A stretch of 64,000 bases of DNA. Origin: Chelatococcus asaccharovorans (lineage in GTDB: Bacteria > Pseudomonadota > Alphaproteobacteria > Rhizobiales > Beijerinckiaceae). The notes under the pieces are model-generated. The model saw nothing but the letters and a program-made list of their open reading frames with translations, made no database searches and had not been told where the DNA came from. The number at the start of each line of letters is the position of its first letter. Position 1 is the first letter of the stretch. Position numbers and translations under genes: made by a program. The stretch lies in contig NZ_QJJK01000001.1 of assembly GCF_003201475.1 (NCBI RefSeq), positions 570,501 through 634,500 on the forward strand. Direction: 5' to 3'. Shown piece after piece: positions 1-64,000 of the stretch.

Positions 1-1077
1 GTCTGGTCGTGGAACGCGGCGCTCGCCTTCGTCTGCGGTGATTCCGTGGTCTGGAAGCCCTCGGAGAAGACCCCGCTGACGGCACTCGCCGTCGCGGCCA
101 TCTTCAACCGCGCCGCGAAGCGCTTCGGCGAGGTCCCGGCCGGCCTGCTCGAAGTCATCGTCGGAGGTCGCGAGGCCGGCGAGGCCCTGGTCGAGGACGC
201 CCGCGTGCCGATCGTCTCCGCGACGGGCTCCACCGCCATGGGCCGCAAGGTCGGCCCCAAGCTTGCCGAGCGCTTCGCCCGCGCCATTCTGGAGCTCGGC
301 GGCAACAACGCCGCCATCGTGGCGCCGACGGCCGATCTCGACCTCGCCCTGCGCGGCATCGCCTTCGCGGCCATGGGGACTGCCGGCCAGCGCTGCACGA
401 CGCTGCGCCGCCTGTTCGTTCACGACAGCGTCTATGACGCGCTCGTGCCGCGTCTCGCCAAGGTCTATGCAACCGTCTCCATCGGCGATCCGCGCACCGC
501 GGGCACACTCGTCGGCCCGCTGATCGACAAGGCTGCCTTCGACGGCATGGAGAAGGCGCTCGCCGAGGTGACGGCGCTCGGCGCCACCGTGCATGGCGGC
601 GGCCGCCGGGAGATCGGCGGGGCGGACGCCTGGTATGCCGCGCCGGCGCTCGTCGAGATGCCGTCCCAGGCCGGCCCGATGCTCCACGAGACCTTCGCGC
701 CGATCCTCTATGTCGTCCGCTACACCGATTTCGACGACGCCCTCGCGCTGCACAATGCAGTCGGGGCTGGGCTGTCGTCCTCCATCTTCACGCTCGACCT
801 GCGCGAGGCCGAACGCTTCGTCTCCGTCGCGGGATCGGATTGCGGCATCGCCAACGTCAATATCGGCCCCTCGGGCGCGGAAATCGGGGGCGCCTTCGGC
901 GGCGAAAAGGAGACCGGCGGCGGCCGCGAGGCCGGCTCCGATGCCTGGAAGGCCTATATGCGCCGCGCGACCAACACCATCAACTACGGCACGACCCTGC
1001 CCCTGGCCCAGGGCGTGACCTTCGACGTGGATGCGTCAGCCGAAAAGCTCCGCCCCACCCACCCCATCGTGATCTGA
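1..1077 (+). CDS. amaB: ALDH7-type aldehyde dehydrogenase (L-aminoadipate semialdehyde / piperideine-6-carboxylate dehydrogenase), 5' truncated
   Basis: The reading frame is open from base 1, giving 358 residues; ALDH7 proteins are about 500-510, so roughly 150 N-terminal residues lie outside the window. The catalytic general base is the Glu of LELGGNNA (visible residue 98) and the nucleophile is the Cys of GQRCTT (residue 132). The asparagine-rich GGNNA motif and the text WNAALAFVCGD / WKPSEKTPLT are typical of the ALDH7 (antiquitin) branch rather than of generic ALDHs. This family oxidises 2-aminoadipate-6-semialdehyde to 2-aminoadipate with NAD+ in lysine catabolism. The glutaryl-CoA dehydrogenase gene starts 12 bases downstream, which supports a lysine pathway role. 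Substrate is inferred from family and context. Confidence 0.85.
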   Translation, partial: VWSWNAALAFVCGDSVVWKPSEKTPLTALAVAAIFNRAAKRFGEVPAGLLEVIVGGREAGEALVEDARVPIVSATGSTAMGRKVGPKLAERFARAILELGGNNAAIVAPTADLDLALRGIAFAAMGTAGQRCTTLRRLFVHDSVYDALVPRLAKVYATVSIGDPRTAGTLVGPLIDKAAFDGMEKALAEVTALGATVHGGGRREIGGADAWYAAPALVEMPSQAGPMLHETFAPILYVVRYTDFDDALALHNAVGAGLSSSIFTLDLREAERFVSVAGSDCGIANVNIGPSGAEIGGAFGGEKETGGGREAGSDAWKAYMRRATNTINYGTTLPLAQGVTFDVDASAEKLRPTHPIVI

Positions 1078-1089
1078 CGAGGCGTAACA

Positions 1090-2280
1090 ATGAGCGACAA
1101 GAAGGGCTCCTTCGACTGGGCCGATCCGTTCCTGATCGACAGCCAGCTGACCGATGACGAGCGGATGATCCGCGATACGGCGCAGGCTTACGCGCAGGAG
1201 AAGCTCCAGCCGCGCATCCTGGAAGCCTATGCCCATGAGAAGACCGACCGCGAAATCTTCAACGAGATGGGCGAGCTCGGCCTGCTCGGCGTGACCCTGC
1301 CGGAAGAATACGGCTGCGCCGCTGCGTCCTATGTCTCCTACGGGCTCGTGGCCCGCGAGGTGGAGCGTGTCGATTCCGGCTATCGCTCCATGATGAGCGT
1401 GCAGTCCTCGCTCGTGATGTACCCGATCTATGCCTATGGCTCCGAGGAACAGCGCAAGCGCTACCTGCCGAAGCTCGCCTCGGGCGAGTGGGTCGGCTGC
1501 TTCGGCCTGACCGAGCCGGACGCCGGCTCCGACCCGGGCGGCATGACCACCCGCGCCGAAAAGATCGACGGCGGCTATCGGCTGATCGGCACGAAGATGT
1601 GGATCTCCAATTCGCCGATCGCTGATGTCTTCGTGGTCTGGGCGAAATCCGCCGCCCATGAGGGCCAGATCCGCGGCTTCGTGCTGGAAAAGGGCCTGAA
1701 GGGGCTTTCCGCGCCGAAGATCGGCGGCAAGCTGTCGCTGCGCGCCTCCATCACCGGCGAGATCGTCATGGACGGCGTCGAGGTGCCGGAAAGCGCGCTT
1801 CTTCCGAACGTATCCGGCCTGAAGGGGCCGTTCGGCTGCCTCAACCGCGCCCGCTACGGCATCTCCTGGGGCGTGCTTGGCGCCGCCGAGGACTGCTGGC
1901 ACCGCGCCCGCCAGTACACGCTGGACCGCAAGCAGTTCGGCCGGCCGCTCGCCGCCACCCAGCTCGTCCAGAAGAAGCTCGCCGACATGCAGACCGAGAT
2001 TTCGCTTGGCCTGCAGGGGAGCTTGCGCGTCGGCCGCCTCTTCGACGAGGGCCGGATGGCGCCTGAGATGATTTCCATCGTCAAGCGCAACAACTGCGGC
2101 AAGGCGCTCGACATCGCCCGCGTCGCGCGTGACATGCACGGCGGCAACGGCATCCAGGAAGAGTTCCACGTGATGCGCCACGCGCAGAACCTGGAGACGG
2201 TCAACACCTATGAGGGCACGCACGACGTGCATGCGCTGATCCTCGGGCGCGCCCAGACAGGGATCCAGGCGTTCTTCTGA
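1090..2280 (+). CDS. gcdH: Glutaryl-CoA dehydrogenase
   Basis: A 396-residue FAD acyl-CoA dehydrogenase, full length for the family. It converts glutaryl-CoA to crotonyl-CoA plus CO2, passing electrons to ETF. The flavin-contact motif [15 protein letters not shown] and the C-terminal [16 protein letters not shown], holding the catalytic base Glu375, match glutaryl-CoA dehydrogenases specifically. [17 protein letters not shown] is also characteristic. The ATG is preceded by GAGG seven bases upstream, 12 bases after the aldehyde dehydrogenase stop, so the two are probably co-transcribed. Downstream the operon is broken by a repeat-flanked DUF559 gene before the CoA-transferase resumes, so the ancestral gcdH-gcdG joint appears to have been split. 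Confidence 0.93.
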
Positions 2281-2308
2281 GCGCCTTCAGCCCCACCCGG
2301 CGGCTACC

Positions 2309-2537
2309 CCACCCGGCGGCTTTGCCGCCACCCTCCCCCTCGGGGGAGGGATCAATCCGAGCTAGGCCGGATGTGGTGAAGCAACAGGCGATGCCATGAG
2401 CGACGCTGACGAGCGAGGCACCGATACCTCCCCTACGCAAGTCGGGTGTTCGCGATTTGCGCACTCATCGTACAACGCGGGAACACCCGCGTTGTGTGCG
2501 GAGGGTGGCCCGGCGCTTGGCGACGGGTCGGGTGGGG
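2309..2537. repeat. Left copy of a ~220-bp direct repeat with palindromic arms
   Basis: It aligns by eye along its whole length with 2905-3122: GC hairpin CGGCGGCTTTGCCGCC, then CCCTCCCCC/GGGGGAGGG, then two inner hairpins (CGCAAGTCG...CGATTTGCG and CAACGCGGG-AACA-CCCGCGTTG) framed by CTCCCC...GGAGGG. Order, spacing and orientation are the same in both copies, and only the DUF559 core lies between them. The first 57 or so codons of the DUF559 frame lie in this copy. Confidence 0.85.
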
Positions 2538-2953
2538 CCGCCCGCCGCCGGCCACGCTCGCATCTACCCACGGCTCTTCCGCGCAAGCTGCGCCATGAGA
2601 TGACCCCGCAGGAGGTCAAGGTCTGGAACTGGCTGCGCGAGGCGATCATACCGGCGGGGTTTCATTTTCGCCGGCAGGTCGCCATCAATCGCTTCATCGT
2701 CGATTTCGCTTGTCTCAAACACAGCCTTGTCGTCGAAATCGATGGTATCCAGCATGGTTTCGACGATCATGCGGCCGATCGGACACGCGACACCAAGCTC
2801 GCGGCCCTTGGATTCCGCGTCCTGCGTTTCACCAATGGCGACGTCGACCGCGACAAGCGGGCCGTCCTCGACACCATCTATACGGCATTGACGGCAAGTG
2901 GCCCCCACCCGGCGGCTTTGCCGCCACCCTCCCCCAAGGGGGAGGGATCATGA
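2396..2953 (+). CDS. DUF559 (VSR-like endonuclease fold) protein embedded between direct repeats
   Basis: The frame encodes 185 residues. Residues about 61-167 form a DUF559 domain: RRQVAINRFIVDFACLKHSLV followed by VVEIDGIQH gives the conserved D (103), E (114), D (116) and H (120) of the restriction-endonuclease-like core. Residues 1-57 and 169-185 (ending PPSPKGEGS) are translated from the flanking repeats and are Pro/Gly/Arg-rich, so the true start may be an internal codon near residue 57. DUF559 proteins are related to the very-short-patch-repair nuclease fold; their biological role is not settled. It interrupts an otherwise compact lysine operon and looks like an acquired element. Function in DNA cleavage is inferred from the fold only. 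Confidence 0.7.
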   Translation: MSDADERGTDTSPTQVGCSRFAHSSYNAGTPALCAEGGPALGDGSGGAARRRPRSHLPTALPRKLRHEMTPQEVKVWNWLREAIIPAGFHFRRQVAINRFIVDFACLKHSLVVEIDGIQHGFDDHAADRTRDTKLAALGFRVLRFTNGDVDRDKRAVLDTIYTALTASGPHPAALPPPSPKGEGS

Positions 2954-3122
2954 AGCTGGACCGGATGGGGCGAAACGACAAGCGATGACGCTGACAAGCA
3001 AGGCACCGATCCCTCCCCTACGCAAGTCGGGTGTTCGCGACTTGCGCACTCATCGCACAACGCGGGAACACCCGCGTTGTGTGAGGAGGGTGGCCCGGCG
3101 CGCAGCGCCGGGTCGGGCGGGG
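2905..3122. repeat. Right copy of the ~220-bp direct repeat
   Basis: Second copy of the 2309-2537 repeat. The hairpin arms CGCAAGTCG...CGACTTGCG and CAACGCGGG-AACA-CCCGCGTTG are perfect here, whereas the left copy has one mismatch in the first arm. The copy supplies the C-terminal 17 codons and stop of the DUF559 frame, and ends about 40 bases before the CoA-transferase start. Confidence 0.85.
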
Positions 3123-3165
3123 TTTTCCGTCGCAGACCGCATCCGCAGGGCTTGAAAGAGAGACG

Positions 3166-4377
3166 ATGAGTACGACCGACGACAAGCCGGCGGCGCTTCC
3201 GCCCCTCCATGGACTGAAAGTCCTGGAACTCGCGCGGATCCTGGCCGGGCCGTGGGCCGGCCAGCTCCTGGCCGATCTCGGTGCCGATGTCGTCAAGGTG
3301 GAGCGGCCCGGCGCCGGCGACGACACCCGCAGCTGGGGCCCGCCCTTCGTGGCCAGGGCGGATGGTGACGGTGACCTCTCGGCAGCCTATTTCCACGCGA
3401 CCAATCGCGGCAAGCGCTCGATAACAGCCGATTTCGAGAGCCCCGAAGGCCAGGCGCTCATCCGCCGGCTCGCGGCGGAAGCCGATGTGCTCATCGAGAA
3501 CTTCAAGGTCGGCGGCCTCAAGAAATACGGCCTCGACTACGACAGCCTGAAGGCGGTGAACCCGCGGCTCGTTTACTGCTCGGTCACCGGCTTCGGCCAG
3601 GACGGCCCCTATGCCGCCCGCGCCGGCTATGATTACTTGATCCAGGGCATGGGCGGCAGCATGGATCTGACGGGCGAGCCGGACGGCGAGCCGATGAAGA
3701 TCGGCGTGGCCTATGTCGACATCTTCACCGGCCTCTATGCCACCATCGGCATCATGGCGGCGCTGCGCCGCCGCGACGCGACGGGCCTCGGCGGCATGGT
3801 GGATATGGCGCTGCTCGACACGCAGGTCAGCGTGCTCGCCAACCAGGCGCTGAATTTTCTCGTCTCCGGCGTATCGCCCAAGCGGCTCGGCAACGCCCAT
3901 CCGAACATCGTGCCCTACCAGGTGTTCCCTGTGTCCGACGGCCATATCATCGTCGCCGTGGGCAACGACGGGCAGTTCCGGCGGTTCGTCACGGTCCTCG
4001 GCGCTCCGGCGCTGGCGGATGTGGAAGCCTATGCGACCAACAAGGCGCGGGTCGCCAACCGCGACCAGCTCTGCCCGCTGCTGGCCCAGCTCACGGCGCA
4101 GCACAGCCGGGCCGATCTTCTCGGCCAGTTGGAGGCGCAGGGCGTGCCGGCCGGGCCGATCAATACCGTCGCGGATGTCTTTGCCGACCCGCAGGTGCTG
4201 GCGCGCGGCATGAGGGTCGACCTGGCGAATGCGGCTGCTGCCGGCGGCGCGATTCCCGCGGTCCGCTCACCCATCGTCATCGACGGCGTGCCCCAGGTGG
4301 CGCAACGCTCATCGCCCGCCGTCGGCGAGCAAACAGACGAGATCCTGCGCGATCCGAACTGGGGAGGCCAGCCATGA
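3166..4377 (+). CDS. CaiB/BaiF-type CoA-transferase, probable succinyl-CoA:glutarate CoA-transferase
   Basis: 403 residues, a class III CoA-transferase. The N-terminal LKVLELARILAGPWAGQLLADLGADVVKVE is the family signature, and the catalytic aspartate is Asp185 in VAYVDIFTGLYA. Enzymes of this family move CoA between carboxylates through an aspartyl-CoA anhydride. Position behind gcdH suggests it activates glutarate to glutaryl-CoA, as the homologous glutarate transferase (SUGCT) does. The ATG is preceded by AAAGAGAG, so it has its own ribosome site after the repeat region. The stop overlaps the next start in ATGA, indicating translational coupling. The substrate is an inference from neighbours; other dicarboxylates are possible. 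Confidence 0.85.
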   Translation: MSTTDDKPAALPPLHGLKVLELARILAGPWAGQLLADLGADVVKVERPGAGDDTRSWGPPFVARADGDGDLSAAYFHATNRGKRSITADFESPEGQALIRRLAAEADVLIENFKVGGLKKYGLDYDSLKAVNPRLVYCSVTGFGQDGPYAARAGYDYLIQGMGGSMDLTGEPDGEPMKIGVAYVDIFTGLYATIGIMAALRRRDATGLGGMVDMALLDTQVSVLANQALNFLVSGVSPKRLGNAHPNIVPYQVFPVSDGHIIVAVGNDGQFRRFVTVLGAPALADVEAYATNKARVANRDQLCPLLAQLTAQHSRADLLGQLEAQGVPAGPINTVADVFADPQVLARGMRVDLANAAAAGGAIPAVRSPIVIDGVPQVAQRSSPAVGEQTDEILRDPNWGGQP

Positions 4378-6056
4378 CCGCGTTGAAGCCCCGGACCGGC
4401 GGGCAGATCCTGGTCGACCAACTCGTGAAGCAAAAGGTGGAGCATATCTTCTGCGTGCCGGGCGAAAGCTATCTCGCGGTGCTCGACGCGCTGCATGACG
4501 CTGCGATCCCTGTCACGGTCTGCCGGCAGGAAGGCGGCGCCGCGATGATGGCGGAAGCGCAGGGCAAGCTCACCGGCCGCCCCGGCATCTGCTTCGTGAC
4601 GCGCGGCCCCGGCGCCACCAACGCCTCAGCCGGCATCCATATCGCCAAGCAGGATTCGACGCCGATGATCCTGTTCGTCGGGCAGATCGAGACGGGCATG
4701 CGCGAGCGCGAGGCCTTCCAGGAGGTCGACTACCGCGCGGCCTTCGGCCCCATCGCCAAATGGGCGACCGAGATCGACGATGCCGCGCGTGTCCCCGAGA
4801 TCGTCTCGCGCGCCTTCCATGTCGCGATGTCCGGACGGCCCGGCCCTGTGGTCATCGCCCTGCCCGAGAACATGCTGACGGATGTCGCCGCGGTTGCCGA
4901 TGCAACTTACGTCGAGGCTGTCGAGACCTATCCCGCCCCGGCGCAGATGGCCGATCTCCAGAGGCGCCTGTCGGCCTCCAGGAACCCCATCGCCATCGTC
5001 GGCGGCAGCCGCTGGTCGGCGGATGCCGTCGCCCAATTCGCCCGCTTCGCCGAGCGTTTCAAGCTTCCCGTCGTCTGCTCTTTTCGGCGCCAGATGCTGT
5101 TTCCGGCGGACCACGCCTGCTATGCCGGCGACCTCGGGCTTGGCGTCAACCCGAAGCTTCTCGCCCGCATCAAGGACGCCGACCTCGTGCTGATGGTGGG
5201 CGGACGCCTCTCGGAAGTGCCGAGCCAGAGCTACACCCTGTTCGGCATTCCCGGCCCCGGCACGGAACTGATCCACGTCCATCCGGATTCGGGCGAGCTC
5301 GGGCGCGTCTATGCGCCGGCCCTCGCCATCAACGCCTCACCGACGGCTTTCGCCGCGGCGCTCGACAGCGTCAGTCCACCCGAGGACCTGCCCTGGGCCG
5401 CCGGGACGGCGCAGGCCCATGCGGATTATCTCGCCTGGAGCGACCCGCGTGCGGTGACGAACGTCGGGCCGTTGCAGATGGGCGCCATCATGCAACATCT
5501 GGCGGAAGTGCTGCCGGATGACGCCATCATGACCAACGGTGCCGGCAATTACGCCACCTGGTTGCACCGCTTTCACCGTTTCCGCCGCTACGGCACCCAG
5601 GCGGCGCCGACCTCCGGCTCCATGGGCTATGGCCTGCCGGCGGCCGTCGGCGTGAAGAAGCTCTATCCCGAACGCACGGTCGTGTCCTTCGCCGGCGATG
5701 GCTGCTTCCTGATGCACGGGCAGGAATTCACCACCGCCGTGCAATATGACCTGCCGATCATCGTGCTCGTCATCGACAACGCGATCTACGGCACGATCCG
5801 CATGCACCAGGAGCGGGAGTATCCCGGCCGCGTCTCCGCCACGTCGATGAAAAGCCCGGATTTCGCGGCCCTCGCCGTCGCCTATGGCGGCTATGGCGAG
5901 CGGGTCGAGACGACCGAGCAATTCGCGCCGGCACTCGCCCGCGCCATCGCCTCGGGCAAGCCGGCGATCCTGCACATGATCCTCGATCCGGAAGTGATCA
6001 CGCCGACGACCACCCTGACCGCGATCCGCGAGAAGGCGCAAGCAGCGGCCCGCTAG
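4374..6056 (+). CDS. Thiamine-diphosphate enzyme of the acetolactate synthase large-subunit type
   Basis: 560 residues with the three-domain ThDP layout. The cofactor-activating Glu is Glu53 (CRQEGGAAMMAEA) and the Mg/ThDP motif is GDG near residue 441 through VIDNAIYG. Family members decarboxylate 2-oxoacids and condense or oxidise the product. No small regulatory subunit (IlvN-like) lies next to it, so it is unlikely to be the biosynthetic acetolactate synthase. It overlaps the CoA-transferase by ATGA and is the last gene of the lysine/glutarate cluster, which suggests a catabolic role such as handling a 2-oxoacid from lysine. The actual reaction cannot be read from the sequence. Confidence 0.75.
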   Translation: MTALKPRTGGQILVDQLVKQKVEHIFCVPGESYLAVLDALHDAAIPVTVCRQEGGAAMMAEAQGKLTGRPGICFVTRGPGATNASAGIHIAKQDSTPMILFVGQIETGMREREAFQEVDYRAAFGPIAKWATEIDDAARVPEIVSRAFHVAMSGRPGPVVIALPENMLTDVAAVADATYVEAVETYPAPAQMADLQRRLSASRNPIAIVGGSRWSADAVAQFARFAERFKLPVVCSFRRQMLFPADHACYAGDLGLGVNPKLLARIKDADLVLMVGGRLSEVPSQSYTLFGIPGPGTELIHVHPDSGELGRVYAPALAINASPTAFAAALDSVSPPEDLPWAAGTAQAHADYLAWSDPRAVTNVGPLQMGAIMQHLAEVLPDDAIMTNGAGNYATWLHRFHRFRRYGTQAAPTSGSMGYGLPAAVGVKKLYPERTVVSFAGDGCFLMHGQEFTTAVQYDLPIIVLVIDNAIYGTIRMHQEREYPGRVSATSMKSPDFAALAVAYGGYGERVETTEQFAPALARAIASGKPAILHMILDPEVITPTTTLTAIREKAQAAAR

Positions 6057-6066
6057 CGCCCCGCGG

Positions 6067-7320
6067 TCATTCCGCGGGGGCCTTCACCGAGGCATGGGCT
6101 GTGCCGCCTCGGGACGCATGCCGCAAAGTGACAAAGGCGAAGGTGAAGCTGGTCACCGCGCAGGCCGCCATGCCGCCGATCATGGGCAGAGCGGACCCGT
6201 CGACGAAAAGCCCGACCAGGGCAATCACCGCCGACCCGGTCGCGAATTGCAACGTGCCCATGAGCGCGGAGGCGGTCCCTGCGAGCGCACCATGATCCTC
6301 CAAAGCCAGCACCGCTGAGGTGGGGATGACCAGGCCCAGCGCGCCATTCGCGATGAACAGCAGCACGACCATGATCGCGAGATGATCGAAGCCGAGGGCG
6401 AACAGCACGAACAGCAGCACCATCAGGACGGCATAGATGGTCACCGCAGGCCGCACGATGGCGCGCAGTCCGTAGCGGCGGCCCAGCATGCTGGTGAACT
6501 GCGAGACGCCGATGAAGGACACCGCGTTGATGGAGAAGGCGAAGCTGTAGAGCGTCGGCGACAGGCCGTAGTGGTTGATGAGGACAAAGGACGAATTCGC
6601 CAGGAAGACGAAAAAGCCCGACATCCCGAAGGCCCCGATGAAGACGAGCCCCAGGAAATGCCGGTCCTTCAGGAGGCTGCCGTAGGCGCGGAAGGCCCCG
6701 CCGATGCTGCTTTCCACCCGCTGTGACGCCGGCCGGGTCTCCTTGAGCCCCATGGCCGTCAGGACGAGGCCAAGTATAGCACTCGCGGCAATGACCCAGA
6801 AGATGGCCCGCCAGCCGGCAACGCCGATGACGAGGCTCCCGGCCAGCGGCGCAAGGATCGGCGAGACGCTGAACACCAGCATCAGGAGCGACATCAGCTT
6901 CGCAGCATCCGGGCCGCGATGCAGATCGCGGACGACGGCGCGCGGGATCGCCGAACAGGCGCAGGCGCCGATACCCTGGACAAAGCGGAAGGCGATCAGC
7001 GTCGTGATATCCGGCGCCAAGGCACAGCCCAGGCTGCCGATGGCGAACACCGTGATACCGAAATAAAGCGGCGGCTTGCGGCCGACCATGTCGGACACGG
7101 GGCCGTAGAAGAGCTGTCCGAATCCCAGCGCCATGAAATAGGCCATGATGCTGACCTGAACCGTATTGCTGTCTGCGCGCAGGCTCTCGCCGATGGCCGG
7201 CAAGGCAGGCAGATACATGTCGATGGCAAAGGGGCCGATCGCGGACAGAAGCCCGAGGATGATGGCATGGCCGAGAAATTTCGGGCGCGGCGCGCCGGCG
7301 GGCGACACTGGTGCAGGCAT
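6067..7320 (-). CDS. Bcr/CflA-family MFS multidrug efflux transporter
   Basis: 417 residues from the ATG at 7320; the frame stays open further upstream, but the extra residues before MPAPVSPAG resemble no family N-terminus. About twelve hydrophobic segments are visible. The loop after TM2 carries the MFS motif in the form GPVSDMVGRKPPLYFG, and AIDMYLPALPAIGESL in TM1 is the Bcr/CflA signature. Relatives expel bicyclomycin, sulfonamides or chloramphenicol by proton antiport at the inner membrane; the substrate here is unknown. It is convergent with the ThDP gene, with only 10 bases between stops. A hairpin followed by a T-rich tract lies in its leader (7397-7426). Confidence 0.88.
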   Translation of the reverse strand: MPAPVSPAGAPRPKFLGHAIILGLLSAIGPFAIDMYLPALPAIGESLRADSNTVQVSIMAYFMALGFGQLFYGPVSDMVGRKPPLYFGITVFAIGSLGCALAPDITTLIAFRFVQGIGACACSAIPRAVVRDLHRGPDAAKLMSLLMLVFSVSPILAPLAGSLVIGVAGWRAIFWVIAASAILGLVLTAMGLKETRPASQRVESSIGGAFRAYGSLLKDRHFLGLVFIGAFGMSGFFVFLANSSFVLINHYGLSPTLYSFAFSINAVSFIGVSQFTSMLGRRYGLRAIVRPAVTIYAVLMVLLFVLFALGFDHLAIMVVLLFIANGALGLVIPTSAVLALEDHGALAGTASALMGTLQFATGSAVIALVGLFVDGSALPMIGGMAACAVTSFTFAFVTLRHASRGGTAHASVKAPAE

Positions 7321-7396
7321 GACACGCAATCCAAGAAGCAAGACGAGCCAAAGACGCAAAGACTTGGCTGGGCTAACCAGGCCTTGCCGGACGCCC

Positions 7397-7426
7397 AAAC
7401 AAATACCGCCCGCTGGATGCGGGCGG
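7397..7426 (-). terminator. Hairpin plus T-rich tract in the leader of the efflux gene
   Basis: CCGCCCGC pairs with GCGGGCGG around a 5-base loop, and on the minus strand it is followed by TATTTGTTT. It lies about 75 bases upstream of the transporter start. It could be an attenuator of the transporter or a terminator of upstream minus-strand transcription; no transcript start was identified. Confidence 0.45.
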
Positions 7427-7514
7427 CATGATCGATACGAACTGATTGAGATTAAATAGCGCTAATTTGCGGATATTGCGATGTCCCGCGCAATCGTGTG
7501 GTGCAAAATCGCAC

Positions 7515-7679
7515 CTAGTGGTTCTGCTCCGACATTTGCATCCGCCTGATACGGGCCTCGGAGCAAATGTCGGAGCCACGAGAACCACTAGCAAGTCATT
7601 GGTTCTCGTGGAGCTTTTGAATTTGACATTTGATCTGGAGCCTCATGTCAGGCGGGACTCAAATGTCAAATTCGCTCCA
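7515..7679. repeat. 165-bp composite palindromic repeat, copy 1
   Basis: Begins CTAGTGGTTCTGCTCC and ends AATTCGCTCCA. It contains nested inverted repeats: CTCCGACATTTG...CAAATGTCGGAG, then AGTGGTTCT...AGAACCACT outside it, then GAATTTGACATTTGA...TCAAATGTCAAATTC. A second copy in the same orientation lies at 43667-43831 with the same length and about a dozen differences by eye. No frame or promoter is evident in it. Confidence 0.85.
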
Positions 7680-7682
7680 GGC

Positions 7683-7742
7683 CTTTGTTTTTACGCATTT
7701 TCTTCACGCGAACCGGTGCCCACTTCGCTCGAAAATGCTCTA
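7683..7742. repeat. Rhizobiales-type intergenic palindrome (gcattttc...gaaaatgc), copy 1
   Basis: About 60 bases running CTTTGTTTTTACGCATTTTC, then TTCACGCGAACCGGTG, then CACTTCGCTCGAAAATGCTCT. The ends GCATTTTC and GAAAATGC pair, and the internal TTCGCGTGAA/TTCACGCGAA words recur. Other copies are at 14878-14937 and 23440-23499. It ends about 20 bases beyond the 3' end of the transaldolase gene. Confidence 0.85.
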
Positions 7743-7761
7743 GCGCGTCACGCATGTCACA

Positions 7762-8739
7762 TCACGCATCGAGCCGCTTAGCGACAAGAGTTCTTAATGC
7801 TTTGAGATCCTTGACGAAGGAGCGGATGCCTTCAGACAGCTTTTCCGTCGCCATCGCATCTTCATTCATCAGGAAGCGGAACCGCTTCTCGTCGAGCTCA
7901 AGCCGCGCCGGCGTCTCGGCGACGTGAGCGGGATCAAGCTTGCGCGGCAGTGGCCCCGGTTCCGCGGCAAGCTGATCGAGGAGGGCCGGCCCGATGGTGA
8001 GGCGATCGCAGCCTGCCAGGGCTTCGATCTCCCCCGTGTTGCGGAAGGAGGCGCCCATGACGACGGTCTTGATGCCGTGGGACTTGTAATAGGTGTAGAT
8101 ATTGCGCACGGACACGACGCCGGGGTCCGTCTCTCCTGAATAGGGTCCGCCGCCGGCCTTCACATGCCAGTCGAGAATCCGCCCGACGAAAGGCGAAATA
8201 AGGAAAGCGCCGGCATCCGCGCAGGCAACCGCCTGGGTCAACGAGAACAGGAGCGTCAGGTTACAGTCGATACCCTCGCGCTGTAGTTGCTCAGCCGCGC
8301 GAATGCCTTCCCACGTGGCTGCGACCTTGATGAGGATGCGCTCGCGGCCGATGCCGCGCGCGTCATAGGCCGCGATCAAGGCACGCGCCTTGGCGATGGT
8401 GGCGGCCGTGTCGAAGGAGAGGTCCGCATCGACCTCGGTCGATACACGCCCCGGCACGATACCGGCGAGCTCGGCGCCGAAATTCACAGCCAAACGGTCG
8501 CAGACGGCTTCCGCGAGGCCCGCCCCGCCGGCGCTCTGTTTGGCGCCCCACGCAAGGGCCTCGTCAACCAGCGTGGCATAGGCCGGCGTCTCGACCGCCT
8601 TGAGCAGGAGGGTCGGATTGGTGGTGCAATCCTGCGGTTTGAGCCGGCGCACCGCCTCGATATCGCCGGTGTCGGCGACCACCACGGTCATCTCCCGCAG
8701 ATCGTCGAGTTTCGTTGAGGTTGCCAGCGCCGAAGCCAT
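7762..8739 (-). CDS. tal: Transaldolase
   Basis: 325 residues from the ATG at 8739, which is preceded by AGGGAG at good spacing; a longer start 45 bases upstream is less likely. The enzyme moves a dihydroxyacetone unit between sugar phosphates in the non-oxidative pentose phosphate pathway, in the cytoplasm. The Schiff-base lysine is in [13 protein letters not shown], and early residues [10 protein letters not shown] and [13 protein letters not shown] are the family N-terminal signature with the conserved Asp and Thr-Asn-Pro. Later motifs [19 protein letters not shown] and [10 protein letters not shown] confirm the classical TalB-type rather than the short fructose-6-phosphate aldolase type. 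It is transcribed divergently from the O-antigen-ligase-like gene. Confidence 0.95.
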
Positions 8740-8892
8740 CACGCTTCTCCCTAAAACATGAGATATGGTGTTGGCCTGCTTCATAATCCATGATGAGCCC
8801 GTTGTCCCGGCTCAAGCTGCGGCGATTGCTCGTTAGAACAATACAGGAGTGTTGCATTCGACCTACAGCTTCTGCACGGTGAGCAGGCTAGC

Positions 8893-10167
8893 GTGCACTC
8901 TGGCGTGGCCAACGGGGGCACCGCCACTCCATTCGGGCTGCTCATGGTCACGCGTTCGCAATCCACGGTACTCGATCCAGCGGCCGACGCAGCTGCCCTT
9001 TTGCGGCGCATTGGCTTCGCCATGCTCGTCGTCGCCGTGCCGGTCGCCGCGCTGGTCACACGCCGCGCCGCTGTGGTCATGGAGCCGATCGGCGTTGCGC
9101 TTCTCGTCATGGCGGCCCTGCTCGACGGCCAGGCCCGTATGCTTGCGACGGTTCGCCGCATCGTGACGTCGCGTGCCGGTCTCGCCCTGCTCATGCTGGT
9201 CGCCTGGGCCGGCCTGTCCCTGATCTGGACGCGCTTTCCGAGCACCGGTGGCAACAAGCTTGTCAATATCGTCGGCGCAATCGTGCTGGCTCTCGCCGGT
9301 ACCGCCGCCCTGCCGGAACGGGTGCGTTCGTCCAATCTCTATCTCACCGGCATCGGCGTCGCGGCAGCGGCTGTTCTGGCGATCGCGCTGGCGATGATCG
9401 ACCGTCCCGACGACGATCCCGATGCGACAGCGAGCCTCGGACGCGGCCTTGCCGGCCTCGCCTTGATGGTCTGGCCGGCGCTGGCCTGGCTTGTCTCGCG
9501 CCAACGCAACACGCTCGCGCTCGCGCTGTCCGCCGTCGCGGCGGTCGCCGTGGTTGCCGGGACCATGCCCATGGCCATCCTCGCCTTCGCGATCAGTGCC
9601 TTCATCTTCGGGCTCACCTCGATTCGCCCGAACATCGGGATCCGCGTGGTGTCGTGGGGCATGGCCGGCATCATCCTGGCCGCGCCCTTCATGCCATTTG
9701 TCCTGCAACCCCTGGTCAAGCTCGCCTTGGGCGTCGCCCATCCCTGGACGGAGACGATGCGCGCCTGGACGAGCATCGTCCGCGCCGATCCGCTCCGGCT
9801 CATCACCGGCTATGGATTCGACGCGAGCCTGCGGGGTCGTGTCGCCGGCGAAATCCCGATGAGTGCACCCATCGGCCTGCCTTTCGAGATCTGGTATGAG
9901 CTCGGCCTCGTCGGCGCGGTGTCGCTGGCCTTGGCGCTGGGCTGGGCCGCGCAGCGCGCGGCGGCGGCGCATGCGGTGCTCGTGCCCGGCATCGCGGCGG
10001 CTTTGACTGCGGGCTTCGTCCTGGCCTGCATGGGCGCCGGCACGGCCATTGCCTGGTGGGTGACCACCTTGAGCATCACCGCCATTGCCTTCGTCGCCAT
10101 CGAGCGCGGGCAGTTCCGCACCAGCCGGCCGAAGGCACGGCTGTGGATGGCGGCCAACGATCGCTGA
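8893..10167 (+). CDS. Multi-spanning membrane protein of the O-antigen ligase/polymerase type
   Basis: 424 residues from a GTG; an ATG at 8944 is an equally possible start. About ten hydrophobic segments are separated by short loops. A larger extracytoplasmic loop contains HPWTETMRAWTSIVRADPLRLITGYGFD, whose arrangement (W-x-x-I-x-x-D-P-l-x-l-i-x-G-x-G) is the pattern of Wzy/WaaL-type proteins. These join sugar repeats or ligate polysaccharide to lipid A in the periplasm. No glycosyltransferase or flippase lies beside it, so its polymer is unknown; the algI/algJ acetyltransferases are 3 kb away. The assignment rests on topology and the loop pattern, so it is tentative. Confidence 0.6.
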   Translation: MHSGVANGGTATPFGLLMVTRSQSTVLDPAADAAALLRRIGFAMLVVAVPVAALVTRRAAVVMEPIGVALLVMAALLDGQARMLATVRRIVTSRAGLALLMLVAWAGLSLIWTRFPSTGGNKLVNIVGAIVLALAGTAALPERVRSSNLYLTGIGVAAAAVLAIALAMIDRPDDDPDATASLGRGLAGLALMVWPALAWLVSRQRNTLALALSAVAAVAVVAGTMPMAILAFAISAFIFGLTSIRPNIGIRVVSWGMAGIILAAPFMPFVLQPLVKLALGVAHPWTETMRAWTSIVRADPLRLITGYGFDASLRGRVAGEIPMSAPIGLPFEIWYELGLVGAVSLALALGWAAQRAAAAHAVLVPGIAAALTAGFVLACMGAGTAIAWWVTTLSITAIAFVAIERGQFRTSRPKARLWMAANDR

Positions 10168-10233
10168 GAGCGACGGTTCCCAAATCGCCGAGGCATATGG
10201 TGTGGGAGGCCGCATTGCGGTATCCCTCTGGGC

Positions 10234-13200
10234 ATGAGTGAAGCAGCCCCTCTGAAGCCCGGCGACCACGTTTTCCTGGTCGATGGCTCGTCCTTCGTCT
10301 TCCGCGCCTATTTCCAGTCCATGAACCAGGACCGGAAGTACAATTATCGCTCCGATGGCTTGCCCACCGGCGCGGTCAGGCTGTTCTGCACCAAGCTGTT
10401 TCAGTTCGTGCGCGAAGGGGCTGTCGGGGTGAGACCGACCCACCTCGCCATCATCTTCGACAAGTCGGAGAATTCCTTCCGCAAGGAGCTCTATCCGCTC
10501 TACAAAGCCAACCGCTCGGAACCGCCGGAGGATCTCGTCCCCCAGTTTCCGCTGATGCGCGAGGCCGTGCGCGCCTTTGGCCTGAAACCGGTGGAGCAGG
10601 ACCGCTACGAGGCGGACGATCTCATCGCGACCTATGCCAAACAGGCGACCGCCGCCGGCGCCGATGTCCTGATCATTTCCGCCGACAAGGATCTGATGCA
10701 GCTGATCGGCCCCCGCGTCGCGATGTATGACCCGGCGTCCGGCACGCAATCCAAGGGCAGCTTCCGTCCCGAGCGGCGCATCGGCCTCGACGAGGTCGTG
10801 GACTATTTCGGCGTGACGCCGGACAAGGTCGTCGATGTCCAGTCCCTGGCTGGCGATTCCACCGATAATGTGCCCGGCGCACCCGGCATCGGCATCAAGA
10901 CGGCCGCGCAGCTCATCAGCGAATATGGCAGCCTGGATGAGCTGCTGGCGCGCGCCGGCGAGATCAAGCAGCCCAAGCGGCGCGAGACGCTCACCAATCC
11001 GGAGATCGTCGAGAAGATCCAGATTTCCCGGCAGCTCGTGTCCCTCGTCAATGATGTCGCGGTCGAGACACCGCTCACCGATCTCGGCCTCGTCGAGCCG
11101 GACGCCGCGCCGCTCGTCGCCTTCCTCAAGTCGCTGGAATTCACCACCATCACGAAGCGCGTGTCCGAGCTCTATGGCGTCGATGCCGCCGAGATCGAGC
11201 CGGATCCGCGGCTCGCCGTCGGCACGGGCGCAATCTGGAGCGGCGCGGCCGCAACGGCTGGCGATCCGGGCATCCCCGCTGCATCCGCGGACATGACATC
11301 CGCGACCGAAGCCGCGCCCGCGCCGGCCAGCGCAGGTGCGGCCCGGGGCCAAGCCGAGAACGGCCTGGGCACGCCCGCCGATCTCGCGGCCAAACGCGCC
11401 GGTGAGGCCCTGGCGACGCCGGTCAATCGCGACGCGTATGAAATGGTGACGACGCTCGAGCGCCTCGACCAGTGGGTCGCCATGGCGCGGGACGCCGGCC
11501 GCGTCGCGATCGACACGGAAACGACCTCGCTCGACGCCATGCAGGCCGATCTCGTCGGCATCTCGCTCGCCGTTGCGCCGGGGCAAGCGTGCTACATCCC
11601 GCTGCAACACAAGGCCGAGGGCGGCGACGGCCTGTTCGGCGGCGGCCTTCTTTCGGGCCAGATCGCCATCAGCGAGGCCATCGCGCGGCTGAAACCCGTG
11701 CTGGAGAGCCGCGACGTTCTCAAGATCGGGCAGAACCTCAAATATGACTGGCTGATCTTCAGCCGGCACGGCATCACCATCAGCGCCTATGACGACACGA
11801 TGCTGATGTCCTATGCGCTCGATGCCGGGCGCTCCGGGATAGCCGGCCACGGGCTGGACGCCCTTTCCGAGAAATTCATCGGCCATACGCCGCTGGCCTT
11901 CGGCGACGTCGCCGGCAAGGGACGCAACGCCGTCACCTTCGACCGGGTGCCGCTCGACCGGGCGACCGCCTATGCGGCCGAGGATGCCGACGTCGCGCTC
12001 CGGCTGTGGCAGGTGTTCAAGGCGCGCCTCGTCGCGGAAGGCAAGACGACGGTCTACGAGACGCTGGAGCGTCCCCTGCTCGCGGTGCTCGCCCGCATGG
12101 AGGGGCGCGGCATCGCCATCGACCGCCAGATCCTGTCGCGGCTCTCGGGAAGTTTCGCCCAGACGCTCGCGCGGCTGGAAGAGGAGATCTACGAACTCGC
12201 GGGCGAGCGTTTCACCATCGGTTCGCCCAAGCAGCTCGGCGATATCCTGTTCGGCAAGATGGGCCTGCCCGGCGCCAAGAAGACCGCCACCGGGCAGTGG
12301 AGCACCGGGGCGAGCGTGCTCGAGGATCTCGCCACCGAGGGGCATGCCCTGCCCGTCAAGATCCTGGAATGGCGCCAGCTCGCCAAGCTGAAATCGACCT
12401 ATACGGACGCGCTGCCCGGCTATGTGAACCCGCAGACGCAGCGGGTGCACACGTCCTATTCGCTGGCGGCGACCACGACGGGGCGGCTGTCATCGTCCGA
12501 GCCCAACCTGCAGAACATCCCCGTGCGTACGGAGGAAGGGCGCAAGATCCGCACCGCCTTCGTCGCGACGCCGGGTATGAAACTGATCTCGGCGGACTAC
12601 AGCCAGATCGAGCTGCGCCTGCTCGCCCATATCGCCGACATCCCGCAGCTGCGCAAAGCCTTCTCGGACGGCATCGACATCCACGCGATGACGGCCTCCG
12701 AGATGTTCGGCGTGCCGGTCCAGGGCATGGACCCGATGATCCGGCGCCGGGCGAAGGCCATCAATTTCGGCATCATCTACGGCATCTCGGCCTTCGGCCT
12801 CGCCAACCAGCTCGGCATTCCGCGCGAGGAAGCGGGCGCCTATATCCGCAAATATTTCGAACGCTTCCCCGGCATCCGCGAGTACATGGACCAGACCAAG
12901 GCGTTCTGTCGGGACAATGGCTATGTGACGACCATCTTCGGCCGGGTCTGCCACTACCCCGACATCAAGTCCTCCAACCCGTCGCAGCGCGCCTTCGTGG
13001 AGCGCCAGGCGATCAACGCGCCGCTGCAAGGCTCCGCCTCCGACATCATCCGCCGGGCGATGACGCGCATGGAGGCGGCACTGGCCGAGGCTCGCCTCTC
13101 CGCCCGCATGCTGTTGCAGGTGCATGACGAGCTCGTCTTCGAGGTGCCCGATGCCGAGGTGGCCGACACGCTGCCGCTCGTCCGGCAGGTGATGGAGCAT

Positions 13201-13281
13201 GCGCCCTTGCCGGCGGTGGCGCTCAAGGTGCCGCTGCATGTGGATGCGCGCGCGGCATCGAACTGGGAGGAAGCACATTGA
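10234..13281 (+). CDS. polA: DNA polymerase I
   Basis: 1015 residues, with the full three-domain form. The 5' nuclease occupies about residues 8-310 (VDGSSFVFRAYF, YEADDLIATYA, SADKDLMQLI). An Ala-rich linker follows at about 325-395. The 3'-5' exonuclease has its catalytic D and E in AIDTETTSLDA at about residue 425, so proofreading appears intact. The polymerase domain carries motif A SADYSQIELRLLAHI near residue 788, motif B RRRAKAINFGIIYGISAFGL, and motif C LLQVHDELVFEVP near residue 961. It fills gaps during repair and removes Okazaki primers in the cytoplasm. It stands as a single transcription unit; a CGATCG...CGATCG hairpin lies just after the stop. Confidence 0.97.
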   Translation: MSEAAPLKPGDHVFLVDGSSFVFRAYFQSMNQDRKYNYRSDGLPTGAVRLFCTKLFQFVREGAVGVRPTHLAIIFDKSENSFRKELYPLYKANRSEPPEDLVPQFPLMREAVRAFGLKPVEQDRYEADDLIATYAKQATAAGADVLIISADKDLMQLIGPRVAMYDPASGTQSKGSFRPERRIGLDEVVDYFGVTPDKVVDVQSLAGDSTDNVPGAPGIGIKTAAQLISEYGSLDELLARAGEIKQPKRRETLTNPEIVEKIQISRQLVSLVNDVAVETPLTDLGLVEPDAAPLVAFLKSLEFTTITKRVSELYGVDAAEIEPDPRLAVGTGAIWSGAAATAGDPGIPAASADMTSATEAAPAPASAGAARGQAENGLGTPADLAAKRAGEALATPVNRDAYEMVTTLERLDQWVAMARDAGRVAIDTETTSLDAMQADLVGISLAVAPGQACYIPLQHKAEGGDGLFGGGLLSGQIAISEAIARLKPVLESRDVLKIGQNLKYDWLIFSRHGITISAYDDTMLMSYALDAGRSGIAGHGLDALSEKFIGHTPLAFGDVAGKGRNAVTFDRVPLDRATAYAAEDADVALRLWQVFKARLVAEGKTTVYETLERPLLAVLARMEGRGIAIDRQILSRLSGSFAQTLARLEEEIYELAGERFTIGSPKQLGDILFGKMGLPGAKKTATGQWSTGASVLEDLATEGHALPVKILEWRQLAKLKSTYTDALPGYVNPQTQRVHTSYSLAATTTGRLSSSEPNLQNIPVRTEEGRKIRTAFVATPGMKLISADYSQIELRLLAHIADIPQLRKAFSDGIDIHAMTASEMFGVPVQGMDPMIRRRAKAINFGIIYGISAFGLANQLGIPREEAGAYIRKYFERFPGIREYMDQTKAFCRDNGYVTTIFGRVCHYPDIKSSNPSQRAFVERQAINAPLQGSASDIIRRAMTRMEAALAEARLSARMLLQVHDELVFEVPDAEVADTLPLVRQVMEHAPLPAVALKVPLHVDARAASNWEEAH

Positions 13282-13437
13282 GGCGATCGTGGGAGCGATC
13301 GTTCTTCGATGTCGCATATAATTTAGGCGGAATGGCAAAAGCCGACCGCTCTGCAGGGAACGCGATATCGATGACCCTGTTTGCGTCGCCGGAGGAAGAG
13401 GTATCGGTGAGATTAAGGAAATTTTAAGGTATTTTTC

Positions 13438-14835
13438 GTGCAATTCACCTCATCAATTTTTCTTTTTCTTTTCGTGCCATTCGTCGTCGCTGTGAACGCG
13501 ACCATGCCGGCGGGCTGGCGCAACACCTTCCTCGTCGTCGCCAGCATCTTTTTCTATGCTTGGGGCGAACCCGTCTTCGTGCTGGTGGCGATCGCCTCCA
13601 GCCTGATCGACATGGCCTTCGCCGAGGCGATCGTCCGCAGCCGGGCGCCGCGCCTGCGCAAGCTCTGGCTTGCGCTCGGGGTATCGGCCAATCTCGGCCT
13701 GCTGATCTACTGCAAATACACGGGCTTTCTCTTCGACAACCTGCACGCGCTTCTGGTGACGATGGACGTGCCGCGGCCGGAGGTGATCCTGCCGCTCGGC
13801 ATCTCCTTCATCGTCTTCGAGAAAATCACCTATCTCGTCGATGTCTATCGCGGGGTCTGCGGCACGGCCCGCTCGATCCGCGACTACCTGTTGTTCGTCT
13901 TCCTGTTTCCCAAGCTGCTCGCCGGCCCCATCCTCAAGTTCCACGAGATGAAGGGCCAGATCGAGCACCATCGGGTCACGATCAACGACCTGGAGGAAGG
14001 CGCCTTCCGCTTTCTGCAAGGCCTCGCCAAGAAAGTCCTCGTCGCCGACCAGGTCGCGGTGCTGGCCGACCAGGTCTTCGCCATGCCGCCGGGCGAACTC
14101 GGCTTCGCGACCGCCTGGCTCGGCGCGCTTGCCTTCACGGTGCAGATCTATTTCGATTTCTCCGGCTATACCGATATGGCGATCGGGCTTGCCCGCATGC
14201 TCGGCTTCCGCCTGCGCGAGAATTTCAACCAGCCCTATCTGGCGGTGGGCTTCGCCGATTTCTGGCGGCGCTGGCACATCTCGCTGTCCACCTTCATCCG
14301 CGACTACCTCTATGTGCCGCTCGGCGGCAACCGCGTGCCGCCCTGGCGCGTCTATCTCAACCTGTGGATCTGTTTCCTCGCCTCGGGCCTGTGGCATGGG
14401 GCGAGCTGGACCTTCGTGATCTGGGGCGCCTTCCACGGGCTGTTCGTCTCGGCGGACCATTTCGGCATGAGGCGCGTCTGGCCCTTGCTGCCGCGCGCGG
14501 CCGGCATCGCGATCACGTTCTTCCTCGTCGTGATCGGCTGGGTGCTGTTCCGCTCCGCGAGCCTCGCGCAGGCCGGCGGCTTCCTGGCCGCGATGGTAAC
14601 GCCCTGGGGCGATGCCCCGCCTCTGCCGTGGGTGCAACTGGACACGGCCTTGTGCCTCGTGGCCGGCCTCGTCTTGTCCTTCCTCCCGCTCGGCGCCATG
14701 CAGCACCTCGGGCGCCGCATTCTGGCGCGCGCCCTCCCGGTCGCGCAGCAACTCGTGATGCTCTGTTTTGCCATCTGGGCCTTCGGCCGGGTCTTTACGG
14801 AGACCTTCAAGCCGTTCATCTACTTTCGGTTCTAG
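13438..14835 (+). CDS. MBOAT O-acyltransferase (AlgI-type), probable polysaccharide O-acetylation
   Basis: 465 residues from a GTG with AAGG eight bases upstream. About ten membrane segments start at residue 5 (FLFLFVPFVVAVNA). The MBOAT core is present: FWRRWHISLSTFIRDYLYVPLGG and the active-site His region LWHGASWTFVIWGAFHG. AlgI-like proteins carry acetyl groups across the inner membrane for periplasmic transfer to an exopolysaccharide. The following gene encodes the matching AlgJ/AlgX-type periplasmic partner. The stop TAG is the first triplet of an inserted repeat block (14836-15088). A damaged second copy of this gene is at 16445-16706. The polymer is not identifiable here. Confidence 0.88.
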   Translation: MQFTSSIFLFLFVPFVVAVNATMPAGWRNTFLVVASIFFYAWGEPVFVLVAIASSLIDMAFAEAIVRSRAPRLRKLWLALGVSANLGLLIYCKYTGFLFDNLHALLVTMDVPRPEVILPLGISFIVFEKITYLVDVYRGVCGTARSIRDYLLFVFLFPKLLAGPILKFHEMKGQIEHHRVTINDLEEGAFRFLQGLAKKVLVADQVAVLADQVFAMPPGELGFATAWLGALAFTVQIYFDFSGYTDMAIGLARMLGFRLRENFNQPYLAVGFADFWRRWHISLSTFIRDYLYVPLGGNRVPPWRVYLNLWICFLASGLWHGASWTFVIWGAFHGLFVSADHFGMRRVWPLLPRAAGIAITFFLVVIGWVLFRSASLAQAGGFLAAMVTPWGDAPPLPWVQLDTALCLVAGLVLSFLPLGAMQHLGRRILARALPVAQQLVMLCFAIWAFGRVFTETFKPFIYFRF

Positions 14836-14877
14836 AGCAAATCCGGTGAACTCCGGTTCATCGGATATGCTTGAAGT

Positions 14878-14937
14878 CTTTGTTTCTACGCATTTTCTTC
14901 ACGCGAACCGGTGTCCACTTCGCGCGAAAATGCTCTA
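14878..14937. repeat. Intergenic palindrome (gcattttc...gaaaatgc), copy 2
   Basis: Same 60-base unit as 7683-7742, with CGCGCGAAAATG in place of CGCTCGAAAATG. It lies inside the inserted block between the algI-like and algJ-like genes. Confidence 0.85.
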
Positions 14938-15040
14938 GAGCAAATCCGGCTTAGATCGAATCGTCTGATACCATATAAAACGTTGAATTTACTTGTCAAT
15001 TTTTGAGCAGAGCAAGTCCGCAACAGACAGACTTGACCTT
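14937..15040. repeat. AGAGCAAATCCGGC / GAGCAAGTCCGCAACAG repeat, copy 1
   Basis: Ends match the copies at 42868-42971 and (inverted) 51056-51162. The 5' end is AGAGCAAATCCGGC and the 3' end is the hairpin AGTCCGCAACAGACAGACTT. The middle GTTGAATTTACTTGTCAATT is more variable. Confidence 0.85.
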
Positions 15041-15101
15041 GAGCAAATCCGGATTGGACATTCCAGTGAATTGGCTCGTGTATTTTGGAGCGGAGAGACG
15101 C

Positions 15102-16280
15102 TTGAAATCGATTGTCCCCCACTGGTTCCTGATTGCGGTCGCGCTTCTCGTGCTGGCGCCGGCGGCTGCCATGATGGCGCGGGCCATTCCGCTCAAGGGG
15201 CCGCAGCGTTTCTCCATCGCAAAATTGGCGGGCGTGACGCCCGAGCGGCCACCGATCGAGCCAAGCCTGACCACAGTTCGCTCAGGCATTTGGCAAACGG
15301 CGGTGATTGACACGCTTATCAGACTCATGGGCCAGCCGCGCGAAACCTATATCCGCCTCAACAATGGCATCGCCTATGCCTTGGGACGCAGCACGGTGCC
15401 GAGCATCATCATCGGCCGGGACCGGATGCTCTACGAGACCGCCTATGTCGATGATTGGTGCGGGCGCGGCACACCCATCGATGCTGAAGTCCAGGCCGCA
15501 CGCATCGCACGTATCGCAGCCGCCGTGAGGCGGGCCGGCAAAGGCTTCGCGTTCGTCATAAGCCCCAGCAAGGCGGCGCTTTATCCGGAAAATCTGCCCG
15601 AACCCTGCGCTCCGGCCGCCACCCGCAACTACGACCGGCTGCGGGCGGCGCTCACCAATTACGACCTGCCCGTGATCGATGGCCATATGCTCGCGCTTGC
15701 CGTAAAGGCCAGCCAGGAGCATCCCGTCTTCAATCGTGACGGCACTCACTGGAATGACCTCGGCGCCTACGCCGCCATACGCGAGGCACTTGCGGTGCTT
15801 GGGGAGCAGCTCGATGTTCCGCCGCGCCAGCTCACGCTAAGCCGTGTCGACGCCGACAGACTGCCCGTTCACGACGACAATGACCTCGTCCTACTCCTTA
15901 ACCTGCCGAACACACCAGTCTACCCTTGGCCTCACGGGCGTTTCATCGTTTCGGCCAAAGGCACGCCACCACGCCTGCTGGTCGTTGGGACGAGTTTCAT
16001 GTGGCGCTTCTTGAGGATCCTTTCGTTGAACGGCGCGCTCGCCGACAGCACATTCTATTACTATTTCAGCCGTACTTTTGAATATCATGACGACAGCCTG
16101 ACTGAAGCCGGGAAGGCGCGGCAACCCGCGTCCGATTTGTCGAAGGGCTTTTTATCCGCCGATGCGGTCGTCCTTGAAGCCAATGAAGCTGTTCTTAGCT
16201 CGTCGCATATCGAGGCCTTCGAGAACGCACTCGCCGCCCTTACCAGCGAAAGCTCGAAAGGGCGCCTGCCGGATCCGTGA
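15102..16280 (+). CDS. AlgJ/AlgX-type SGNH/DHHW acetyltransferase, copy 1
   Basis: 392 residues from a TTG at 15102. The start is chosen because both duplicated copies share CGGAGAGACGC-TTG, and the alignable protein begins there. Residues 5-27 form a signal anchor (HWFLIAVALLVLAPAAAM), so the domain is periplasmic. The catalytic motifs fit the AlgJ/AlgX fold: Asp/His in NRDGTHWNDLGA, and the Ser in VVGTSFMWRF. These proteins transfer acetyl from AlgI-type carriers to a polysaccharide. It is nearly the same length as its paralog at 16720, and the two align along their full length. It shows slightly more drifted wording in the final third than copy 2. Confidence 0.8.
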   Translation: MKSIVPHWFLIAVALLVLAPAAAMMARAIPLKGPQRFSIAKLAGVTPERPPIEPSLTTVRSGIWQTAVIDTLIRLMGQPRETYIRLNNGIAYALGRSTVPSIIIGRDRMLYETAYVDDWCGRGTPIDAEVQAARIARIAAAVRRAGKGFAFVISPSKAALYPENLPEPCAPAATRNYDRLRAALTNYDLPVIDGHMLALAVKASQEHPVFNRDGTHWNDLGAYAAIREALAVLGEQLDVPPRQLTLSRVDADRLPVHDDNDLVLLLNLPNTPVYPWPHGRFIVSAKGTPPRLLVVGTSFMWRFLRILSLNGALADSTFYYYFSRTFEYHDDSLTEAGKARQPASDLSKGFLSADAVVLEANEAVLSSSHIEAFENALAALTSESSKGRLPDP

Positions 16281-16330
16281 ACAAGGCTTAAGTGCGGTGC
16301 GGACGCGTCTTTCGTCGCTTTCGCATCGCC

Positions 16331-16444
16331 ACAGGAAATGTCATAAGAATCCGCGATATGGCAGGGCTCGTAAGCAGGGAGCATGCTTATGAGTCGAGCG
16401 ACCCTCGCCATCATTGCCGGTTTGGAAGCTATGATAACATTACG
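16331..16444 (+). pseudogene. Remnant of the 5' end of lemA with its leader
   Basis: The leader ATGTCATAAGAATCCGC and the start region align with 17970-18075, upstream of and into the intact lemA. From the ATG at 16389 the frame reads MSRATLAIIAG, against MSWVILAIIAV in lemA. A one-base loss after about codon 12 shifts the frame, and the copy stops being recognisable at the algI remnant. It marks the right edge of the first duplicate of algI-algJ-lemA. Confidence 0.75.
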
Positions 16445-16706
16445 GCCTTCAACTCCTCAGTCTTCCTTTTCCTCTTCGACAACCGGCATGCGCTGCTCGT
16501 GAAGATGGATGTGCCCAGGCCGGAGGTGATCCTGCCGCTCGGCATCTCCTTCATCGTCTTCGAGGCAATCACCTATCTCGTCGATGTCTATCGCGGGGTC
16601 TGCCCTCCCGTTCGCGCAGCAGATCGTGATGCTCTGTCTCGCCGTCTGGGCTTTCGGCGGAGCCCTTACGGAGACCTTCAAGCCGTTCATCTATTTCCGG
16701 TTCTAA
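16445..16706 (+). pseudogene. Doubly deleted copy of the algI-like MBOAT gene
   Basis: Three pieces of the intact algI-like gene are fused. First is its N-terminus (FNSSVFLFLF). Second is the internal stretch DNRHALLVKMDVPRPEVILP through TYLVDVYRGVC. Third is the last 30 or so codons ending TETFKPFIYFRF, now in another frame, with stop TAA at 16704-16706. The first junction falls at similar words, TTTCTTTTCG and TTTCTCTTCG in the intact gene, suggesting deletion between short direct repeats. The catalytic MBOAT region is gone, so it cannot be functional. It immediately precedes the second algJ-like copy, preserving the ancestral gene order. Confidence 0.85.
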
Positions 16707-16719
16707 AGCGGAGAGACGC

Positions 16720-17901
16720 TTGAAAGCGATAACCCGCCACTGGTTCCTGATCGCGGTCGCGCTCCTCGTGCTGGCGCCGGCCGCGGCGATGGTGGCGCGC
16801 GCCATTCCGCTGAAAGGGCCGCAGCGCTTTTCCGTCGCCAAGCTGGCGGGCGTCACGCCCACATTGCCGCCGATCGAACCGAGCCTCGCCACGCTGCGCT
16901 CCGGCGCCCTACAAGCCAGCGTCGCGGCCGCCCTCACCGAGCGCATGGGCCAGCCGCGTGAAACCTATATCCGCATCAATAACGGCATCGCCTATGCGCT
17001 CGGCCGCAGCACGGTGCCAAGCATTGTCATCGGCCAAAACCGGATGCTCTACGAGACCACCTATATCGACGACTGGTGCGGGCGCGGCACGCCCATCGAT
17101 GCCGAGGCCCAGGCCGCACGCATCGCCCGTATCGTGGCGGCGGTGAAGCGAGCCGGCAAGGCCTTCGTCTTCATCATCAGCCCGAGCAAAGTCGCGCTTT
17201 ACCCGGAGGGCCTGCCGGAACCTTGCACGCCAGCGGTCAGCCGCGACTATGACCGGCTGCGGGCGGCACTCGACCGCTACGATCTGCCCGTGATCGACGG
17301 CCACAGGCTCGCGCAGGCCGCCAAGGCGTCCCAGGACCTGCCGGTCTTCAACCGCGACGGCATCCACTGGAACGATATCAGCGTCTATCCCGCCATCCGC
17401 GACACGCTCGCCGCCATCGGGGAGCAGCTCGACGCCCCGCCGCGCCGGCTCACGCTGAGCCATGTCGACGTCGACAACTGGCCCTTCGACGACGAGGACG
17501 ACCTCGCCCGGCTCCTCAACCTGCCCATCACGCTCCCGGTCTATCCCTCGCCGCATGGCCGGTTCACCGCCTCGCCGGAGGGCACGCCGCCAAGACTCAT
17601 GGTGGTGGGCTCGAGCTTCATGTGGCAGTTCCTGCGCATCCTGTCGATGAACAAGGCCCTGGGCGACAGCAAGTTCTATTTCTATTTCAGCCGCATCGTC
17701 GATTTCCGCGATGGCGGCATCTTCGAGTCCAAGGTGCCGTTTCAGGCCGCGCCCGACCTGCCGAAGACGTTCCCCTTGAGCAATGCCGTCATCTTGGAAG
17801 CGAACGAGACGGCGCTCGGCTCGCCGCATATCGAGGCCTTCGAGACGGCTCTGGCGGCGCTGACCGGCGAAGGTGCGAACGGACGCCTGCCGGATCCCTG
17901 A
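16720..17901 (+). CDS. AlgJ/AlgX-type SGNH/DHHW acetyltransferase, copy 2
   Basis: 393 residues from a TTG preceded by CGGAGAGACGC. It is paralogous along its length to the gene at 15102, sharing for example HWFLIAVALLVLAPAAAM and the ETYIR-NNGIAYALGRSTVPS block. The motifs NRDGIHWNDISV and VVGSSFMWQF keep the Asp, His and Ser expected for activity. An N-terminal anchor places the domain in the periplasm. Its former algI partner directly upstream is destroyed, so it would depend on the intact algI-like gene at 13438. Both copies look intact, so either they have diverged in acceptor specificity or the duplication is young. The end is followed by the true lemA leader. Confidence 0.8.
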   Translation: MKAITRHWFLIAVALLVLAPAAAMVARAIPLKGPQRFSVAKLAGVTPTLPPIEPSLATLRSGALQASVAAALTERMGQPRETYIRINNGIAYALGRSTVPSIVIGQNRMLYETTYIDDWCGRGTPIDAEAQAARIARIVAAVKRAGKAFVFIISPSKVALYPEGLPEPCTPAVSRDYDRLRAALDRYDLPVIDGHRLAQAAKASQDLPVFNRDGIHWNDISVYPAIRDTLAAIGEQLDAPPRRLTLSHVDVDNWPFDDEDDLARLLNLPITLPVYPSPHGRFTASPEGTPPRLMVVGSSFMWQFLRILSMNKALGDSKFYFYFSRIVDFRDGGIFESKVPFQAAPDLPKTFPLSNAVILEANETALGSPHIEAFETALAALTGEGANGRLPDP

Positions 17902-18021
17902 TCGCGATCGTCAGGGCTTGTCCGGCGGACCCTGCAGCCGCGGTTTCGGTGCTTTCCCAAGCCCGGTTAAAATGCCATAAGAATCCGCCACATAGCAGAG
18001 CTGGACGCAAGGAGCAGGCTC

Positions 18022-18579
18022 ATGAGCTGGGTGATCCTCGCCATCATCGCCGTTTTGGTGATTTATGGCATTACAACATACAATGGCCTCGTTGGGCTGC
18101 GGCAACGCGTGAATCAGGCCTTCGCGGATATCGACGTCCAGCTCAAGCAGCGCCACGATCTCATTCCGAACCTCGTCGAGACGGTGAAGGGCTATGCCCA
18201 GCACGAGAGCGCGACCTTCGAGGCGGTCGTCGAGGCGCGCAACAAGGCCATCGCCGCGCAGGGACCGGCGCAGCAGGCGGCCGCCGAGCAGCAGCTGTCC
18301 GGTGCGCTCGGCCGCCTCATCGCCTTGGGCGAGGCCTATCCGGACCTGAAGGCGAGCGCCAACTTCCAGCAGCTCCAGAACGACCTGTCGGATGTCGAGA
18401 ACAAGCTCGCATCGGCGCGGCGCTTCTTCAACAATGCGGTCAGCGAATACAACGCGTCGATCCAGGCCTTCCCGGCGGTCTTCTTCGCGGCACAGATGGG
18501 CTTCACCCCGCGCGAGTTCTTCGATGTCGGGACAGAGGCCCGGCAGACGCTGGACGTCGCGCCCACCGTCAAGTTCTGA
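18022..18579 (+). CDS. lemA: LemA family protein
   Basis: 185 residues. One N-terminal membrane segment (residues 4-20, VILAIIAVLVIYGIT) is followed by the LemA helical domain: VDVQLKQRHDLIPNLVETVKGY-type text at residues 39-60 and FFNNAVSEYN near residue 137. LemA proteins are membrane-anchored helical bundles of uncertain function, very often encoded next to an HtpX-like M48 protease, as here (36 bases to the next gene). SD GGAG precedes the ATG. A frameshifted remnant of this gene's first codons survives at 16389, left by tandem duplication of the preceding region. Confidence 0.92.
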   Translation: MSWVILAIIAVLVIYGITTYNGLVGLRQRVNQAFADIDVQLKQRHDLIPNLVETVKGYAQHESATFEAVVEARNKAIAAQGPAQQAAAEQQLSGALGRLIALGEAYPDLKASANFQQLQNDLSDVENKLASARRFFNNAVSEYNASIQAFPAVFFAAQMGFTPREFFDVGTEARQTLDVAPTVKF

Positions 18580-18615
18580 CACCAGCCCGCCGGGCCGCAT
18601 TGAGGGCCGCGCCTT

Positions 18616-19806
18616 ATGCAAGCCTTCGGCCTCTATACCCATATTCGCGCGAACAGGATCCGCTCCGGCTTCCTCCTCGCCGGACTGTTCCTGCTCATCT
18701 ATGTGATGGTCTTCGCGGGGGCGCTGGTCGTCGAGGCCTTCGCCTATGGCGAGCCGCCGCTTGACGTGATCCTGGCGCGCGCCTTCCGTGATCTGATCGC
18801 GGCCTTCCCCTGGGCGACGATCGCCGCGCTCGTCTGGCTGTTCATCGCCTATCGGTTCAACCGCGGGATCATCGCGCTCGCCACCGGCGCCCATCCGGTG
18901 ACGCGTGCGGAGGAACCGAAGCTCTACCAGCTCCTCGAAAATCTCTGCATCTCGCGCGGCCTCACGATGCCGCGGCTCTACATCATGGAGAGCCCCGTCC
19001 TCAACGCCTTCGCCTCGGGCATGAACGAGAAGCAATATGCGGTGACGGTGACGCGCGGCCTGATGGAAGCGCTCGACGACCAGGAAATGGAAGCCGTTCT
19101 GGCGCACGAATTGACCCATATCCGCAACGGCGATGTCCGCATGATGGTGATCGCGGTCGTCATCGCCGGCGTCATCTCCTTTTTCGGCGAGATCCTGTTC
19201 CGCAGCCTCACCCGGATGTCCTTCGGTGCGGGAGGCATCCGCATGCCGCGCAGGTCCTCGAACGGCGACCGCAAGGGCGGCGGAGGCGGGGCGCTTGTCG
19301 CCATCCTCATCGCAGTCGCGCTGATCGTCCTGTCCTGGCTCCTGTCCCAGGTCATCCGCTTCGCGCTGTCACGCGCGCGCGAATATCTCGCCGATGCCGG
19401 GGCCGTGGAGCTCACCAAGAACCCGGATGCGATGATCTCCGCCCTCCTCAAGATCGACGGCCGGGGCGAATTGCCGAGCGCCCCCTCGGCGGTGATGGAG
19501 ATGTGCATCGACAATCCGCGCTCGGGCTTCACGGATCTTTTTGCGACCCATCCCTCGATCGCATCGCGCGTCGACCGGCTCGTGCGATTTGCCGGGGGCC
19601 GCATGCCGGAACTGCCGCCGCCCACCAAAGAAGCATCTGGTGACAGTACGGACACGGGCGCGGAGCCTCACGCCGGTCCGTGGGGCACCGCCTTGCCGGA
19701 GGGCTCTGCGCAGCAGCCCGGCCCCGGGCAATCCTCTTCCCAGTCCCAAGGCTCGATCCCGCAAGGACCATGGGGGCCGCTTTTCCCGCCCGGGGGCGGG
19801 CGTTAG
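18616..19806 (+). CDS. M48-family membrane metalloprotease (HtpX-like)
   Basis: 396 residues. Hydrophobic segments lie at about 15-42 and 53-80, and further ones after the active site. The zinc motif is HELTH, with His164, Glu165 and His168, in VLAHELTHIRNGD; the downstream Glu ligand is probably in SRAREYLADAGAV. The last 70 residues are Pro/Ser/Gly-rich and probably disordered. M48 proteases of this type degrade damaged or misfolded membrane proteins with the active site in the cytoplasm. The pairing with lemA suggests a shared envelope quality-control role. It is not called htpX because it is longer than E. coli HtpX and has the lemA neighbour. Confidence 0.88.
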   Translation: MQAFGLYTHIRANRIRSGFLLAGLFLLIYVMVFAGALVVEAFAYGEPPLDVILARAFRDLIAAFPWATIAALVWLFIAYRFNRGIIALATGAHPVTRAEEPKLYQLLENLCISRGLTMPRLYIMESPVLNAFASGMNEKQYAVTVTRGLMEALDDQEMEAVLAHELTHIRNGDVRMMVIAVVIAGVISFFGEILFRSLTRMSFGAGGIRMPRRSSNGDRKGGGGGALVAILIAVALIVLSWLLSQVIRFALSRAREYLADAGAVELTKNPDAMISALLKIDGRGELPSAPSAVMEMCIDNPRSGFTDLFATHPSIASRVDRLVRFAGGRMPELPPPTKEASGDSTDTGAEPHAGPWGTALPEGSAQQPGPGQSSSQSQGSIPQGPWGPLFPPGGGR

Positions 19807-19877
19807 ACTCCATCGATATTCTTCAGGGATCAGGGTAGCCCTGCCGAGGGGCGGGAGTGGAGGCCGCGCGGCACCCC

Positions 19878-19987
19878 GGTGTCATCCCCGGCGGCCGGTG
19901 CAACCGGCCGGGAAGGGGATCCAAAGATCGAGCCGTCCCGGTTCATGGATCCCCTTCCCGTCGCTGCGCGACGCCGGGGATGACACG
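19878..19987. repeat. Large inverted repeat between convergent genes
   Basis: The outer arms GGTGTCATCCCCGGCG and CGCCGGGGATGACAC face each other, and the inner arms GAAGGGGATCCA and TGGATCCCCTTCC do too, with a small CCGGT/ACCGG hairpin on the left side. It fills the gap between the M48 protease and the leftward acyltransferase and could fold into a long hairpin on either strand, possibly acting as a bidirectional terminator. Confidence 0.8.
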
Positions 19988-20025
19988 AGCCGAGAGTGCT
20001 TCGCCCAGTTGAATCCGGATCGCCG

Positions 20026-21099
20026 CTATTCGGCCGGCGAGAGCCTCCGCTTCGGGCCCAGGCGGAAGGCGGCCGGGCGGACGAAGAGGAAATCGAGCCA
20101 CGTTCCGCGGATGATGCGTGCGAGGATCAGCGGCGTGACGACCGCAGTGGCCGTGACGAGGAACGCGCCCCAGCCCACGCCGATGACGTCGAGCGCGCCT
20201 GTCTTCATCAGGAGAACGCGCGTCACTGCCATCGGCAGGAAGAAGGCGAGGTAGATAACGATGGAGTTCTCGCCGCAATAGCGCAGCGCTTCGCCGGTGT
20301 TGAGCGAGACGAGCAGGGCCGCGACGGTGATGATCGCCGTCGCGCCCGCAATGCCGAGGACGAGGCTCAGCACAGGCAGGCTGGCGAAGGTCGGAAAGCC
20401 TTCGACGGGGCTCGCGCTGAAGGCGAAGAAGCCGTTGACGAGCGCCCAGACCGCGAGCCCCCCGAGGGCTGCCAGGCGATGCTTCGGCACCTGCGCGGCA
20501 AAACGGAAGATCATCGGCGCGCAGAGATAGCCGACGAGGAAAAAGACCCAGCGCTCGCAAAATTCGTCGATGACGGTCCAGCCGGTCGCGATGGGCGCAA
20601 TCTCGAGCGCGGCGGCGACCGCGAAGAGGATCACGCCCGGCACGCCCTTGAGGAGCTTGGTCACGACCGACAACACGGCGAGCAGATAGACGAACCAGAG
20701 CGTCCCGAGCGGCTCGATGAAGCCGAGCAGAAACAGCCGCAGGAATTCGGCCGGGTTGCCCTCGGCCATGCCCCAGCCCTTCATGCCGAACTGGATGAGG
20801 TACCAGAGCACGTAGAAATAGATGAAGTGCAGCACGCGCTTGTCGCCGTAGCTGCGCCAGTCGCGGTTGATCACGCGGGCCAGGAACAGGCCGGAAATCA
20901 GGAAGAAGTCGGGCATGCGGAATGGTCGCGCGAAGACGACGATGGCGTTCATGAAGCCCTCGCGGCCGGCGGCATATTCGAGCCCGAGGGTCGAATGCAT
21001 CATGACGACGAGAATGATGCAGATGCCCTTGGCGATGTCGACCCACGCCACGCGCCCCGGCGCCGGCACGGTTCCGCTATATCCATTCAAGCCAGCCAA
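20026..21099 (-). CDS. Acyltransferase-3 family membrane protein
   Basis: 357 residues with about ten hydrophobic segments. The N-terminal WVDIAKGICIILVVMMHS is the acyltransferase-3 signature, with the conserved His in MMHS, and DFFLISGLFLAR follows. Members O-acylate sugars of exopolysaccharides, glucans or glycolipids at the inner membrane, using acetyl- or succinyl-CoA. It is a single gene, convergent with the M48 protease and with repeats on both sides, so its acceptor is unknown. A functional link to the AlgI/AlgJ system nearby is possible but not supported by operon structure. Confidence 0.85.
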   Translation of the reverse strand: MAGLNGYSGTVPAPGRVAWVDIAKGICIILVVMMHSTLGLEYAAGREGFMNAIVVFARPFRMPDFFLISGLFLARVINRDWRSYGDKRVLHFIYFYVLWYLIQFGMKGWGMAEGNPAEFLRLFLLGFIEPLGTLWFVYLLAVLSVVTKLLKGVPGVILFAVAAALEIAPIATGWTVIDEFCERWVFFLVGYLCAPMIFRFAAQVPKHRLAALGGLAVWALVNGFFAFSASPVEGFPTFASLPVLSLVLGIAGATAIITVAALLVSLNTGEALRYCGENSIVIYLAFFLPMAVTRVLLMKTGALDVIGVGWGAFLVTATAVVTPLILARIIRGTWLDFLFVRPAAFRLGPKRRLSPAE

Positions 21100-21251
21100 G
21101 GACGCCTCCGCGATACAGGACAGTTTCAGCCTGGCACAGGCCGGTTAAGGCAACCATTGCATGGTGCCGCTGAAACTCACGGGAGCAAGAGATGTGCCGC
21201 TTGGAGGGAGCTCGCCTCTTCAAGACGTTCGCCGTCTGTCACGTCCCGTTA

Positions 21252-21335
21252 CCCCTCCCCCACGGATCTTGGGCTTGTCCAAGATCCGCAGGCATCTACG
21301 CAAGTCGCGCAAGCCCGACTTGCGTTGGGGAGGGG
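21252..21335. repeat. Two-armed palindrome framed by CCCCTCCCC / GGGGAGGGG
   Basis: The outer pair at 21252-21260 and 21327-21335 encloses two perfect hairpins. One is CGGATCTTGG/CCAAGATCCG with loop GCTTGT (21263-21288); the other is CGCAAGTCG/CGACTTGCG (21299-21324). The layout is the same as in the repeats around the DUF559 gene, but the first arm's sequence is different. A simpler CCCCTCCCCC-TTGC-GGGGAGGGG hairpin follows near 21431-21453. Confidence 0.8.
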
Positions 21336-21500
21336 CGCGTTCGGCGTCGCGACTTCTTGACAGCGCGCTGGCGCTCCAAAGCGTCCCGATACGCAAAAAT
21401 CTAACGGAAAAGCTCCACGCTGCCGTCGCCCCTCCCCCTTGCGGGGAGGGGTAAGGGGTGGGGGCGCCGCGGCAACCATATTCGCCCTCGTGAGGGCGGC

Positions 21501-23207
21501 TTATTCGCCGGGCCGCCGTGCCATGAAGGCGAAGTCGCAGCCCTCGTCGGCCTGCGTGACACTCTCATGGTACAGCCGGGCATAGCCGCGCTCCGGAACA
21601 GGCTGCGGCGGTTGCGCGTCCCACGCCGACTGCCGCGCTGCCATTTCCGCCGCGTCGATGAGGAGATCGATGCGCCGCGCGGCGACATCCAGGCGGATGA
21701 GATCGCCGGTCCGCACCAGCGCCAGCGGCCCGCCGACGGCCGATTCCGGCGTGATGTGCAGCACGATCGTGCCGAAAGCCGTGCCGCTCATGCGGGCATC
21801 CGAGATGCGCACCATGTCCTTGACGCCCTGACGGCCGAGTTTTTTCGGGATCGGGAGATAACCGGCCTCGGGCATGCCCGGCGCGCCCTTCGGCCCGGTG
21901 TTGCGAAGCACGAGCACATCATCGGCGGTGACATCGAGGTCGGGATCGTCGATCCGGGCGCCCATATCGGCGACGTTCTCGAACACGACGGCCCGCCCCG
22001 TGTGCTGGAGCAAGGCCGGGCTCGCCGCAGCCTGTTTGATGATGGCGCCGCGCGGCGCGAGATTGCCATAGAGCACCGCCATGGAGCCAACGGCCTTGAT
22101 CGGTTTGTCCCGCGACCGGATGACGTCCTGGCCCGGCACGTCCTCGGCAGCAGCAACCGCATCACGCAGCGTTCCGCCCGCCACGGTCGGCGCATCGAGA
22201 TCGATGAGGTCGCCGAGATGGGCGAGGAGCTTGGGAACACCGCCGGCATGATGGAAATGCTCCATATAATGCTGGCCGGAGGGCTTGAGATCGACCAGCA
22301 CCGGGGCCTGTCGCCCGATCGCGTCGAGTTCGTCCAGCGTGAAGGCGTGCGGGGTGCGGCTGGCGATGGCCGCCAGATGGACGACGCCGTTGGTGGAGCC
22401 GCCGATGGCCTGCAGGACAACCGCCGCGTTGCGGAACGCGGCCGGCGTCAGGAGGTCGCCGGGCTTTGGCCCGCCGGATACCGCGATCTCGGCTGCGCGC
22501 CGCCCGCTTGCCTCGGCCAGGCGGATGCGTTCGGCATGGGGCGCGGGGATGGTGCCGCTCATCGGCAGCGACAGGCCCATCGCCTCGATCACGCAGGCCA
22601 TGGTGCTGGCGGTCCCCATCACCATGCAGGTGCCGACCGAAGGGGCGAGGCGGCCGTTGACGACATCGATCTCCGCCGCATCGATCTCGCCGGCGCGATG
22701 CGCGCTCCACAGGCGGCGGCAATCGGTGCAGGCGCCCAGCACCTCCCCCTTGTGATGGCCGACGACCATGGGTCCTACCGGCACGACCACCGTCGGCAGG
22801 TTGACGCTGGCCGCCGCCATGATCTGCGCGGGCAGTGTCTTGTCGCAGCCGCCGATCACCACCACCGCGTCCATGGGCTGGGCGCGGATCATTTCCTCGG
22901 TGTCCATCGCCATCAGGTTGCGCAGGAACATGGAGGTCGGATGCGCGAAGCTCTCGTGGATGGAAATCGTCGGGAAAACCATCGGCATGGCCCCCGCCAG
23001 CATGACGCCGCGCTTCACCGCGTCCACGAGCTGCGGCACGTTGCCGTGGCAGGGGTTGTAGTCGCTGTAGGTGTTGGTGATGCCGACGATCGGTCGATCA
23101 AGAGCGTCGTCGGAATAACCCATCGCCTTGATGAAGGCCTTGCGAAGAAACAGCGAGAAGCCATCGTCGCCGTAGCTGGTCAAACCCTTGCGCAACCCAC
23201 GGGTCAT
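21501..23207 (-). CDS. IlvD/Edd-family dehydratase, sugar-acid type (arabinonate/xylonate dehydratase-like)
   Basis: 568 residues; the ATG has GAGGA eight bases upstream. Cluster-ligand cysteines fit NPCHG, GGCDKTLPAQ and SVGTCMVMGTAST. ISDARMSGTAFGTIVLH near the C-terminus carries the conserved Ser. The C-terminal text GYARLYHESVTQADEGCDF resembles sugar-acid dehydratases such as L-arabinonate dehydratase rather than true IlvD, and the second paralog in this window (26807) is the genuine IlvD. Such enzymes remove water from an aldonic acid to give a 2-keto-3-deoxy acid. No sugar transporter or dehydrogenase is adjacent, so the substrate remains open. Confidence 0.85.
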   Translation of the reverse strand: MTRGLRKGLTSYGDDGFSLFLRKAFIKAMGYSDDALDRPIVGITNTYSDYNPCHGNVPQLVDAVKRGVMLAGAMPMVFPTISIHESFAHPTSMFLRNLMAMDTEEMIRAQPMDAVVVIGGCDKTLPAQIMAAASVNLPTVVVPVGPMVVGHHKGEVLGACTDCRRLWSAHRAGEIDAAEIDVVNGRLAPSVGTCMVMGTASTMACVIEAMGLSLPMSGTIPAPHAERIRLAEASGRRAAEIAVSGGPKPGDLLTPAAFRNAAVVLQAIGGSTNGVVHLAAIASRTPHAFTLDELDAIGRQAPVLVDLKPSGQHYMEHFHHAGGVPKLLAHLGDLIDLDAPTVAGGTLRDAVAAAEDVPGQDVIRSRDKPIKAVGSMAVLYGNLAPRGAIIKQAAASPALLQHTGRAVVFENVADMGARIDDPDLDVTADDVLVLRNTGPKGAPGMPEAGYLPIPKKLGRQGVKDMVRISDARMSGTAFGTIVLHITPESAVGGPLALVRTGDLIRLDVAARRIDLLIDAAEMAARQSAWDAQPPQPVPERGYARLYHESVTQADEGCDFAFMARRPGE

Positions 23208-23913
23208 ATCCGTTTCCTCGCCATCGTCTGTTGGTTATCCCGAACCTCCTTGAAAACTGAGCTTCTCGGCGGTTCGATGGAACCACTCTAAAGTCATCCC
23301 CGCGCGGGGGCGACCTTCGGGAGGGGCCAGGGCGGCGATTTTTTGGCGGTGGCGATTGATCTTTCAGCGCGCGATCACAGGCGTCTGGTCCGGCCTAGAG
23401 CATTTTCGCGTTTCTCCGAATCACGAAAATGCTCCATGTCTTTGTTTTAGCGCATTTTCTTCACGCGAACCGGTGTCCACTTCGCTCGAAAATGCTCTAA
23501 AGAGCCGGCGCGCGCTTCCCGAGCAAGTCCGAGCGCCACCCTCCGGCGCAGCCCCGCCCTGGACTGTGCCCCATGCGCCACATGGCCAGAGAAAAGGATG
23601 ACCGGCTTGAAAGCCGCAAGCCTCCGCGGCGGGTAGGATGACGTCGCAATCGCCCCTGTGCCCGGACCGAAGCCCGCGTCCTGTCGGTCGCCGGGCTCCC
23701 CGCGCCGGTGCGATGTCCCGTGATGCGGCTTGCAGCGCCGGCACACAGGCGGGCATGGAGAGCCGCCTGGAAAGGCGCATAGGCGGATGGCGTGCCCCAG
23801 CGCACAGAATAGCGCGACGAACCCATCCTTCGTTAAGGATGTAATTCACTATTCCCTGCCAAGGTCACCACTCGAAGCGTTGAGCGTAGGCGTAACAGGG
23901 TAGTCGACGGCAC
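23208..23913. other. 706-bp gene-free stretch before ftsK
   Basis: Apart from the repeat at 23397-23499, I see no convincing frame, RNA or hairpin. The remainder is high-GC with open frames on several strands that resemble no family. The last 90 bases before ftsK are less GC-rich and probably contain its promoter, but no clear -35/-10 pair was identified. Confidence 0.5.
23397..23499. repeat. Intergenic palindrome (gcattttc...gaaaatgc), copy 3, with an extra arm
   Basis: The 60-base unit at 23440-23499 matches the copies at 7683 and 14878. It is preceded by a second short palindrome, AGAGCATTTTCGCG...CACGAAAATGCTC (23397-23434). The two share the GCATTTTCG and CGAAAATGC ends but have different loops. 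Confidence 0.85.
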
Positions 23914-26667
23914 ATGCAATCTCCGGCACAGCCTCCGAAACTGAACAACTCGCGTGGTGACTCGTACCTCGCCAAGGGCGGGGAGCGTGGACATAAGCCG
24001 GCTGCGGCTTCCGATGTCCATGAGCGGTCAGGTTATGCGCCGATCGGGCTGCGGCCCGATCCGCTGGAAGGCCCACCAGCCCCAAGCTGGCTGCAGTTCT
24101 TCGCGATGGGCTCGAACGCGCGCTTCACCCGCACACCGGATTACCTCCTGCGGACGGACTATGATTCCCCTGCCGCGGCGGGTGACAGCGCCCGGTTGAT
24201 GCCGGCCGCGAGCGACATTGCCGACGCGCTCTATCGCGAAGACCGTGCCGCCATGGAAACGCGGCTGCCTCCGACCGTCCTCCCGCCGCCCTCGCTGATG
24301 CCTGCCAGTGTCCCATCGGCTGCCGAAAGGCAGTATGTCTGGCGTGAGGCACCGCGCCAGTTGAGCGCGAGCGGTCCAGCCTCGTCCGAGGAGGCCGACC
24401 CGCCTGTTGCCGCGTCCCCATCATCCGTCGCCCGCGTCACCGCGCCTCATGTGGTCGACGAGGGCCATGAAACGCACAAGGCCAGCGAAGCCTATGGCAC
24501 CAGCGCGACATCGGCAGGCGAGCCCTGGCCCGACGGCGTCTGGGACATGTCAGAACTCGAATGGCCGGAGACGGACCCGTTCCAGGTGATCGATGATGAG
24601 GAACCGACCGAGACGGCGGCAATGCCCGCGCGCGTGTCGCGCCTGAAGAATCTCGCCGAGATCATCCAGATCGGCCTCGCGACGCTGCCGCGCAAGTCGG
24701 ATTTGCAGGACAACGATCCCGACGCCGACAAGCCATGCGCGGACAGCACGGCGCCAGCTCCCGCCGAGGCGCCGCCAGTCCGGCGTCCGCCACCGCTGAT
24801 CGCACGCCGGAAGGGTGAGCCTCCGGCCGCATCCAGCCCGGCTCCGACGCCCGCGGCCGCGCCGATCGCCCCATCGGTCTCGGTCAATGTCTCCTTCGGC
24901 TGGCTGCCGCTCACCGCGACGCCCGCTGCAGCCCCCGACGTGCCTGCCGGTGGCCCTGAACAGGGCGACGCAGCCGAGGCTCCCGCCGTCGCATCCCTCG
25001 AAGACGCCCGTCCGGCGGTCACCGTCGCGATCGCGGCACCAACCGCGGAGGAACCCGAGCTTCCTGCCGCCCTCGCTGCCGCCCCCGTGGCGGCCTCGGA
25101 GAAGGTGACGGAGGCGGCAACGGAGCCGACGCCCGACGCGCGTCCCGCGCCGCGCCTGCTCGGCACCACATTCGATCTGCCGTCACTCGAACTTCTCACG
25201 GAGCCGTCCGCCAGCGAGCCCAACCTCGAGCATGCCGAGGAAGTCCTCGAGAAGAACTCCGTCGGCCTGCAGCAGATCCTGCATGATTTCGGCATCCGCG
25301 GCGAGATCATCGACGCCAATCCCGGCCCGGTGGTGACGCTCTACGAGCTCGAACCCGCCCCCGGCACCAAGTCCTCGCGCGTGATCGGGCTGGCCGACGA
25401 CATCGCCCGTTCCATGAGCGCGATCTCCGCCCGCGTCGCCGTGGTGCCCGGCCGCAATGTCATCGGCATCGAACTCCCGAACAAGACGCGCGAGACGGTG
25501 TGGCTGAGAGAACTTCTCGCCAGCCGCGACTTCGAGACGGCACAGACCAAGCTCGGCCTGTGCCTCGGCAAGACCATCGGCGGCGAGCCCATCATCGTCG
25601 ATCTCGCCCGCATGCCGCATCTGCTCGTCGCCGGCACCACCGGCTCGGGCAAGTCGGTCGCCATCAACACCATGATCCTGAGCCTGCTCTACCGGCATTC
25701 GCCGGAGGCATGCCGGCTCATCATGATCGATCCGAAGATGCTGGAGCTCTCCATCTACGAGGGCATCCCGCATCTGCTCACGCCTGTCGTGACCGATCCG
25801 CGCAAGGCTGTGGTCGCCTTGAAATGGGCAGTCCGCGAGATGGAGGACCGCTACAGGAAGATGTCGAAGCTCGGTGTGCGCAACATCGACGGCTTCAACG
25901 CCCGCGCCGTCGAGGCGCGCGCCCAGGGCACCCAGGACGACTTCCTCGACAGCGATGGCGAGCCCATCGACATGACCCCCCTGCCCTATATCGTGGTGGT
26001 GGTGGACGAGATGGCCGACCTGATGATAGTCGCCGGCAAGGACATCGAAGGCGCGATCCAGCGCCTCGCGCAGATGGCTCGCGCCGCCGGCATCCACCTC
26101 ATCATGGCGACGCAGCGCCCCTCGGTCGACGTCATCACCGGTACGATCAAGGCGAACTTCCCGACGCGCATCTCCTTCCAGGTGACGTCGAAGATCGACA
26201 GCCGCACCATCCTCGGCGAGCAGGGCGCCGAGCAGCTCCTCGGCCAGGGCGACATGCTCTATATGGCGGGCGGCGGGCGTCTCACCCGTGTGCACGGGCC
26301 CTTCGTCTCTGATCGCGAGGTCGAGAAGGTCGTCGATCATCTCAAGCTGCAGGGCCGTCCGGACTATCTCGACGCCGTCACGACGAGCGAAGAGGATGAG
26401 CAACCTGCACCCGAGGCTGCCGCCGAAGGTGAGGACGGCGCCGTCTTCGACAAGACCGGCATGGGCTTCGGCGAGGAAGGCGGTGATCTCTACGACCAGG
26501 CCGTCATGATTGTGCTGAGGGACAAGAAGGCCTCGACCTCCTACATCCAGCGGCGCTTGCAGATCGGCTACAATCGCGCCGCCTCGATCATGGAGCGGAT
26601 GGAGAACGAGGGCATCGTCGGCCAGGCCAACCACGCCGGCAAGCGCGAGATCCTGAAGGAATTGTGA
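23914..26667 (+). CDS. ftsK: FtsK/SpoIIIE-type DNA translocase lacking membrane segments
   Basis: 917 residues. Residues 1 to about 440 are Pro/Ala/Glu-rich with no hydrophobic membrane segment. The translocase core begins near 450 ([18 protein letters not shown]); Walker A is GTTGSGKS at about 574 and Walker B is [12 protein letters not shown]. The C-terminal gamma winged helix ([32 protein letters not shown]) is complete, so sequence-directed DNA pumping via KOPS-type sites is likely. Canonical FtsK has four N-terminal membrane helices; these are absent, so this is either a soluble second paralog or one recruited to the septum by its linker. It would act in terminus segregation and XerCD dimer resolution. 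Confidence 0.88.
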
Positions 26668-26705
26668 GACGCTCCCCCACCCCTTACCCGGACGCTGCGC
26701 GTCCT

Positions 26706-26791
26706 ACCTCTCCCTGCCCAACACGGCTGTTGCCGTGTTGGGTACTATAAGAACGCCAAGTTGGCTGTCGCCAACTTGGCATGGGAGAGGT
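26706..26791. repeat. Two-armed palindrome between ftsK and ilvD
   Basis: The outer pair ACCTCTCCC (26706) and GGGAGAGGT (26783-26791) encloses two perfect 11-bp hairpins. They are CCCAACACGGC-TGTT-GCCGTGTTGGG (26717-26742) and GCCAAGTTGGC-TGTC-GCCAACTTGGC (26755-26780). It lies between convergent genes and may also act as a bidirectional terminator. Confidence 0.85.
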
Positions 26792-26806
26792 GAAGGGCGG
26801 CGTCCG

Positions 26807-28660
26807 TCAGCGCTTGAACGCGCTGACGTCGCGGACGGCGCCGCGGGCGGCGCTGGTGGCGAAGGCCGCATAGGCCTTGAGGGCCGTCGTGACGTTGCGC
26901 TTGCGCGGCGCGGCCGGATGCCAGGCGGCTGCGCCCTTGGCCTCCATGGCGCGGCGGCGCTCCGCCAGGACCTCGTCCGACACGGCGAGGTTGATGCGGC
27001 GGTTGGGGATGTCGATGTCGATGACGTCGCCGTCCTCGACCAGCCCGATGGCGCCGCCTTCCGCCGCTTCCGGCGAGACATGACCGATCGAGAGACCAGA
27101 CGAACCGCCAGAGAAGCGGCCGTCGGTGACAAGGGCGCAAGCCTTGCCGAGGCCCTTCGACTTCAGGTAGCTCGTGGGATAGAGCATCTCCTGCATGCCC
27201 GGACCGCCGCGCGGGCCTTCATAGCGGATCAGCACGATGTCGCCGGCCTTGATCTTGCCGCCGAGAATGCCCTCGACCGCCGCATCCTGGCTCTCGAAGA
27301 TGCGTGCAGGGCCCGAGAACTTGAGGATGGATTCGTCGACGCCGGCGGTCTTCACGATGCAGCCGTCGAGCGCGATGTTGCCGTAGAGGACGGCCAGGCC
27401 GCCATCCTTGGAGAAGGGATGCTGGGCGTCGCGGATGACGCCGGTCTCGCGATTGGTGTCGAGCTCTTCCCAGCGTGAACTCTGGCTGAAGGCCACCTGG
27501 GTCGGCACGCCGCCCGGCGCGGCGCTGAACAGGTCAAGCGCGGCCTTGTTGTCGGTGACGGCGATGTCCCACTGGGCGATGGCCTCGCCCAGCGTCGGGG
27601 CATGCACGGTCGGCAGGTCGGTGTTGAGCAGGCCGGCGCGGCTCAGCTCGCCGAGGATCGCCATGATGCCGCCGGCGCGATGCACATCTTCCATATGCAC
27701 GTCTGCCTTGGCCGGAGCCACCTTGCACAGGCAGGGCACGCGACGCGACAGCCGGTCGATGTCGTCCATCGTGAAGTCGACCTCGCCCTCGTGCGCGGCC
27801 GCCAGGATATGCAGCACGGTGTTGGTCGAGCCGCCCATGGCGATGTCGAGCGCCATGGCGTTCTCGAACGCCGCCTTCGAGGCGATGGTGCGCGGCAGCG
27901 CCGTGGCGTCGTCCTGCTCGTAGTAGCGCTTGGCCAGGGCGACGATCCGCCGGCCGGCCTCGAGGAACAGCTCCCTGCGGTCGGAATGGGTGGCGAGGGT
28001 GGAACCGTTGCCCGGCAAAGACAGGCCGAGCGCCTCCGTCAGGCAGTTCATCGAATTGGCCGTGAACATGCCGGAGCAGGAGCCGCAGGTCGGACAGGCT
28101 GAACGCTCGATGACGGCGACATCCGCGTCGGAAATTCTGTCGTCGGCAGCCGCGACCATGGCATCGACGAGATCGAGCGCGACCTTCTTGCCGTGCATGG
28201 TCACCTTGCCGGCCTCCATCGGCCCGCCGGACACGAAGATCGTCGGGATGTTCAGGCGGAGCGACGCCATCAGCATGCCGGGCGTGATCTTATCGCAGTT
28301 GGAAATGCACACCATCGCGTCGGCGCAATGGGCATTGACCATATATTCGACGGAATCGGCGATGATCTCTCGGGACGGCAGGCTGTACAGCATGCCGTCA
28401 TGGCCCATGGCGATGCCATCATCGACGGCGATCGTATTGAACTCCTTGGCGACACCGCCTGCCTTCTCGATTTCGCGAGCGACGAGCTGGCCAAGATCCT
28501 TGAGGTGTACATGGCCCGGCACGAACTGGGTGAACGAATTCACGACGGCAATGATCGGCTTGCCGAAATCGCTGTCCTTCATGCCTGTGGCGCGCCACAG
28601 GCCGCGCGCGCCGGCCATGTTGCGGCCATGGGTCGTAGTACGGGAACGATAGCTTGGCAT
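26807..28660 (-). CDS. ilvD: Dihydroxy-acid dehydratase
   Basis: 617 residues from the ATG at 28660 ([20 protein letters not shown], the usual IlvD N-terminus); the frame is open 25 codons further up without family resemblance. It dehydrates 2,3-dihydroxy-isovalerate and -methylvalerate to the 2-oxoacid precursors of valine, leucine and isoleucine, with an Fe-S cluster. Ligand and active-site motifs are [29 protein letters not shown] and [15 protein letters not shown], with the catalytic Ser in the last. It is a single gene, divergent from the UPF0104-type gene and convergent with ftsK. No leader peptide or riboswitch was identified upstream. Confidence 0.95.
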
Positions 28661-28937
28661 AACGCGGTGTCCTTGGGCGCCCTGTCGCGCGGCAGGCGAT
28701 TGCCGCGCAAAGGGCGAATTATAGAGCAATTCCACTTCTCTTTAGCGCATCGCCGCCGCGCGCGCATCCCTTGCGATGTGCCTGAGCGACATAGCCGCCC
28801 TGCCGCAGGCGGGACCGAGCCATGCATGGAGCCGCTTGCGATCCGGGCGACCCGCCATCATAACGTCGACCGGCAGGCTGGTCATGCACCCTCGGCGGGA
28901 CGATCGACCACTTGGGACAGAAATGCGGCAAGGGTGC

Positions 28938-30035
28938 ATGCAAGACAACGAGGCTGAATCCGTGGCCGACCTTGACCAGGCATCGCCCACAAGGCGCACC
29001 GCGGAAACGGCCGCCGCCGACCGCAAGGACCTCGCGGTGAGCGTCTCCGGCGATCGGGAAACGGCGGCGGATCGTCGCCGGCGGCGGCTTTCCATCATCG
29101 GCACCGTCTTCAGTGCCGCGCTTTTTCTCGGCTCCTTCGTCGTCTTGTGGCGCATCCTCGGCAAGATCGATCTCGATGAATTGTCGACGGCCTTTCGCTC
29201 GGCGAGCCTGCGGCAAATCACGATCGCGATCATCCTCACGGCCGTGAGCTATGCGCTGCTCACAGGCTATGACTACGTGGCGCTGAAGCAGCTCGGCGAG
29301 CGCATCGCCTACCGCATCACGGCTTTCGCGTCCTTCACCAGCTATGCGATCTCGTTCACGCTCGGCTTTCCCCTGGTGACAGGCGGAACCGTGCGCTACT
29401 GGGTCTACTCGCCGCATGGCATCAAGGCCGCGAAGATCGCGAGCCTCACCGTCATCGCCGGCATCACCTTCTGGCTCGGCATGAGCGTCGTTCTGTCCTG
29501 GAGCCTCGTGCGCCATGCGGCCGAGGTGTCGGTGCTGGCCAAGACCGGGCTCAGCCTAACCCAGCTCACCGGGGTCGCCGGCTTTGCGGCGCTGGCCGCC
29601 TATTTCATCTGGGTCATCTGGAAGCACCCGGTTGTCAACGTGCGCGGATGGCGGCTGGAGCTGCCGCGGGCGAGACTGTCGTTCATCCAGATGCTGATCG
29701 GCGCCGGCGACGTCTGCGCGGCGGCGGGCGTGCTGTTCGTGCTGCTTCCGGGCGGCCATGGGCTCAGCTACGAGACGTTCCTCGCCGTCTATGTCGTCGC
29801 CTGCATGCTCGGCATCGCGAGCCACGCACCTGGCGGCATCGGCGTCTTCGAGGCAACCATCCTGATCGCGCTCGACCGCCTGCCGACGGGCGGCGTGCTC
29901 GGCGCGCTGCTCTTGTTCCGGCTGCTCTATTATCTCGTGCCTTTCGTGATCGCCCTGGCGATGCTGTTCGTCCATGAGACCCGCCGACGCGTCAACCGCG
30001 CCAATGCCCGGGCTGCCGGGCCTGATTCCAAGTGA
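28938..30035 (+). CDS. Lysylphosphatidylglycerol-synthase TM-region / UPF0104 membrane protein
   Basis: 365 residues from the ATG at 28938 (AAGGG upstream); an ATG at 28923 and longer starts are possible. A charged 45-residue N-terminus precedes about eight membrane segments. The signature text is ITAFASFTSYAISFTLGFPLVTGGTVRYWVY and ASHAPGGIGVFEATIL near the end, as in the flippase half of MprF. There is no C-terminal aminoacyl-transferase domain, so lipid aminoacylation is not expected. The family is thought to move or sense lipids in the inner membrane. phoR follows 85 bases downstream on the same strand. Confidence 0.8.
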   Translation: MQDNEAESVADLDQASPTRRTAETAAADRKDLAVSVSGDRETAADRRRRRLSIIGTVFSAALFLGSFVVLWRILGKIDLDELSTAFRSASLRQITIAIILTAVSYALLTGYDYVALKQLGERIAYRITAFASFTSYAISFTLGFPLVTGGTVRYWVYSPHGIKAAKIASLTVIAGITFWLGMSVVLSWSLVRHAAEVSVLAKTGLSLTQLTGVAGFAALAAYFIWVIWKHPVVNVRGWRLELPRARLSFIQMLIGAGDVCAAAGVLFVLLPGGHGLSYETFLAVYVVACMLGIASHAPGGIGVFEATILIALDRLPTGGVLGALLLFRLLYYLVPFVIALAMLFVHETRRRVNRANARAAGPDSK

Positions 30036-30120
30036 AACTGTCACAGATATTGTCGATAATGGATCGTTTCCCTCCCGCTTCGCAGGCGGGCGAACGGGAC
30101 CGATACGGGAGGTGACCGGG

Positions 30121-31485
30121 ATGACGGGCGGCGGAGATTCCACGAGACGGGACGGATCCCTGTCCCTCAGCGCCCGTGGCATCGCCGTCAGGACGGCTCT
30201 CGTCGCCATCGGCATTTTCGCGCTTGCGGCGATCCTGGGGGACGGCTCCTTCCTGTGGATGGCAGGCGGCGCCGTCCTGACCTTGCTGGCTGCCATTGTG
30301 CTGTTCCGCAACACCACGCCCCTGCAGCAACGCCTGAAGGCGCCGGCCAGGCGAGGGGACAAAGGCATTCCGCCGGCGGCCGTGCTCGCCGCCCTGCCGG
30401 AGCCCGTCGTCGTCGTCGACAGGCGCAGCCTCGTCACGGGCATGAATGCCGCAGCCAAGACCATGCTGCCGGCGCTGCGGGAGGCGACGCCGCTCTCCTT
30501 CGCACTGCGCTCGCCGGATGTGTTGGGCGGGATCGAGGCCGTCCTGCGCAATGGCGAGACACGCAGCGTGGAGCTTATCGAGCGCGTGCCGATCGAGCGC
30601 AGCTATGAGGTGCATATCGCGCCGCTGGAGGCCCTCGACGGCGCAAGCCAGGAGCGACGTGGTGCCGTGCTGATGTTCCGCGATCTCACCGCGGCCCGGC
30701 GGCTGGAACATATGCGCGTCGACTTCGTCGCCAACGCGAGCCACGAATTGCGTACGCCGCTCGCCTCGGTGCTCGGCTTCATCGAGACCCTGCAGGGCCC
30801 TGCCCGTGACGATGCCAAGGCCCGCGAGCGCTTCCTTGCCATCATGCGTGAACAGGCACGGCGGATGTCGCGCCTGATCGATGATCTCTTGTCGCTGTCG
30901 CGCATCGAGATGCATGCGCATGTCCAACCCGCGACGACCGTCGATCTTCTCGCGATCGTGCGCCATATGATCGACACGCTCTCGCCGCTCGCGGCCGAGA
31001 GTGGTGTGACCATCGCCTTGGACGCGCCGGAAGGCCCCATCGAGGTCAAGGGCGATCGGGACGAACTGCTGCGCGTCTTCGAGAACCTCATCGAGAACGC
31101 CGTCAAATACGGCCAATCCGGGCAGCGGGTGGAGGTGACCGTAACCACCTCCCACGACCGGCCCGGCGGGCGGGACGAGGTCGAGGTGGCGGTCCGCGAC
31201 TTCGGGCCCGGCATTCCACCGGAGCACCTGCCACGGCTTACGGAACGGTTCTACCGGGTCAGCGCCACGGATAGCCGCCAGAAGGGCGGCACCGGCCTCG
31301 GGCTCGCCATCGTCAAGCATATCGTCAATCGCCATCGCGGGCATTTGCTCATCGACTCCACCTTCAACGAGGGGGCAACCTTCCGCGTGCAGTTGCCGCT
31401 GGCGGCGAGTACAATGCGCGAATTGCCGGTCGTCGCGCCGCCGCCCGCTGGAGACCCGCAGCCCGATCGGTCGCGCGTGGCCTAG
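30121..31485 (+). CDS. phoR: Phosphate-regulon sensor histidine kinase
   Basis: 454 residues from the ATG at 30121, which has GGGAGGTG upstream; the open frame extends further but overlaps the preceding gene. Two membrane segments lie at about 24-62, followed by a PAS-like segment at about 80-190. In the dimerisation/phosphoacceptor helix, His208 lies in [16 protein letters not shown]. The ATPase domain has the N box [18 protein letters not shown] and [12 protein letters not shown]. It would phosphorylate PhoB when phosphate is scarce, with PstSCAB and PhoU signalling repletion. It is separated from phoB by pstSCAB-phoU, a common alphaproteobacterial order. Confidence 0.92.
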
Positions 31486-31558
31486 CAAAGCCGGCTGGCT
31501 CATGTCAGGCGGCGGCGCACGACCGACGCACGTGCTCCCGACCCGCCAAGCTCAAGCG

Positions 31559-31587
31559 ATGTCATCCAACTGTCATGCAAGCGTCAT
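31559..31587 (+). promoter_or_regulatory. Pho box, three heptamers, upstream of pstS
   Basis: Three direct heptamers, ATGTCAT, CTGTCAT and GCGTCAT, are spaced by 4 bases (CCAA, GCAA), giving an 11-base period. This matches the PhoB site consensus CTGTCAT-N4. It ends about 110 bases before the pstS start, with a TAGAGAT-like -10 some 20 bases downstream. Confidence 0.88.
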
Positions 31588-31696
31588 AGAGACGAGGCGC
31601 AGAGACATTAGAGATACAGCGTTCGCTCATCCAGCCTTCAGATCCGCCCGCGACGCGCGGGGCAAAGGCAACGTTCGCCAATTTGGGAGACTTCTC

Positions 31697-32746
31697 GTGA
31701 AACTGTCTTCACTCATCGCCGCGGCAGGGCTCGCCGTCGCGGCCTTCGCGACGCCAGCGGCAGCCCTCGACATCTCCGGCGCCGGCGCCAGCTTCCCCTA
31801 TCCCGTCTATGCCAAATGGGCCGAGGCCTTCAAAAAGGAAACGGGCAACGGCATCAACTACCAGTCCATCGGTTCCGGCGGCGGCATCAAGCAGATCAAG
31901 GCCAAGACCGTCACCTTCGGTGCCACCGACGCGCCGCTCAGCGGCGAAGAGCTTCAGAAGGACGGCCTCGTCCAATTCCCGATGGTCATGGGCGGCATCG
32001 TGCCGGTCGTCAACCTGGACGGAGTGAAGCCCGGCGAGCTCGTTCTCGACGGTGACACGCTCGCCAAGATTTTCATGGGCCAGATCAACAACTGGAACGA
32101 CCCGGCCATCAAGAAGCTGAATGCCAGCATCAACCTGCCGTCGCAGGGCATCGCCGTCGTCCGCCGTTCGGACGGCTCGGGCACGACCTTCAATTTCACC
32201 GACTACCTCTCGAAGGTCAGCGCGGATTGGAAGTCCAAGGTGGGTTCGGCCACTGCCGTCGAATGGCCCGTCGGCATCGGCGCCAAGGGTAACGAGGGCG
32301 TGGCCAACAATGTGAGCCAGACCAAGGGCTCCATCGGCTATGTCGAATATGCCTATGCCAAGCAGAACAAGCTCTCGCACACCAAGATGGTCAACAAGGA
32401 CGGCAAGGTCGTCGCGCCCGTCACGCAGAGCTTCCAGGCGGCTGCCGCCAATGCGGATTGGAACAGCGTCCCCGGCTTCGGCGTGGTGCTGACGAACGAG
32501 CCCGGCGCCGACTCCTGGCCGATCACCGCCGCTACCTTCATCCTGGTGCACAAGACCCCCGCGAACGCCGAGCACGCCGCGGAAGCCCTGCGCTTCTTCG
32601 ACTGGGCCTACACCAAGGGCGGCACGCTGGCCGAAGAGCTCGACTACATCCCCATGCCGGCCAGCGTCGTCTCGACGGTCAAGGCCAAGTGGGCTTCGGA
32701 CATCAAGGACGCCGCCGGCAAGCCGCTCTACAGCGTCTCGAACTAA
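31697..32746 (+). CDS. pstS: Periplasmic phosphate-binding protein
   Basis: 349 residues from a GTG at 31697 with GGGAGA six bases upstream. A Sec signal peptide ([22 protein letters not shown]) is cut before [15 protein letters not shown]. Phosphate-contact motifs are [27 protein letters not shown] and [17 protein letters not shown], as in E. coli PstS. It binds phosphate in the periplasm and delivers it to PstCA. A triple Pho box lies upstream. A perfect hairpin just after the stop (32759-32784) probably lets pstS mRNA accumulate above the downstream pstCAB. Confidence 0.96.
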
Positions 32747-32758
32747 GCATGCGACAGG

Positions 32759-32784
32759 ATCAGGCGGGCTTTGGCCCGCCTGAT
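32759..32784 (+). promoter_or_regulatory. Stable hairpin between pstS and pstC
   Basis: ATCAGGCGGGC pairs perfectly with GCCCGCCTGAT around a TTTG loop. No T run follows, so it is more likely an mRNA 3'-end stabiliser or partial attenuator than a full terminator. The rest of the 250-bp pstS-pstC gap shows no gene. Confidence 0.7.
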
Positions 32785-32999
32785 GACCTGGGGCTCATCG
32801 AGCAATCGAAGCCGCTTGACAGTCGACAGGCCGTCATCCCGGCCGCCATGGTCTTCCCCGACCCTTCCGTTGAGACAACAGGAATCGCCTCCGGAAGGTC
32901 CGAGAATTACGACGCCCCGTCGGCCCTGAAGGCTGGCGTACCACGCTCGACCTCGCCTAATGTCCGCAAGCGCGATGAGGACGAGGGCGGCTGATTTCC

Positions 33000-34022
33000 A
33001 TGACATCCACGCAAAGGCAACGGGCTATGGCAGACTTGGCGCTGCAAAATAGCGGGCTTTCCTCGAGCGCATCCGTCGATCGCAGCCGCGTTCTGACCCG
33101 CTTTAAATTTGGCGATGCGACCTTCAAATACGTGACGCTTGGATCCGCCGTCACCGTTCTCATCCTCCTCGGCGGAGTCATCATTGCCCTCTTCGAGGGC
33201 GCCATGCCGGCCTTCCGGGCCTTCGGCATCGGCTTCCTGTGGGGCCAGTCCTGGAACCCGGTGACGGAGAAGTTCGGCGCGCTCGCACCGATCTACGGCA
33301 CGATCATGACGTCGTTCATCGCCATGCTGATCGCCATCCCGATCGGCATCGGCACGGCGATCTTCCTCACCGAGCTCTGCCCTCCGTGGCTACGCCGCCC
33401 CATCGGCACGGCGATCGAGCTCCTCGCCGGCATCCCCAGCATCATCTACGGCATCTGGGGCCTCTTCGTCTTCGCGCCGTTCCTCCAGAGCACGGTGCAG
33501 CCCTTCCTCATCTCGCTGTTCGGGCCGATCCCGGTGCTGAACGCGGTTTTCGCAGGGCCGCCCTACGGCATCGGCATCCTGACCGCCGGCCTGATCCTGG
33601 CGATCATGGTCCTGCCTTTCGTGGCCTCGATCTCCCGCGACGTTTTCGAGACGGTTCCCGCCGTACTGAAGGAGGCCGCCTACGGTCTCGGCTGCACCCG
33701 GTGGGAAGTGGTTCGCAGCGTCATCATTCCCTACACGCGCGTCGGCATCATCGGCGGCGTCATGCTCGGCCTCGGCCGCGCACTGGGCGAGACGATGGCG
33801 GTCACCTTCGTCATCGGCAACGCGCACCGCATCTCGGCATCCATCCTCCAGCCGGGCACGACGATATCAGCCACCATCGCCAACGAATTCACCGAGGCCG
33901 TAGGCGACGTCTACACGTCCTCGCTGGTGGCCCTTGGCCTCATTCTCTTCGTCATCACCTTCTTCGTTCTTGCAGCGGCTCGCCTCTTGCTGCTCAAGAT
34001 CGAAAAGCGCACCGGGGGCTGA
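33000..34022 (+). CDS. pstC: Phosphate ABC transporter permease PstC
   Basis: 340 residues; an ATG at 33027 with AAAGG upstream is an alternative start. Six or so membrane helices begin at about residue 45. The EAA-type ATPase-contact loop is [31 protein letters not shown]. With PstA it forms the inner-membrane channel for phosphate. pstA starts 5 bases after its stop. The 253-bp gap from pstS, rather than the usual short spacing, suggests differential expression. Confidence 0.94.
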
Positions 34023-34027
34023 TCGTC

Positions 34028-34885
34028 ATGGACGTTGCGAAGAACCCCGCAGCCTACGCGAAGCGCAAGCGCGCGAGCTCGATCGCGATGGGCCTGTGCA
34101 TCGCCGCGGCGGGCATCGGCCTCGGCTGGCTGATCCTCATCCTCGGCACGCTTCTGTGGGAGGGCTTCGGCGGCCTCTCCGTCGCCGTGTTCACGGAGAA
34201 CACGCCGCCGCCCGGAAGCCAGGGAGGCCTTGCCAACGCCATCGTCGGCAGCCTCGTCATGACGGTCCTGGGGACGCTCTTCGGCACGCCGCTCGGCATC
34301 CTCGCCGGCACCTACATGGCCGAATACGGACGCTACGGGAAATTGTCGATGGTGATCCGCTTCATCAACGACATCCTGCTCAGCGCCCCCTCGATCGTCA
34401 TCGGCCTCTTCGTCTATGAAATCATGGTCGCGCGGATGGGGCACTTTTCCGCCTGGGCGGGTGCCGTCGCGCTCGCCATCATCGTGGTGCCGGTGGTCGT
34501 GCGAACCACCGAGGACATGCTCAACCTGGTGCCGAACCAGTTGCGGGAAGCCGCTTCGGCACTCGGCCTGCCGCGTTCGGTGGTGATCCGCAAGATCGCC
34601 TATCGCGCCGCCAAGGCGGGCATGGTCACCGGCGTTCTCCTCGCCGTGGCGCGCATCAGCGGCGAAACCGCGCCGCTTCTCTTCACGGCACTCAACAACC
34701 AGTTCTGGAGCACGGATCTCAATGCGCCGATGGCCAGCTTGCCCGCGGTGATCTTCCAGTTTGCTCTCAGCCCCTACAAGGACTGGCAGGCGCTCGCCTG
34801 GGTCGGCGCCCTCATCATTACCTTCGCCGTTCTTGCCCTCAGCATCACGGCACGGACGCTCGCTTCGCCGAGGAACCAGAAATGA
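34028..34885 (+). CDS. pstA: Phosphate ABC transporter permease PstA
   Basis: 285 residues from the ATG at 34028. The frame is open far upstream but only overlaps pstC there. Six membrane segments begin at residue 21 ([19 protein letters not shown]). The EAA loop is [21 protein letters not shown], and [16 protein letters not shown] is the PstA C-terminal signature. The stop overlaps the pstB start in ATGA. It is the second channel subunit, partnering PstC. Confidence 0.94.
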
Positions 34886-35661
34886 CCATTGTTACGGAAA
34901 AGCCGCACGCGGAGAAGGTCTCGGTGAAGAACCTCAAGTTCTTCTACGGTGACTCGCTCGCATTGAAGGGCATCAACCTGCCGCTGTATGAGAATATCGT
35001 GACGGCCTTCATAGGACCGTCGGGCTGTGGCAAGTCCACCCTCCTGCGGGTGCTGAACCGCATGTACGACCTCTACCCGAAGCAGCGCGCCGAGGGCGAG
35101 ATTCTGCTGGATGGTGAGAACGTGCTCTCGCCAAAGCAGGACCTGAACCTCCTGCGCGCCAAGATCGGCATGGTTTTCCAGAAACCCACGCCCTTCCCGA
35201 TGTCGATCTACGACAACATCGCGTTCGGTGTGCGTCTCTATGAGAGCCTCTCGAAGAGCGAGCTCAACGATCGCGTGGAATCGGCGCTTCGCCGCGCCGC
35301 GCTGTGGGAAGAGGTGAAGGACAAGCTCCACGCGAGCGGCCTCAGCCTCTCCGGCGGCCAGCAGCAGCGCCTGTGCATCGCGCGCACCGTTGCCGTGAAA
35401 CCCGAAGTCATTCTGCTGGACGAGCCGTGCTCGGCACTCGATCCGATCTCGACGGCCAAGATCGAAGAGCTGATCGACGAACTTAAACGTGACTATACGA
35501 TCGCCATCGTAACACACAGCATGCAGCAGGCGGCACGCGTCTCCCAATATACGGCCTTCATGTATCTCGGCGACCTCATCGAGTTCGACGATACCTCGAA
35601 GATCTTCACCGCGCCGCATGACAAGCGTACGCAGGACTATATCACCGGCCGCTTCGGCTGA
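34882..35661 (+). CDS. pstB: Phosphate ABC transporter ATPase PstB
   Basis: 259 residues, standard length. Walker A is GPSGCGKST at about residue 43. [20 protein letters not shown] is the PstB-specific Q-loop text. The signature is [16 protein letters not shown], Walker B is [13 protein letters not shown], and the switch His is in [12 protein letters not shown]. It energises phosphate uptake and takes part in signalling to PhoR. It is translationally coupled to pstA, and phoU follows after 31 bases. Confidence 0.97.
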
Positions 35662-35692
35662 GCCGATGGCCAAAGCTAGAGGACCCGAGGCA

Positions 35693-36412
35693 ATGCCCGA
35701 ACATATCGTCTCATCCTTCGACGAGGATCTCGACGAACTGCGGACCAGGATCGTCGAGATGGGCGGCGTCTCCGAGAAGATGCTCGCCGACTCCACGCTC
35801 GCCCTGGTCAAGCGCGACAGCGCGCTCGCCCAATCGGTCATCGCCGCCGACGCCCGCCTCGACGGGCTGCAGCGCGACATCGAGGAGCTCGCCGTGCTCA
35901 CCATCGCGCGGCGCCAACCCATGGCGGTCGATCTGCGCGAACTGATCTCGGTCATTCGCGTGGCGGCCGATCTCGAGCGCATCGGCGATCTCGCCAAGAA
36001 CACGAGCAAGCGCGTCGTCGCCATCAGCGGCGAAACGCAGCCGCAGAAACTCGTGATCGGCGTGCAGCATATGAGCGACCTCGTGCAGGCGCAGCTCAAG
36101 GACGTGCTCGATGCCTATGTGCAGCGCGACGATGCGCAGGCCCTCGATGTGTGGCAGCGTGATGACCGCATCGACGCGTTATACACCTCGATCTTCCGGG
36201 AACTGCTGACCTACATGATGGAAGATCCGCGCAACATCACGTCCTGCACGCATCTCCTTTTCCTCGCCAAGAATATTGAACGTATCGGCGATCACACGAC
36301 CAACATTGCCGAGACGGTTCACTATCTGGCGACGGGTGTCACATTGTCCGTCGACCGCCCCAAGGGTGACACGTCAAGCTTCACCAAGGCGCCGGCCGAT
36401 CCCAGCAGCTGA
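35693..36412 (+). CDS. phoU: PhoU phosphate-signalling regulator
   Basis: 239 residues from the ATG at 35693, preceded by GAGG; an ATG at 35666 would add 9 residues. Two tandem three-helix PhoU repeats are visible, each with the metal-binding E/DxxxD-type text: VAADLERIGDLAKNTSKRV at about 80-98 and LAKNIERIGDHTTNIAETVHY near 200-220. PhoU relays the transporter state to PhoR and restrains the kinase when phosphate is plentiful. It sits between pstB and phoB, all on one strand. Confidence 0.96.
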   Translation: MPEHIVSSFDEDLDELRTRIVEMGGVSEKMLADSTLALVKRDSALAQSVIAADARLDGLQRDIEELAVLTIARRQPMAVDLRELISVIRVAADLERIGDLAKNTSKRVVAISGETQPQKLVIGVQHMSDLVQAQLKDVLDAYVQRDDAQALDVWQRDDRIDALYTSIFRELLTYMMEDPRNITSCTHLLFLAKNIERIGDHTTNIAETVHYLATGVTLSVDRPKGDTSSFTKAPADPSS

Positions 36413-36467
36413 ATCCACTGAGGCCTGATGCGGGGGCGGGCCAATCAGTGGCACCATAGGATCTTCA

Positions 36468-37169
36468 ATGGGACCACGTATTCTGATCGTCGAGGACGAG
36501 GAGCCGCTGACGCTGCTCCTGCGCTACAACCTCGAGGCCGAAGGCTATACGGTCGACAGCGTCGCCCGCGGCGATGAGGCGGAAATCCGGCTGCGCGAGG
36601 CGGTGCCGGACCTCGTTCTGCTGGACTGGATGCTGCCGGGCCTTTCGGGGATCGAGCTGTGCCGGCGCATCCGCGCGCGGGAAGAGACGGAGCGGCTGCC
36701 GATCATCATGCTGACGGCGCGCGGCGAGGAGGCCGAGCGCGTGCGGGGTCTCGCCACCGGCGCCGACGACTATATCGTCAAGCCCTTCTCCGTGCCGGAA
36801 CTTCTGGCACGCATCCGCGCTCTGCTGCGGCGCACGAAGCCGGGGCAGGTCGCAGCGCAACTCATCGCCGGCGACATCGAGCTCGACCGTGAAACCCACC
36901 GGGTCAAGCGCGGTGGGCGCGAGTTGCATCTCGGGCCGACGGAATTCAAGCTGCTCGAATTCCTGATGCAGAGCCCAGGCCGCGTTTTCACCCGCGAACA
37001 GCTGCTTGACCGCGTCTGGGGCCACGACGTCTATATCGACGAGCGCACGGTCGATGTGCATGTCGGACGCCTGCGCAAGGCGATCAACCGCATGCGCCGT
37101 CCCGATCCGATCCGCACCGTCCGAGGGGCCGGCTATTCCTTTGACGAGACCTTCGCAAAGGCCGGTTGA
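36468..37169 (+). CDS. phoB: Phosphate-regulon response regulator PhoB
   Basis: 233 residues. The receiver domain has the phosphoacceptor Asp53 (LLDWMLPG), the acidic pocket ED at residues 9-11, Thr in MLTARGE and Lys105 in YIVKPF. The OmpR-type winged helix occupies about 130-228 (LHLGPTEFKLLEFLMQSPG, DERTVDVHVGRLRKAI, RGAGYSFD). It would bind the Pho box at 31559 and comparable sites. It is the last gene of the phoR-pst-phoU island and converges on gcrA. Confidence 0.96.
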   Translation: MGPRILIVEDEEPLTLLLRYNLEAEGYTVDSVARGDEAEIRLREAVPDLVLLDWMLPGLSGIELCRRIRAREETERLPIIMLTARGEEAERVRGLATGADDYIVKPFSVPELLARIRALLRRTKPGQVAAQLIAGDIELDRETHRVKRGGRELHLGPTEFKLLEFLMQSPGRVFTREQLLDRVWGHDVYIDERTVDVHVGRLRKAINRMRRPDPIRTVRGAGYSFDETFAKAG

Positions 37170-37286
37170 CAACGTCCGGGAGCCTCCAGGCCGCGGCCGT
37201 CTCTAACGGGCCGGCTGCGGGATACACATAGAAAAGCCGCCGCGGCGAGGCCGTGACGGCTTGTCTTCGAATTGTGAGCGCGTGCG

Positions 37287-37826
37287 TCAGGCGCGCTTGC
37301 GATCCCGCCTGCGGTCTGCAACCGGCTGATAGGCGATACGCGAATGATGCGCGCAATAGGGCATGCCAAGCTCGGATCGCGCGCCGCAGAACCGGAACTC
37401 TGGTGTCGTTGGATCGCCCATCGGCCAGCGGCACATGGATTCACGCAGCTCCATGATCGTGACCCGCTCGGACATGGGGATCACCACCTCCTCGCGCGGC
37501 TGAGGCAGACGCATGAGCATGGGCGCGGGTTCGGCGGCGGGCTGGGGCGCAAGTGCCGCGCTGGTGCGCATAGCCCCCGGCATGACCGCGGCCGGCGCGG
37601 CGGCCGCGGGCCCGGGCTGCCGGGTGGGCTTGCGCGGGCGCGGCGCCGCGCTTGCCGTGCTCTTCGCACGGCCCGACAGGCCGAGGCGATGCACCTTGCC
37701 GATCACGGCGTTGCGCGTAATGCCGCCAAGCTCGGCGGCGATCTGACTGGCGCTGAGGCCATCAGACCAGAGCTTGCGCAAGAGCTCAACGCGCTCATCG
37801 CTCCAAGATTGGCTCGGGTCGGTCAT
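37287..37826 (-). CDS. gcrA: GcrA cell-cycle regulator
   Basis: 179 residues from the ATG at 37826 (MTDPSQSWSDERVELLRKLW, the family N-terminus). The helix-turn-helix lies within residues 8-50 (GLSASQIAAELGGITRNAVIGKVHRLGLSGR). A Pro/Ala-rich linker follows, then the C-terminal sigma-70-contact region with CRWPMGDP and FRFCGARSELGMPYCAHHSRIAY, whose cysteines are conserved. In alphaproteobacteria GcrA binds RNA polymerase holoenzyme and activates promoters carrying GAnTC methylation sites. It is divergent from argD across a 510-bp region with a structured element, and convergent with phoB. Confidence 0.93.
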   Translation of the reverse strand: MTDPSQSWSDERVELLRKLWSDGLSASQIAAELGGITRNAVIGKVHRLGLSGRAKSTASAAPRPRKPTRQPGPAAAAPAAVMPGAMRTSAALAPQPAAEPAPMLMRLPQPREEVVIPMSERVTIMELRESMCRWPMGDPTTPEFRFCGARSELGMPYCAHHSRIAYQPVADRRRDRKRA

Positions 37827-37934
37827 CGCCTTCTCCGTCAGCGGTTGACATGCGCGGAATCCCTTGTCTCTCGCGGCCAGCCCCACAGAAGCCAAACCCC
37901 GTTGCAACTTGACAACGAACGCGAGTGATAAGTT

Positions 37935-38046
37935 CCGCTACACGAGATGTCGTAGTCGTTGAAGGGGAAACTACAATATGCCGCGACTCGGGGGCAAGAG
38001 TCCCCCTGCCACACCTGCCGTTTTCCCCAAGAACCTCGTGTAGCGG
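37935..38046 (+). ncRNA. Candidate structured RNA between gcrA and argD
   Basis: CCGCTACACGAG (37935-37946) is perfectly complementary to CTCGTGTAGCGG (38035-38046). Inside, GGGGAAA (37964) pairs with TTTCCCC (38022-38028), and GGGGG pairs with CCCCC (37990-38006) as an apical hairpin. The result is a 112-nt rod with asymmetric internal loops. A TTGCAA/TGATAA pair (37902, 37926) or TTGACA at 37909 could be a promoter on the plus strand. On the minus strand it would lie in the gcrA leader 110-220 bases before the start. I do not recognise it as 6S, SRP, tmRNA or RNase P RNA. Strand is uncertain. Confidence 0.45.
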
Positions 38047-38194
38047 CCAGGGCCGAAAAAACGCCTTCGGTTCCGGCACATATCAAAATCCCCCGGCTGG
38101 CAGGGGCGCGCACGCGCCCCGTATCGCCTCTGGTCGGCCTCCCGAACGCCCCGCGGCCCCACACGCGTTGATGCAAGCGATCACAGTCTTTGAA

Positions 38195-38222
38195 TTGACA
38201 TGGAAAGTATGACCTTTAGAAT
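38195..38222 (+). promoter_or_regulatory. Sigma-70-type promoter upstream of argD
   Basis: TTGACA (38195-38200), a 16-base spacer, and TAGAAT (38217-38222). The predicted start near 38229 falls exactly at the foot of the hairpin at 38230-38253. Confidence 0.6.
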
Positions 38223-38229
38223 TAGCACG

Positions 38230-38262
38230 GTGCCGCCCCTCCATGGGCGGCACTTTGATTTT
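38230..38262 (+). terminator. GC hairpin with TTTGATTTT tract in the argD leader
   Basis: GTGCCGCCC pairs with GGGCGGCAC (9 bp) around a 6-base loop, followed by TTTGATTTT. It looks like an intrinsic terminator or attenuator 75 bases before the argD start. It may end the upstream candidate RNA or limit read-through into argD. Confidence 0.6.
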
Positions 38263-38336
38263 CCGAGACGCGGGCCGATATCAGTGTCTTCCGGCCGTCG
38301 TTTTCTGGAAACTTGCCCCTTGCGGAGGTTGAAATC

Positions 38337-39551
38337 GTGATTTCGCCGTTGCTGCCGACTTATGCGCGTCCCGACGTTGAGTTCGAAAAGGGAGAGGGCG
38401 TATGGCTGATCACGCGACAAGGCGAGCGATACATCGACCTCGGCGCCGGCATTGCCGTGAACGCCCTCGGCCATGCCCATCCGCATCTCGTGGAAGCCCT
38501 GACAGAACAAGGCTCCAAGCTCTGGCACACGTCCAATCTCTATCGCATCCCGGGCGGTGAACGGTTGGCGCAGCGGCTGGTCGATGCCACCTTCGCCGAC
38601 AAGGTCTTTTTCACGAATTCCGGCGCGGAAGCCTTGGAATGCGCGATCAAGATGGCACGGAAATACCATGCGGTCAGCGGGCATCCCGAGCGGTTCCGCA
38701 TCATCACCTTTGAAGGTGCGTTCCACGGGCGGACGCTGGCGACCATCGCCGCTGGCGGCCAGGCGAAATATCTGGAAGGTTTCGGCCCGAAGGTCGAGGG
38801 CTTCGACCAGGTGCCGTTCGGCGATTTCGACGCGCTGGAAGCCGCGATCACCGATGCGACGGCTGCGCTCCTGATCGAGCCGATCCAGGGCGAAGGCGGG
38901 GTCCGTTCCGTGCCGCCGGCCGATCTCAGGCGCCTGCGCCAGATCTGCGACGACAAGGGCCTGCTCTTGATCCTGGACGAGGTCCAGACCGGCGTCGGCC
39001 GCACCGGCAAGCTGTTCGCCCACGAATGGGCCGGCGTGACCCCCGACATCATGGCCGTGGCCAAGGGCATCGGCGGCGGCTTCCCGATGGGCGCCTGCCT
39101 CGCGACCGCCGAGGCAGCCAAGGGCATGACGGTCGGTACCCATGGTACGACCTTCGGCGGCAATCCGCTCGCCATGGCGGTGGGCAACGCTGTCCTCGAC
39201 GTGATCCTTGAAGACGGGTTCCTGGAACAGGTTCGCCAGAAAAGCCTCCTGTTCAAGCAACGTCTTGCCGAACTGAAGGATCGTTATCCCGACGTCATCA
39301 CGGAGATCCGCGGTGAAGGGCTGCTGCTCGGCCTGAAACTCGCGACCCCGAACGGCGAATTCGTTGACGCGGCCCGTGCGCAGAAAGCGCTGGTGGTGGC
39401 GGCCGGCGCCAATGTGGTGCGGCTGATCCCGCCATTGACCATTACAGAAGCCGAGATGGCAGAAGGCCTGGCACGCATCGACGCCGCAGCCAAGGCGGTG
39501 TCGGAGGCGCATAAGAAGGCCAATGCAGGCCAGCCGGAGTTGGCTCCATGA
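38337..39551 (+). CDS. argD: Acetylornithine aminotransferase
   Basis: 404 residues from a GTG at 38337 with GGAGG eight bases upstream ([20 protein letters not shown] follows, as in ArgD). It is a class III PLP aminotransferase: the lysine forming the Schiff base is in [13 protein letters not shown], the Asp contacting the pyridine nitrogen is in [18 protein letters not shown], and [15 protein letters not shown] and GAFHGRT are family blocks. It transfers an amino group from glutamate to N-acetylglutamate semialdehyde in arginine biosynthesis, and may also serve lysine synthesis. Its stop overlaps argF in ATGA. Confidence 0.95.
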
Positions 39552-40510
39552 CGTCCTCTTCGACACCAACGACTGCATCCAGTCCCGCACCGCGGCATTT
39601 CCTGGATCTCGCGGACTTCTCGGGAGATGAGCTGCGCCGTGTCCTCGCGGCGAGCACATCCCTGAAGGCGGTGCGCCGCAAAGGCCAGCCCCAGGCCACC
39701 CGTCCGCTCGACGGCAAGGTGCTGGCCATGGTCTTCGACAAGCCCTCCACCCGGACGCGCGTATCCTTCGACGTGGCCATGCGTGAACTCGGCGGCGAGC
39801 CGCTGATGCTGACGGGCGCGGAGATGCAGCTCGGTCGCGGCGAGACGATCGCCGATACGGCGCGCGTGCTCTCGCGCTACGTCGATGCGATCATGATCCG
39901 CATTCTCGACCATTCCGCCATGCTGGAGCTTGCGGAATTCGCCGAGGTGCCGGTCATCAACGGCCTCACCAAGCTGTCCCATCCCTGCCAGGTGATGGCC
40001 GACATCCTCACTTTCGAGGAGCACCAGGGATCGATCAAAGGGCGCACCGTCGCCTGGACGGGGGACTCCAACAACGTCCTTGCGTCCTGGGTGGAAGCCG
40101 CCTCACGCCTCGATTTCAGCATCAATATCGCGACGCCGCCGGAGCTGGCGCCGCGCTCGGATCTCATTGCCCGCGCGAGGCGCGAGGGTGCCGAGATCAT
40201 GCTGACGGACGACCCCTTCGCCGCCGTGAAGGGGGCCGACGCCATCATCACCGACTGCTGGGTGTCGATGGGTGATGAGGATGAGAGCTTCCGCCACAAC
40301 CTCTTGCAACCCTACCAGGTCAACACCAAGCTTATGGGGGCAGCGAATAAAGGCGCCATTTTCATGCATTGCCTTCCCGCCCATCGCGGCGAGGAGGTGA
40401 CGGATGAGGTCATGGACGGGCCGCAGTCCGTTGTCTTCGACGAAGCGGAGAACCGCCTGCATGCCCAAAAGGGCATTCTGGCGTGGTGCATGGGGGCCGT
40501 TCAGGAATGA
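39548..40510 (+). CDS. argF: Ornithine carbamoyltransferase
   Basis: 320 residues. The carbamoyl-phosphate loop is [21 protein letters not shown], the HPCQ motif is in [14 protein letters not shown], and the ornithine-binding Cys loop is [16 protein letters not shown]. These place it as OTCase rather than aspartate transcarbamoylase. It makes citrulline from ornithine and carbamoyl phosphate. It overlaps both argD and hslO by ATGA joints, so the three are translated as a coupled unit. Confidence 0.96.
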
Positions 40511-41496
40511 GGGATGTGGGTGTTCGGACCGAAGACGACCGGGTCCTGCCGTTCGCCGTCGAAGGCCTCGACGTGCGCGGCCGGGTGGTCAAGCTCGGCC
40601 CGGCACTCGACCGCATCCTGCGTCGCCACGCCTATCCACCGCCGGTGGCGCGTGTCCTCGGCGAGGCGACAGCCTTAACGGCCCTGCTCGGTTCCGCCCT
40701 GAAGTTTAACGGGCGTTTCCAATTGCAGACACGCACCGACGGCGTGATCGACATGCTGGTGGTCGATTTCGATGCGCCCGACCGGCTGCGCGCCTGTGCG
40801 CGTTTCGATGCCGAACGCCTGGCTGCCATGGCCGAGGCGGGGACCCTGACGACCGGGGACCTTCTCGGTCATGGCCATCTCGCGCTCACCGTCGATCAGG
40901 GCGCCGAGATGTCCCGTTACCAGGGCGTCGTGGCGCTCGAGGGGAATGATCTCGAAGCGGCGGCGCATCAATATTTCCTCCAGTCCGAGCAGATCCCGAC
41001 GCGGGTCCGGCTTGCCGTCGGCGAGGCTTTCACCAGCGACAATGACGCCTCCGGCATGCGCTACCGTGCCGGCGGGCTGATGGTGCAATTCCTGCCCCAC
41101 TCGGCCGAGCGGCAGCGGCAGGCGGACCTTCCCCCCGGCGACGCGCCGGAGGGGCATGACATTGCGGATGCCGACGCATTCGAGGATGACGCCTGGGTGG
41201 AGGCCAAGCTCCTCGCCGATACGACCGAGGACCACGAGCTCATCGATCCGACGCTGCAGAGCGAACGCCTGTTGCTCAGGTTGTTTCACGAACGCGGCGT
41301 GCGGGTCTTCGAAGGCCAGTCCGTGCATGAGGAATGCCGCTGTTCGCGCCCGCGCATCCTCGCAACGCTGCGGAGTTTTTCGCAGCAGGACCGTGACGAC
41401 ATGGTCGGCGACGACGGCTGTATCGGTATCACGTGCGAGTTCTGCTCGCGTCATTACGAGGTCGAGCCCGCGGAACTCGCAGACGAGCCGGTCTGA
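40507..41496 (+). CDS. hslO: Redox-regulated chaperone Hsp33
   Basis: 329 residues from the ATG overlapping the argF stop. The C-terminal zinc switch is complete: CxC in [11 protein letters not shown] and CxxC in [11 protein letters not shown]. The N-terminal substrate domain has [20 protein letters not shown] and [11 protein letters not shown]. Hsp33 is a holdase activated when oxidation releases zinc, protecting unfolding proteins in the cytoplasm. Its placement behind argF is common in Rhizobiales. A small hairpin 60 bases after the stop separates it from convergent argE. Confidence 0.95.
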
Positions 41497-41556
41497 GGCG
41501 ACCGTCTCCCGGCCTGCATGGCGGGGGCTGCCCGGCAGGACGGTCGGCTCTCCCCT

Positions 41557-41575
41557 ATCGGCCGGCTCGGCCGAT
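41557..41575. terminator. Hairpin between convergent hslO and argE
   Basis: ATCGGCC pairs with GGCCGAT around a GGCTC loop, followed by TT only. It lies between the stops of hslO and argE and could serve both strands, though the T tract is weak. Confidence 0.4.
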
Positions 41576-41580
41576 TTGCC

Positions 41581-42741
41581 CTATCCCTTCAGCTTGGCAG
41601 CGAGCCGGCGCATGAAGTCCGCGCCGGCCTCGAGTTCTGCCAGCGTGATATACTCGTCCGGCTGGTGGGCGCGGTTGATGGAGCCCGGACCGCAGACGAC
41701 GGTCGGCACACCTGCGTTCTGGAACCGGCCCGCCTCCGTCGCATAGGAGACGGTGAGCGTGCTGTTGCGCCCCGTGACCGCCTTGACAAGCTCTTCCGCC
41801 GGCGAGCCGGGAAGCGGCCGCAGACCCGGCACGTCCGCATGGCAGATGGTCTCGATCGACGCCTCGGGCGCGGTGCGGCGCATGCGGGCGAGGACCTCGT
41901 CCGCGTAGGCCGAAAAGCGCGCGGGAATCTCGTTACCATCGAGATCGGGCAGCCCGCGAAACTCCCAGTGGAAATGGCATTCCTTGGCCATGATATTGCG
42001 GGCGGTGCCGCCGGCGATGGTCCCGACATGGATGGTGGAGCACGGCGGATCGAAACGCCCCGACGCATCACCCCGTGCGGCATAGACATCGGCCAGGCGC
42101 ACCAGCTCCGCCACCAGGAGGCCCGCCGCCATCACGGCGCTGGCGCCGAGCGCGGGCTTGGCGGAATGGGCCTCCTTGCCCTTGACCGTGGTGGTGAAGG
42201 TCACCACGCTCTTGTGCGCATCGGCGATGGTGAGATCGGTCGGCTCGCCGACGATCACGGCGCCCGGACGGGGCAGATCGACGCCGAAGCGATTGATGCC
42301 GTCGACCACGCCGAGACAGGTCGTTTCCTCGTCGTAGGACAGGAACAGGTGGATCGGCTTCGCCGGATCGGCCGCGATGAAATCGGGCACGTGGGCAAGC
42401 GCCAGCGCCACGAAGCCCTTCATGTCGACGGCGCCACGCCCGTAGGCGCGCCCGTCCTCGACACGAAGCCGATAGGGATCACTCGTCCAGGTCTGGCCGG
42501 CGACAGGCACCACATCCGTATGGCCGGAGAGCACGACACCGCCGTCGATCGCCGGGCCGATCGTTGCGAAAAGGGCCGCCTTGTCGCCGTCGGCATTCGG
42601 CAGCCGCACGAATGGCACCCCCCAGCCCGCGAGGTAGGCCTCGACATAGGCGATGAGCGCCAGGTTCGACTTCGGCGTCTCCGTATCGAAGGCAACGAGA
42701 TCAGTGAGGAGATCGAGCGGTGTCAGGCGTGTACCACCCAT
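41581..42741 (-). CDS. argE: Acetylornithine deacetylase
   Basis: 386 residues from the ATG at 42741, which has GGAAG seven bases upstream; an ATG 18 bases further up is an alternative. M20 metallopeptidase motifs are complete: SGHTDVVPV, YGRGAVDMKGF, the catalytic Glu pair in SYDEETTCLG, VGEPTDL, and the C-terminal His in INRAHQPDEYI. It removes acetyl from N-acetylornithine to give ornithine. Together with argD and argF, convergent on the other strand, it completes the late arginine pathway here. Many alphaproteobacteria instead use ArgJ, so an M20 paralog with a different substrate is possible. Confidence 0.88.
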   Translation of the reverse strand: MGGTRLTPLDLLTDLVAFDTETPKSNLALIAYVEAYLAGWGVPFVRLPNADGDKAALFATIGPAIDGGVVLSGHTDVVPVAGQTWTSDPYRLRVEDGRAYGRGAVDMKGFVALALAHVPDFIAADPAKPIHLFLSYDEETTCLGVVDGINRFGVDLPRPGAVIVGEPTDLTIADAHKSVVTFTTTVKGKEAHSAKPALGASAVMAAGLLVAELVRLADVYAARGDASGRFDPPCSTIHVGTIAGGTARNIMAKECHFHWEFRGLPDLDGNEIPARFSAYADEVLARMRRTAPEASIETICHADVPGLRPLPGSPAEELVKAVTGRNSTLTVSYATEAGRFQNAGVPTVVCGPGSINRAHQPDEYITLAELEAGADFMRRLAAKLKG

Positions 42742-42867
42742 AGCGTGTCTTCCGGTCATCGTATCTTGAGCTCCAAGCGAGCACGGTCCATGCGGATAGA
42801 ACGTCGCGGCCCCGGCATGTCCAACGGCGACTGATAGGGCCGGTCCGTCGATTACGGATCTTTAACC

Positions 42868-42971
42868 AGAGCAAATCCGGCATAGATTGTATCATCTGAT
42901 ACCATCTACGCCGTTGAATTTGCTCGTTAATTCTTGAGCGGAGCAAGTCCGCAACAGACGGACTTGCTCTA
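42868..42971. repeat. AGAGCAAATCCGGC / GAGCAAGTCCGCAACAG repeat, copy 2
   Basis: Same ends as the copy at 14937-15040. The hairpin AGTCCGCAACAGACGGACTT is better paired here. The right edge CTCTAG overlaps the TAG stop codon of apaG, which reads from the other strand. Confidence 0.85.
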
Positions 42972-43364
42972 GTGCACAACGCGCTTCACATACGGGCTTT
43001 CCAATGGAAACAGCGGGATATCGACCGCGAAGGTCTCGCCCGTGGTCCGGCTTTGCACCTGGTACGTGCCCGTCATGGTGCCATGCGGCGTCGGCAACGG
43101 GCAGCCGCTGGTATAGTTGAAGCTATCGCCCGGCGCGATCACCGGCTTTTCGCCGACAATCCCTTCACCCCGCACTTCATGCTGGCGCCCTTGCCCATCG
43201 GTAATATGCCAGTGCCGCCCCATGACCTGCACTGTCTCCTCGCCGAGATTGGTAATTTCAATCGTGTAGGCCCAGAAGAACCTTTTTTTCGCCGGAGCCG
43301 ACTCCTTTTCCAGGAAGCGCGGCACGACACCGACGCGAATGTTGCGCGTGACCGCTTCATACAT
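42969..43364 (-). CDS. apaG: ApaG (DUF525) protein
   Basis: 131 residues from the ATG at 43364, with GGAGG about nine bases upstream; this matches the family's usual 125-130. The Ig-like fold signature is present: FFWAYTIEITNLGEETVQVMGRHWHITD, EGIVGEKPVIAPGDSFNYTSG, and HGTMTGTYQVQ. ApaG-domain proteins are associated with Co2+/Mg2+ tolerance and with Ap4A and phosphate-ester metabolism, but the molecular role is unclear. Its TAG stop falls at the edge of a repeat (42868-42971). Upstream is a repeat-rich 527-bp gap to the rightward dcd gene. Confidence 0.93.
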   Translation of the reverse strand: MYEAVTRNIRVGVVPRFLEKESAPAKKRFFWAYTIEITNLGEETVQVMGRHWHITDGQGRQHEVRGEGIVGEKPVIAPGDSFNYTSGCPLPTPHGTMTGTYQVQSRTTGETFAVDIPLFPLESPYVKRVVH

Positions 43365-43565
43365 GGCTGCCGCCTCCGATTGGGACGCCGCCTCGACGAG
43401 GGAACGCCGGCGCCCGAACACAAGGGCCGTTTGCAACAGCCCGCCCTTGGTTAAGCCTCTGCATGTGTGAGCGTCAATCCCGGCGGCATGAACTCCGCTG
43501 CATCGCGACAAGATTGCTACGCACGGTTGGAACCGCTCATTTCGCTTTGATGCGCGTCGCTCTTG

Positions 43566-43666
43566 CTCTAGTGGTTCGCTTCCAACATGTGCATCCCATG
43601 TGTGTCGGCCCCGCGGGTAAGTGTTGGAAGCAGGTATCAGACGATTCCATCCAAGCCCGATTTGCT
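43566..43666. repeat. Diverged neighbour of the 165-bp composite repeat
   Basis: It starts CTAGTGGTTCGCTTCC like the adjacent copy, but its stem is CTTCCAACA/TGTTGGAAG instead of CTCCGACA/TGTCGGAG. The CATCC word inside the loop is kept. It ends in ACGATTCCATCCAAGCCCGATTTGCTC-type sequence, which recurs at 62648-62682. Confidence 0.7.
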
Positions 43667-43831
43667 CTAGTGGTTCTGCTCCGACATTTGCATCCGCCCG
43701 ATAGCACCCTCGGAGCAAATGTCGGAGTCAAGAAAACCACTAGCAAGTTATTGGTTCTAGTGGAGCTTTTGAATTTGACATTTGATTTGGAGCATGATGT
43801 CAGGCGGGACTCAAATGTCAAATTCGCTCCA
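43667..43831. repeat. 165-bp composite palindromic repeat, copy 2
   Basis: Same length and orientation as 7515-7679 with about a dozen substitutions. Paired stems are preserved (CTCCGACATTTG/CAAATGTCGGAG; GAATTTGACATTTGA/TCAAATGTCAAATTC). It ends 60 bases before the dcd start. Confidence 0.85.
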
Positions 43832-43891
43832 CTAGGAGGGCAGGCATCGCTTCGTCGATGGTCGCCGCGCCCGCATAGCCAGAGAAACGCC

Positions 43892-44998
43892 ATGGCCTTT
43901 TCCACGATCCGACCCGGCATTCAGCCGGCCGAAGCCATTCTGGAGCTCGAGAAGGCTGGCGTCATCACGACGGAGATGCCCTTTGCGGGCGACCAGGTGC
44001 AGCCGGCGAGCCTCGACCTCCGGCTCGGGCGCCGCGCCTATCGCGTGCGCGCCAGCTTCCTGCCCGGCCTTGGACGGCGCGTGGTGGAGCGGCTGGAGAG
44101 CGTTGCCCTGCACGAGATCGACCTGACCCAGGGGGCAGTCCTGGAAACAGGCTGCGTCTATATCGCCGAGATCCTCGAGGGGCTCGCACTCCCGGCGGAA
44201 CTCGCCGCCTCCGCCAACCCCAAGAGCTCGACCGGTCGCCTCGACGTCTTCACCCGGGTGATCGTCGACGGTTCGCGCGAATTCGACATCATCGATGCCG
44301 GCTATACCGGCCCCCTTTATGCCGAGATCTCGCCGCGGACCTTCCCGGTCCTCGTGCGCACGGGCGCGCGTCTCTCGCAGGTGCGGTTCCGCGCGGGCGT
44401 GAGCCGGCTCGACGATGCGGCGCTTGCGGCGCTTCACGACCGCGAGCGTATCGTCACATCGGCCGCCCCCTCGATCCAGGACGGCGTTGCCGTCAGCGTC
44501 GACCTGTCCGGCTTCGACAGCGGCGGGCTCATCGGCTACCGCGCCAAGCGCCATACCGGCCTCGTCGATGTCGACAGGATCGGTGCCTATGCCGTGCACG
44601 ACTTCTGGGAGCCACTCTACGGCCATGGCGAGGGCTCACTGGTGCTCGACCCCGGCCAGTTCTATATCCTCGCGTCCAAGGAGGCCGTGCACGTGCCGCC
44701 GGATTATGCGGCCGAGATGGTGCCCTTCGATCCGCTGGTGGGTGAGTTCCGCGTGCACTATGCCGGCTTCTTCGATCCCGGCTTCGGCCATGCGGGGGCG
44801 GGCGGCGCGGGATCGCGCGCCGTGCTCGAGGTACGCTCCCACGACGTGCCCTTCATCATCGAAGACGGCCAGATCGTCGGCCGGCTGGTCTATGAGCATA
44901 TGGCCGCACGGCCGCGCGTTCTCTATGGCGCGGGCGCGGGATCCAATTATCAGGCTCAGGGCCTGAAGCTCTCCAAGCACTTCCGTATGGGTGAATAA
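43892..44998 (+). CDS. dcd: 2'-deoxycytidine 5'-triphosphate deaminase, double-domain form
   Basis: 368 residues from the ATG at 43892. The first half has the dUTPase-fold motifs QPASLDLRLGRRAYR, ANPKSSTGRLDVFTRVI, and DIIDAGYTGPLYAEISPRTFPVLVRTGARLSQVRF. The second half repeats the fold more loosely (QFYILASKEAVHVPPDYAAEM, VHYAGFFDPGFG, IEDGQIVGRLVYEHM). Single-domain Dcd proteins are about 190 residues, so this is the fused form seen in many alphaproteobacteria. It deaminates dCTP to dUTP for thymidylate synthesis. It is a single gene followed by an AT-rich regulatory gap before cysA. Confidence 0.88.
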   Translation: MAFSTIRPGIQPAEAILELEKAGVITTEMPFAGDQVQPASLDLRLGRRAYRVRASFLPGLGRRVVERLESVALHEIDLTQGAVLETGCVYIAEILEGLALPAELAASANPKSSTGRLDVFTRVIVDGSREFDIIDAGYTGPLYAEISPRTFPVLVRTGARLSQVRFRAGVSRLDDAALAALHDRERIVTSAAPSIQDGVAVSVDLSGFDSGGLIGYRAKRHTGLVDVDRIGAYAVHDFWEPLYGHGEGSLVLDPGQFYILASKEAVHVPPDYAAEMVPFDPLVGEFRVHYAGFFDPGFGHAGAGGAGSRAVLEVRSHDVPFIIEDGQIVGRLVYEHMAARPRVLYGAGAGSNYQAQGLKLSKHFRMGE

Positions 44999-45027
44999 CC
45001 CGACGAGGCTTCAAGGTCGCCGCCGTC

Positions 45028-45052
45028 TAATTACATTATAATGATGTAATTA
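45028..45052. promoter_or_regulatory. Perfect 9-bp inverted repeat overlapping a TATAAT in front of the sulfate operon
   Basis: TAATTACAT and ATGTAATTA face each other across TATAATG. The spacer contains TATAAT, a good -10, and a second TATAAT follows at 45055-45060. The region is strikingly AT-rich for this genome and lies 120 bases before cysA. It is a likely operator, possibly for a dimeric repressor; the factor is unknown. Confidence 0.65.
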
Positions 45053-45171
45053 TTTATAATCTCACACTGATTTAAGTATTTTATTGTTGACGCCATGCAG
45101 CGCGCTGTGAAATCGTGCCGTCCTCGGTGCGCTGCGTGCAGCCGCCGGTCGGGGCAAGCTGGGCAGTCTGC

Positions 45172-46278
45172 ATGAGCATCGAAATCCGCAATATTTTCAA
45201 GCAATTCGGCACCACGCCCGTGTTGAAGGGCGTCGACCTGTCGATTGCCGACGGCGAGTTGATCGCTCTTCTCGGCGCGTCCGGCTCCGGCAAGACCACC
45301 CTGCTGCGTATTCTGGCGGGCCTCGACTGGCCCCAGTCCGGCGAGGTGTTCGTCGATGATACCGACTGGCTGCGGCTCAACCCACAGGAACGCCAGATCG
45401 GTTTCGTCTTCCAGCATTATGCGCTCTTCCCGCATATGAGCGTCTTCGAGAACGTGGCCTTCGGGCTGAGCATCCGCCCGCGCGAGACCAGGCCGGCGAA
45501 GGCCGATATCGCGCGGCGGGTCGTCGAGCTGCTCGACCTCGTGCAGATGGGCGCCTACGGCAGTCGCTATCCGGCCCAGCTCTCCGGCGGCCAGCGCCAG
45601 CGCGTGGCCCTCGCCCGCGCCCTCGCCATCCAGCCGAAAATGCTTCTGCTCGACGAGCCGTTCGGCGCGCTCGATGCCCGCATCCGCAAGGATCTGCGGC
45701 GCTGGCTGCGCGGGCTGCACGAGCGGCTCGGCATGACGACCATCTTCGTGACGCACGACCAGGAGGAGGCCTTCGAACTGGCCGACCGGGTCGTCGTGAT
45801 GGGCGAAGGCGTCATCGAGCAGATCGGCACGCCCGACGACATCTACGAGCAGCCGGCGAGCCCCTTCGTTGCGCGGTTCCTCGGCGGGGTGAACGAATTG
45901 CCGGCGGAACTGCACGCAGGCCATGTCCATGTGGCAGGCGCCGACACGAGCCGCGTCGGCCGCCTCGCACTCGGCGATGGCCAGGCCATGCTCTTCGTGC
46001 GGCCGCACGAGATCGATCTCGTGCCGGATGCCACCGGCACCGCCGTCATCAAGGATATTGTGCCGAGCGGCGCCCTCATCCGCTACGAGGTCGCCCTGCC
46101 CCAGACCGACAAGGTCATCGAGGTGGAGCTTGCGCGGGAGGCGGCGCGCGACCGCACGCTGACCCGCGGCGACGCGGTGCGCGTGAACATCCTGCGCGGT
46201 CGCGTCTTCCACCCGCCGAAACGCCAGCCCCTGGCGAGCGCAAGCGGCAGGGCCGGCCAAGCCGCCCGCACACATTGA
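45172..46278 (+). CDS. cysA: Sulfate ABC transporter ATPase
   Basis: 368 residues from the ATG at 45172 (MSIEIRNIFKQFGTTPVLKG); no strong ribosome site is visible. Walker A is GASGSGKTT at about residue 36, the signature is LSGGQRQRVALARALA, Walker B is MLLLDEPFGALDARIRKDLR, the switch His is in VTHDQEEAFELADRV. The C-terminal TOBE-like domain has MLFVRPHEIDLV. It powers sulfate or thiosulfate uptake through CysTW. Here cysA precedes the binding-protein gene, whereas it is usually last in such operons. An AT-rich operator-like palindrome lies upstream. Confidence 0.92.
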   Translation: MSIEIRNIFKQFGTTPVLKGVDLSIADGELIALLGASGSGKTTLLRILAGLDWPQSGEVFVDDTDWLRLNPQERQIGFVFQHYALFPHMSVFENVAFGLSIRPRETRPAKADIARRVVELLDLVQMGAYGSRYPAQLSGGQRQRVALARALAIQPKMLLLDEPFGALDARIRKDLRRWLRGLHERLGMTTIFVTHDQEEAFELADRVVVMGEGVIEQIGTPDDIYEQPASPFVARFLGGVNELPAELHAGHVHVAGADTSRVGRLALGDGQAMLFVRPHEIDLVPDATGTAVIKDIVPSGALIRYEVALPQTDKVIEVELAREAARDRTLTRGDAVRVNILRGRVFHPPKRQPLASASGRAGQAARTH

Positions 46279-46333
46279 TCGATCAAGACGGCGGCGGCGA
46301 TGATGCCGCCTGCCCTGACCGGAGCCTTCGACC

Positions 46334-47368
46334 ATGAAACGTCCATTTGGCATTGCCCTCGCGCTCGCGGCGAGCGCCTTTGCTTTCGCCGCCTCCCCCG
46401 CCGCACGCGCGCAGGATGCCAAACCGGCCCAGCCGGTGGAACTCCTCAACGCCTCCTATGACGTCGCGCGGGAGCTGTTCGCGGCGATCAACCCGGTTTT
46501 CGCTGCGGAATGGCAGGCGAAGAATGGCCAGAAGGTCGAAATCAAGCAGTCTCACGCCGGCACCTCCGCGCAGGCCCGTGCGATCCTGGAGGGTCTGCAG
46601 GCTGACGTCGTGACCTTCAACCAGGTGACCGACGTTGAGATCCTGCATGACCGCGGCAATCTTGTCGCGGCCGACTGGCAGAAGCGCCTCCCCAATGCCG
46701 CCTCGCCCTTCTATTCGCTGCCCGCCTTCCTCGTGCGCAAGGATAACCCCAAGGGCATCAAGGACTGGAATGACCTCATCAGAAGTGATGTCAAGGTTAT
46801 CTTCCCTAACCCGAAGACCTCCGGAAACGCCCGCTACACCTATCTCGCGGCCTATGCCTACGCGCTCGAGACAAACGGTGGCGACCAGGCCAAGGCGCAG
46901 GACTTCGTGCGTCAGCTCTTCGCCAATGTGCCGGTGTTCGATACGGGCGGGCGCGGCGCGACCACGACCTTCGTCGAGCGCAACCTCGGCGACGTGCTGA
47001 TCACCTTCGAGTCCGAGGTCAACGGCATCCGCCGCGAATACGGCGACAAGGGCTTCCAGGTCATCGTTCCCCCCATCAGCCTGCTCGCGGAATTCCCCGT
47101 GAGCGTGGTCGACAAGGTGGTGGATCGCAAGGGCACCCGCGCGGTGGCGACCGCCTATCTGGAATTTCTCTACACCGACAAGGGGCAGGACATCCTGGCG
47201 AGCTTCTTCAACCGCGTGCACGCTCCGGCCGTCATTGCGAAATACAAGGAGCAGTTCCCGGAGGTGCGCCTCGTGAAGGTCGAGGACGTGTTCGGCGGCT
47301 GGGCCAAGGTGCAGAAGGAGCACTTCGCCTCCGGCGGCATCCTCGACAAGGTTTTCGTCAACCGCTGA
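46334..47368 (+). CDS. sbp: Periplasmic sulfate-binding protein
   Basis: 344 residues. The signal peptide (residues 1-26, ending AARAQ) precedes the Sbp/CysP fold with [20 protein letters not shown] at the mature N-terminus and [22 protein letters not shown], whose Ser and Gly contact the oxyanion. [19 protein letters not shown] and [15 protein letters not shown] are further family blocks. It captures sulfate for the CysTWA transporter. There is a 55-base gap from cysA and 21 bases to cysT. Whether it prefers sulfate (Sbp) or thiosulfate (CysP) cannot be told. Confidence 0.93.
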
Positions 47369-47389
47369 CCACCGCGAAGGAACAAAGCC

Positions 47390-48292
47390 GTGACAGCGAC
47401 AGTGATCGGGCCCCTGCATAGCGATGATGGGGGCCAGTTCATCCCCCCGCCGGTGATGAAGGCCGTCAGGGCGCGCCGGGTCCTGCCGGGCTTCGGCCTC
47501 ACCATGGGGCTGACGCTGACCTATCTCGGCGTCATCGTGCTGCTGCCGCTCGCCGCCCTCATCCTGAAATCGGCGGAGATCGGCCTTGACGGCTTCTGGC
47601 AGGTCCTGAGCAGCCCGAGGGTCCTCGCCTCCTTCCAGCTCACCTTCACCGCCGCGCTCATCGCGACCGCGATCAACGCGGCCTACGGCCTCCTGATGGC
47701 CTGGATCCTCGTGCGCTACGACTTCCCCGGCAAGCGGTTCGTCGATGCGCTGGTCGACCTGCCCTTCGCCCTGCCGACGGCCGTCGCCGGCGTCGCGCTC
47801 ACGACGCTGTTCGCCGGAACGGGCTGGTATGGCCGATGGCTGGAGCCGGCCGGCATTCAGGTCGCCTACACCATTACGGGCGTCGCCATCGCCATGGCCT
47901 TCACCAGCGTCCCCTTCGTCATCCGCACGGTGCAGCCGGTGCTGGAGAGCCTCGACAGCCAGATCGAGGAGGCCTCGGTGACGCTCGGCGCCTATCCCTT
48001 CACGATCTTTCGCCGGATCATCCTGCCGATGATCGCGCCGGCCTATCTCACCGGCTGCGCACTCGCCTTCGCCCGTTCGCTCGGGGAATTCGGTGCCGTC
48101 ATCTTCATCGCCGGCAACCTGCCCTTCAAGACGGAGATCGCCGCGCTCCTCATCTTCATCCGGCTCGAGGAGTTCGACTACCCAGCCGCGTCGGCGATCG
48201 CCGCGGTGCTGCTGGCGCTCGCCTTCATCATCCTCTTTGCCACCAATGTGCTGCAGGCACGGTGGCTGCGCCGCCGGGAGGCCGCATCATGA
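47390..48292 (+). CDS. cysT: Sulfate ABC transporter permease CysT
   Basis: 300 residues from a GTG. Six membrane helices begin at about residue 37 (LTMGLTLTYLGVIVLLPLAALIL). The family text DLPFALPTAVAGVALTTLF and the ATPase-contact loop IEEASVTLGAYPFTIFRRIILPMI identify CysT. RSLGEFGAVIFIAGNLPFKTEI is also typical. With CysW it forms the inner-membrane pore. The stop overlaps cysW in ATGA. Confidence 0.94.
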   Translation: MTATVIGPLHSDDGGQFIPPPVMKAVRARRVLPGFGLTMGLTLTYLGVIVLLPLAALILKSAEIGLDGFWQVLSSPRVLASFQLTFTAALIATAINAAYGLLMAWILVRYDFPGKRFVDALVDLPFALPTAVAGVALTTLFAGTGWYGRWLEPAGIQVAYTITGVAIAMAFTSVPFVIRTVQPVLESLDSQIEEASVTLGAYPFTIFRRIILPMIAPAYLTGCALAFARSLGEFGAVIFIAGNLPFKTEIAALLIFIRLEEFDYPAASAIAAVLLALAFIILFATNVLQARWLRRREAAS

Positions 48293-49161
48293 GTATGGCT
48301 GCACTGGACCCGGCGCGCGCCTTCCCGCAGGCGGCCGCCGTCGGCGCCAACGGGCGGACGACGCGGTCGGGGCAGCGCGTGCTGATCACGGCCGGGCTCG
48401 TGCTCACCGCCCTCTTCCTGGTCGCGCCCGTCGCCGTAATCTTCGCCCAGGCCTTCTCACGCGGCTTCGCCGCCTATCGCGCGTCCATCGTTCAGCCCGA
48501 GACGCTGCACGCGATCTGGCTGACCGCCGTCACCGCGCTGATCGCGGTGCCGATCAACATGGTCTTCGGCGTGGCGGCGGCCTGGGCCATCGCGAAGTTC
48601 CGCTTCCCCGGCAAGAAGACCCTGATCAGCCTGATCGAGATCCCCTTCTCGATCTCGCCGATCGTCGCCGGCGTCGCCTATCTGCTCGTCTATGGCTCGC
48701 AGGGCCTCTTCGGCGAGTGGCTCGCCGATCACGACATCCGCATCATGTTCACGCCGGCGGCGATCGTGCTCGTCATGCTGTTCGTGACGAGCCCCTTCGT
48801 GGTGCGCGAACTGCTTCCGCTCATGCAGGCGCAGGGATCCGAGCAGGAAGAGGCCGCCGCCACGCTGGGCGCGACCGGCTTCCAGATCTTCCGGCGCGTC
48901 ACCCTCCCGAATATCCGCTGGGCGCTGCTCTATGGCACGGTGCTGTGCAGCGCGCGGGCCATCGGCGAGTTCGGCGCGGTCTCGGTTGTATCCGGCCGCA
49001 TCCGCGGCGAAACCAACACCCTGCCGTTGCAGATCGAGCTACTCTACAACGACTACAACGCCGCCGGCGCCTTTGCCGCAGCCTCCACACTGACGGTGAT
49101 CGCGCTCATCACGCTTCTCATCAAGGCGATTATCGAGCGGCGGATCGGCGGCGCCGGATAA
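48289..49161 (+). CDS. cysW: Sulfate ABC transporter permease CysW
   Basis: 290 residues from the ATG overlapping the cysT stop. Six membrane helices; IEIPFSISPIVAGVAYLLVYG is the CysW counterpart of the CysT motif. The EAA loop is QEEAAATLGATGFQIFRRVTLPNI, and ARAIGEFGAVSVVSGRIRGETNTLPL is conserved. It is the last gene of cysA-sbp-cysT-cysW. No assimilation gene (cysD, cysN, cysH) is adjacent. Confidence 0.94.
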   Translation: MSMAALDPARAFPQAAAVGANGRTTRSGQRVLITAGLVLTALFLVAPVAVIFAQAFSRGFAAYRASIVQPETLHAIWLTAVTALIAVPINMVFGVAAAWAIAKFRFPGKKTLISLIEIPFSISPIVAGVAYLLVYGSQGLFGEWLADHDIRIMFTPAAIVLVMLFVTSPFVVRELLPLMQAQGSEQEEAAATLGATGFQIFRRVTLPNIRWALLYGTVLCSARAIGEFGAVSVVSGRIRGETNTLPLQIELLYNDYNAAGAFAAASTLTVIALITLLIKAIIERRIGGAG

Positions 49162-49359
49162 GGCCTTCCCCGCCAGACTTCGCGACGAGACCGCCTGTCA
49201 AGGAGCAAGATCAAATCCGTCGGCCATCGTCCATGCGCGTGATGCGCGCCGGGCCTACCGGAATGAGCTTTCCCTTGCGCGGGCCAATGCTCTAGATTGG
49301 CCCCGATTGAGCTCATCTGGAGCTGCCGGGTTTTTAATCTGACGGGTTGTGTGGCTGGT

Positions 49360-49506
49360 ATGGGCGAAGAAACTTACATTCTCAATACCTGGGAAGTCAT
49401 CGCCGTTTCGCTCGTCATCGGGGCCGTCGTCATCGTCGGCTTCTTCTTCATCCTCAACGCTCCGGAGCGGTGGCGACAGCGTCTGAAGCGCTGGCGGAAG
49501 CATTAG
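49360..49506 (+). CDS. Small single-span membrane protein, hypothetical
   Basis: 48 residues: MGEETYILNT, one hydrophobic helix at about residues 11-33 (WEVIAVSLVIGAVVIVGFFFIL), then a basic tail ending RQRLKRWRKH. Charge distribution fits N-out/C-in insertion. No strong ribosome site is visible, and its last 53 bases overlap the 3' end of the oppositely oriented CLC gene, so it may be spurious. I do not recognise a family. Confidence 0.4.
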   Translation: MGEETYILNTWEVIAVSLVIGAVVIVGFFFILNAPERWRQRLKRWRKH

Positions 49507-50851
49507 CCGGCGCGCGATCCTCAGCGCGCGTGGCGCGCAGGTCCTCCGCCAGGAAGTTGCGGGCGAGGCCGTGATAGAGCGGTTCTGGACAGATCAGCCG
49601 GGACGTGACGTAGCCCAGCACGGACGCCGTCATCAAGGCGAGGATATTGTCGGAGCTCTCCGTCATCTCGAGGATGATGACAAAGGCCGTCATCGGCGAT
49701 TGAACGACGCCGGCAAAGTAACCGGCCATACCGAACAGAGCGCCAAGGCCAACCTTGCTCCCCAGAAGGAGGGCGATGCTGCTGCCGAGACCTGCGCCCA
49801 CCGAGAGCGACGGCGCGAAAATGCCCCCTGGAATGCCGGACATCATGGAAAGAAAGGTCGCGAGCAGCTTGCTCAGAAAATAGAGCGGCGGCGCCGGCTG
49901 TCCCTCGATGGCGTGGCGGGCCTGCTCGTAACCGGAGCCGAAGGCATTTCCATCCGAGACGACGCCGAGGATTGCGACCAGGAAGCCGCAGACCCCGGCG
50001 GCCAGAACGAGCCTGAGCATCTTCTGCGGCTGGGCCCAGCGCTTCAGACGCAGCGTCCCGCGCAGGACGGCGAGGCTGAAGGCTGCGCCGAGGAAGCCAC
50101 CCGCCACGCCGCAGGCGATCACCAGCAGCCAGTCGTGCGCCTGCAGCATTACCTCATGGGTCTCGCCGAAATAGGTGTAGTTGCCGACGAGCGCGAGGGC
50201 GGCAAGGCCCGAAAGAATGACGGCATTCAGGACAAGCCCGTTGGCCCGCGACTCATAGGAGCGGCTCATCTCCTCGATGGCGAACACGATACCGGCGAGC
50301 GGCGTGTTGAAGGCGGCGGCGATGCCTGCCGCCGAGCCGGCGAGAATGAGACCGCGGGCGTTGCCGACACCGCCCCAGCGCGCCGACAGTTGCATGATAT
50401 AGGCGCCGACCTGCACCGTCGGGCCTTCGCGTCCGATCGAGGCGCCGCAGCCGAGCCCGACGATGGTCATGACGACCTTGACGACGGCGATCCTGAGCGA
50501 GAGCAGCCGTGCCCGCCCGGCCTGCGTCACGATGTTCTGGGCGGCCATGGCCTGGGGAATGCCGCTGCCCTGCGCGTTCGGCGCAATTCTCAATGTCAGA
50601 TAGGCGCAAACGAGGTAGCCGACAGGCGTCAAGGCAAGAGGAATAAGATAGCCCCACTCGCCGGACCCACGAATGGCGTGGAATATTGCCTGCGCGAAGT
50701 CCGCAGCCTTTGCGAAAAAAACCCCGAAAATGCCAATGGAGATGGCACCCAGCCAGAAGACGAGCCTTGGCTTCCACTGTGCTGCATTACCCCAGATGAC
50801 ACGGGATCTGCGCCACAGCTTCGCCCTTCCTGTGCGACGGGGCTTAAGCAA
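49454..50851 (-). CDS. CLC-family chloride/proton antiporter
   Basis: 465 residues with about 12-18 hydrophobic helical segments. The selectivity motifs are GSGIPQ (inner Ser), GREGP carrying the gating Glu, and GIPGGIFAPSLSVGA. The internal proton-transfer Glu is present in VFAIEEMSRSYE, so an antiporter rather than a passive channel is predicted. No CBS domain follows. CLC antiporters help in acid resistance and halide balance at the inner membrane. It is an isolated gene, with a repeat-containing gap upstream. Confidence 0.9.
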   Translation of the reverse strand: MLKPRRTGRAKLWRRSRVIWGNAAQWKPRLVFWLGAISIGIFGVFFAKAADFAQAIFHAIRGSGEWGYLIPLALTPVGYLVCAYLTLRIAPNAQGSGIPQAMAAQNIVTQAGRARLLSLRIAVVKVVMTIVGLGCGASIGREGPTVQVGAYIMQLSARWGGVGNARGLILAGSAAGIAAAFNTPLAGIVFAIEEMSRSYESRANGLVLNAVILSGLAALALVGNYTYFGETHEVMLQAHDWLLVIACGVAGGFLGAAFSLAVLRGTLRLKRWAQPQKMLRLVLAAGVCGFLVAILGVVSDGNAFGSGYEQARHAIEGQPAPPLYFLSKLLATFLSMMSGIPGGIFAPSLSVGAGLGSSIALLLGSKVGLGALFGMAGYFAGVVQSPMTAFVIILEMTESSDNILALMTASVLGYVTSRLICPEPLYHGLARNFLAEDLRATRAEDRAPANASASASDAVATAPER

Positions 50852-51055
50852 GGATAAACCTCTCCATTTTAGTCAGATTTCGAGGAGAAATCGTCAGATG
50901 CGCAGAGGCTTAACCTGCCTGCCCGCAGCGCTCAAGTCCAGCCGCGAGGTGGACGCATTGCCGCAAGGGGGCTAACGCCGGGGAAAAGGCGGCAGCGCGC
51001 GGGGGGCCGGAGGCGCGCACTGCTGGAAGAACGTCGCGCGAGACCGGGCGTGCTC

Positions 51056-51162
51056 AGAGCAAGTCCGTCTGTTGCGGACTTGCTCCACTTAAATATAATT
51101 AACGAGCAAATTCAAAATCTTATGTGAAACCGGACGGTTCCCTATAGGCCGGATTTGCTCTG
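51056..51162. repeat. AGAGCAAATCCGGC / GAGCAAGTCCGCAACAG repeat, copy 3 (inverted)
   Basis: The reverse complement starts CCAGAGCAAATCCGGC and ends GAGCAAGTCCGCAACAGACG, matching the copies at 14937 and 42868. The middle keeps GAATTTGCTCGTTAATT but is otherwise diverged. It overlaps the 3' end of the bisC-like gene, supplying its last six or seven codons and stop. Confidence 0.85.
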
Positions 51163-53418
51163 GGCTCGCCGCACGTCCACCAGGCAGCTGTTGGGCGCCG
51201 CGCCGCCCGTGAGGTGGGACGTCGGACGGTCCGACGTCAGCACATTGGGGTTGCCGCCCCGGTCCACGCTGGTGCCGTCCGGCATTACCACCGGATCAAA
51301 CCAGCCGCCGGTCGGCAACACCACGACGCCGGCCATGACCTCGGCGGAGAGGCGCGCGGCGGCCAGACTACGGCCGCGATCGTTGAAGATCTCGACGATG
51401 TCGCCGTCAGCGATGCCGCGCGACCCCGCGTCCACGGGATTGAGCAGCGCGACCTCGTGTCCAGTCCGTTTGGCGCGCTGGCTTTCCCCGACGAGTTCAA
51501 GCTGGCTGTGCAGGCGATGCGCCGGCTGGGGCGACAGGAGATGCAGCGGATAGGTCTCGGCGAGCGGCGCGCCGAGCCATTCCTCCGGCGGCATCCAGAC
51601 GGGATGGCCGGCAATATCGGGATAACCGAACCCGGCGATCGTGTCCGACACGATCTCGATGCGCCCCGAGGGCGTCGCGAGCGGATGGGCCAAGGGATCG
51701 GCGATGAAATCGGCGAAGGGCACGCCGGGGGCGGCCGCCTCCTCGCCGAGATCGAGGCCGGCATAGCCCTCGGCCTGGAAGGTCTCGAAATCCGGCAGCT
51801 CCGGGTGCCGCTCGCGGTAGCCGCCATAGAGCCGGCGCAGCCAGCCGTCTTCGTTGAGGCCTTCGGTGAAGGCCTCCTCCAGTCCCAGTTCCCGGGCGAT
51901 GCGCGCGAAAATGCGGAAGTCGCTCAGCACGCCCGGCGGCGGCGCCATGATCTGCCGGCTCGCGACCAGCCAGTTGTCACGTGAGGACGCGGCGATATCG
52001 TCGCGCTCGAAGGGCAGGCTCGCCGGGAGCACGATATCCGCGTGGCGGGCGGTCGCCGTCCACACACTCTCGTTGACGATGACCGTCTCCGGGCGGCGCC
52101 ACGCCTCGGCGAGGCGGTTGAGGTCCTGGTGGTGGTGGAAAGGGTTGCCGCCGGCCCACCAGACGAGCCGGATGTCCGGCAGCGTGAGATCGCGGCCGTT
52201 ATAGGCGAGCCTCTCCCCCGGACGCGTCAGCAGTTCGGTGATGCGCGCCACCGGAATGAAGGCTTTGACCGGGTTCGGTCCCTGCGGCAGGGCGGGCCCC
52301 TTGAGGTGGCGGATGGGCTGGCCGACGGAGCTCACCGCCGTGAGCCCGAAGGCAAAGCCCGCGCCGGGCCGGCCGATCTGCCCGGCCATCGCCGCCAGCG
52401 CGATCGCCGCCCAATAGGGCTGCTCGCCGAAGCGCGCGCGCTGCAGGGACCAGGAGGCGTTGACGAGGGCGGGGGCCTCGGCGAAGGCGCGTGCCAGGCC
52501 GCGGATCGTCTCCGCCGGCATTCCGGAAATGGCCTCCGCCCATTCCGGCGTCTTGGCGACGCCGTCGCTGGCACCCGTGAGATAGGCGGCGAAGGTGTCG
52601 AAGCCGGTGGTGTAGCGATCGAGGAAATCGCGCCGGGCGAGGCCCTCCGCCAGCAGGACCTCAGCCATCGCCAGCATGACGGCGGTATCCGTGTTCGGGC
52701 GGATGGCGACATGCTCGATCTGCGCGCGTCCGGCGATATCGGGCACGTCCGTCCCGACGGGGCTCACGACAACGACGCGCACGCCCTTCGCCACGAGGCG
52801 CTCCAGCCAGCGCTCGGCGCGATGCTGGCCGGTGCCGCCGGCTTCCACCTGGGCATTGGTGAGGCGGAAGCCGCCAAAGGAGATGACCATCCGCGCATGG
52901 GCGGCGATGAGATCCCAGCTCGGCGCGGCATCGGTGGCGCCGACGAAGGCCGGGCCGATGACATGCGGCAGCAGCACGGCGGCAGCACCGTAGCTGTAGG
53001 TATTGACCGACGACACGAAGCCGCCGCACAGATTGAGGAAGCGCTTGAGCTGGCTCGGCGCGTGGTTGAAGCGCCCGGCGCTCGCCCAGCCGTAGGAGCC
53101 GGCGAAGATCGCCGTGTTGCCGTGCGTCGCCCGGATCCGCGTGATCTCGTCGGCGACCAGCCTTACGGCCGTATCCCAGTCTACCGGGACGAAGGGCTCA
53201 CGGCCGCGCCCGCTGCCGTCGCGCGCGCCCTCGCCGGTATCAAGCCAGCCTTGCCGCACCATGGGCTGGCGCAGGCGCTCGGGGTGATCGGCGAGCTCGA
53301 GGAAACCCGCGCCGATCGGCGAGGGCCTCGGATCGTGCCGGAAGCCACGCAGTTCCGGCCGCCCCTCGCCGTCATGCACAACCTCATAGGTGCCGAAATG
53401 CGTGCCGAAGAGGTGCAT
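51142..53418 (-). CDS. bisC: BisC/TorZ-type molybdopterin oxidoreductase (biotin/methionine sulfoxide reductase-like)
   Basis: 758 residues, close to BisC/DMSO reductase length. There is no twin-arginine signal, so it is cytoplasmic like BisC. It lacks an N-terminal Fe-S cysteine motif. The molybdenum-ligand Ser fits GSYGWASAGRFNHAPSQLKRF. WWAGGNPFHHHQDLNRL and the C-terminal VDRGGNPNVLTSDRPTSH are pterin-binding blocks. Such enzymes reduce S-oxides (biotin, methionine) or N-oxides. It is the last gene of the leftward lysR operon, 31 bases after the binding-protein gene. Its final codons (AQSKSGL, stop) lie in an intergenic repeat. The substrate is inferred from class. Confidence 0.85.
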   Translation of the reverse strand: MHLFGTHFGTYEVVHDGEGRPELRGFRHDPRPSPIGAGFLELADHPERLRQPMVRQGWLDTGEGARDGSGRGREPFVPVDWDTAVRLVADEITRIRATHGNTAIFAGSYGWASAGRFNHAPSQLKRFLNLCGGFVSSVNTYSYGAAAVLLPHVIGPAFVGATDAAPSWDLIAAHARMVISFGGFRLTNAQVEAGGTGQHRAERWLERLVAKGVRVVVVSPVGTDVPDIAGRAQIEHVAIRPNTDTAVMLAMAEVLLAEGLARRDFLDRYTTGFDTFAAYLTGASDGVAKTPEWAEAISGMPAETIRGLARAFAEAPALVNASWSLQRARFGEQPYWAAIALAAMAGQIGRPGAGFAFGLTAVSSVGQPIRHLKGPALPQGPNPVKAFIPVARITELLTRPGERLAYNGRDLTLPDIRLVWWAGGNPFHHHQDLNRLAEAWRRPETVIVNESVWTATARHADIVLPASLPFERDDIAASSRDNWLVASRQIMAPPPGVLSDFRIFARIARELGLEEAFTEGLNEDGWLRRLYGGYRERHPELPDFETFQAEGYAGLDLGEEAAAPGVPFADFIADPLAHPLATPSGRIEIVSDTIAGFGYPDIAGHPVWMPPEEWLGAPLAETYPLHLLSPQPAHRLHSQLELVGESQRAKRTGHEVALLNPVDAGSRGIADGDIVEIFNDRGRSLAAARLSAEVMAGVVVLPTGGWFDPVVMPDGTSVDRGGNPNVLTSDRPTSHLTGGAAPNSCLVDVRRAQSKSGL

Positions 53419-53449
53419 GCTTTACTCCGAATATTCTGCGTGAAGCTCG

Positions 53450-54946
53450 CTACTGCACGGGCTTCAGATCGAACGCCCGCACCCAGTCGTCGCCACGCGC
53501 GGCCCAGGACACGCGCTTCGATGTGCCATAGGTCGCCGGCTGCACATAGAGGAAGAGCGCCGGCGCCTCCTCGCACATCAGCGCGGTCGCCTTGGTGTAG
53601 AAGCCCTGCCGCGCAGCCTTATCGGTGGTCGAGCGGCCCTGTTCGAGCAATTTGCCGAAGGCCGCGTTGTCCCAATAGGCATATTGGTTGCCCGGCGCAA
53701 AGAGCGTGAGCAATCCATCCGCATCGATCGTCGGCCAGGCCTGCGCCAGCACCGACATCGGCGCCAGCTCGCGCGAGCGCAGATATTTGTTCATATAGGT
53801 GCTGAAATCCATCTCGGAAATCTTCAGGTTCAGGCCGACCTGCGTGAGCTGGTCGGCAACGACCTGCGCGACTTCCGTGCCCTGGAGATAGACGCCGGTC
53901 GGCACGTCGAGCGCAATGGGCTGGCTCAAATCGACGCCCGAGGACTTCAGGAGCTGCTGCGCCTTGGCGGGGTCATAGGGGTAGGGCTTCAGGTCCGGAT
54001 TGAAGCCGAAATAGTTCGGCGACAGCACCTGGCATTGGGACACGTCCGCCGCGCCATCGAAGATGGCCTCTGTGATGCCTTGCTTGTCGACCGCATAGTT
54101 CAGGGCCTGGCGGAAGACCTTGTTGTCAAACGGCGGCTTCTGCGTGTTGAACTTGATGAACAGGCTGCGCGTGCTCGGCACGGAGCCGGCCGTAGCACTC
54201 CCGCTGTCCTTGATGCGCTTGACCTCGGTGAGCGGGATGCTCGTGATGAGATCGACCTCGCCGGCCAGAAGCGCGGCGACGCGGCTCGCGCTCTCCGGGA
54301 TATTGCGGAAGATCACGGTGTCGAAGGCCGGCTTCTCGCCCCACCACTTGGGATTGGCCTTCAGGGTGATGTGATCGCCCGGCACGTTCTCGGCGAGTTC
54401 ATAGCGCCCGCCGGAGAGCGTCTCGGTGGCGGGCTTGTGGCTCGCTGCCCATTGCGGCGGCAAGAGGAAGAACATCGAGAGCTGGTCGGCGAAAGCCGGA
54501 TAGGGCGCCGAGGTCGTCACCTCGATCTCGGTGGGGCTCACCACCTTCACGTCCTTGACGAGGTCGAACCAAGCCTTGATGCGCGCGTTGACCTTGGGGT
54601 CGCGCACGCGGTCCAGGTTCCATTTCACCGCCTCGGCGTCGACCTTCTCGCCATTGGCGAAGCTGGCGTTATCGACAAGCGTGAAACGCCAGGTGAGATC
54701 GTCCACCTGCTTCCAGGACTTCGCCACGGCAGGCTGGAGCTTCAGATCCGGCCCGCGGATGACGAGCGAAGGATAGATATGGCTGAGGACGCTCAAGTCC
54801 GTGCCGACGGATGCCGACATATGCGGATCAAGCGTATTGACGTTCGTGCCGAGCGCGATGGTGAGCGTTTCAGCGCTCGCCAAGACCGGCAGGCTGACCG
54901 CGACCACCGCCGCTGTCGCACCGATAATCCGTGACCAGTGACGCAT
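53450..54946 (-). CDS. ABC transporter solute-binding protein, peptide/opine/nickel family 5
   Basis: 498 residues with a signal peptide cut after about residue 25 (AVSLPVLASAETLTI). The family-5 fold text is TLTIALGTNVNTLDPHMSASVGTD, DDLTWRFTLVDNASFANGEKVDAEAVKWN, and NKVFRQALNYAVDKQGI. ATG is preceded by AAGGGGAAC. It presents oligopeptides or related ligands to the two permeases encoded upstream. I associate this gene context with solute-binding proteins found beside Avi_7169/7170-type genes, but the ligand is unknown. Three copies of a CTGCAARTCTG motif lie just upstream. Confidence 0.88.
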   Translation of the reverse strand: MRHWSRIIGATAAVVAVSLPVLASAETLTIALGTNVNTLDPHMSASVGTDLSVLSHIYPSLVIRGPDLKLQPAVAKSWKQVDDLTWRFTLVDNASFANGEKVDAEAVKWNLDRVRDPKVNARIKAWFDLVKDVKVVSPTEIEVTTSAPYPAFADQLSMFFLLPPQWAASHKPATETLSGGRYELAENVPGDHITLKANPKWWGEKPAFDTVIFRNIPESASRVAALLAGEVDLITSIPLTEVKRIKDSGSATAGSVPSTRSLFIKFNTQKPPFDNKVFRQALNYAVDKQGITEAIFDGAADVSQCQVLSPNYFGFNPDLKPYPYDPAKAQQLLKSSGVDLSQPIALDVPTGVYLQGTEVAQVVADQLTQVGLNLKISEMDFSTYMNKYLRSRELAPMSVLAQAWPTIDADGLLTLFAPGNQYAYWDNAAFGKLLEQGRSTTDKAARQGFYTKATALMCEEAPALFLYVQPATYGTSKRVSWAARGDDWVRAFDLKPVQ

Positions 54947-54963
54947 GACAGTTCCCCTTTTTT

Positions 54964-55006
54964 CAGACTTGCAGGTTCTTCCAGATTTGCAGGTTCAGAC
55001 TTGCAG
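54964..55006. repeat. Three direct copies of CAGAYTTGCAG
   Basis: CAGACTTGCAG at 54964 and 54996 and CAGATTTGCAG at 54982, spaced 18 and 14 bases apart. They span the end of the M24 gene (its last codons and TGA are in the third copy) and the short gap before the binding-protein gene. They could be a slippage product or a binding site. Confidence 0.75.
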
Positions 55007-56176
55007 AAAGCCGTTGGGCGAGCGGGTGAGACATTCGCAGCCTGTCTCCGTCACCAGGATCGTGTCGGATATCTGGGTGCCGCACACGCCCGGCATGCGC
55101 AGGTTCGGCTCCAGCGTGAGGAGCATGCCCGCCTCCAGCGGAAAGCTCGTCTTCGCATCGAGCGAAGGCCCCTCATGGGCGCCGAGCCCGATGCCGTGGC
55201 CGATGCGGCCCGGCAGGAACCGGCCGTAGCCGTTCTCCTCCAGCCCCCGGCGCGCCTGGGCATAAAGCTCGGAAATCGGCGTACCCGGCTTGATCAGCGG
55301 CACGATGCTCTCGCGGATGGCGATGATGGACTCGATCGCGCGCTTGATCTCGTCCGGCAGCGTGCCCACCGCGACCGTGCGCTCATTCTCCGCATGAATG
55401 CCGTTGACGATCGTCCAGATGTCGATGAAGACCGGCTCGCCCTTGACGGGCCTGCGCACCGTCGGGTTGTCGCAGTTCATGAAAATCCGCTCGTGGGTGA
55501 ACACCCAGGTCCACAGTCCGTTCTGCACGCCCCCTTCGAGGCTGCCGAAATCACAAACCTCGGCGTCGGGATAGGTCTCGGCCCAGTAGCGGTTCATCGC
55601 GGCCATGGAGGTGATGGCGATCTCGCGTTCATTCCCGCCCTGGCCGACCGCATCGACGGCTGCATACATGCCGACATCGGCGATGGCGGCGGCCGCGCGG
55701 GCATTCGCGATCTCGTCCGCATCCTTGATGAGCCGCGTCTCGAAGACGAGCTGCGAGACATCGGCGAAGCGCGCCCCCGGCAGGATGCCCTGCAGGTCGC
55801 GATAGCGTGTCATCGGGAGGAAATCTTCCTCGATGCCGACGACCGCCTCAGCGAAGCCGCCTTCCGTGAGCATGGTCTTGAGGGCTTCGAGCCAGCTCGG
55901 CCCCATGGTGACCTTGGTCGACCAGGCGCCATAGAGGCGGATGTCCTCGAGAAATGTGGAGGCGCGCGCATGGTCGTCGCGCAGCGCATGCACCAGCATG
56001 GAGGCCTTGCCCTCGCGCGGCAGGATAGCCACAACCGGATGGCTGTAGATGATCGGGTTGAACCCCGTGAGGTAGAAGCTGTTTTCCGGCTTGAAGCACA
56101 GCATCACGTCGATGCCGGCTTCTTCCATGCGCCGACGCAGGCGTTCGAGACGGGGTTGATGGGACATCGTGTTCAT
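54995..56176 (-). CDS. M24-family (Xaa-Pro dipeptidase/creatinase-like) hydrolase
   Basis: 393 residues. An N-terminal creatinase-type domain (residues 1-140, with FYLTGFNPIIYSHPVV) precedes the pita-bread domain. Metal-site positions read: Asp in VFIDIWTIVNGIHAENERT, His in GRIGHGIGLGAHEGPS, Glu in LTLEPNLRMPG and Glu in SDTILVTETG. The second Asp of the canonical DxxTRT region is Glu here (HAENERT), so the metal site is altered. Members cleave X-Pro dipeptides or creatine-like amides. Encoded 4 bases after the DppC-type permease, it probably processes an imported ligand. Confidence 0.85.
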   Translation of the reverse strand: MNTMSHQPRLERLRRRMEEAGIDVMLCFKPENSFYLTGFNPIIYSHPVVAILPREGKASMLVHALRDDHARASTFLEDIRLYGAWSTKVTMGPSWLEALKTMLTEGGFAEAVVGIEEDFLPMTRYRDLQGILPGARFADVSQLVFETRLIKDADEIANARAAAAIADVGMYAAVDAVGQGGNEREIAITSMAAMNRYWAETYPDAEVCDFGSLEGGVQNGLWTWVFTHERIFMNCDNPTVRRPVKGEPVFIDIWTIVNGIHAENERTVAVGTLPDEIKRAIESIIAIRESIVPLIKPGTPISELYAQARRGLEENGYGRFLPGRIGHGIGLGAHEGPSLDAKTSFPLEAGMLLTLEPNLRMPGVCGTQISDTILVTETGCECLTRSPNGFLQV

Positions 56177-56180
56177 GTCG

Positions 56181-57032
56181 TCAGGTCCTCAGCCTTGGGT
56201 CGAAATAGTCGCGCAGCCAGTCGCCGAGCAGGTTGACGCTCAACACCGTGAGCATGATCGCGAGCCCGGGAAAGGTCACGACCCACCAGGCGGTTGAGAT
56301 ATAGACCCTGCCCTCGGCGAGCATGCGCCCCCAGCTCGCGGCAGGCGGCTGGACGCCGAGCCCGAGGAAGCTGAGGGCTGCATCCATGATGATGATGCGC
56401 GCGAGTTCGAGCGTCGCGACGACGAGGGCCGGCGTCATGACATTGGGCAGGATATGCCGCAGCATGATCTGCGCCGTGCTCGCGCCGATGGTCCGTGCCG
56501 ACTGCACGAATTCGCGCTCGCGCAGGGCGAGCACCTGGCCGCGGATGATGCGCGCGTAGCGGATCCAGCTCGTCAGCGCGAGCACGATGACGAGATTGGT
56601 GAGGCTCGGTCCAAGCGCGGCGACCACGAGCAGCGCCAGCAGCATGAGCGGTATGGCGAGCTGGATGTCGACGAGCCGCATCAGGAGCCGGTCGGTGATG
56701 CCGCCGCAATAGCCGGCGACGATGCCGAGCATGACCCCGACGATGCCGCCGAGCACGACGGCATAGGCGCCGATCGTCAGCGTGATCCGGCTGCCGTAGA
56801 CGATGCGGCTCAGGATGTCGCGGCCGAGCTGGTCCGTGCCGAGCGGGTGAGCGCCGGGCGCGAAGAGGCCGGTCCAGGTCGGCGGCGCCATGCGCGCGCG
56901 GAGGTCGCCGCGGACCGGATCCGGCAGGCCGAGCGTGGGCGCGAGCAACGCGCCAGCGACGAGCAGCATGAGGATGAGGATCCCGAAGAGCCCGCCGCGG
57001 CTCTGCACAAGGGCCCGGAGAAAAGCCTTCAT
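56181..57032 (-). CDS. Dipeptide-type ABC permease (DppC-like)
   Basis: 283 residues. Six or so membrane helices are seen, with the DppC-type pre-pore text HPLGTDQLGRDILSRIVYGSRITL at about residues 60-85. The ATPase-contact EAA-like loop is FVQSARTIGASTAQIMLRHILPNVM. It forms the inner-membrane channel with the DppB-like partner, which it overlaps by ATGA. No ATPase subunit gene lies in this operon, so the ATPase must come from elsewhere in the genome. Confidence 0.92.
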   Translation of the reverse strand: MKAFLRALVQSRGGLFGILILMLLVAGALLAPTLGLPDPVRGDLRARMAPPTWTGLFAPGAHPLGTDQLGRDILSRIVYGSRITLTIGAYAVVLGGIVGVMLGIVAGYCGGITDRLLMRLVDIQLAIPLMLLALLVVAALGPSLTNLVIVLALTSWIRYARIIRGQVLALREREFVQSARTIGASTAQIMLRHILPNVMTPALVVATLELARIIIMDAALSFLGLGVQPPAASWGRMLAEGRVYISTAWWVVTFPGLAIMLTVLSVNLLGDWLRDYFDPRLRT

Positions 57033-57952
57033 TGCCCTTTCCTCCGAATGCGCGGATCAAGCACGCCGTAGAGCAGGTCGACCAGGAAATTGATGCTCAC
57101 ATAGACGGTGGCGATCACCGCGACGCCCGCCTGCACCACGGGAAAATCCTTGGATTCGATGGCCTGGACGATGAGCCGGCCGACGCCGGGCCAGGCGAAA
57201 ACGGTTTCCGTCACAACCGAGCCGCCAAGGAGTTCGCCGGACAGGATGCCGACCATGGTGACGACGGGGATGAGGGCGTTGCGCAAGGCATGCCAGACGA
57301 AGACCTGCCCGGGCGGCAAGCCCTTGGCCTGCGCCGTGCGCACATAATCCTCCTTCATGGAATCAAGGAGGCTCGATCGCAGGAGCCGCGCGATCGAGGC
57401 GCTGACGAAGACAGCGAGTGTGAAGGCCGGCAGCACGAGATGGGCGAGGCTGCCGTAGCCGCCGGTCGGCAGCCAGCCGAGGTCCACGGCGAAGAACAGG
57501 ATCAGCATGATGCCGAGCCAGAAGACCGGCGTCGCCTGGCCGAGCAGTGCGAGCGTCATCACGGCGAATTCGGCGAACTTGCCGCGCTGGGTCGCCGCGA
57601 TGGCGCCCGCGCCGCCGCCGATCAGCACGCCAAACACCATCGCCGTCACCGCGAGCGTGATCGTTGCCGGCATCCGTTCGAGCACGACGGTGATGGCGGG
57701 ACGGTTGAAGACGAAGGACTGCCCGAAATCGCCCTGCACGGCCTGGGCGAGGAAGCTCAGATATTGCTGCCAGAGCGGCTGATCGAGCCCGAGCGCGGCG
57801 CGGAAGGCATCGAGCTGTTCCGCCGAGGCGCCGACCGGCAGCAACAGGGCCGCCGGGTCGCCGAGGAGGCGCGTCACGAAGAAGACGATCGTGACCACGC
57901 CCCAGACGGCGACGATCGCCTCGCCGAGTTTGCCGATGACGTAGCGGATCAC
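57029..57952 (-). CDS. Dipeptide-type ABC permease (DppB-like)
   Basis: 307 residues from a GTG at 57952, overlapping the hydrolase stop in GTGA. Helices begin at residue 9; the family text is FFVTRLLGDPAALLLP, GDFGQSFVFNRPAI, and the contact loop DYVRTAQAKGLPPGQVFVWHALRNALIPVV. It is the first permease of the peptide-type importer encoded with the binding protein at 53450. Tight coupling to the hydrolase upstream suggests one physiological unit. Confidence 0.92.
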   Translation of the reverse strand: MIRYVIGKLGEAIVAVWGVVTIVFFVTRLLGDPAALLLPVGASAEQLDAFRAALGLDQPLWQQYLSFLAQAVQGDFGQSFVFNRPAITVVLERMPATITLAVTAMVFGVLIGGGAGAIAATQRGKFAEFAVMTLALLGQATPVFWLGIMLILFFAVDLGWLPTGGYGSLAHLVLPAFTLAVFVSASIARLLRSSLLDSMKEDYVRTAQAKGLPPGQVFVWHALRNALIPVVTMVGILSGELLGGSVVTETVFAWPGVGRLIVQAIESKDFPVVQAGVAVIATVYVSINFLVDLLYGVLDPRIRRKGQ

Positions 57953-58809
57953 GCGGCGGTCCTGGCGAGAAAGTCGCGAATGCCGGCGAGCACGCGCGCG
58001 TTGGCCTCGACATGCACCGCGTGATTGGCGCCTTCGATCTCCAGGAGTTCCGCGCCCGGCACCTTCTCCGCGATCAGCCGCGACTGGCTCGGCGGGCAGA
58101 TCCAGTCCGCGCCGCCGACAACGACCAGGGTCGGCACGTCGATAGCGGGGAGCTTGTCGCGCAGGTCATAGTCCTTGGCGGTGAACAGCGCGTTGTGCGT
58201 CTCGGCGTGAAGATGCATGACGCGCGTGCGCTCCAGTGCGGCGTCCGGGTCGAATGTCTCGAAATAGAGCGGCTGCAGCGCGAGCCAGATGAGCCGGAGC
58301 TCGGTATCGTCGACCACCTTGTCCGAGAACATCTTCTCCACCATGCCGAGCGAGGCGCTGGTGGCCTTGTGGAGGCGCGCCTTGAAGTTCTCGACCGCTT
58401 CCGCCTCATGGTGGTGGCTCGGCGCCGTGCCGCGCAGGATGAGCCGCGAGAGGCCGCGGCTGCCATATTTCACCGCATAGGTCAGCGCGATCATGCCGCC
58501 GAAGGAGCCGCCGATCAGGATGATGCGCCGGCCGCCGCAGAGCGTCTGGCGGAATGCCTCGAGATCGTCGGCATATTGCTCGAAATTGTAGGGCGGCGTG
58601 AGCGAGGAGAGCCCGCAGCCGCGCTGATCATAGGCCAGGAGCCGATAGCGGTCCGCGAGCGGCAGGAACGCTTTGAAGTCGCCTCTGTGGTCGCCGATCC
58701 CGCGCCCGCCGTGGAGCACGACGATCGTCTCATCCTTGTCGTCGCCGGCGACGTCATAGACGAAGGTCGCGCCGTTGAGTGCGATGCGGCGTGCTTCACT
58801 CGGCTGCAT
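57949..58809 (-). CDS. Alpha/beta hydrolase, proline-iminopeptidase-like
   Basis: 286 residues from the ATG at 58809; an open frame continues upstream only as an antisense-like Arg/Ser-rich stretch overlapping the monooxygenase gene. The nucleophile elbow is GGSFGG, the oxyanion text HGGRGIGDHR, the acid Asp in VVVGGADWICPP and the base His in EGANHAVHVE. YDQRGCGLSS is typical of the prolyl-iminopeptidase group. Substrates in this group include peptides and small esters or amides. It overlaps the monooxygenase by 14 bases and DppB by 4. Confidence 0.85.
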   Translation of the reverse strand: MQPSEARRIALNGATFVYDVAGDDKDETIVVLHGGRGIGDHRGDFKAFLPLADRYRLLAYDQRGCGLSSLTPPYNFEQYADDLEAFRQTLCGGRRIILIGGSFGGMIALTYAVKYGSRGLSRLILRGTAPSHHHEAEAVENFKARLHKATSASLGMVEKMFSDKVVDDTELRLIWLALQPLYFETFDPDAALERTRVMHLHAETHNALFTAKDYDLRDKLPAIDVPTLVVVGGADWICPPSQSRLIAEKVPGAELLEIEGANHAVHVEANARVLAGIRDFLARTAA

Positions 58810-60301
58810 GATCGAGCCCCTGCTTTGCCTCGTTCCGTTGATCCGCATCGACCCATTCGTCGCCGACAAGTTCCGGCGTCGAGAAGGCGACGAGATTGGC
58901 GTAGTGCAATTCGCGATCCTCGACGAACAGGGCCTGCACGATGCCCCGCGCGAGGCGTTCCGCGCCCTCGCTGATCGCCGGGATGTCGCCGGAGAGCTTG
59001 CCGTGGCTGAGCGTCGCCGGGAAATTGAAGGCATGGATGGAACGGAGCGCAGGACAGGTGCCGGGCTCGCGCTCCAGGAATTCGAAGCTCGGCCCGAGAT
59101 CCGGCGAATAGGTGAGTTCGGCATTCGCCATGCCGTCGGGCGGCGCGAAGCGATCCCCCCAGAAGCGGATATAGGGTGCGAAGGCGGCCAATTCCGGCCG
59201 CAGGCCGAGATCGACGTTGAAGCCCGTGGCGAAGATCATGAAATCGATGGCGTAGCGCGCCTTGGGCGTAACGATTTCGAGATGATCGCCCTTCTCGTGA
59301 ACGTCCGTCACCGGGCTGCCAAGGTGGAAGAAGGCATGGGGGTGACGTGAAACGCGCAAGGTGCTGTCGCGCGGCGGCGGCGTCTGTGCCGACAGCGTCG
59401 TGTGCAGGAAGCGCCACTTCCACTCATCCGGCAGGCCGGCAAAGCCATGGACGACGCCCTGGCTGCCGATGCCGGTGAATTTGTTGATGCGCGGAATGTC
59501 CGTGCGGCGAATGAAGAGGTCGAGCCGGGCGGCGCCGGCCTCGAGCGCGGTCGCGGCATTGTCCATGGCCGAGGCGCCCGCGCCGACCACACCGACGCGT
59601 TTGTCCTTCAACGCTTCGAAATCGATCGCGTCGGCGGAATGCGCCCAGAAGCGCGGATCGAGCCGCTTGACGAAGTCAGGCACATAGGGGCCGCCGAGGC
59701 CATCGCGGCCGGTGGCCAGCACGAGATGGCGCGCGATGACGCGGCCGGGCTGGCCGCCCTGCTTGATGGCCACGTCAAGAAGACCGTCAGGACGCGCCGC
59801 CACATGGGTGATGGTCGTCTCGTTGACCACCGGCAGGTCGAGCACCCGCCGATACCAGACGAGATAGTCCATCCAGATCTCGCGCGGGATCTTGTCGAGC
59901 GCCTCCCAGGCCGCGAGACCGAAGCGCGCCTCATGATAGGCGCGATAGGTCAGGGCCGGCAGGCCCATGGCGGGGCCTGTGAGCTGCTTCGGCGAGCGCA
60001 GGGTCTGCATGCGGGCATAGGTGACCCACGGCCCTTCCCGCCCGGCCGGTGCCTTGTCGTAGACGACGTGATTGGCAACGCCGTAGCGCTTCAGCATGGC
60101 CGATGCGACGAGCCCGGCCATTCCCGCACCGACGATCACCACGTCACGCACCGTCTCGCCGTCAGCGACGCGCTCGGGCACCCACGGCTTGGCCGGCAGT
60201 TCGAGCCAGGCGAGGTCCTGCCGCAGCCGCGCCTCCAGGGCTTCGAGCCCGATGGCATCGGCACCGGCGGTCATCGCGGTCGCGTCTGCAGTCACTGTCA
60301 T
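58796..60301 (-). CDS. Flavin-dependent monooxygenase / NAD(P)-binding oxidoreductase
   Basis: 501 residues. The FAD-binding Rossmann motif is VVIVGAGMAGLVASAML at about residue 54. A second NAD(P) motif is VGVVGAGASAMDNAATALEAG, and HLVLATGRDGLGGP and FMIFATGFNVDLGL are the ATG motifs of the group. The layout is that of flavin-containing or Baeyer-Villiger-type monooxygenases. It could oxygenate an N- or S-containing imported compound. It overlaps lysR by ATGA and the hydrolase by 14 bases, so it is the first catabolic gene of the operon. Its substrate is unknown. Confidence 0.85.
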   Translation of the reverse strand: MTVTADATAMTAGADAIGLEALEARLRQDLAWLELPAKPWVPERVADGETVRDVVIVGAGMAGLVASAMLKRYGVANHVVYDKAPAGREGPWVTYARMQTLRSPKQLTGPAMGLPALTYRAYHEARFGLAAWEALDKIPREIWMDYLVWYRRVLDLPVVNETTITHVAARPDGLLDVAIKQGGQPGRVIARHLVLATGRDGLGGPYVPDFVKRLDPRFWAHSADAIDFEALKDKRVGVVGAGASAMDNAATALEAGAARLDLFIRRTDIPRINKFTGIGSQGVVHGFAGLPDEWKWRFLHTTLSAQTPPPRDSTLRVSRHPHAFFHLGSPVTDVHEKGDHLEIVTPKARYAIDFMIFATGFNVDLGLRPELAAFAPYIRFWGDRFAPPDGMANAELTYSPDLGPSFEFLEREPGTCPALRSIHAFNFPATLSHGKLSGDIPAISEGAERLARGIVQALFVEDRELHYANLVAFSTPELVGDEWVDADQRNEAKQGLDHAAE

Positions 60302-61326
60302 TGGTCGGTCCCTTCCTCACCGGGAGCGGATCGGTCACCGTCCTCGCCGGGGGGCCGGCGGTCGTGACCATAGAGGACGTCGGCGAGGCTCTCGCGCCCG
60401 CCGGGATCGAGTCGCTTCAGCCGCGGCACGAGCGCGGCGGACACGACATCGAAGGCGCTGATCAGGGCCTCGACGCCAGGAGTCAGCGGTTTCGCGAGCG
60501 GCGTGACGATGCCGAAGACGAAGGGGATGTGGACGTCGAGCGGCCGGATCGCCAAGCCCTCGATCGGCAGGCTGTAGGCGGTCGCCGGCTCGACCAGCGC
60601 CACCCCGAGGCCGGACCGCGCGACACCGAGCGCCGTGAAGGATGCGTTGGTGTCGAGAATGTCGGATGGGTTCACGCCCGCTTTCGCCAGGGCCTCGTCG
60701 ATCCGGCCGCGCAGCCGGTAGGGATTGGCCATGGTCACGATACGTCGGTCGGCGAGATCGGCGAGACGAACCACCTCGCCGCGCGCGAGCGGATCGCTCG
60801 CCGACACAGCCGCCACACAGGGGGCCTCGCCGATCCACTGGATATCGAGGCCGGGATGCTCCAGCGGAAGGCTCGCGAAGCCCACATCCGCAGAACGCGC
60901 CAACACCGACTGCACCACGCGTTCCGCAGGTGCAGACTGGACATGCACCTGCTTCGGCATCACCGCTGCATCGATGACCGCAAGCGCCCGCGGCACGAGG
61001 CCGGCCGCCAGGGCGGGAATTGCGGCGATCTCGATGGCGAGCGGAGCATCCTGGCTGATGGCGAGGGCGCGCTCGCGCATGTGCTTAAGGCTGACGAGCA
61101 GCCGCTCGACCTCTTCGTGGAACAGAACCCCGCGGTTGGTGGGCGTGATGCGAGGGCCGTTGCGATGCAAGAGCGCAAAGCCGAGATTGGCCTCGAGCTC
61201 CTGAATGAGACGCGTCACGGCTGGCTGCGAGCGCCCAAGCAGGCGCGCAGCACCGGTGATGCTGCCGGCCGACATGACGGCGGCGAAAGCATCCAGCTGC
61301 CGGAGGTCTAATGTCTCAAAATTCAT
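60298..61326 (-). CDS. LysR-family transcriptional regulator
   Basis: 342 residues from the ATG at 61326 (MNFETLDLRQLDAFAAVMSAG). The winged helix at residues 4-62 has GSITGAARLLGRSQPAVTRLIQELEANLG. The effector domain follows from about 90, with RPLDVHIPFVFGIVTPL late. The last 35 residues are charged and probably disordered. Being the promoter-proximal gene of the operon it likely controls, it is presumably autoregulated. It is divergent from the CMD/AhpD-like pair across a 206-base AT-rich gap containing a candidate site. Confidence 0.92.
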   Translation of the reverse strand: MNFETLDLRQLDAFAAVMSAGSITGAARLLGRSQPAVTRLIQELEANLGFALLHRNGPRITPTNRGVLFHEEVERLLVSLKHMRERALAISQDAPLAIEIAAIPALAAGLVPRALAVIDAAVMPKQVHVQSAPAERVVQSVLARSADVGFASLPLEHPGLDIQWIGEAPCVAAVSASDPLARGEVVRLADLADRRIVTMANPYRLRGRIDEALAKAGVNPSDILDTNASFTALGVARSGLGVALVEPATAYSLPIEGLAIRPLDVHIPFVFGIVTPLAKPLTPGVEALISAFDVVSAALVPRLKRLDPGGRESLADVLYGHDRRPPGEDGDRSAPGEEGTDQ

Positions 61327-61421
61327 ATTTCGTATCTTATTATTTCTATCATTTTTATCAACAGTGAAGCTTTTGCGTGGCTCCACTGCCCCTCTGCGCA
61401 TCCTACTATCTATGATTTGAA

Positions 61422-61437
61422 TTATATGGCAATATAA
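61422..61437. promoter_or_regulatory. Candidate LysR operator in the divergent promoter region
   Basis: TTATAT and ATATAA face each other across GGCA, fitting a T-N11-A LysR-type site, within an unusually AT-rich stretch (61327-61460) between divergent lysR and the CMD gene. Binding by this LysR is inferred from position. Confidence 0.45.
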
Positions 61438-61532
61438 ATTTGGAAAACGCATATTAAGTTGCGGGCCGCCAGACGGGTGACAACGGGTTGAAGCGCCGGG
61501 CTGGACGGCCTGCGCATGGGAGCAGCGACGCA

Positions 61533-62036
61533 ATGCAGACTGACATCATCGAGCGGCTCGCCGGCATCGGCAGCGGATCGCCATTGGCGGAGGCCTTGAA
61601 GGCACGGGCCGAAATCATGCGGCTGAGCGACGCGAGCCACGAAGCCGTTCTGCGGCCGAAGACGCCCGGAGGGTTGAGCCATGCCCTGCGCGCCGCATTA
61701 GCCGCGCGCATGGCCGCATGGCTCGGCAACGACGCATTGGCGGCGCATTATCGGGCCCTGCTCCAGGAAGCCGGATCGGGACAAGCGGCCGAAGACCTCG
61801 CCGCCACGGTGGCGACGACAGAGTCCCTGCCGGCGGAGCGGCGGCTCGCAGCCATCGTCCGGCACGTCGATCTGGTGACGCGCGAACCCCGCGAAGCCAC
61901 CCGCGCCGACATCGAGGCGCTGAGGGCGGCCGGGCTCGACGAGGCCGATATCGTGCGGCTCTCAGAGCTTGCGGCCTTCGTGAATTACCAGGCCCGCGTC
62001 ATCGCCGGCTTTCGCTGCCTCCAGGACGTGATGTGA
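61533..62036 (+). CDS. CMD-domain protein, Avi_7170-like
   Basis: 167 residues from the ATG at 61533. All-helical, Ala-rich, of the carboxymuconolactone-decarboxylase/AhpD superfamily shape (SELAAFVNYQARVIAGFRCLQ at the end). It lacks the CxxC peroxidatic motif; its only Cys is near the C-terminus. It is followed after 11 bases by a second, CxxC-containing member. I associate this two-gene arrangement with the Avi_7170/Avi_7169 families. Lacking its own cysteines, it may pair with the next protein as a heteromer. Function is unproven. Confidence 0.72.
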   Translation: MQTDIIERLAGIGSGSPLAEALKARAEIMRLSDASHEAVLRPKTPGGLSHALRAALAARMAAWLGNDALAAHYRALLQEAGSGQAAEDLAATVATTESLPAERRLAAIVRHVDLVTREPREATRADIEALRAAGLDEADIVRLSELAAFVNYQARVIAGFRCLQDVM

Positions 62037-62047
62037 AGGGAACTGTC

Positions 62048-62629
62048 ATGAGCGAACCGGTCCACACTTTCACCGCCGAGCCCCTGCAATGGTCGCCCTA
62101 TCTCACGCCGGTCCGGCTCGATGAGGCGACCCCCGAGCAGCTCGACGCGATGAAGGTGACGCCCTCCAACAAGAAGGTGTCGGACTATGTGCTGACCCTG
62201 GCGCATGATCCGGAATCGCTCGCCGTGCGCTCGCCGCTCTTCAACGCCATCATGTATGGCCGCGACGGCCTGTCACGCGCTGAGCGCGAGCTCGGCGCGG
62301 TCGGCGCCTCCATCGTCAACCGTTGCGTGTATTGCGCTTCGGTCCATGCAGCCCAGTTCAACCGCCTGACGGAAAGAACCGACGTCATCGCACGGATCTT
62401 CGCCGACGGACCGGCGGCCGAGCTGGAGGAACACCAGCAGGCGATCTTCGATTTCGCGGTGAAGCTGTCAGAGACACCGCCGGCAGTGACGCACAAGGAT
62501 GCCGTCGCGCTGCGCGACACCGGCTTGTCGGCGCTGGAAATGGCCGACCTCGTGCTCTCGGCCGCCATCTTCGGCTGGGCCAACCGGCTCATGCACACGC
62601 TCGGCGAGCCGCGGCGCCCGTCCGCCTGA
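62048..62629 (+). CDS. Alkylhydroperoxidase-domain (AhpD-like) protein, Avi_7169-like
   Basis: 193 residues with AAGGGAA before the ATG. The active-site motif is NRCVYCASVHAAQF, with Cys93, Cys96 and His100, as in AhpD peroxidatic/thiol-disulfide centres. SRAERELGAVGASIVNRC and EMADLVLSAAIFGWANRLMHTLGEP complete the fold. It may remove a peroxide or reactive by-product of the monooxygenase encoded divergently. The coupling to the CMD gene suggests co-expression under the same regulator. Confidence 0.85.
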   Translation: MSEPVHTFTAEPLQWSPYLTPVRLDEATPEQLDAMKVTPSNKKVSDYVLTLAHDPESLAVRSPLFNAIMYGRDGLSRAERELGAVGASIVNRCVYCASVHAAQFNRLTERTDVIARIFADGPAAELEEHQQAIFDFAVKLSETPPAVTHKDAVALRDTGLSALEMADLVLSAAIFGWANRLMHTLGEPRRPSA

Positions 62630-62711
62630 GGACAGGGGCTTGAATGGAATCGTCCGACACCATCCAAGTCGGACTTGCTCCAGGATCAATCGACATTCAG
62701 CGCTTTCAGCT

Positions 62712-62917
62712 GTCATGGCCGGGCTTGTCATTGAAGTCGGGCTTGCCCGACTTCAGTCTGTCCAACGCGGAACTCGGCAACAGCCGAGTTCCGTTGCCAT
62801 CCCGATATATCGAGGCGCCTTTCCGATCGGGATCATTGGAACTCGGCTGTTGCCGCGTTCCTGACCAAAAGCCGAAATTCGGATAAATCCGATTTCGGGG
62901 ACAAGCCCGGTGATGAC
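62712..62917. repeat. ~206-bp multi-arm palindromic cluster
   Basis: The outer arms GTCATGGCCGGGCTTGTC (62712) and GACAAGCCCGGTGATGAC (62900) enclose several hairpins. These include GAAGTCGGGC-TT-GCCCGACTTC (62733-62754), GGAACTCGGC-AACA-GCCGAGTTCC (62769-62792) and CCGAAATTCGGA...TCCGATTTCGG (62872-62898). A partial AACTCGGC-TGTT-GCCGCGTT arm lies near 62839. It fills the gap between convergent genes. The preceding 62644-62685 resembles the end of the unit at 43566. Confidence 0.8.
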
Positions 62918-62957
62918 GGTGATAACTCTTACGGCAAGTCTCGAATGTCGATTCAGC

Positions 62958-64000
62958 CTATCGCCCCACCGCGTAGTCCTGCATGCCGCGTGGGTTCGCG
63001 GCGGAGCGCAGGATCGGGGCGCCCTCCGCCGTCTCGCGGCCGACCGCGCACAATCGGCCGAGCGTCCAGTCGCCTGCCACCGTCACGTCATGGCCGCGCC
63101 TGTCTAGGGCGGCGATGACCTCCGGCGAAAAGCGCCCTTCCACGGTCAACGATCGGGGCTTGAAGTCCCGCGGCCAGAACGACGCGATGAGATGGCTGGT
63201 GTGGAAGGCCGGTGCGTCGATTGCCTGTTGCAAGCCGTAACCGTGGTGGAGCACCCTGAGCAGGAAGGCCATGGACCATTGCTCCTGCTGATCCCCGCCC
63301 GGGGTTCCGAAGCCGAGATAGGGCAAGCCGTCCCGCAGGACCAGCGTCGGCGTCAGCGTCGTCCGCGGACGCTTGCCGGGCGCCAGCGACGAAGGCAGGC
63401 CCGGCGTGAGCCAGAACATCTGCGTGCGCGTCGACAGGCCGAAGCCGAGCTCGGGGATGACCGGGCTCGCCTGCAGCCAGCCGCCGGACGGGGTGGCGGC
63501 CACCATGTTGCCGTGCCGGTCCGTCACGCAGATGTGGCAGGTGTCACCCTCGCGCCGCTCGACATGGGCCGCGAGCGCCGCCTCAGCGATGCCACCGGCC
63601 TGGAAAGTCGGCTCGCCGAGCGCTGCCTGGAATGTGGGCTCGCCGGCACCCGCCGGCGCCTTACCCACCGCTTCCCGCAGCGGGATGGCGGCGGGTTCCC
63701 GCCCTCCCGGCGCGCCGGGCCGAAATTCCGCCGAGCTTGCCGCCGTAACGAGCGCGCGCCGCTGCGCAATATAGGCCGGGTCAAGGAGCGCGTCGAGCGG
63801 CGCGTCGCCATCGCCGAGCCAGGCATCGCGATCGGCCAGGGCGAGCTTGCCCGTCTCGGTGACGAGATGGACGAATTCATCCCCCAGCGGATCGAGATCG
63901 CCGAGCGGGAACCCCTCGAGCAAACCGAGCCATTGCAGGAAGGCGGGCCCCTGCGTCCAGGCACCGCATTTCAGAACGGTCACGCCATTGTAGTCGCGGC
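62958..64000 (-). CDS. Gamma-glutamyltransferase family protein, 5' truncated by the window edge
   Basis: About 347 residues are visible. The frame runs on through base 64000 (RDYNG before VTVLKCGAWTQGP), so the start lies outside. The catalytic Thr is expected in EGDTCHICVTDRHGNMVAATPSGGW, where the precursor self-cleaves; downstream GTPGGDQQEQWSMAF is the small-subunit glycine-rich block. Family members hydrolyse or transfer gamma-glutamyl groups, usually in the periplasm. A short in-frame duplication, GEPTFQA twice, lies just before the cleavage site. It is convergent with the AhpD-like gene and probably belongs to a separate unit. Confidence 0.88.
   Translation of the reverse strand, partial: RDYNGVTVLKCGAWTQGPAFLQWLGLLEGFPLGDLDPLGDEFVHLVTETGKLALADRDAWLGDGDAPLDALLDPAYIAQRRALVTAASSAEFRPGAPGGREPAAIPLREAVGKAPAGAGEPTFQAALGEPTFQAGGIAEAALAAHVERREGDTCHICVTDRHGNMVAATPSGGWLQASPVIPELGFGLSTRTQMFWLTPGLPSSLAPGKRPRTTLTPTLVLRDGLPYLGFGTPGGDQQEQWSMAFLLRVLHHGYGLQQAIDAPAFHTSHLIASFWPRDFKPRSLTVEGRFSPEVIAALDRRGHDVTVAGDWTLGRLCAVGRETAEGAPILRSAANPRGMQDYAVGR

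Follow-up and report, generated by a model that had tools for sequence, protein, structure and literature searches.

DUF559 genes lie beside or between CTCCC-type hairpin repeats and may encode their partner nuclease

Introduction

In a 64-kb window of bacterial DNA (the whole stretch analysed here), a small DUF559 gene stands alone between two palindrome-rich direct repeats, which raises the question of what ties such a gene to such repeats. A sequence-only reading of the locus had proposed, by analogy with RAYT transposases and REP sequences, that the DUF559 protein might mobilise the palindromes, and had put the locus forward as an undescribed system. BoxC repeats, which prove to be relevant here, have been recognised in E. 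coli since the 1990s.

The part of Holder et al. (2015; PMC4666352) on which we draw gives 23 BoxC/TM copies in MG1655 and the motif in more than 260 genomes, and it reports no mobility genes near the repeats. DUF559 goes unmentioned in its main text. This part of PMC4666352 names no enzyme for BoxC and leaves the spread of the repeats open, and DUF559 is a widespread domain to which no function has been assigned; a link between the two would make them one testable system.

Results

Structure of the window locus

The two repeat blocks lie at 2307-2537 and 2903-3122 in one shared orientation and align end to end, as the sequence-only reading had claimed. A search with the right block returned itself and the left block, at 85% identity over the full length; a 161-nt repeat family at 86% and a 48-nt family at 96% were also found. 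The DUF559 core is the sole content between them, with a PF04480 match (E 5.9e-31) at residues 61-165 of a 185-aa ORF at 2396-2953. The ends of this gene are repeat-derived, again in line with that reading, in that codons ~1-55 (to 2562) and the last 16 codons are sequence common to both repeat copies. Since the first ~55 codons are repeat DNA, the true start of the ORF is uncertain.

Each block of ~220 bp consists of two inverted stem-plus-head units and a spacer, and within a unit the head (CCCCACCC) is joined through a small hairpin, termed loop 2, to the stem (CCCTCCCC..GGGGAGGG) (Table 1). Perfect CCCTCCCC..GGGGAGGG hairpins occur three times in the window, two of them at the DUF559 locus (mean 0.00 in 100 shuffles), and CAACGCGGG..CCCGCGTTG with at most three mismatches occurs at two window sites, both at this locus (four strand matches; shuffle mean 0.03). 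Chance palindromes at the locus were ruled out, as the shuffles yield none. The second stem of either block is interrupted by a nested palindromic insert, which two congeners (G001 and G003) lack in both flanks and a third (G002) lacks in the right one; the second palindrome of the left insert is itself dispersed across the genome. The locus occupies the same site in 4/4 congeneric genomes (G000-G003).

Table 1. Features of the DUF559 locus and its surroundings, in window coordinates
Feature	Position	Strand	Remarks
gcdH-like acyl-CoA dehydrogenase	1090-2280	+	upstream neighbour; marks the insertion site
Truncated extra head and partial loop-2 hairpin (CCCCACCCGGCGGCT)	2291-2305		absent from three congeners
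Left outer unit	2307-2350	+	head CCCCACCC 2307-2314, loop-2 hairpin GGCGGC..GCCGCC 2315-2329, stem CCCTCCCC..GGGGAGGG 2331-2350, then GATC
DUF559 ORF as called, 185 aa	2396-2953	+	start uncertain
Left inner unit, gene-facing	2427-2537	-	stem arms 2427-2433 and 2500-2505, loop-2 hairpin ~2509-2527, head GGGTGGGG 2530-2537; positions by eye
Nested palindromic insert in left inner stem	2434-2499		in G000 and the left flank of G002; absent from G001 and G003
DUF559 (PF04480) nuclease core	2576-2890	+	family-invariant residues R, E, W, RQ, D, ExDGxxH, D, R, R
Right inner unit, gene-facing	2903-2946	+	head CCCCACCC 2903-2910, loop-2 hairpin 2911-2925, stem 2927-2946, then GATC
Right outer unit	3012-3122	-	stem arms 3012-3018 and 3085-3090, head GGGCGGGG 3115-3122, one change relative to the usual head; positions by eye
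Second nested palindromic insert, in right outer stem	3019-3084		absent there in G001, G002 and G003
Family III CoA-transferase	3166-4377	+	downstream neighbour; in 7 other genera, homologue separated from gcdH by 41-134 bp
Further repeat copy, stem CCCTCCCCCTTGCGGGGAGGG then GGTAAGGGGTGGGG	21430-21468	-	

Association of DUF559 genes with the repeats

A PF04480 profile search of an order set of 60 genomes (G000-G059, made up of 59 relatives and the genome of the window) gave 77 matches in 35 genomes. Order-wide counts refer to 70 of the 77 matches, in loci mostly of 20 kb; the seven omitted all have E >1e-20 and comprise five short or distant matches, the second half of a split gene (G012) and a match at a contig end (G037). 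Hairpins counted without any motif reach 12.9/kb within 250 bp of the domain versus 0.83-1.19/kb in bins from 500 bp to 9 kb. By regular expression, a CTCCC-type repeat unit lies within 350 bp of the domain at 69/70 loci, and on both sides at 47, and unit density is 3.37/kb near DUF559 versus 0.080/kb beyond 500 bp, a difference of ~42-fold.

Beyond the order, a repeat unit was found within 350 bp of DUF559 at 29/30 loci of a phylum set. This set takes the top-scoring 30 loci from 299 genomes, with no more than one per genome, and is not a random sample. In a named set, likewise not random (the best 80 of 572, with Chloroflexi, Gastranaerophilales and Rickettsiales records among them), the count was 70/80, or 69/79 when L247, the same place as order-set locus L098, is dropped. 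The ten named misses, mainly from sphingomonads or relatives, mostly show the same structure by eye, with a stem (CCCCTCCCGC..GCGGGAGGGG) just outside the regular expression; one of them (L304) is a poor contig. At one Synechocystis plasmid DUF559 locus, no repeats were found.

Control genes gave a different picture. No repeat unit was found at any of 30 ParE-toxin loci, taken from among 126 matches and including 22 in DUF559-carrying genomes, nor at any of the 19 Y1/RAYT loci (all 19 matches), 11 of which are in DUF559 carriers; a habit of lying beside any small accessory gene was therefore rejected as an account of the repeats. Y1_Tnp is present in 12/60 order-set genomes and in none of the window's genus, and PF01797 has no match in the window protein or in its whole genome, so that a hidden RAYT could also be ruled out. 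Some of the Y1 loci carry palindromes of their own, of a different sequence.

A lack of enrichment for flanking palindromes at other DUF559 genes would have told against the sequence-only reading, and we found strong enrichment in the order, phylum and named sets. The window case is thus one instance of a general rule, by which a DUF559 gene lies beside or between CTCCC-type hairpin repeats, and the association of DUF559 with these repeats is almost certainly real.

Orientation and pairing of the repeat units

The repeats are oriented with respect to the gene. Counting only loci with a recognised head, the ratio of nearest heads facing the gene to those facing away was 44:9 upstream and 39:11 downstream in the order set, 12:2 and 11:5 in the phylum set, and 47:9 and 45:11 in the named set. 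Complete stem-head units face the gene on both sides in 66/180 loci; at these, the head type agrees between the two sides in 63, and loop 2 is identical in only 9. In many alphaproteobacterial units, a small hairpin replaces the short second loop. Two Deinococcus DUF559 loci have their heads outward.

Repeats away from the window locus are often paired as well. The window's genome holds 34 further repeat matches, of which 28 were examined (L005-L032), one of them (L028) adjoining the second DUF559 gene of this genome. Fifteen of the 28 copies, at 14 sites, parse as a pair of the form stem-head, 38-178 bp, head-stem; by reading, the loop-2 hairpins differ between the two ends at 14/14 sites, and GATC borders most of the outer ends. 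At the window DUF559 locus, the inner units follow this same plan, with the gene as spacer and ends that differ in loop 2. Pairing of unlike loops agrees with what the available part of PMC4666352 gives for E. coli, where five of five close inverted pairs combine a type A and a type B loop. Heads-outward pairs also occur, at L336 of E. coli and at L335 of S. meliloti.

Co-variation of stems, heads and proteins

Stem type and head type go together (chi-square 654). Among readings with a recognised head at the 180 loci, the TTCTCCC stem comes with the GGATGAGGG head in 48/50, the CTCTCCC stem with the GGGTGAGGG head in 90/118, and the CCTCCC stem with the GG[GA]TGGGG head in 110/150. Cross-pairings among these three main types amount to 3 in total, and the remainder is mostly other head classes (27 for CTCTCCC and 40 for CCTCCC). 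Readings without a recognised head (54, 152 and 204, respectively) were set aside; a headless class of about half is expected because every stem is read on both strands. The three main pairings come from 30, 48 and 56 distinct loci with the duplicate (L247) removed, a removal that barely alters the stem-head counts.

Read in reverse, each head matches its own stem's purine arm, a T standing over an A at one position, a match of the kind that an antiparallel third strand would give. At the window locus, a triplex-type stem with a third block fits both inner units and the left outer unit, and the right outer head has one change. The signal from an unanchored third-strand score was modest (out of 8: own 5.95, swapped 5.56, other side 5.08), and the anchored stem-head counts above took its place.

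At 54 loci from 18 multi-copy genomes, protein similarity also tracks flank similarity, with a rank correlation of 0.164, the mean under permutation being 0.066. Since our first permutation (1/1000) was open to inflation by orthologous loci, we ran it again after removing locus pairs with a neighbouring gene in common, whereupon 3/1000 permutations reached the observed value; with the window's congeners dropped too, 7/1000 did so. The correlation itself is small.

Genome-wide co-occurrence of gene and repeats

In the window's genome, two hairpin patterns gave 114 and 35 matches versus 3 and 0 for the reversed patterns; a single site may be counted by both patterns, whether or not the genome carries DUF559. 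Across the order set, median repeat density was 14.8/Mb in the 35 DUF559 carriers versus 0.87/Mb in the 25 non-carriers, and 11.3 versus 0.87 per Mb after 6 units had been subtracted per gene copy (p 1.7e-6). The reversed control pattern differs slightly too (0.80 versus 0.38).

For the phylum-wide comparison, carriers were genomes with a best E ≤1e-10 (80 genomes), 28 genomes with weaker matches being counted as non-carriers, and a genome was repeat-rich if, with 6 units removed per gene copy, it reached three times the reversed-pattern control. Repeat-rich genomes made up 57/80 carriers versus 13/219 others (Fisher p 8e-30). Ancestry was handled only by taking one genome per genus, which gave a rank-test p of 2e-14. 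Outside the window's class, p was 3e-6. Leaving out the 28 weak-match genomes made little difference (p 4.6e-21 instead of 7.9e-22). Many carriers hold same-type hairpins in tens to hundreds of copies.

Gene and repeats also occur apart. Besides the 13/219 genomes above, G036 and G040 of the order set are rich in repeats without DUF559, and 13/80 carriers have fewer than 10 pattern matches. A nuclease of the MTES_1575 family was considered as the source of repeats in DUF559-less genomes and rejected: of six genomes, only G040 and G039 had matches over the cut-off, G036 had none at all, and the matches in G040 and G039 lie inside open frames of ~2000 aa.

Insertion site and mobility

Of the 30 best gcdH loci, 26 are outside the window's genus. 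A CoA-transferase homologue directly follows gcdH in seven of these, where the 41-134 bp between the two genes contain, by reading, no repeat unit; in six it lies 689-1242 bp away, and in 13 none was found within the 1.1-1.5 kb examined. The four genomes of the window's genus have 743-886 bp between the two genes. The element thus separates gcdH from its CoA-transferase in this genus, as had been proposed, and the same genes are adjacent in seven other genera. An empty site that had kept its repeats would have told against the sequence-only reading, and all seven close-gap loci lack both gene and repeats. DUF559 and repeats are therefore jointly present in four congeners and jointly absent in seven relatives, with no intermediate seen.

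A clean insertion with a target-site duplication was found neither at three congener places (in noisy alignments) nor at two E. coli intergenic sites, and these five places show presence/absence, decay or replacement. In several sphingomonads DUF559 lies beside a dnaG-like gene. Since the gene keeps one site in four congeners and this dnaG-like neighbour in several sphingomonads, it is not very mobile itself. Of the idea that DUF559 mobilises the palindromes, the linkage is borne out and the mobilisation is not, given that no clean insertion or duplication was seen and that the gene can be vertically stable.

ycjD and BoxC in E. coli

A gammaproteobacterial locus used as query led us to E. coli ycjD, annotated as DUF559. 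A PF04480 control search had given no match in the E. coli control genome; ycjD is missing from many strains and present in 3,364/5,426 E. coli genomes. The MG1655 copy of ycjD is flanked by sapF and fabI, and a stem-head unit, CCCCTCTGGGGAGAGGGTTAGGGTGAGGGG, lies together with a decayed one in the gap towards fabI. We identify the CCCCTCTGGGGAGAGGGTTAGGGTGAGGGG unit, by its letters, with the BoxC/PIT/TM_ECO motif as described in the available part of PMC4666352.

BoxC places numbered 12-26 (median 18) in 37 E. coli genomes with ycjD versus 1-16 (median 4) in 23 without, among 60 genomes spaced down one search's ranking; with clonal descent uncorrected, the comparison is not independent evidence of cause. 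The difference very likely follows clonal groups.

BoxC sites are described in that part of PMC4666352 as more variable among strains, an instability read there as structure-driven. At ytfQ-ytfR, 873/5,375 matching genomes cover at least 80% of the BoxC-bearing query, and a K-12 MG1655 derivative lacks the unit; presence and absence here reflect replacement of intergenic DNA, with no clean duplication. The same coverage was reached by 5,368 genomes at tldD-aaeR and by 4,992 at zntA-tusA, and two of the three tested BoxC sites look stable.

The DUF559 protein

The window protein belongs to PF04480, scoring 107 bits against a cut-off of 20.6 over profile positions 6-108 of 109, and its only other domain match is to MTES_1575, below threshold. 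In an alignment of 29 sequences, the residues R, E, W, R, Q, D, E, D, G, H, D, R and R are invariant and form a putative active site; an alignment of 40 sequences gave a similar set, with R, E, W, Q, D, ExDGxxH, D and R nearly exceptionless. Only 4/180 DUF559 domains carry an internal stop and a few others are partial or split, so that most copies look intact.

In the predicted model of the protein (mean pLDDT 85.7), the sole Foldseek matches with E <0.001 were 3hrl, which is endonuclease-like but uncharacterised, and I-Bth0305I in its catalytic domain (PDB 3r3p; Foldseek E 5e-5, TMt 0.81), the latter also found by profile (E 5.4e-5). Mitochondrial ribosome proteins, Vsr and 5hmC-specific restriction enzymes followed as weaker matches, with that to E. 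coli Vsr (1vsr) at E 0.04 and TMt 0.56. Profile, predicted model and Foldseek search thus agree on an EDxHD-type catalytic fold. The VSR-like endonuclease fold named by the sequence-only reading is supported by the profile and Foldseek matches, and DUF559 is a predicted nuclease of the EDxHD/Vsr fold.

Discussion

The repeats resemble BoxC/PIT/TM_ECO in their CTCTCCC..GGGAGAG stem, short loop 2 and following GGGTGAGGG head, as given in the part of PMC4666352 that we draw on. Like that class, the repeats of the window's genome have a block suited to an antiparallel third strand and occur in many copies. They differ in being linked to DUF559, whereas PMC4666352, to the extent available, gives no known partner gene. 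The E. coli motif physically forms a triplex in vitro according to the same source, with a negative in vivo footprint; the window repeat is, by its sequence, a candidate for such folding.

The likeness to REP/REPIN-RAYT systems lies in a gene bounded by inverted repeats, with dispersed copies and BIME-like clusters (PMC2817692, in part; Nunvar et al. 2010), and in repeat abundance that goes with gene presence, together with co-variation of repeat and protein (PMC2817692, same part). The RAYT analogy therefore holds as far as the gene between inverted repeats, the genome-wide co-occurrence and the co-variation signal. The enzymes differ, a Y1 HUH transposase there and a DUF559 nuclease here, and the 19 Y1 loci of relatives lack these units. 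At the window locus, inverted repeats stand on both sides with their heads facing the gene, and PF01797 is absent; because this defining transposase domain was tested for and not found, we place the system outside the RAYT family, as a new kind.

Among nucleases, the EDxHD homing endonuclease I-Bth0305I is similar in the sequence and fold of its catalytic domain. DUF559 differs from it as a small stand-alone gene, in which no intron, intein or added DNA-binding module was recognised. Vsr is likened to DUF559 by the weak fold match and by Caulobacter VsrA, which has a DUF559 domain according to the available part of PMC12907096. The same part relates that E. coli vsr shares an operon with dcm, a point of difference.

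Taken together, the linkage, orientation, co-occurrence and co-variation described above suggest that DUF559 proteins are probably the dedicated partner nuclease of hairpin repeats of the BoxC/PIT/TM class, and we think it likely that DUF559 acts on the repeats. The nuclease might recognise stem-head DNA in its single-stranded or extruded form, such as could arise on the lagging-strand template, and nick at or near the head, and the nick might lead to the repeat pair being copied or inserted elsewhere. The gene-bearing unit would then be the autonomous form, and gene-less pairs its non-autonomous derivatives. We lean only slightly towards the broader view that, across bacteria, BoxC-type triplex repeats have in DUF559/YcjD the mobilising enzyme that they were missing. 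As part of that view, there would be, by a similarly narrow judgement, a second, independently evolved partnership of repeat and nuclease beside REP-RAYT, based on an EDxHD/Vsr-fold nuclease and not on an HUH transposase; this nuclease would recognise a hairpin with its third strand and spread the non-autonomous pairs. In a weaker form of the proposal, the nuclease would maintain the repeats by processing their structures in replication or repair, without moving them.

Two other explanations share with the partner-nuclease reading the step in which the nuclease acts on the repeats, and they differ in what follows. In a homing scenario, the repeats would have arrived by another route, and a selfish DUF559 would cut them and insert its own gene, so that the repeats would be targets and not cargo. 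A homing endonuclease, I-Bth0305I, is indeed among the closest solved relatives, repeat-rich genomes without DUF559 do exist, and the window gene lies between two similar blocks, as recombinational insertion might leave it. We nevertheless consider homing unlikely: 206/219 non-carriers are not repeat-rich, which is unexpected if the repeats spread by themselves, the empty gcdH site in seven other genera shows, by reading, no pre-existing repeat target, and flanks and proteins co-vary. DUF559 could instead be a Vsr-like repair or tolerance enzyme that clears away the damage or structures to which the repeats give rise, being kept because they are present and not moving them. A DUF559 protein of Caulobacter, VsrA (CCNA_02930), is proposed to be a mismatch-repair enzyme in the available part of PMC12907096 and causes an SOS response in a methylase mutant, and both the vertical stability of the gene and its co-occurrence with the repeats would fit such a role. 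This explanation, which we regard as rather improbable, leaves unaccounted for a gene bounded by repeats in nearly every locus, with the heads mostly facing the gene.

It is far less plausible that the repeats are mere transcription signals of DUF559, or that gene and repeats share permissive intergenic sites. Hairpins commonly end transcripts, and intergenic DNA makes up a tenth or so of a bacterial genome. The ~42-fold enrichment exceeds what an intergenic effect would give at that share, the ParE and Y1 loci gave 0/49, 33 of them in DUF559-carrying genomes, and many carriers hold same-type hairpins by the tens or hundreds. In E. coli, the available part of PMC4666352 gives the repeats an intergenic location, which would suit a permissive site; that part also relates earlier work in which PIT elements had no promoter or terminator activity.

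The sequence-only reading had called the system undescribed. This does not apply to the repeats, which match the BoxC/PIT/TM motif of PMC4666352 (in the part available), and it stands for their link with DUF559, which we did not find in print: no paper linking DUF559 to BoxC or to REP was among the open-licence PubMed Central papers listed, and a description elsewhere is possible. With repeats and domain both known, what seems to be new is their partnership, which we rate as a new kind of system with a predicted activity. Should action of the nuclease on the repeats be confirmed, it would represent a new route for the spread of small repeats in genomes and possibly a natural enzyme for folded (triplex or hairpin) DNA. 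E. coli K-12 would be a ready model, with ycjD between fabI and sapF and BoxC adjoining.

Palindromes nested within the hairpin units

In the repeat blocks flanking the DUF559 gene, the second stem of each block is itself interrupted by a nested palindromic repeat (see table), which is found in both blocks in the window's genome versus only one block or none in the congeners. Since the nested copies are distributed in this way, our findings suggest repeat-in-repeat insertion or conversion. The second palindrome of the nested insert has matches at seven other places in the window's genome, and near the genome's other DUF559 gene a stem is split by a different nested palindrome.

Positions of nested palindromes and of features at the E. 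coli ycjD locus
Feature	Sequence	Position	Remark
Nested palindromic repeat inside unit stems	window	2434-2499 and 3019-3084	one per block
Different nested palindrome splitting a stem	L001	~1890-1960	near the other DUF559 gene
TetR-type regulator and RND efflux operon	L329 (Q5)	704-6912	upstream of fabI
Long palindrome TCACCTCATTCTGACAA..TTGTCAGAATGAGGTGA	L327 (MG1655)	2258-2302	overlaps start codon region of ycjD

Repeats and DUF559 genes in other genomes

No DUF559 match at an E value of 1e-3 or better was present in several hairpin-rich genomes, among them G036, G040, G205, G314, G317, G109, G194, G251, and G348, which reflects either loss of the gene or a different enzyme doing the same work. 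Some Y1 transposase genes of relatives (loci L133 and L143) have palindromes of their own beside them, such as GGAAGGGGTTTGTAACCCCTTCC, and therefore both kinds of repeat-enzyme pair can coexist within one genome, for example G041.

At two Deinococcus plasmid DUF559 genes (L330 and L334), the heads within the inverted repeats point outward, opposite to most loci; the L334 repeat, about 56 bp with one mismatch, looks recent. Related, A+T-richer units (CCCCTAAATCCCC..) accompany cyanobacterial plasmid DUF559 genes (L332, L333, and L331) with one exception: no units were seen at a Synechocystis gene that lies in a BREX-annotated locus.

In several sphingomonads or relatives (L261, L274, L280, L286, L290, L301, and L314), a gene that we judged dnaG-like by eye from its sequence lies just downstream of DUF559, and thus the DUF559 locus can be vertically stable. 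In E. coli Q5, which lacks ycjD, the regulator and efflux operon occupy the position of ycjD and sapF in MG1655. The palindrome at the start of MG1655 ycjD is distinct from BoxC.
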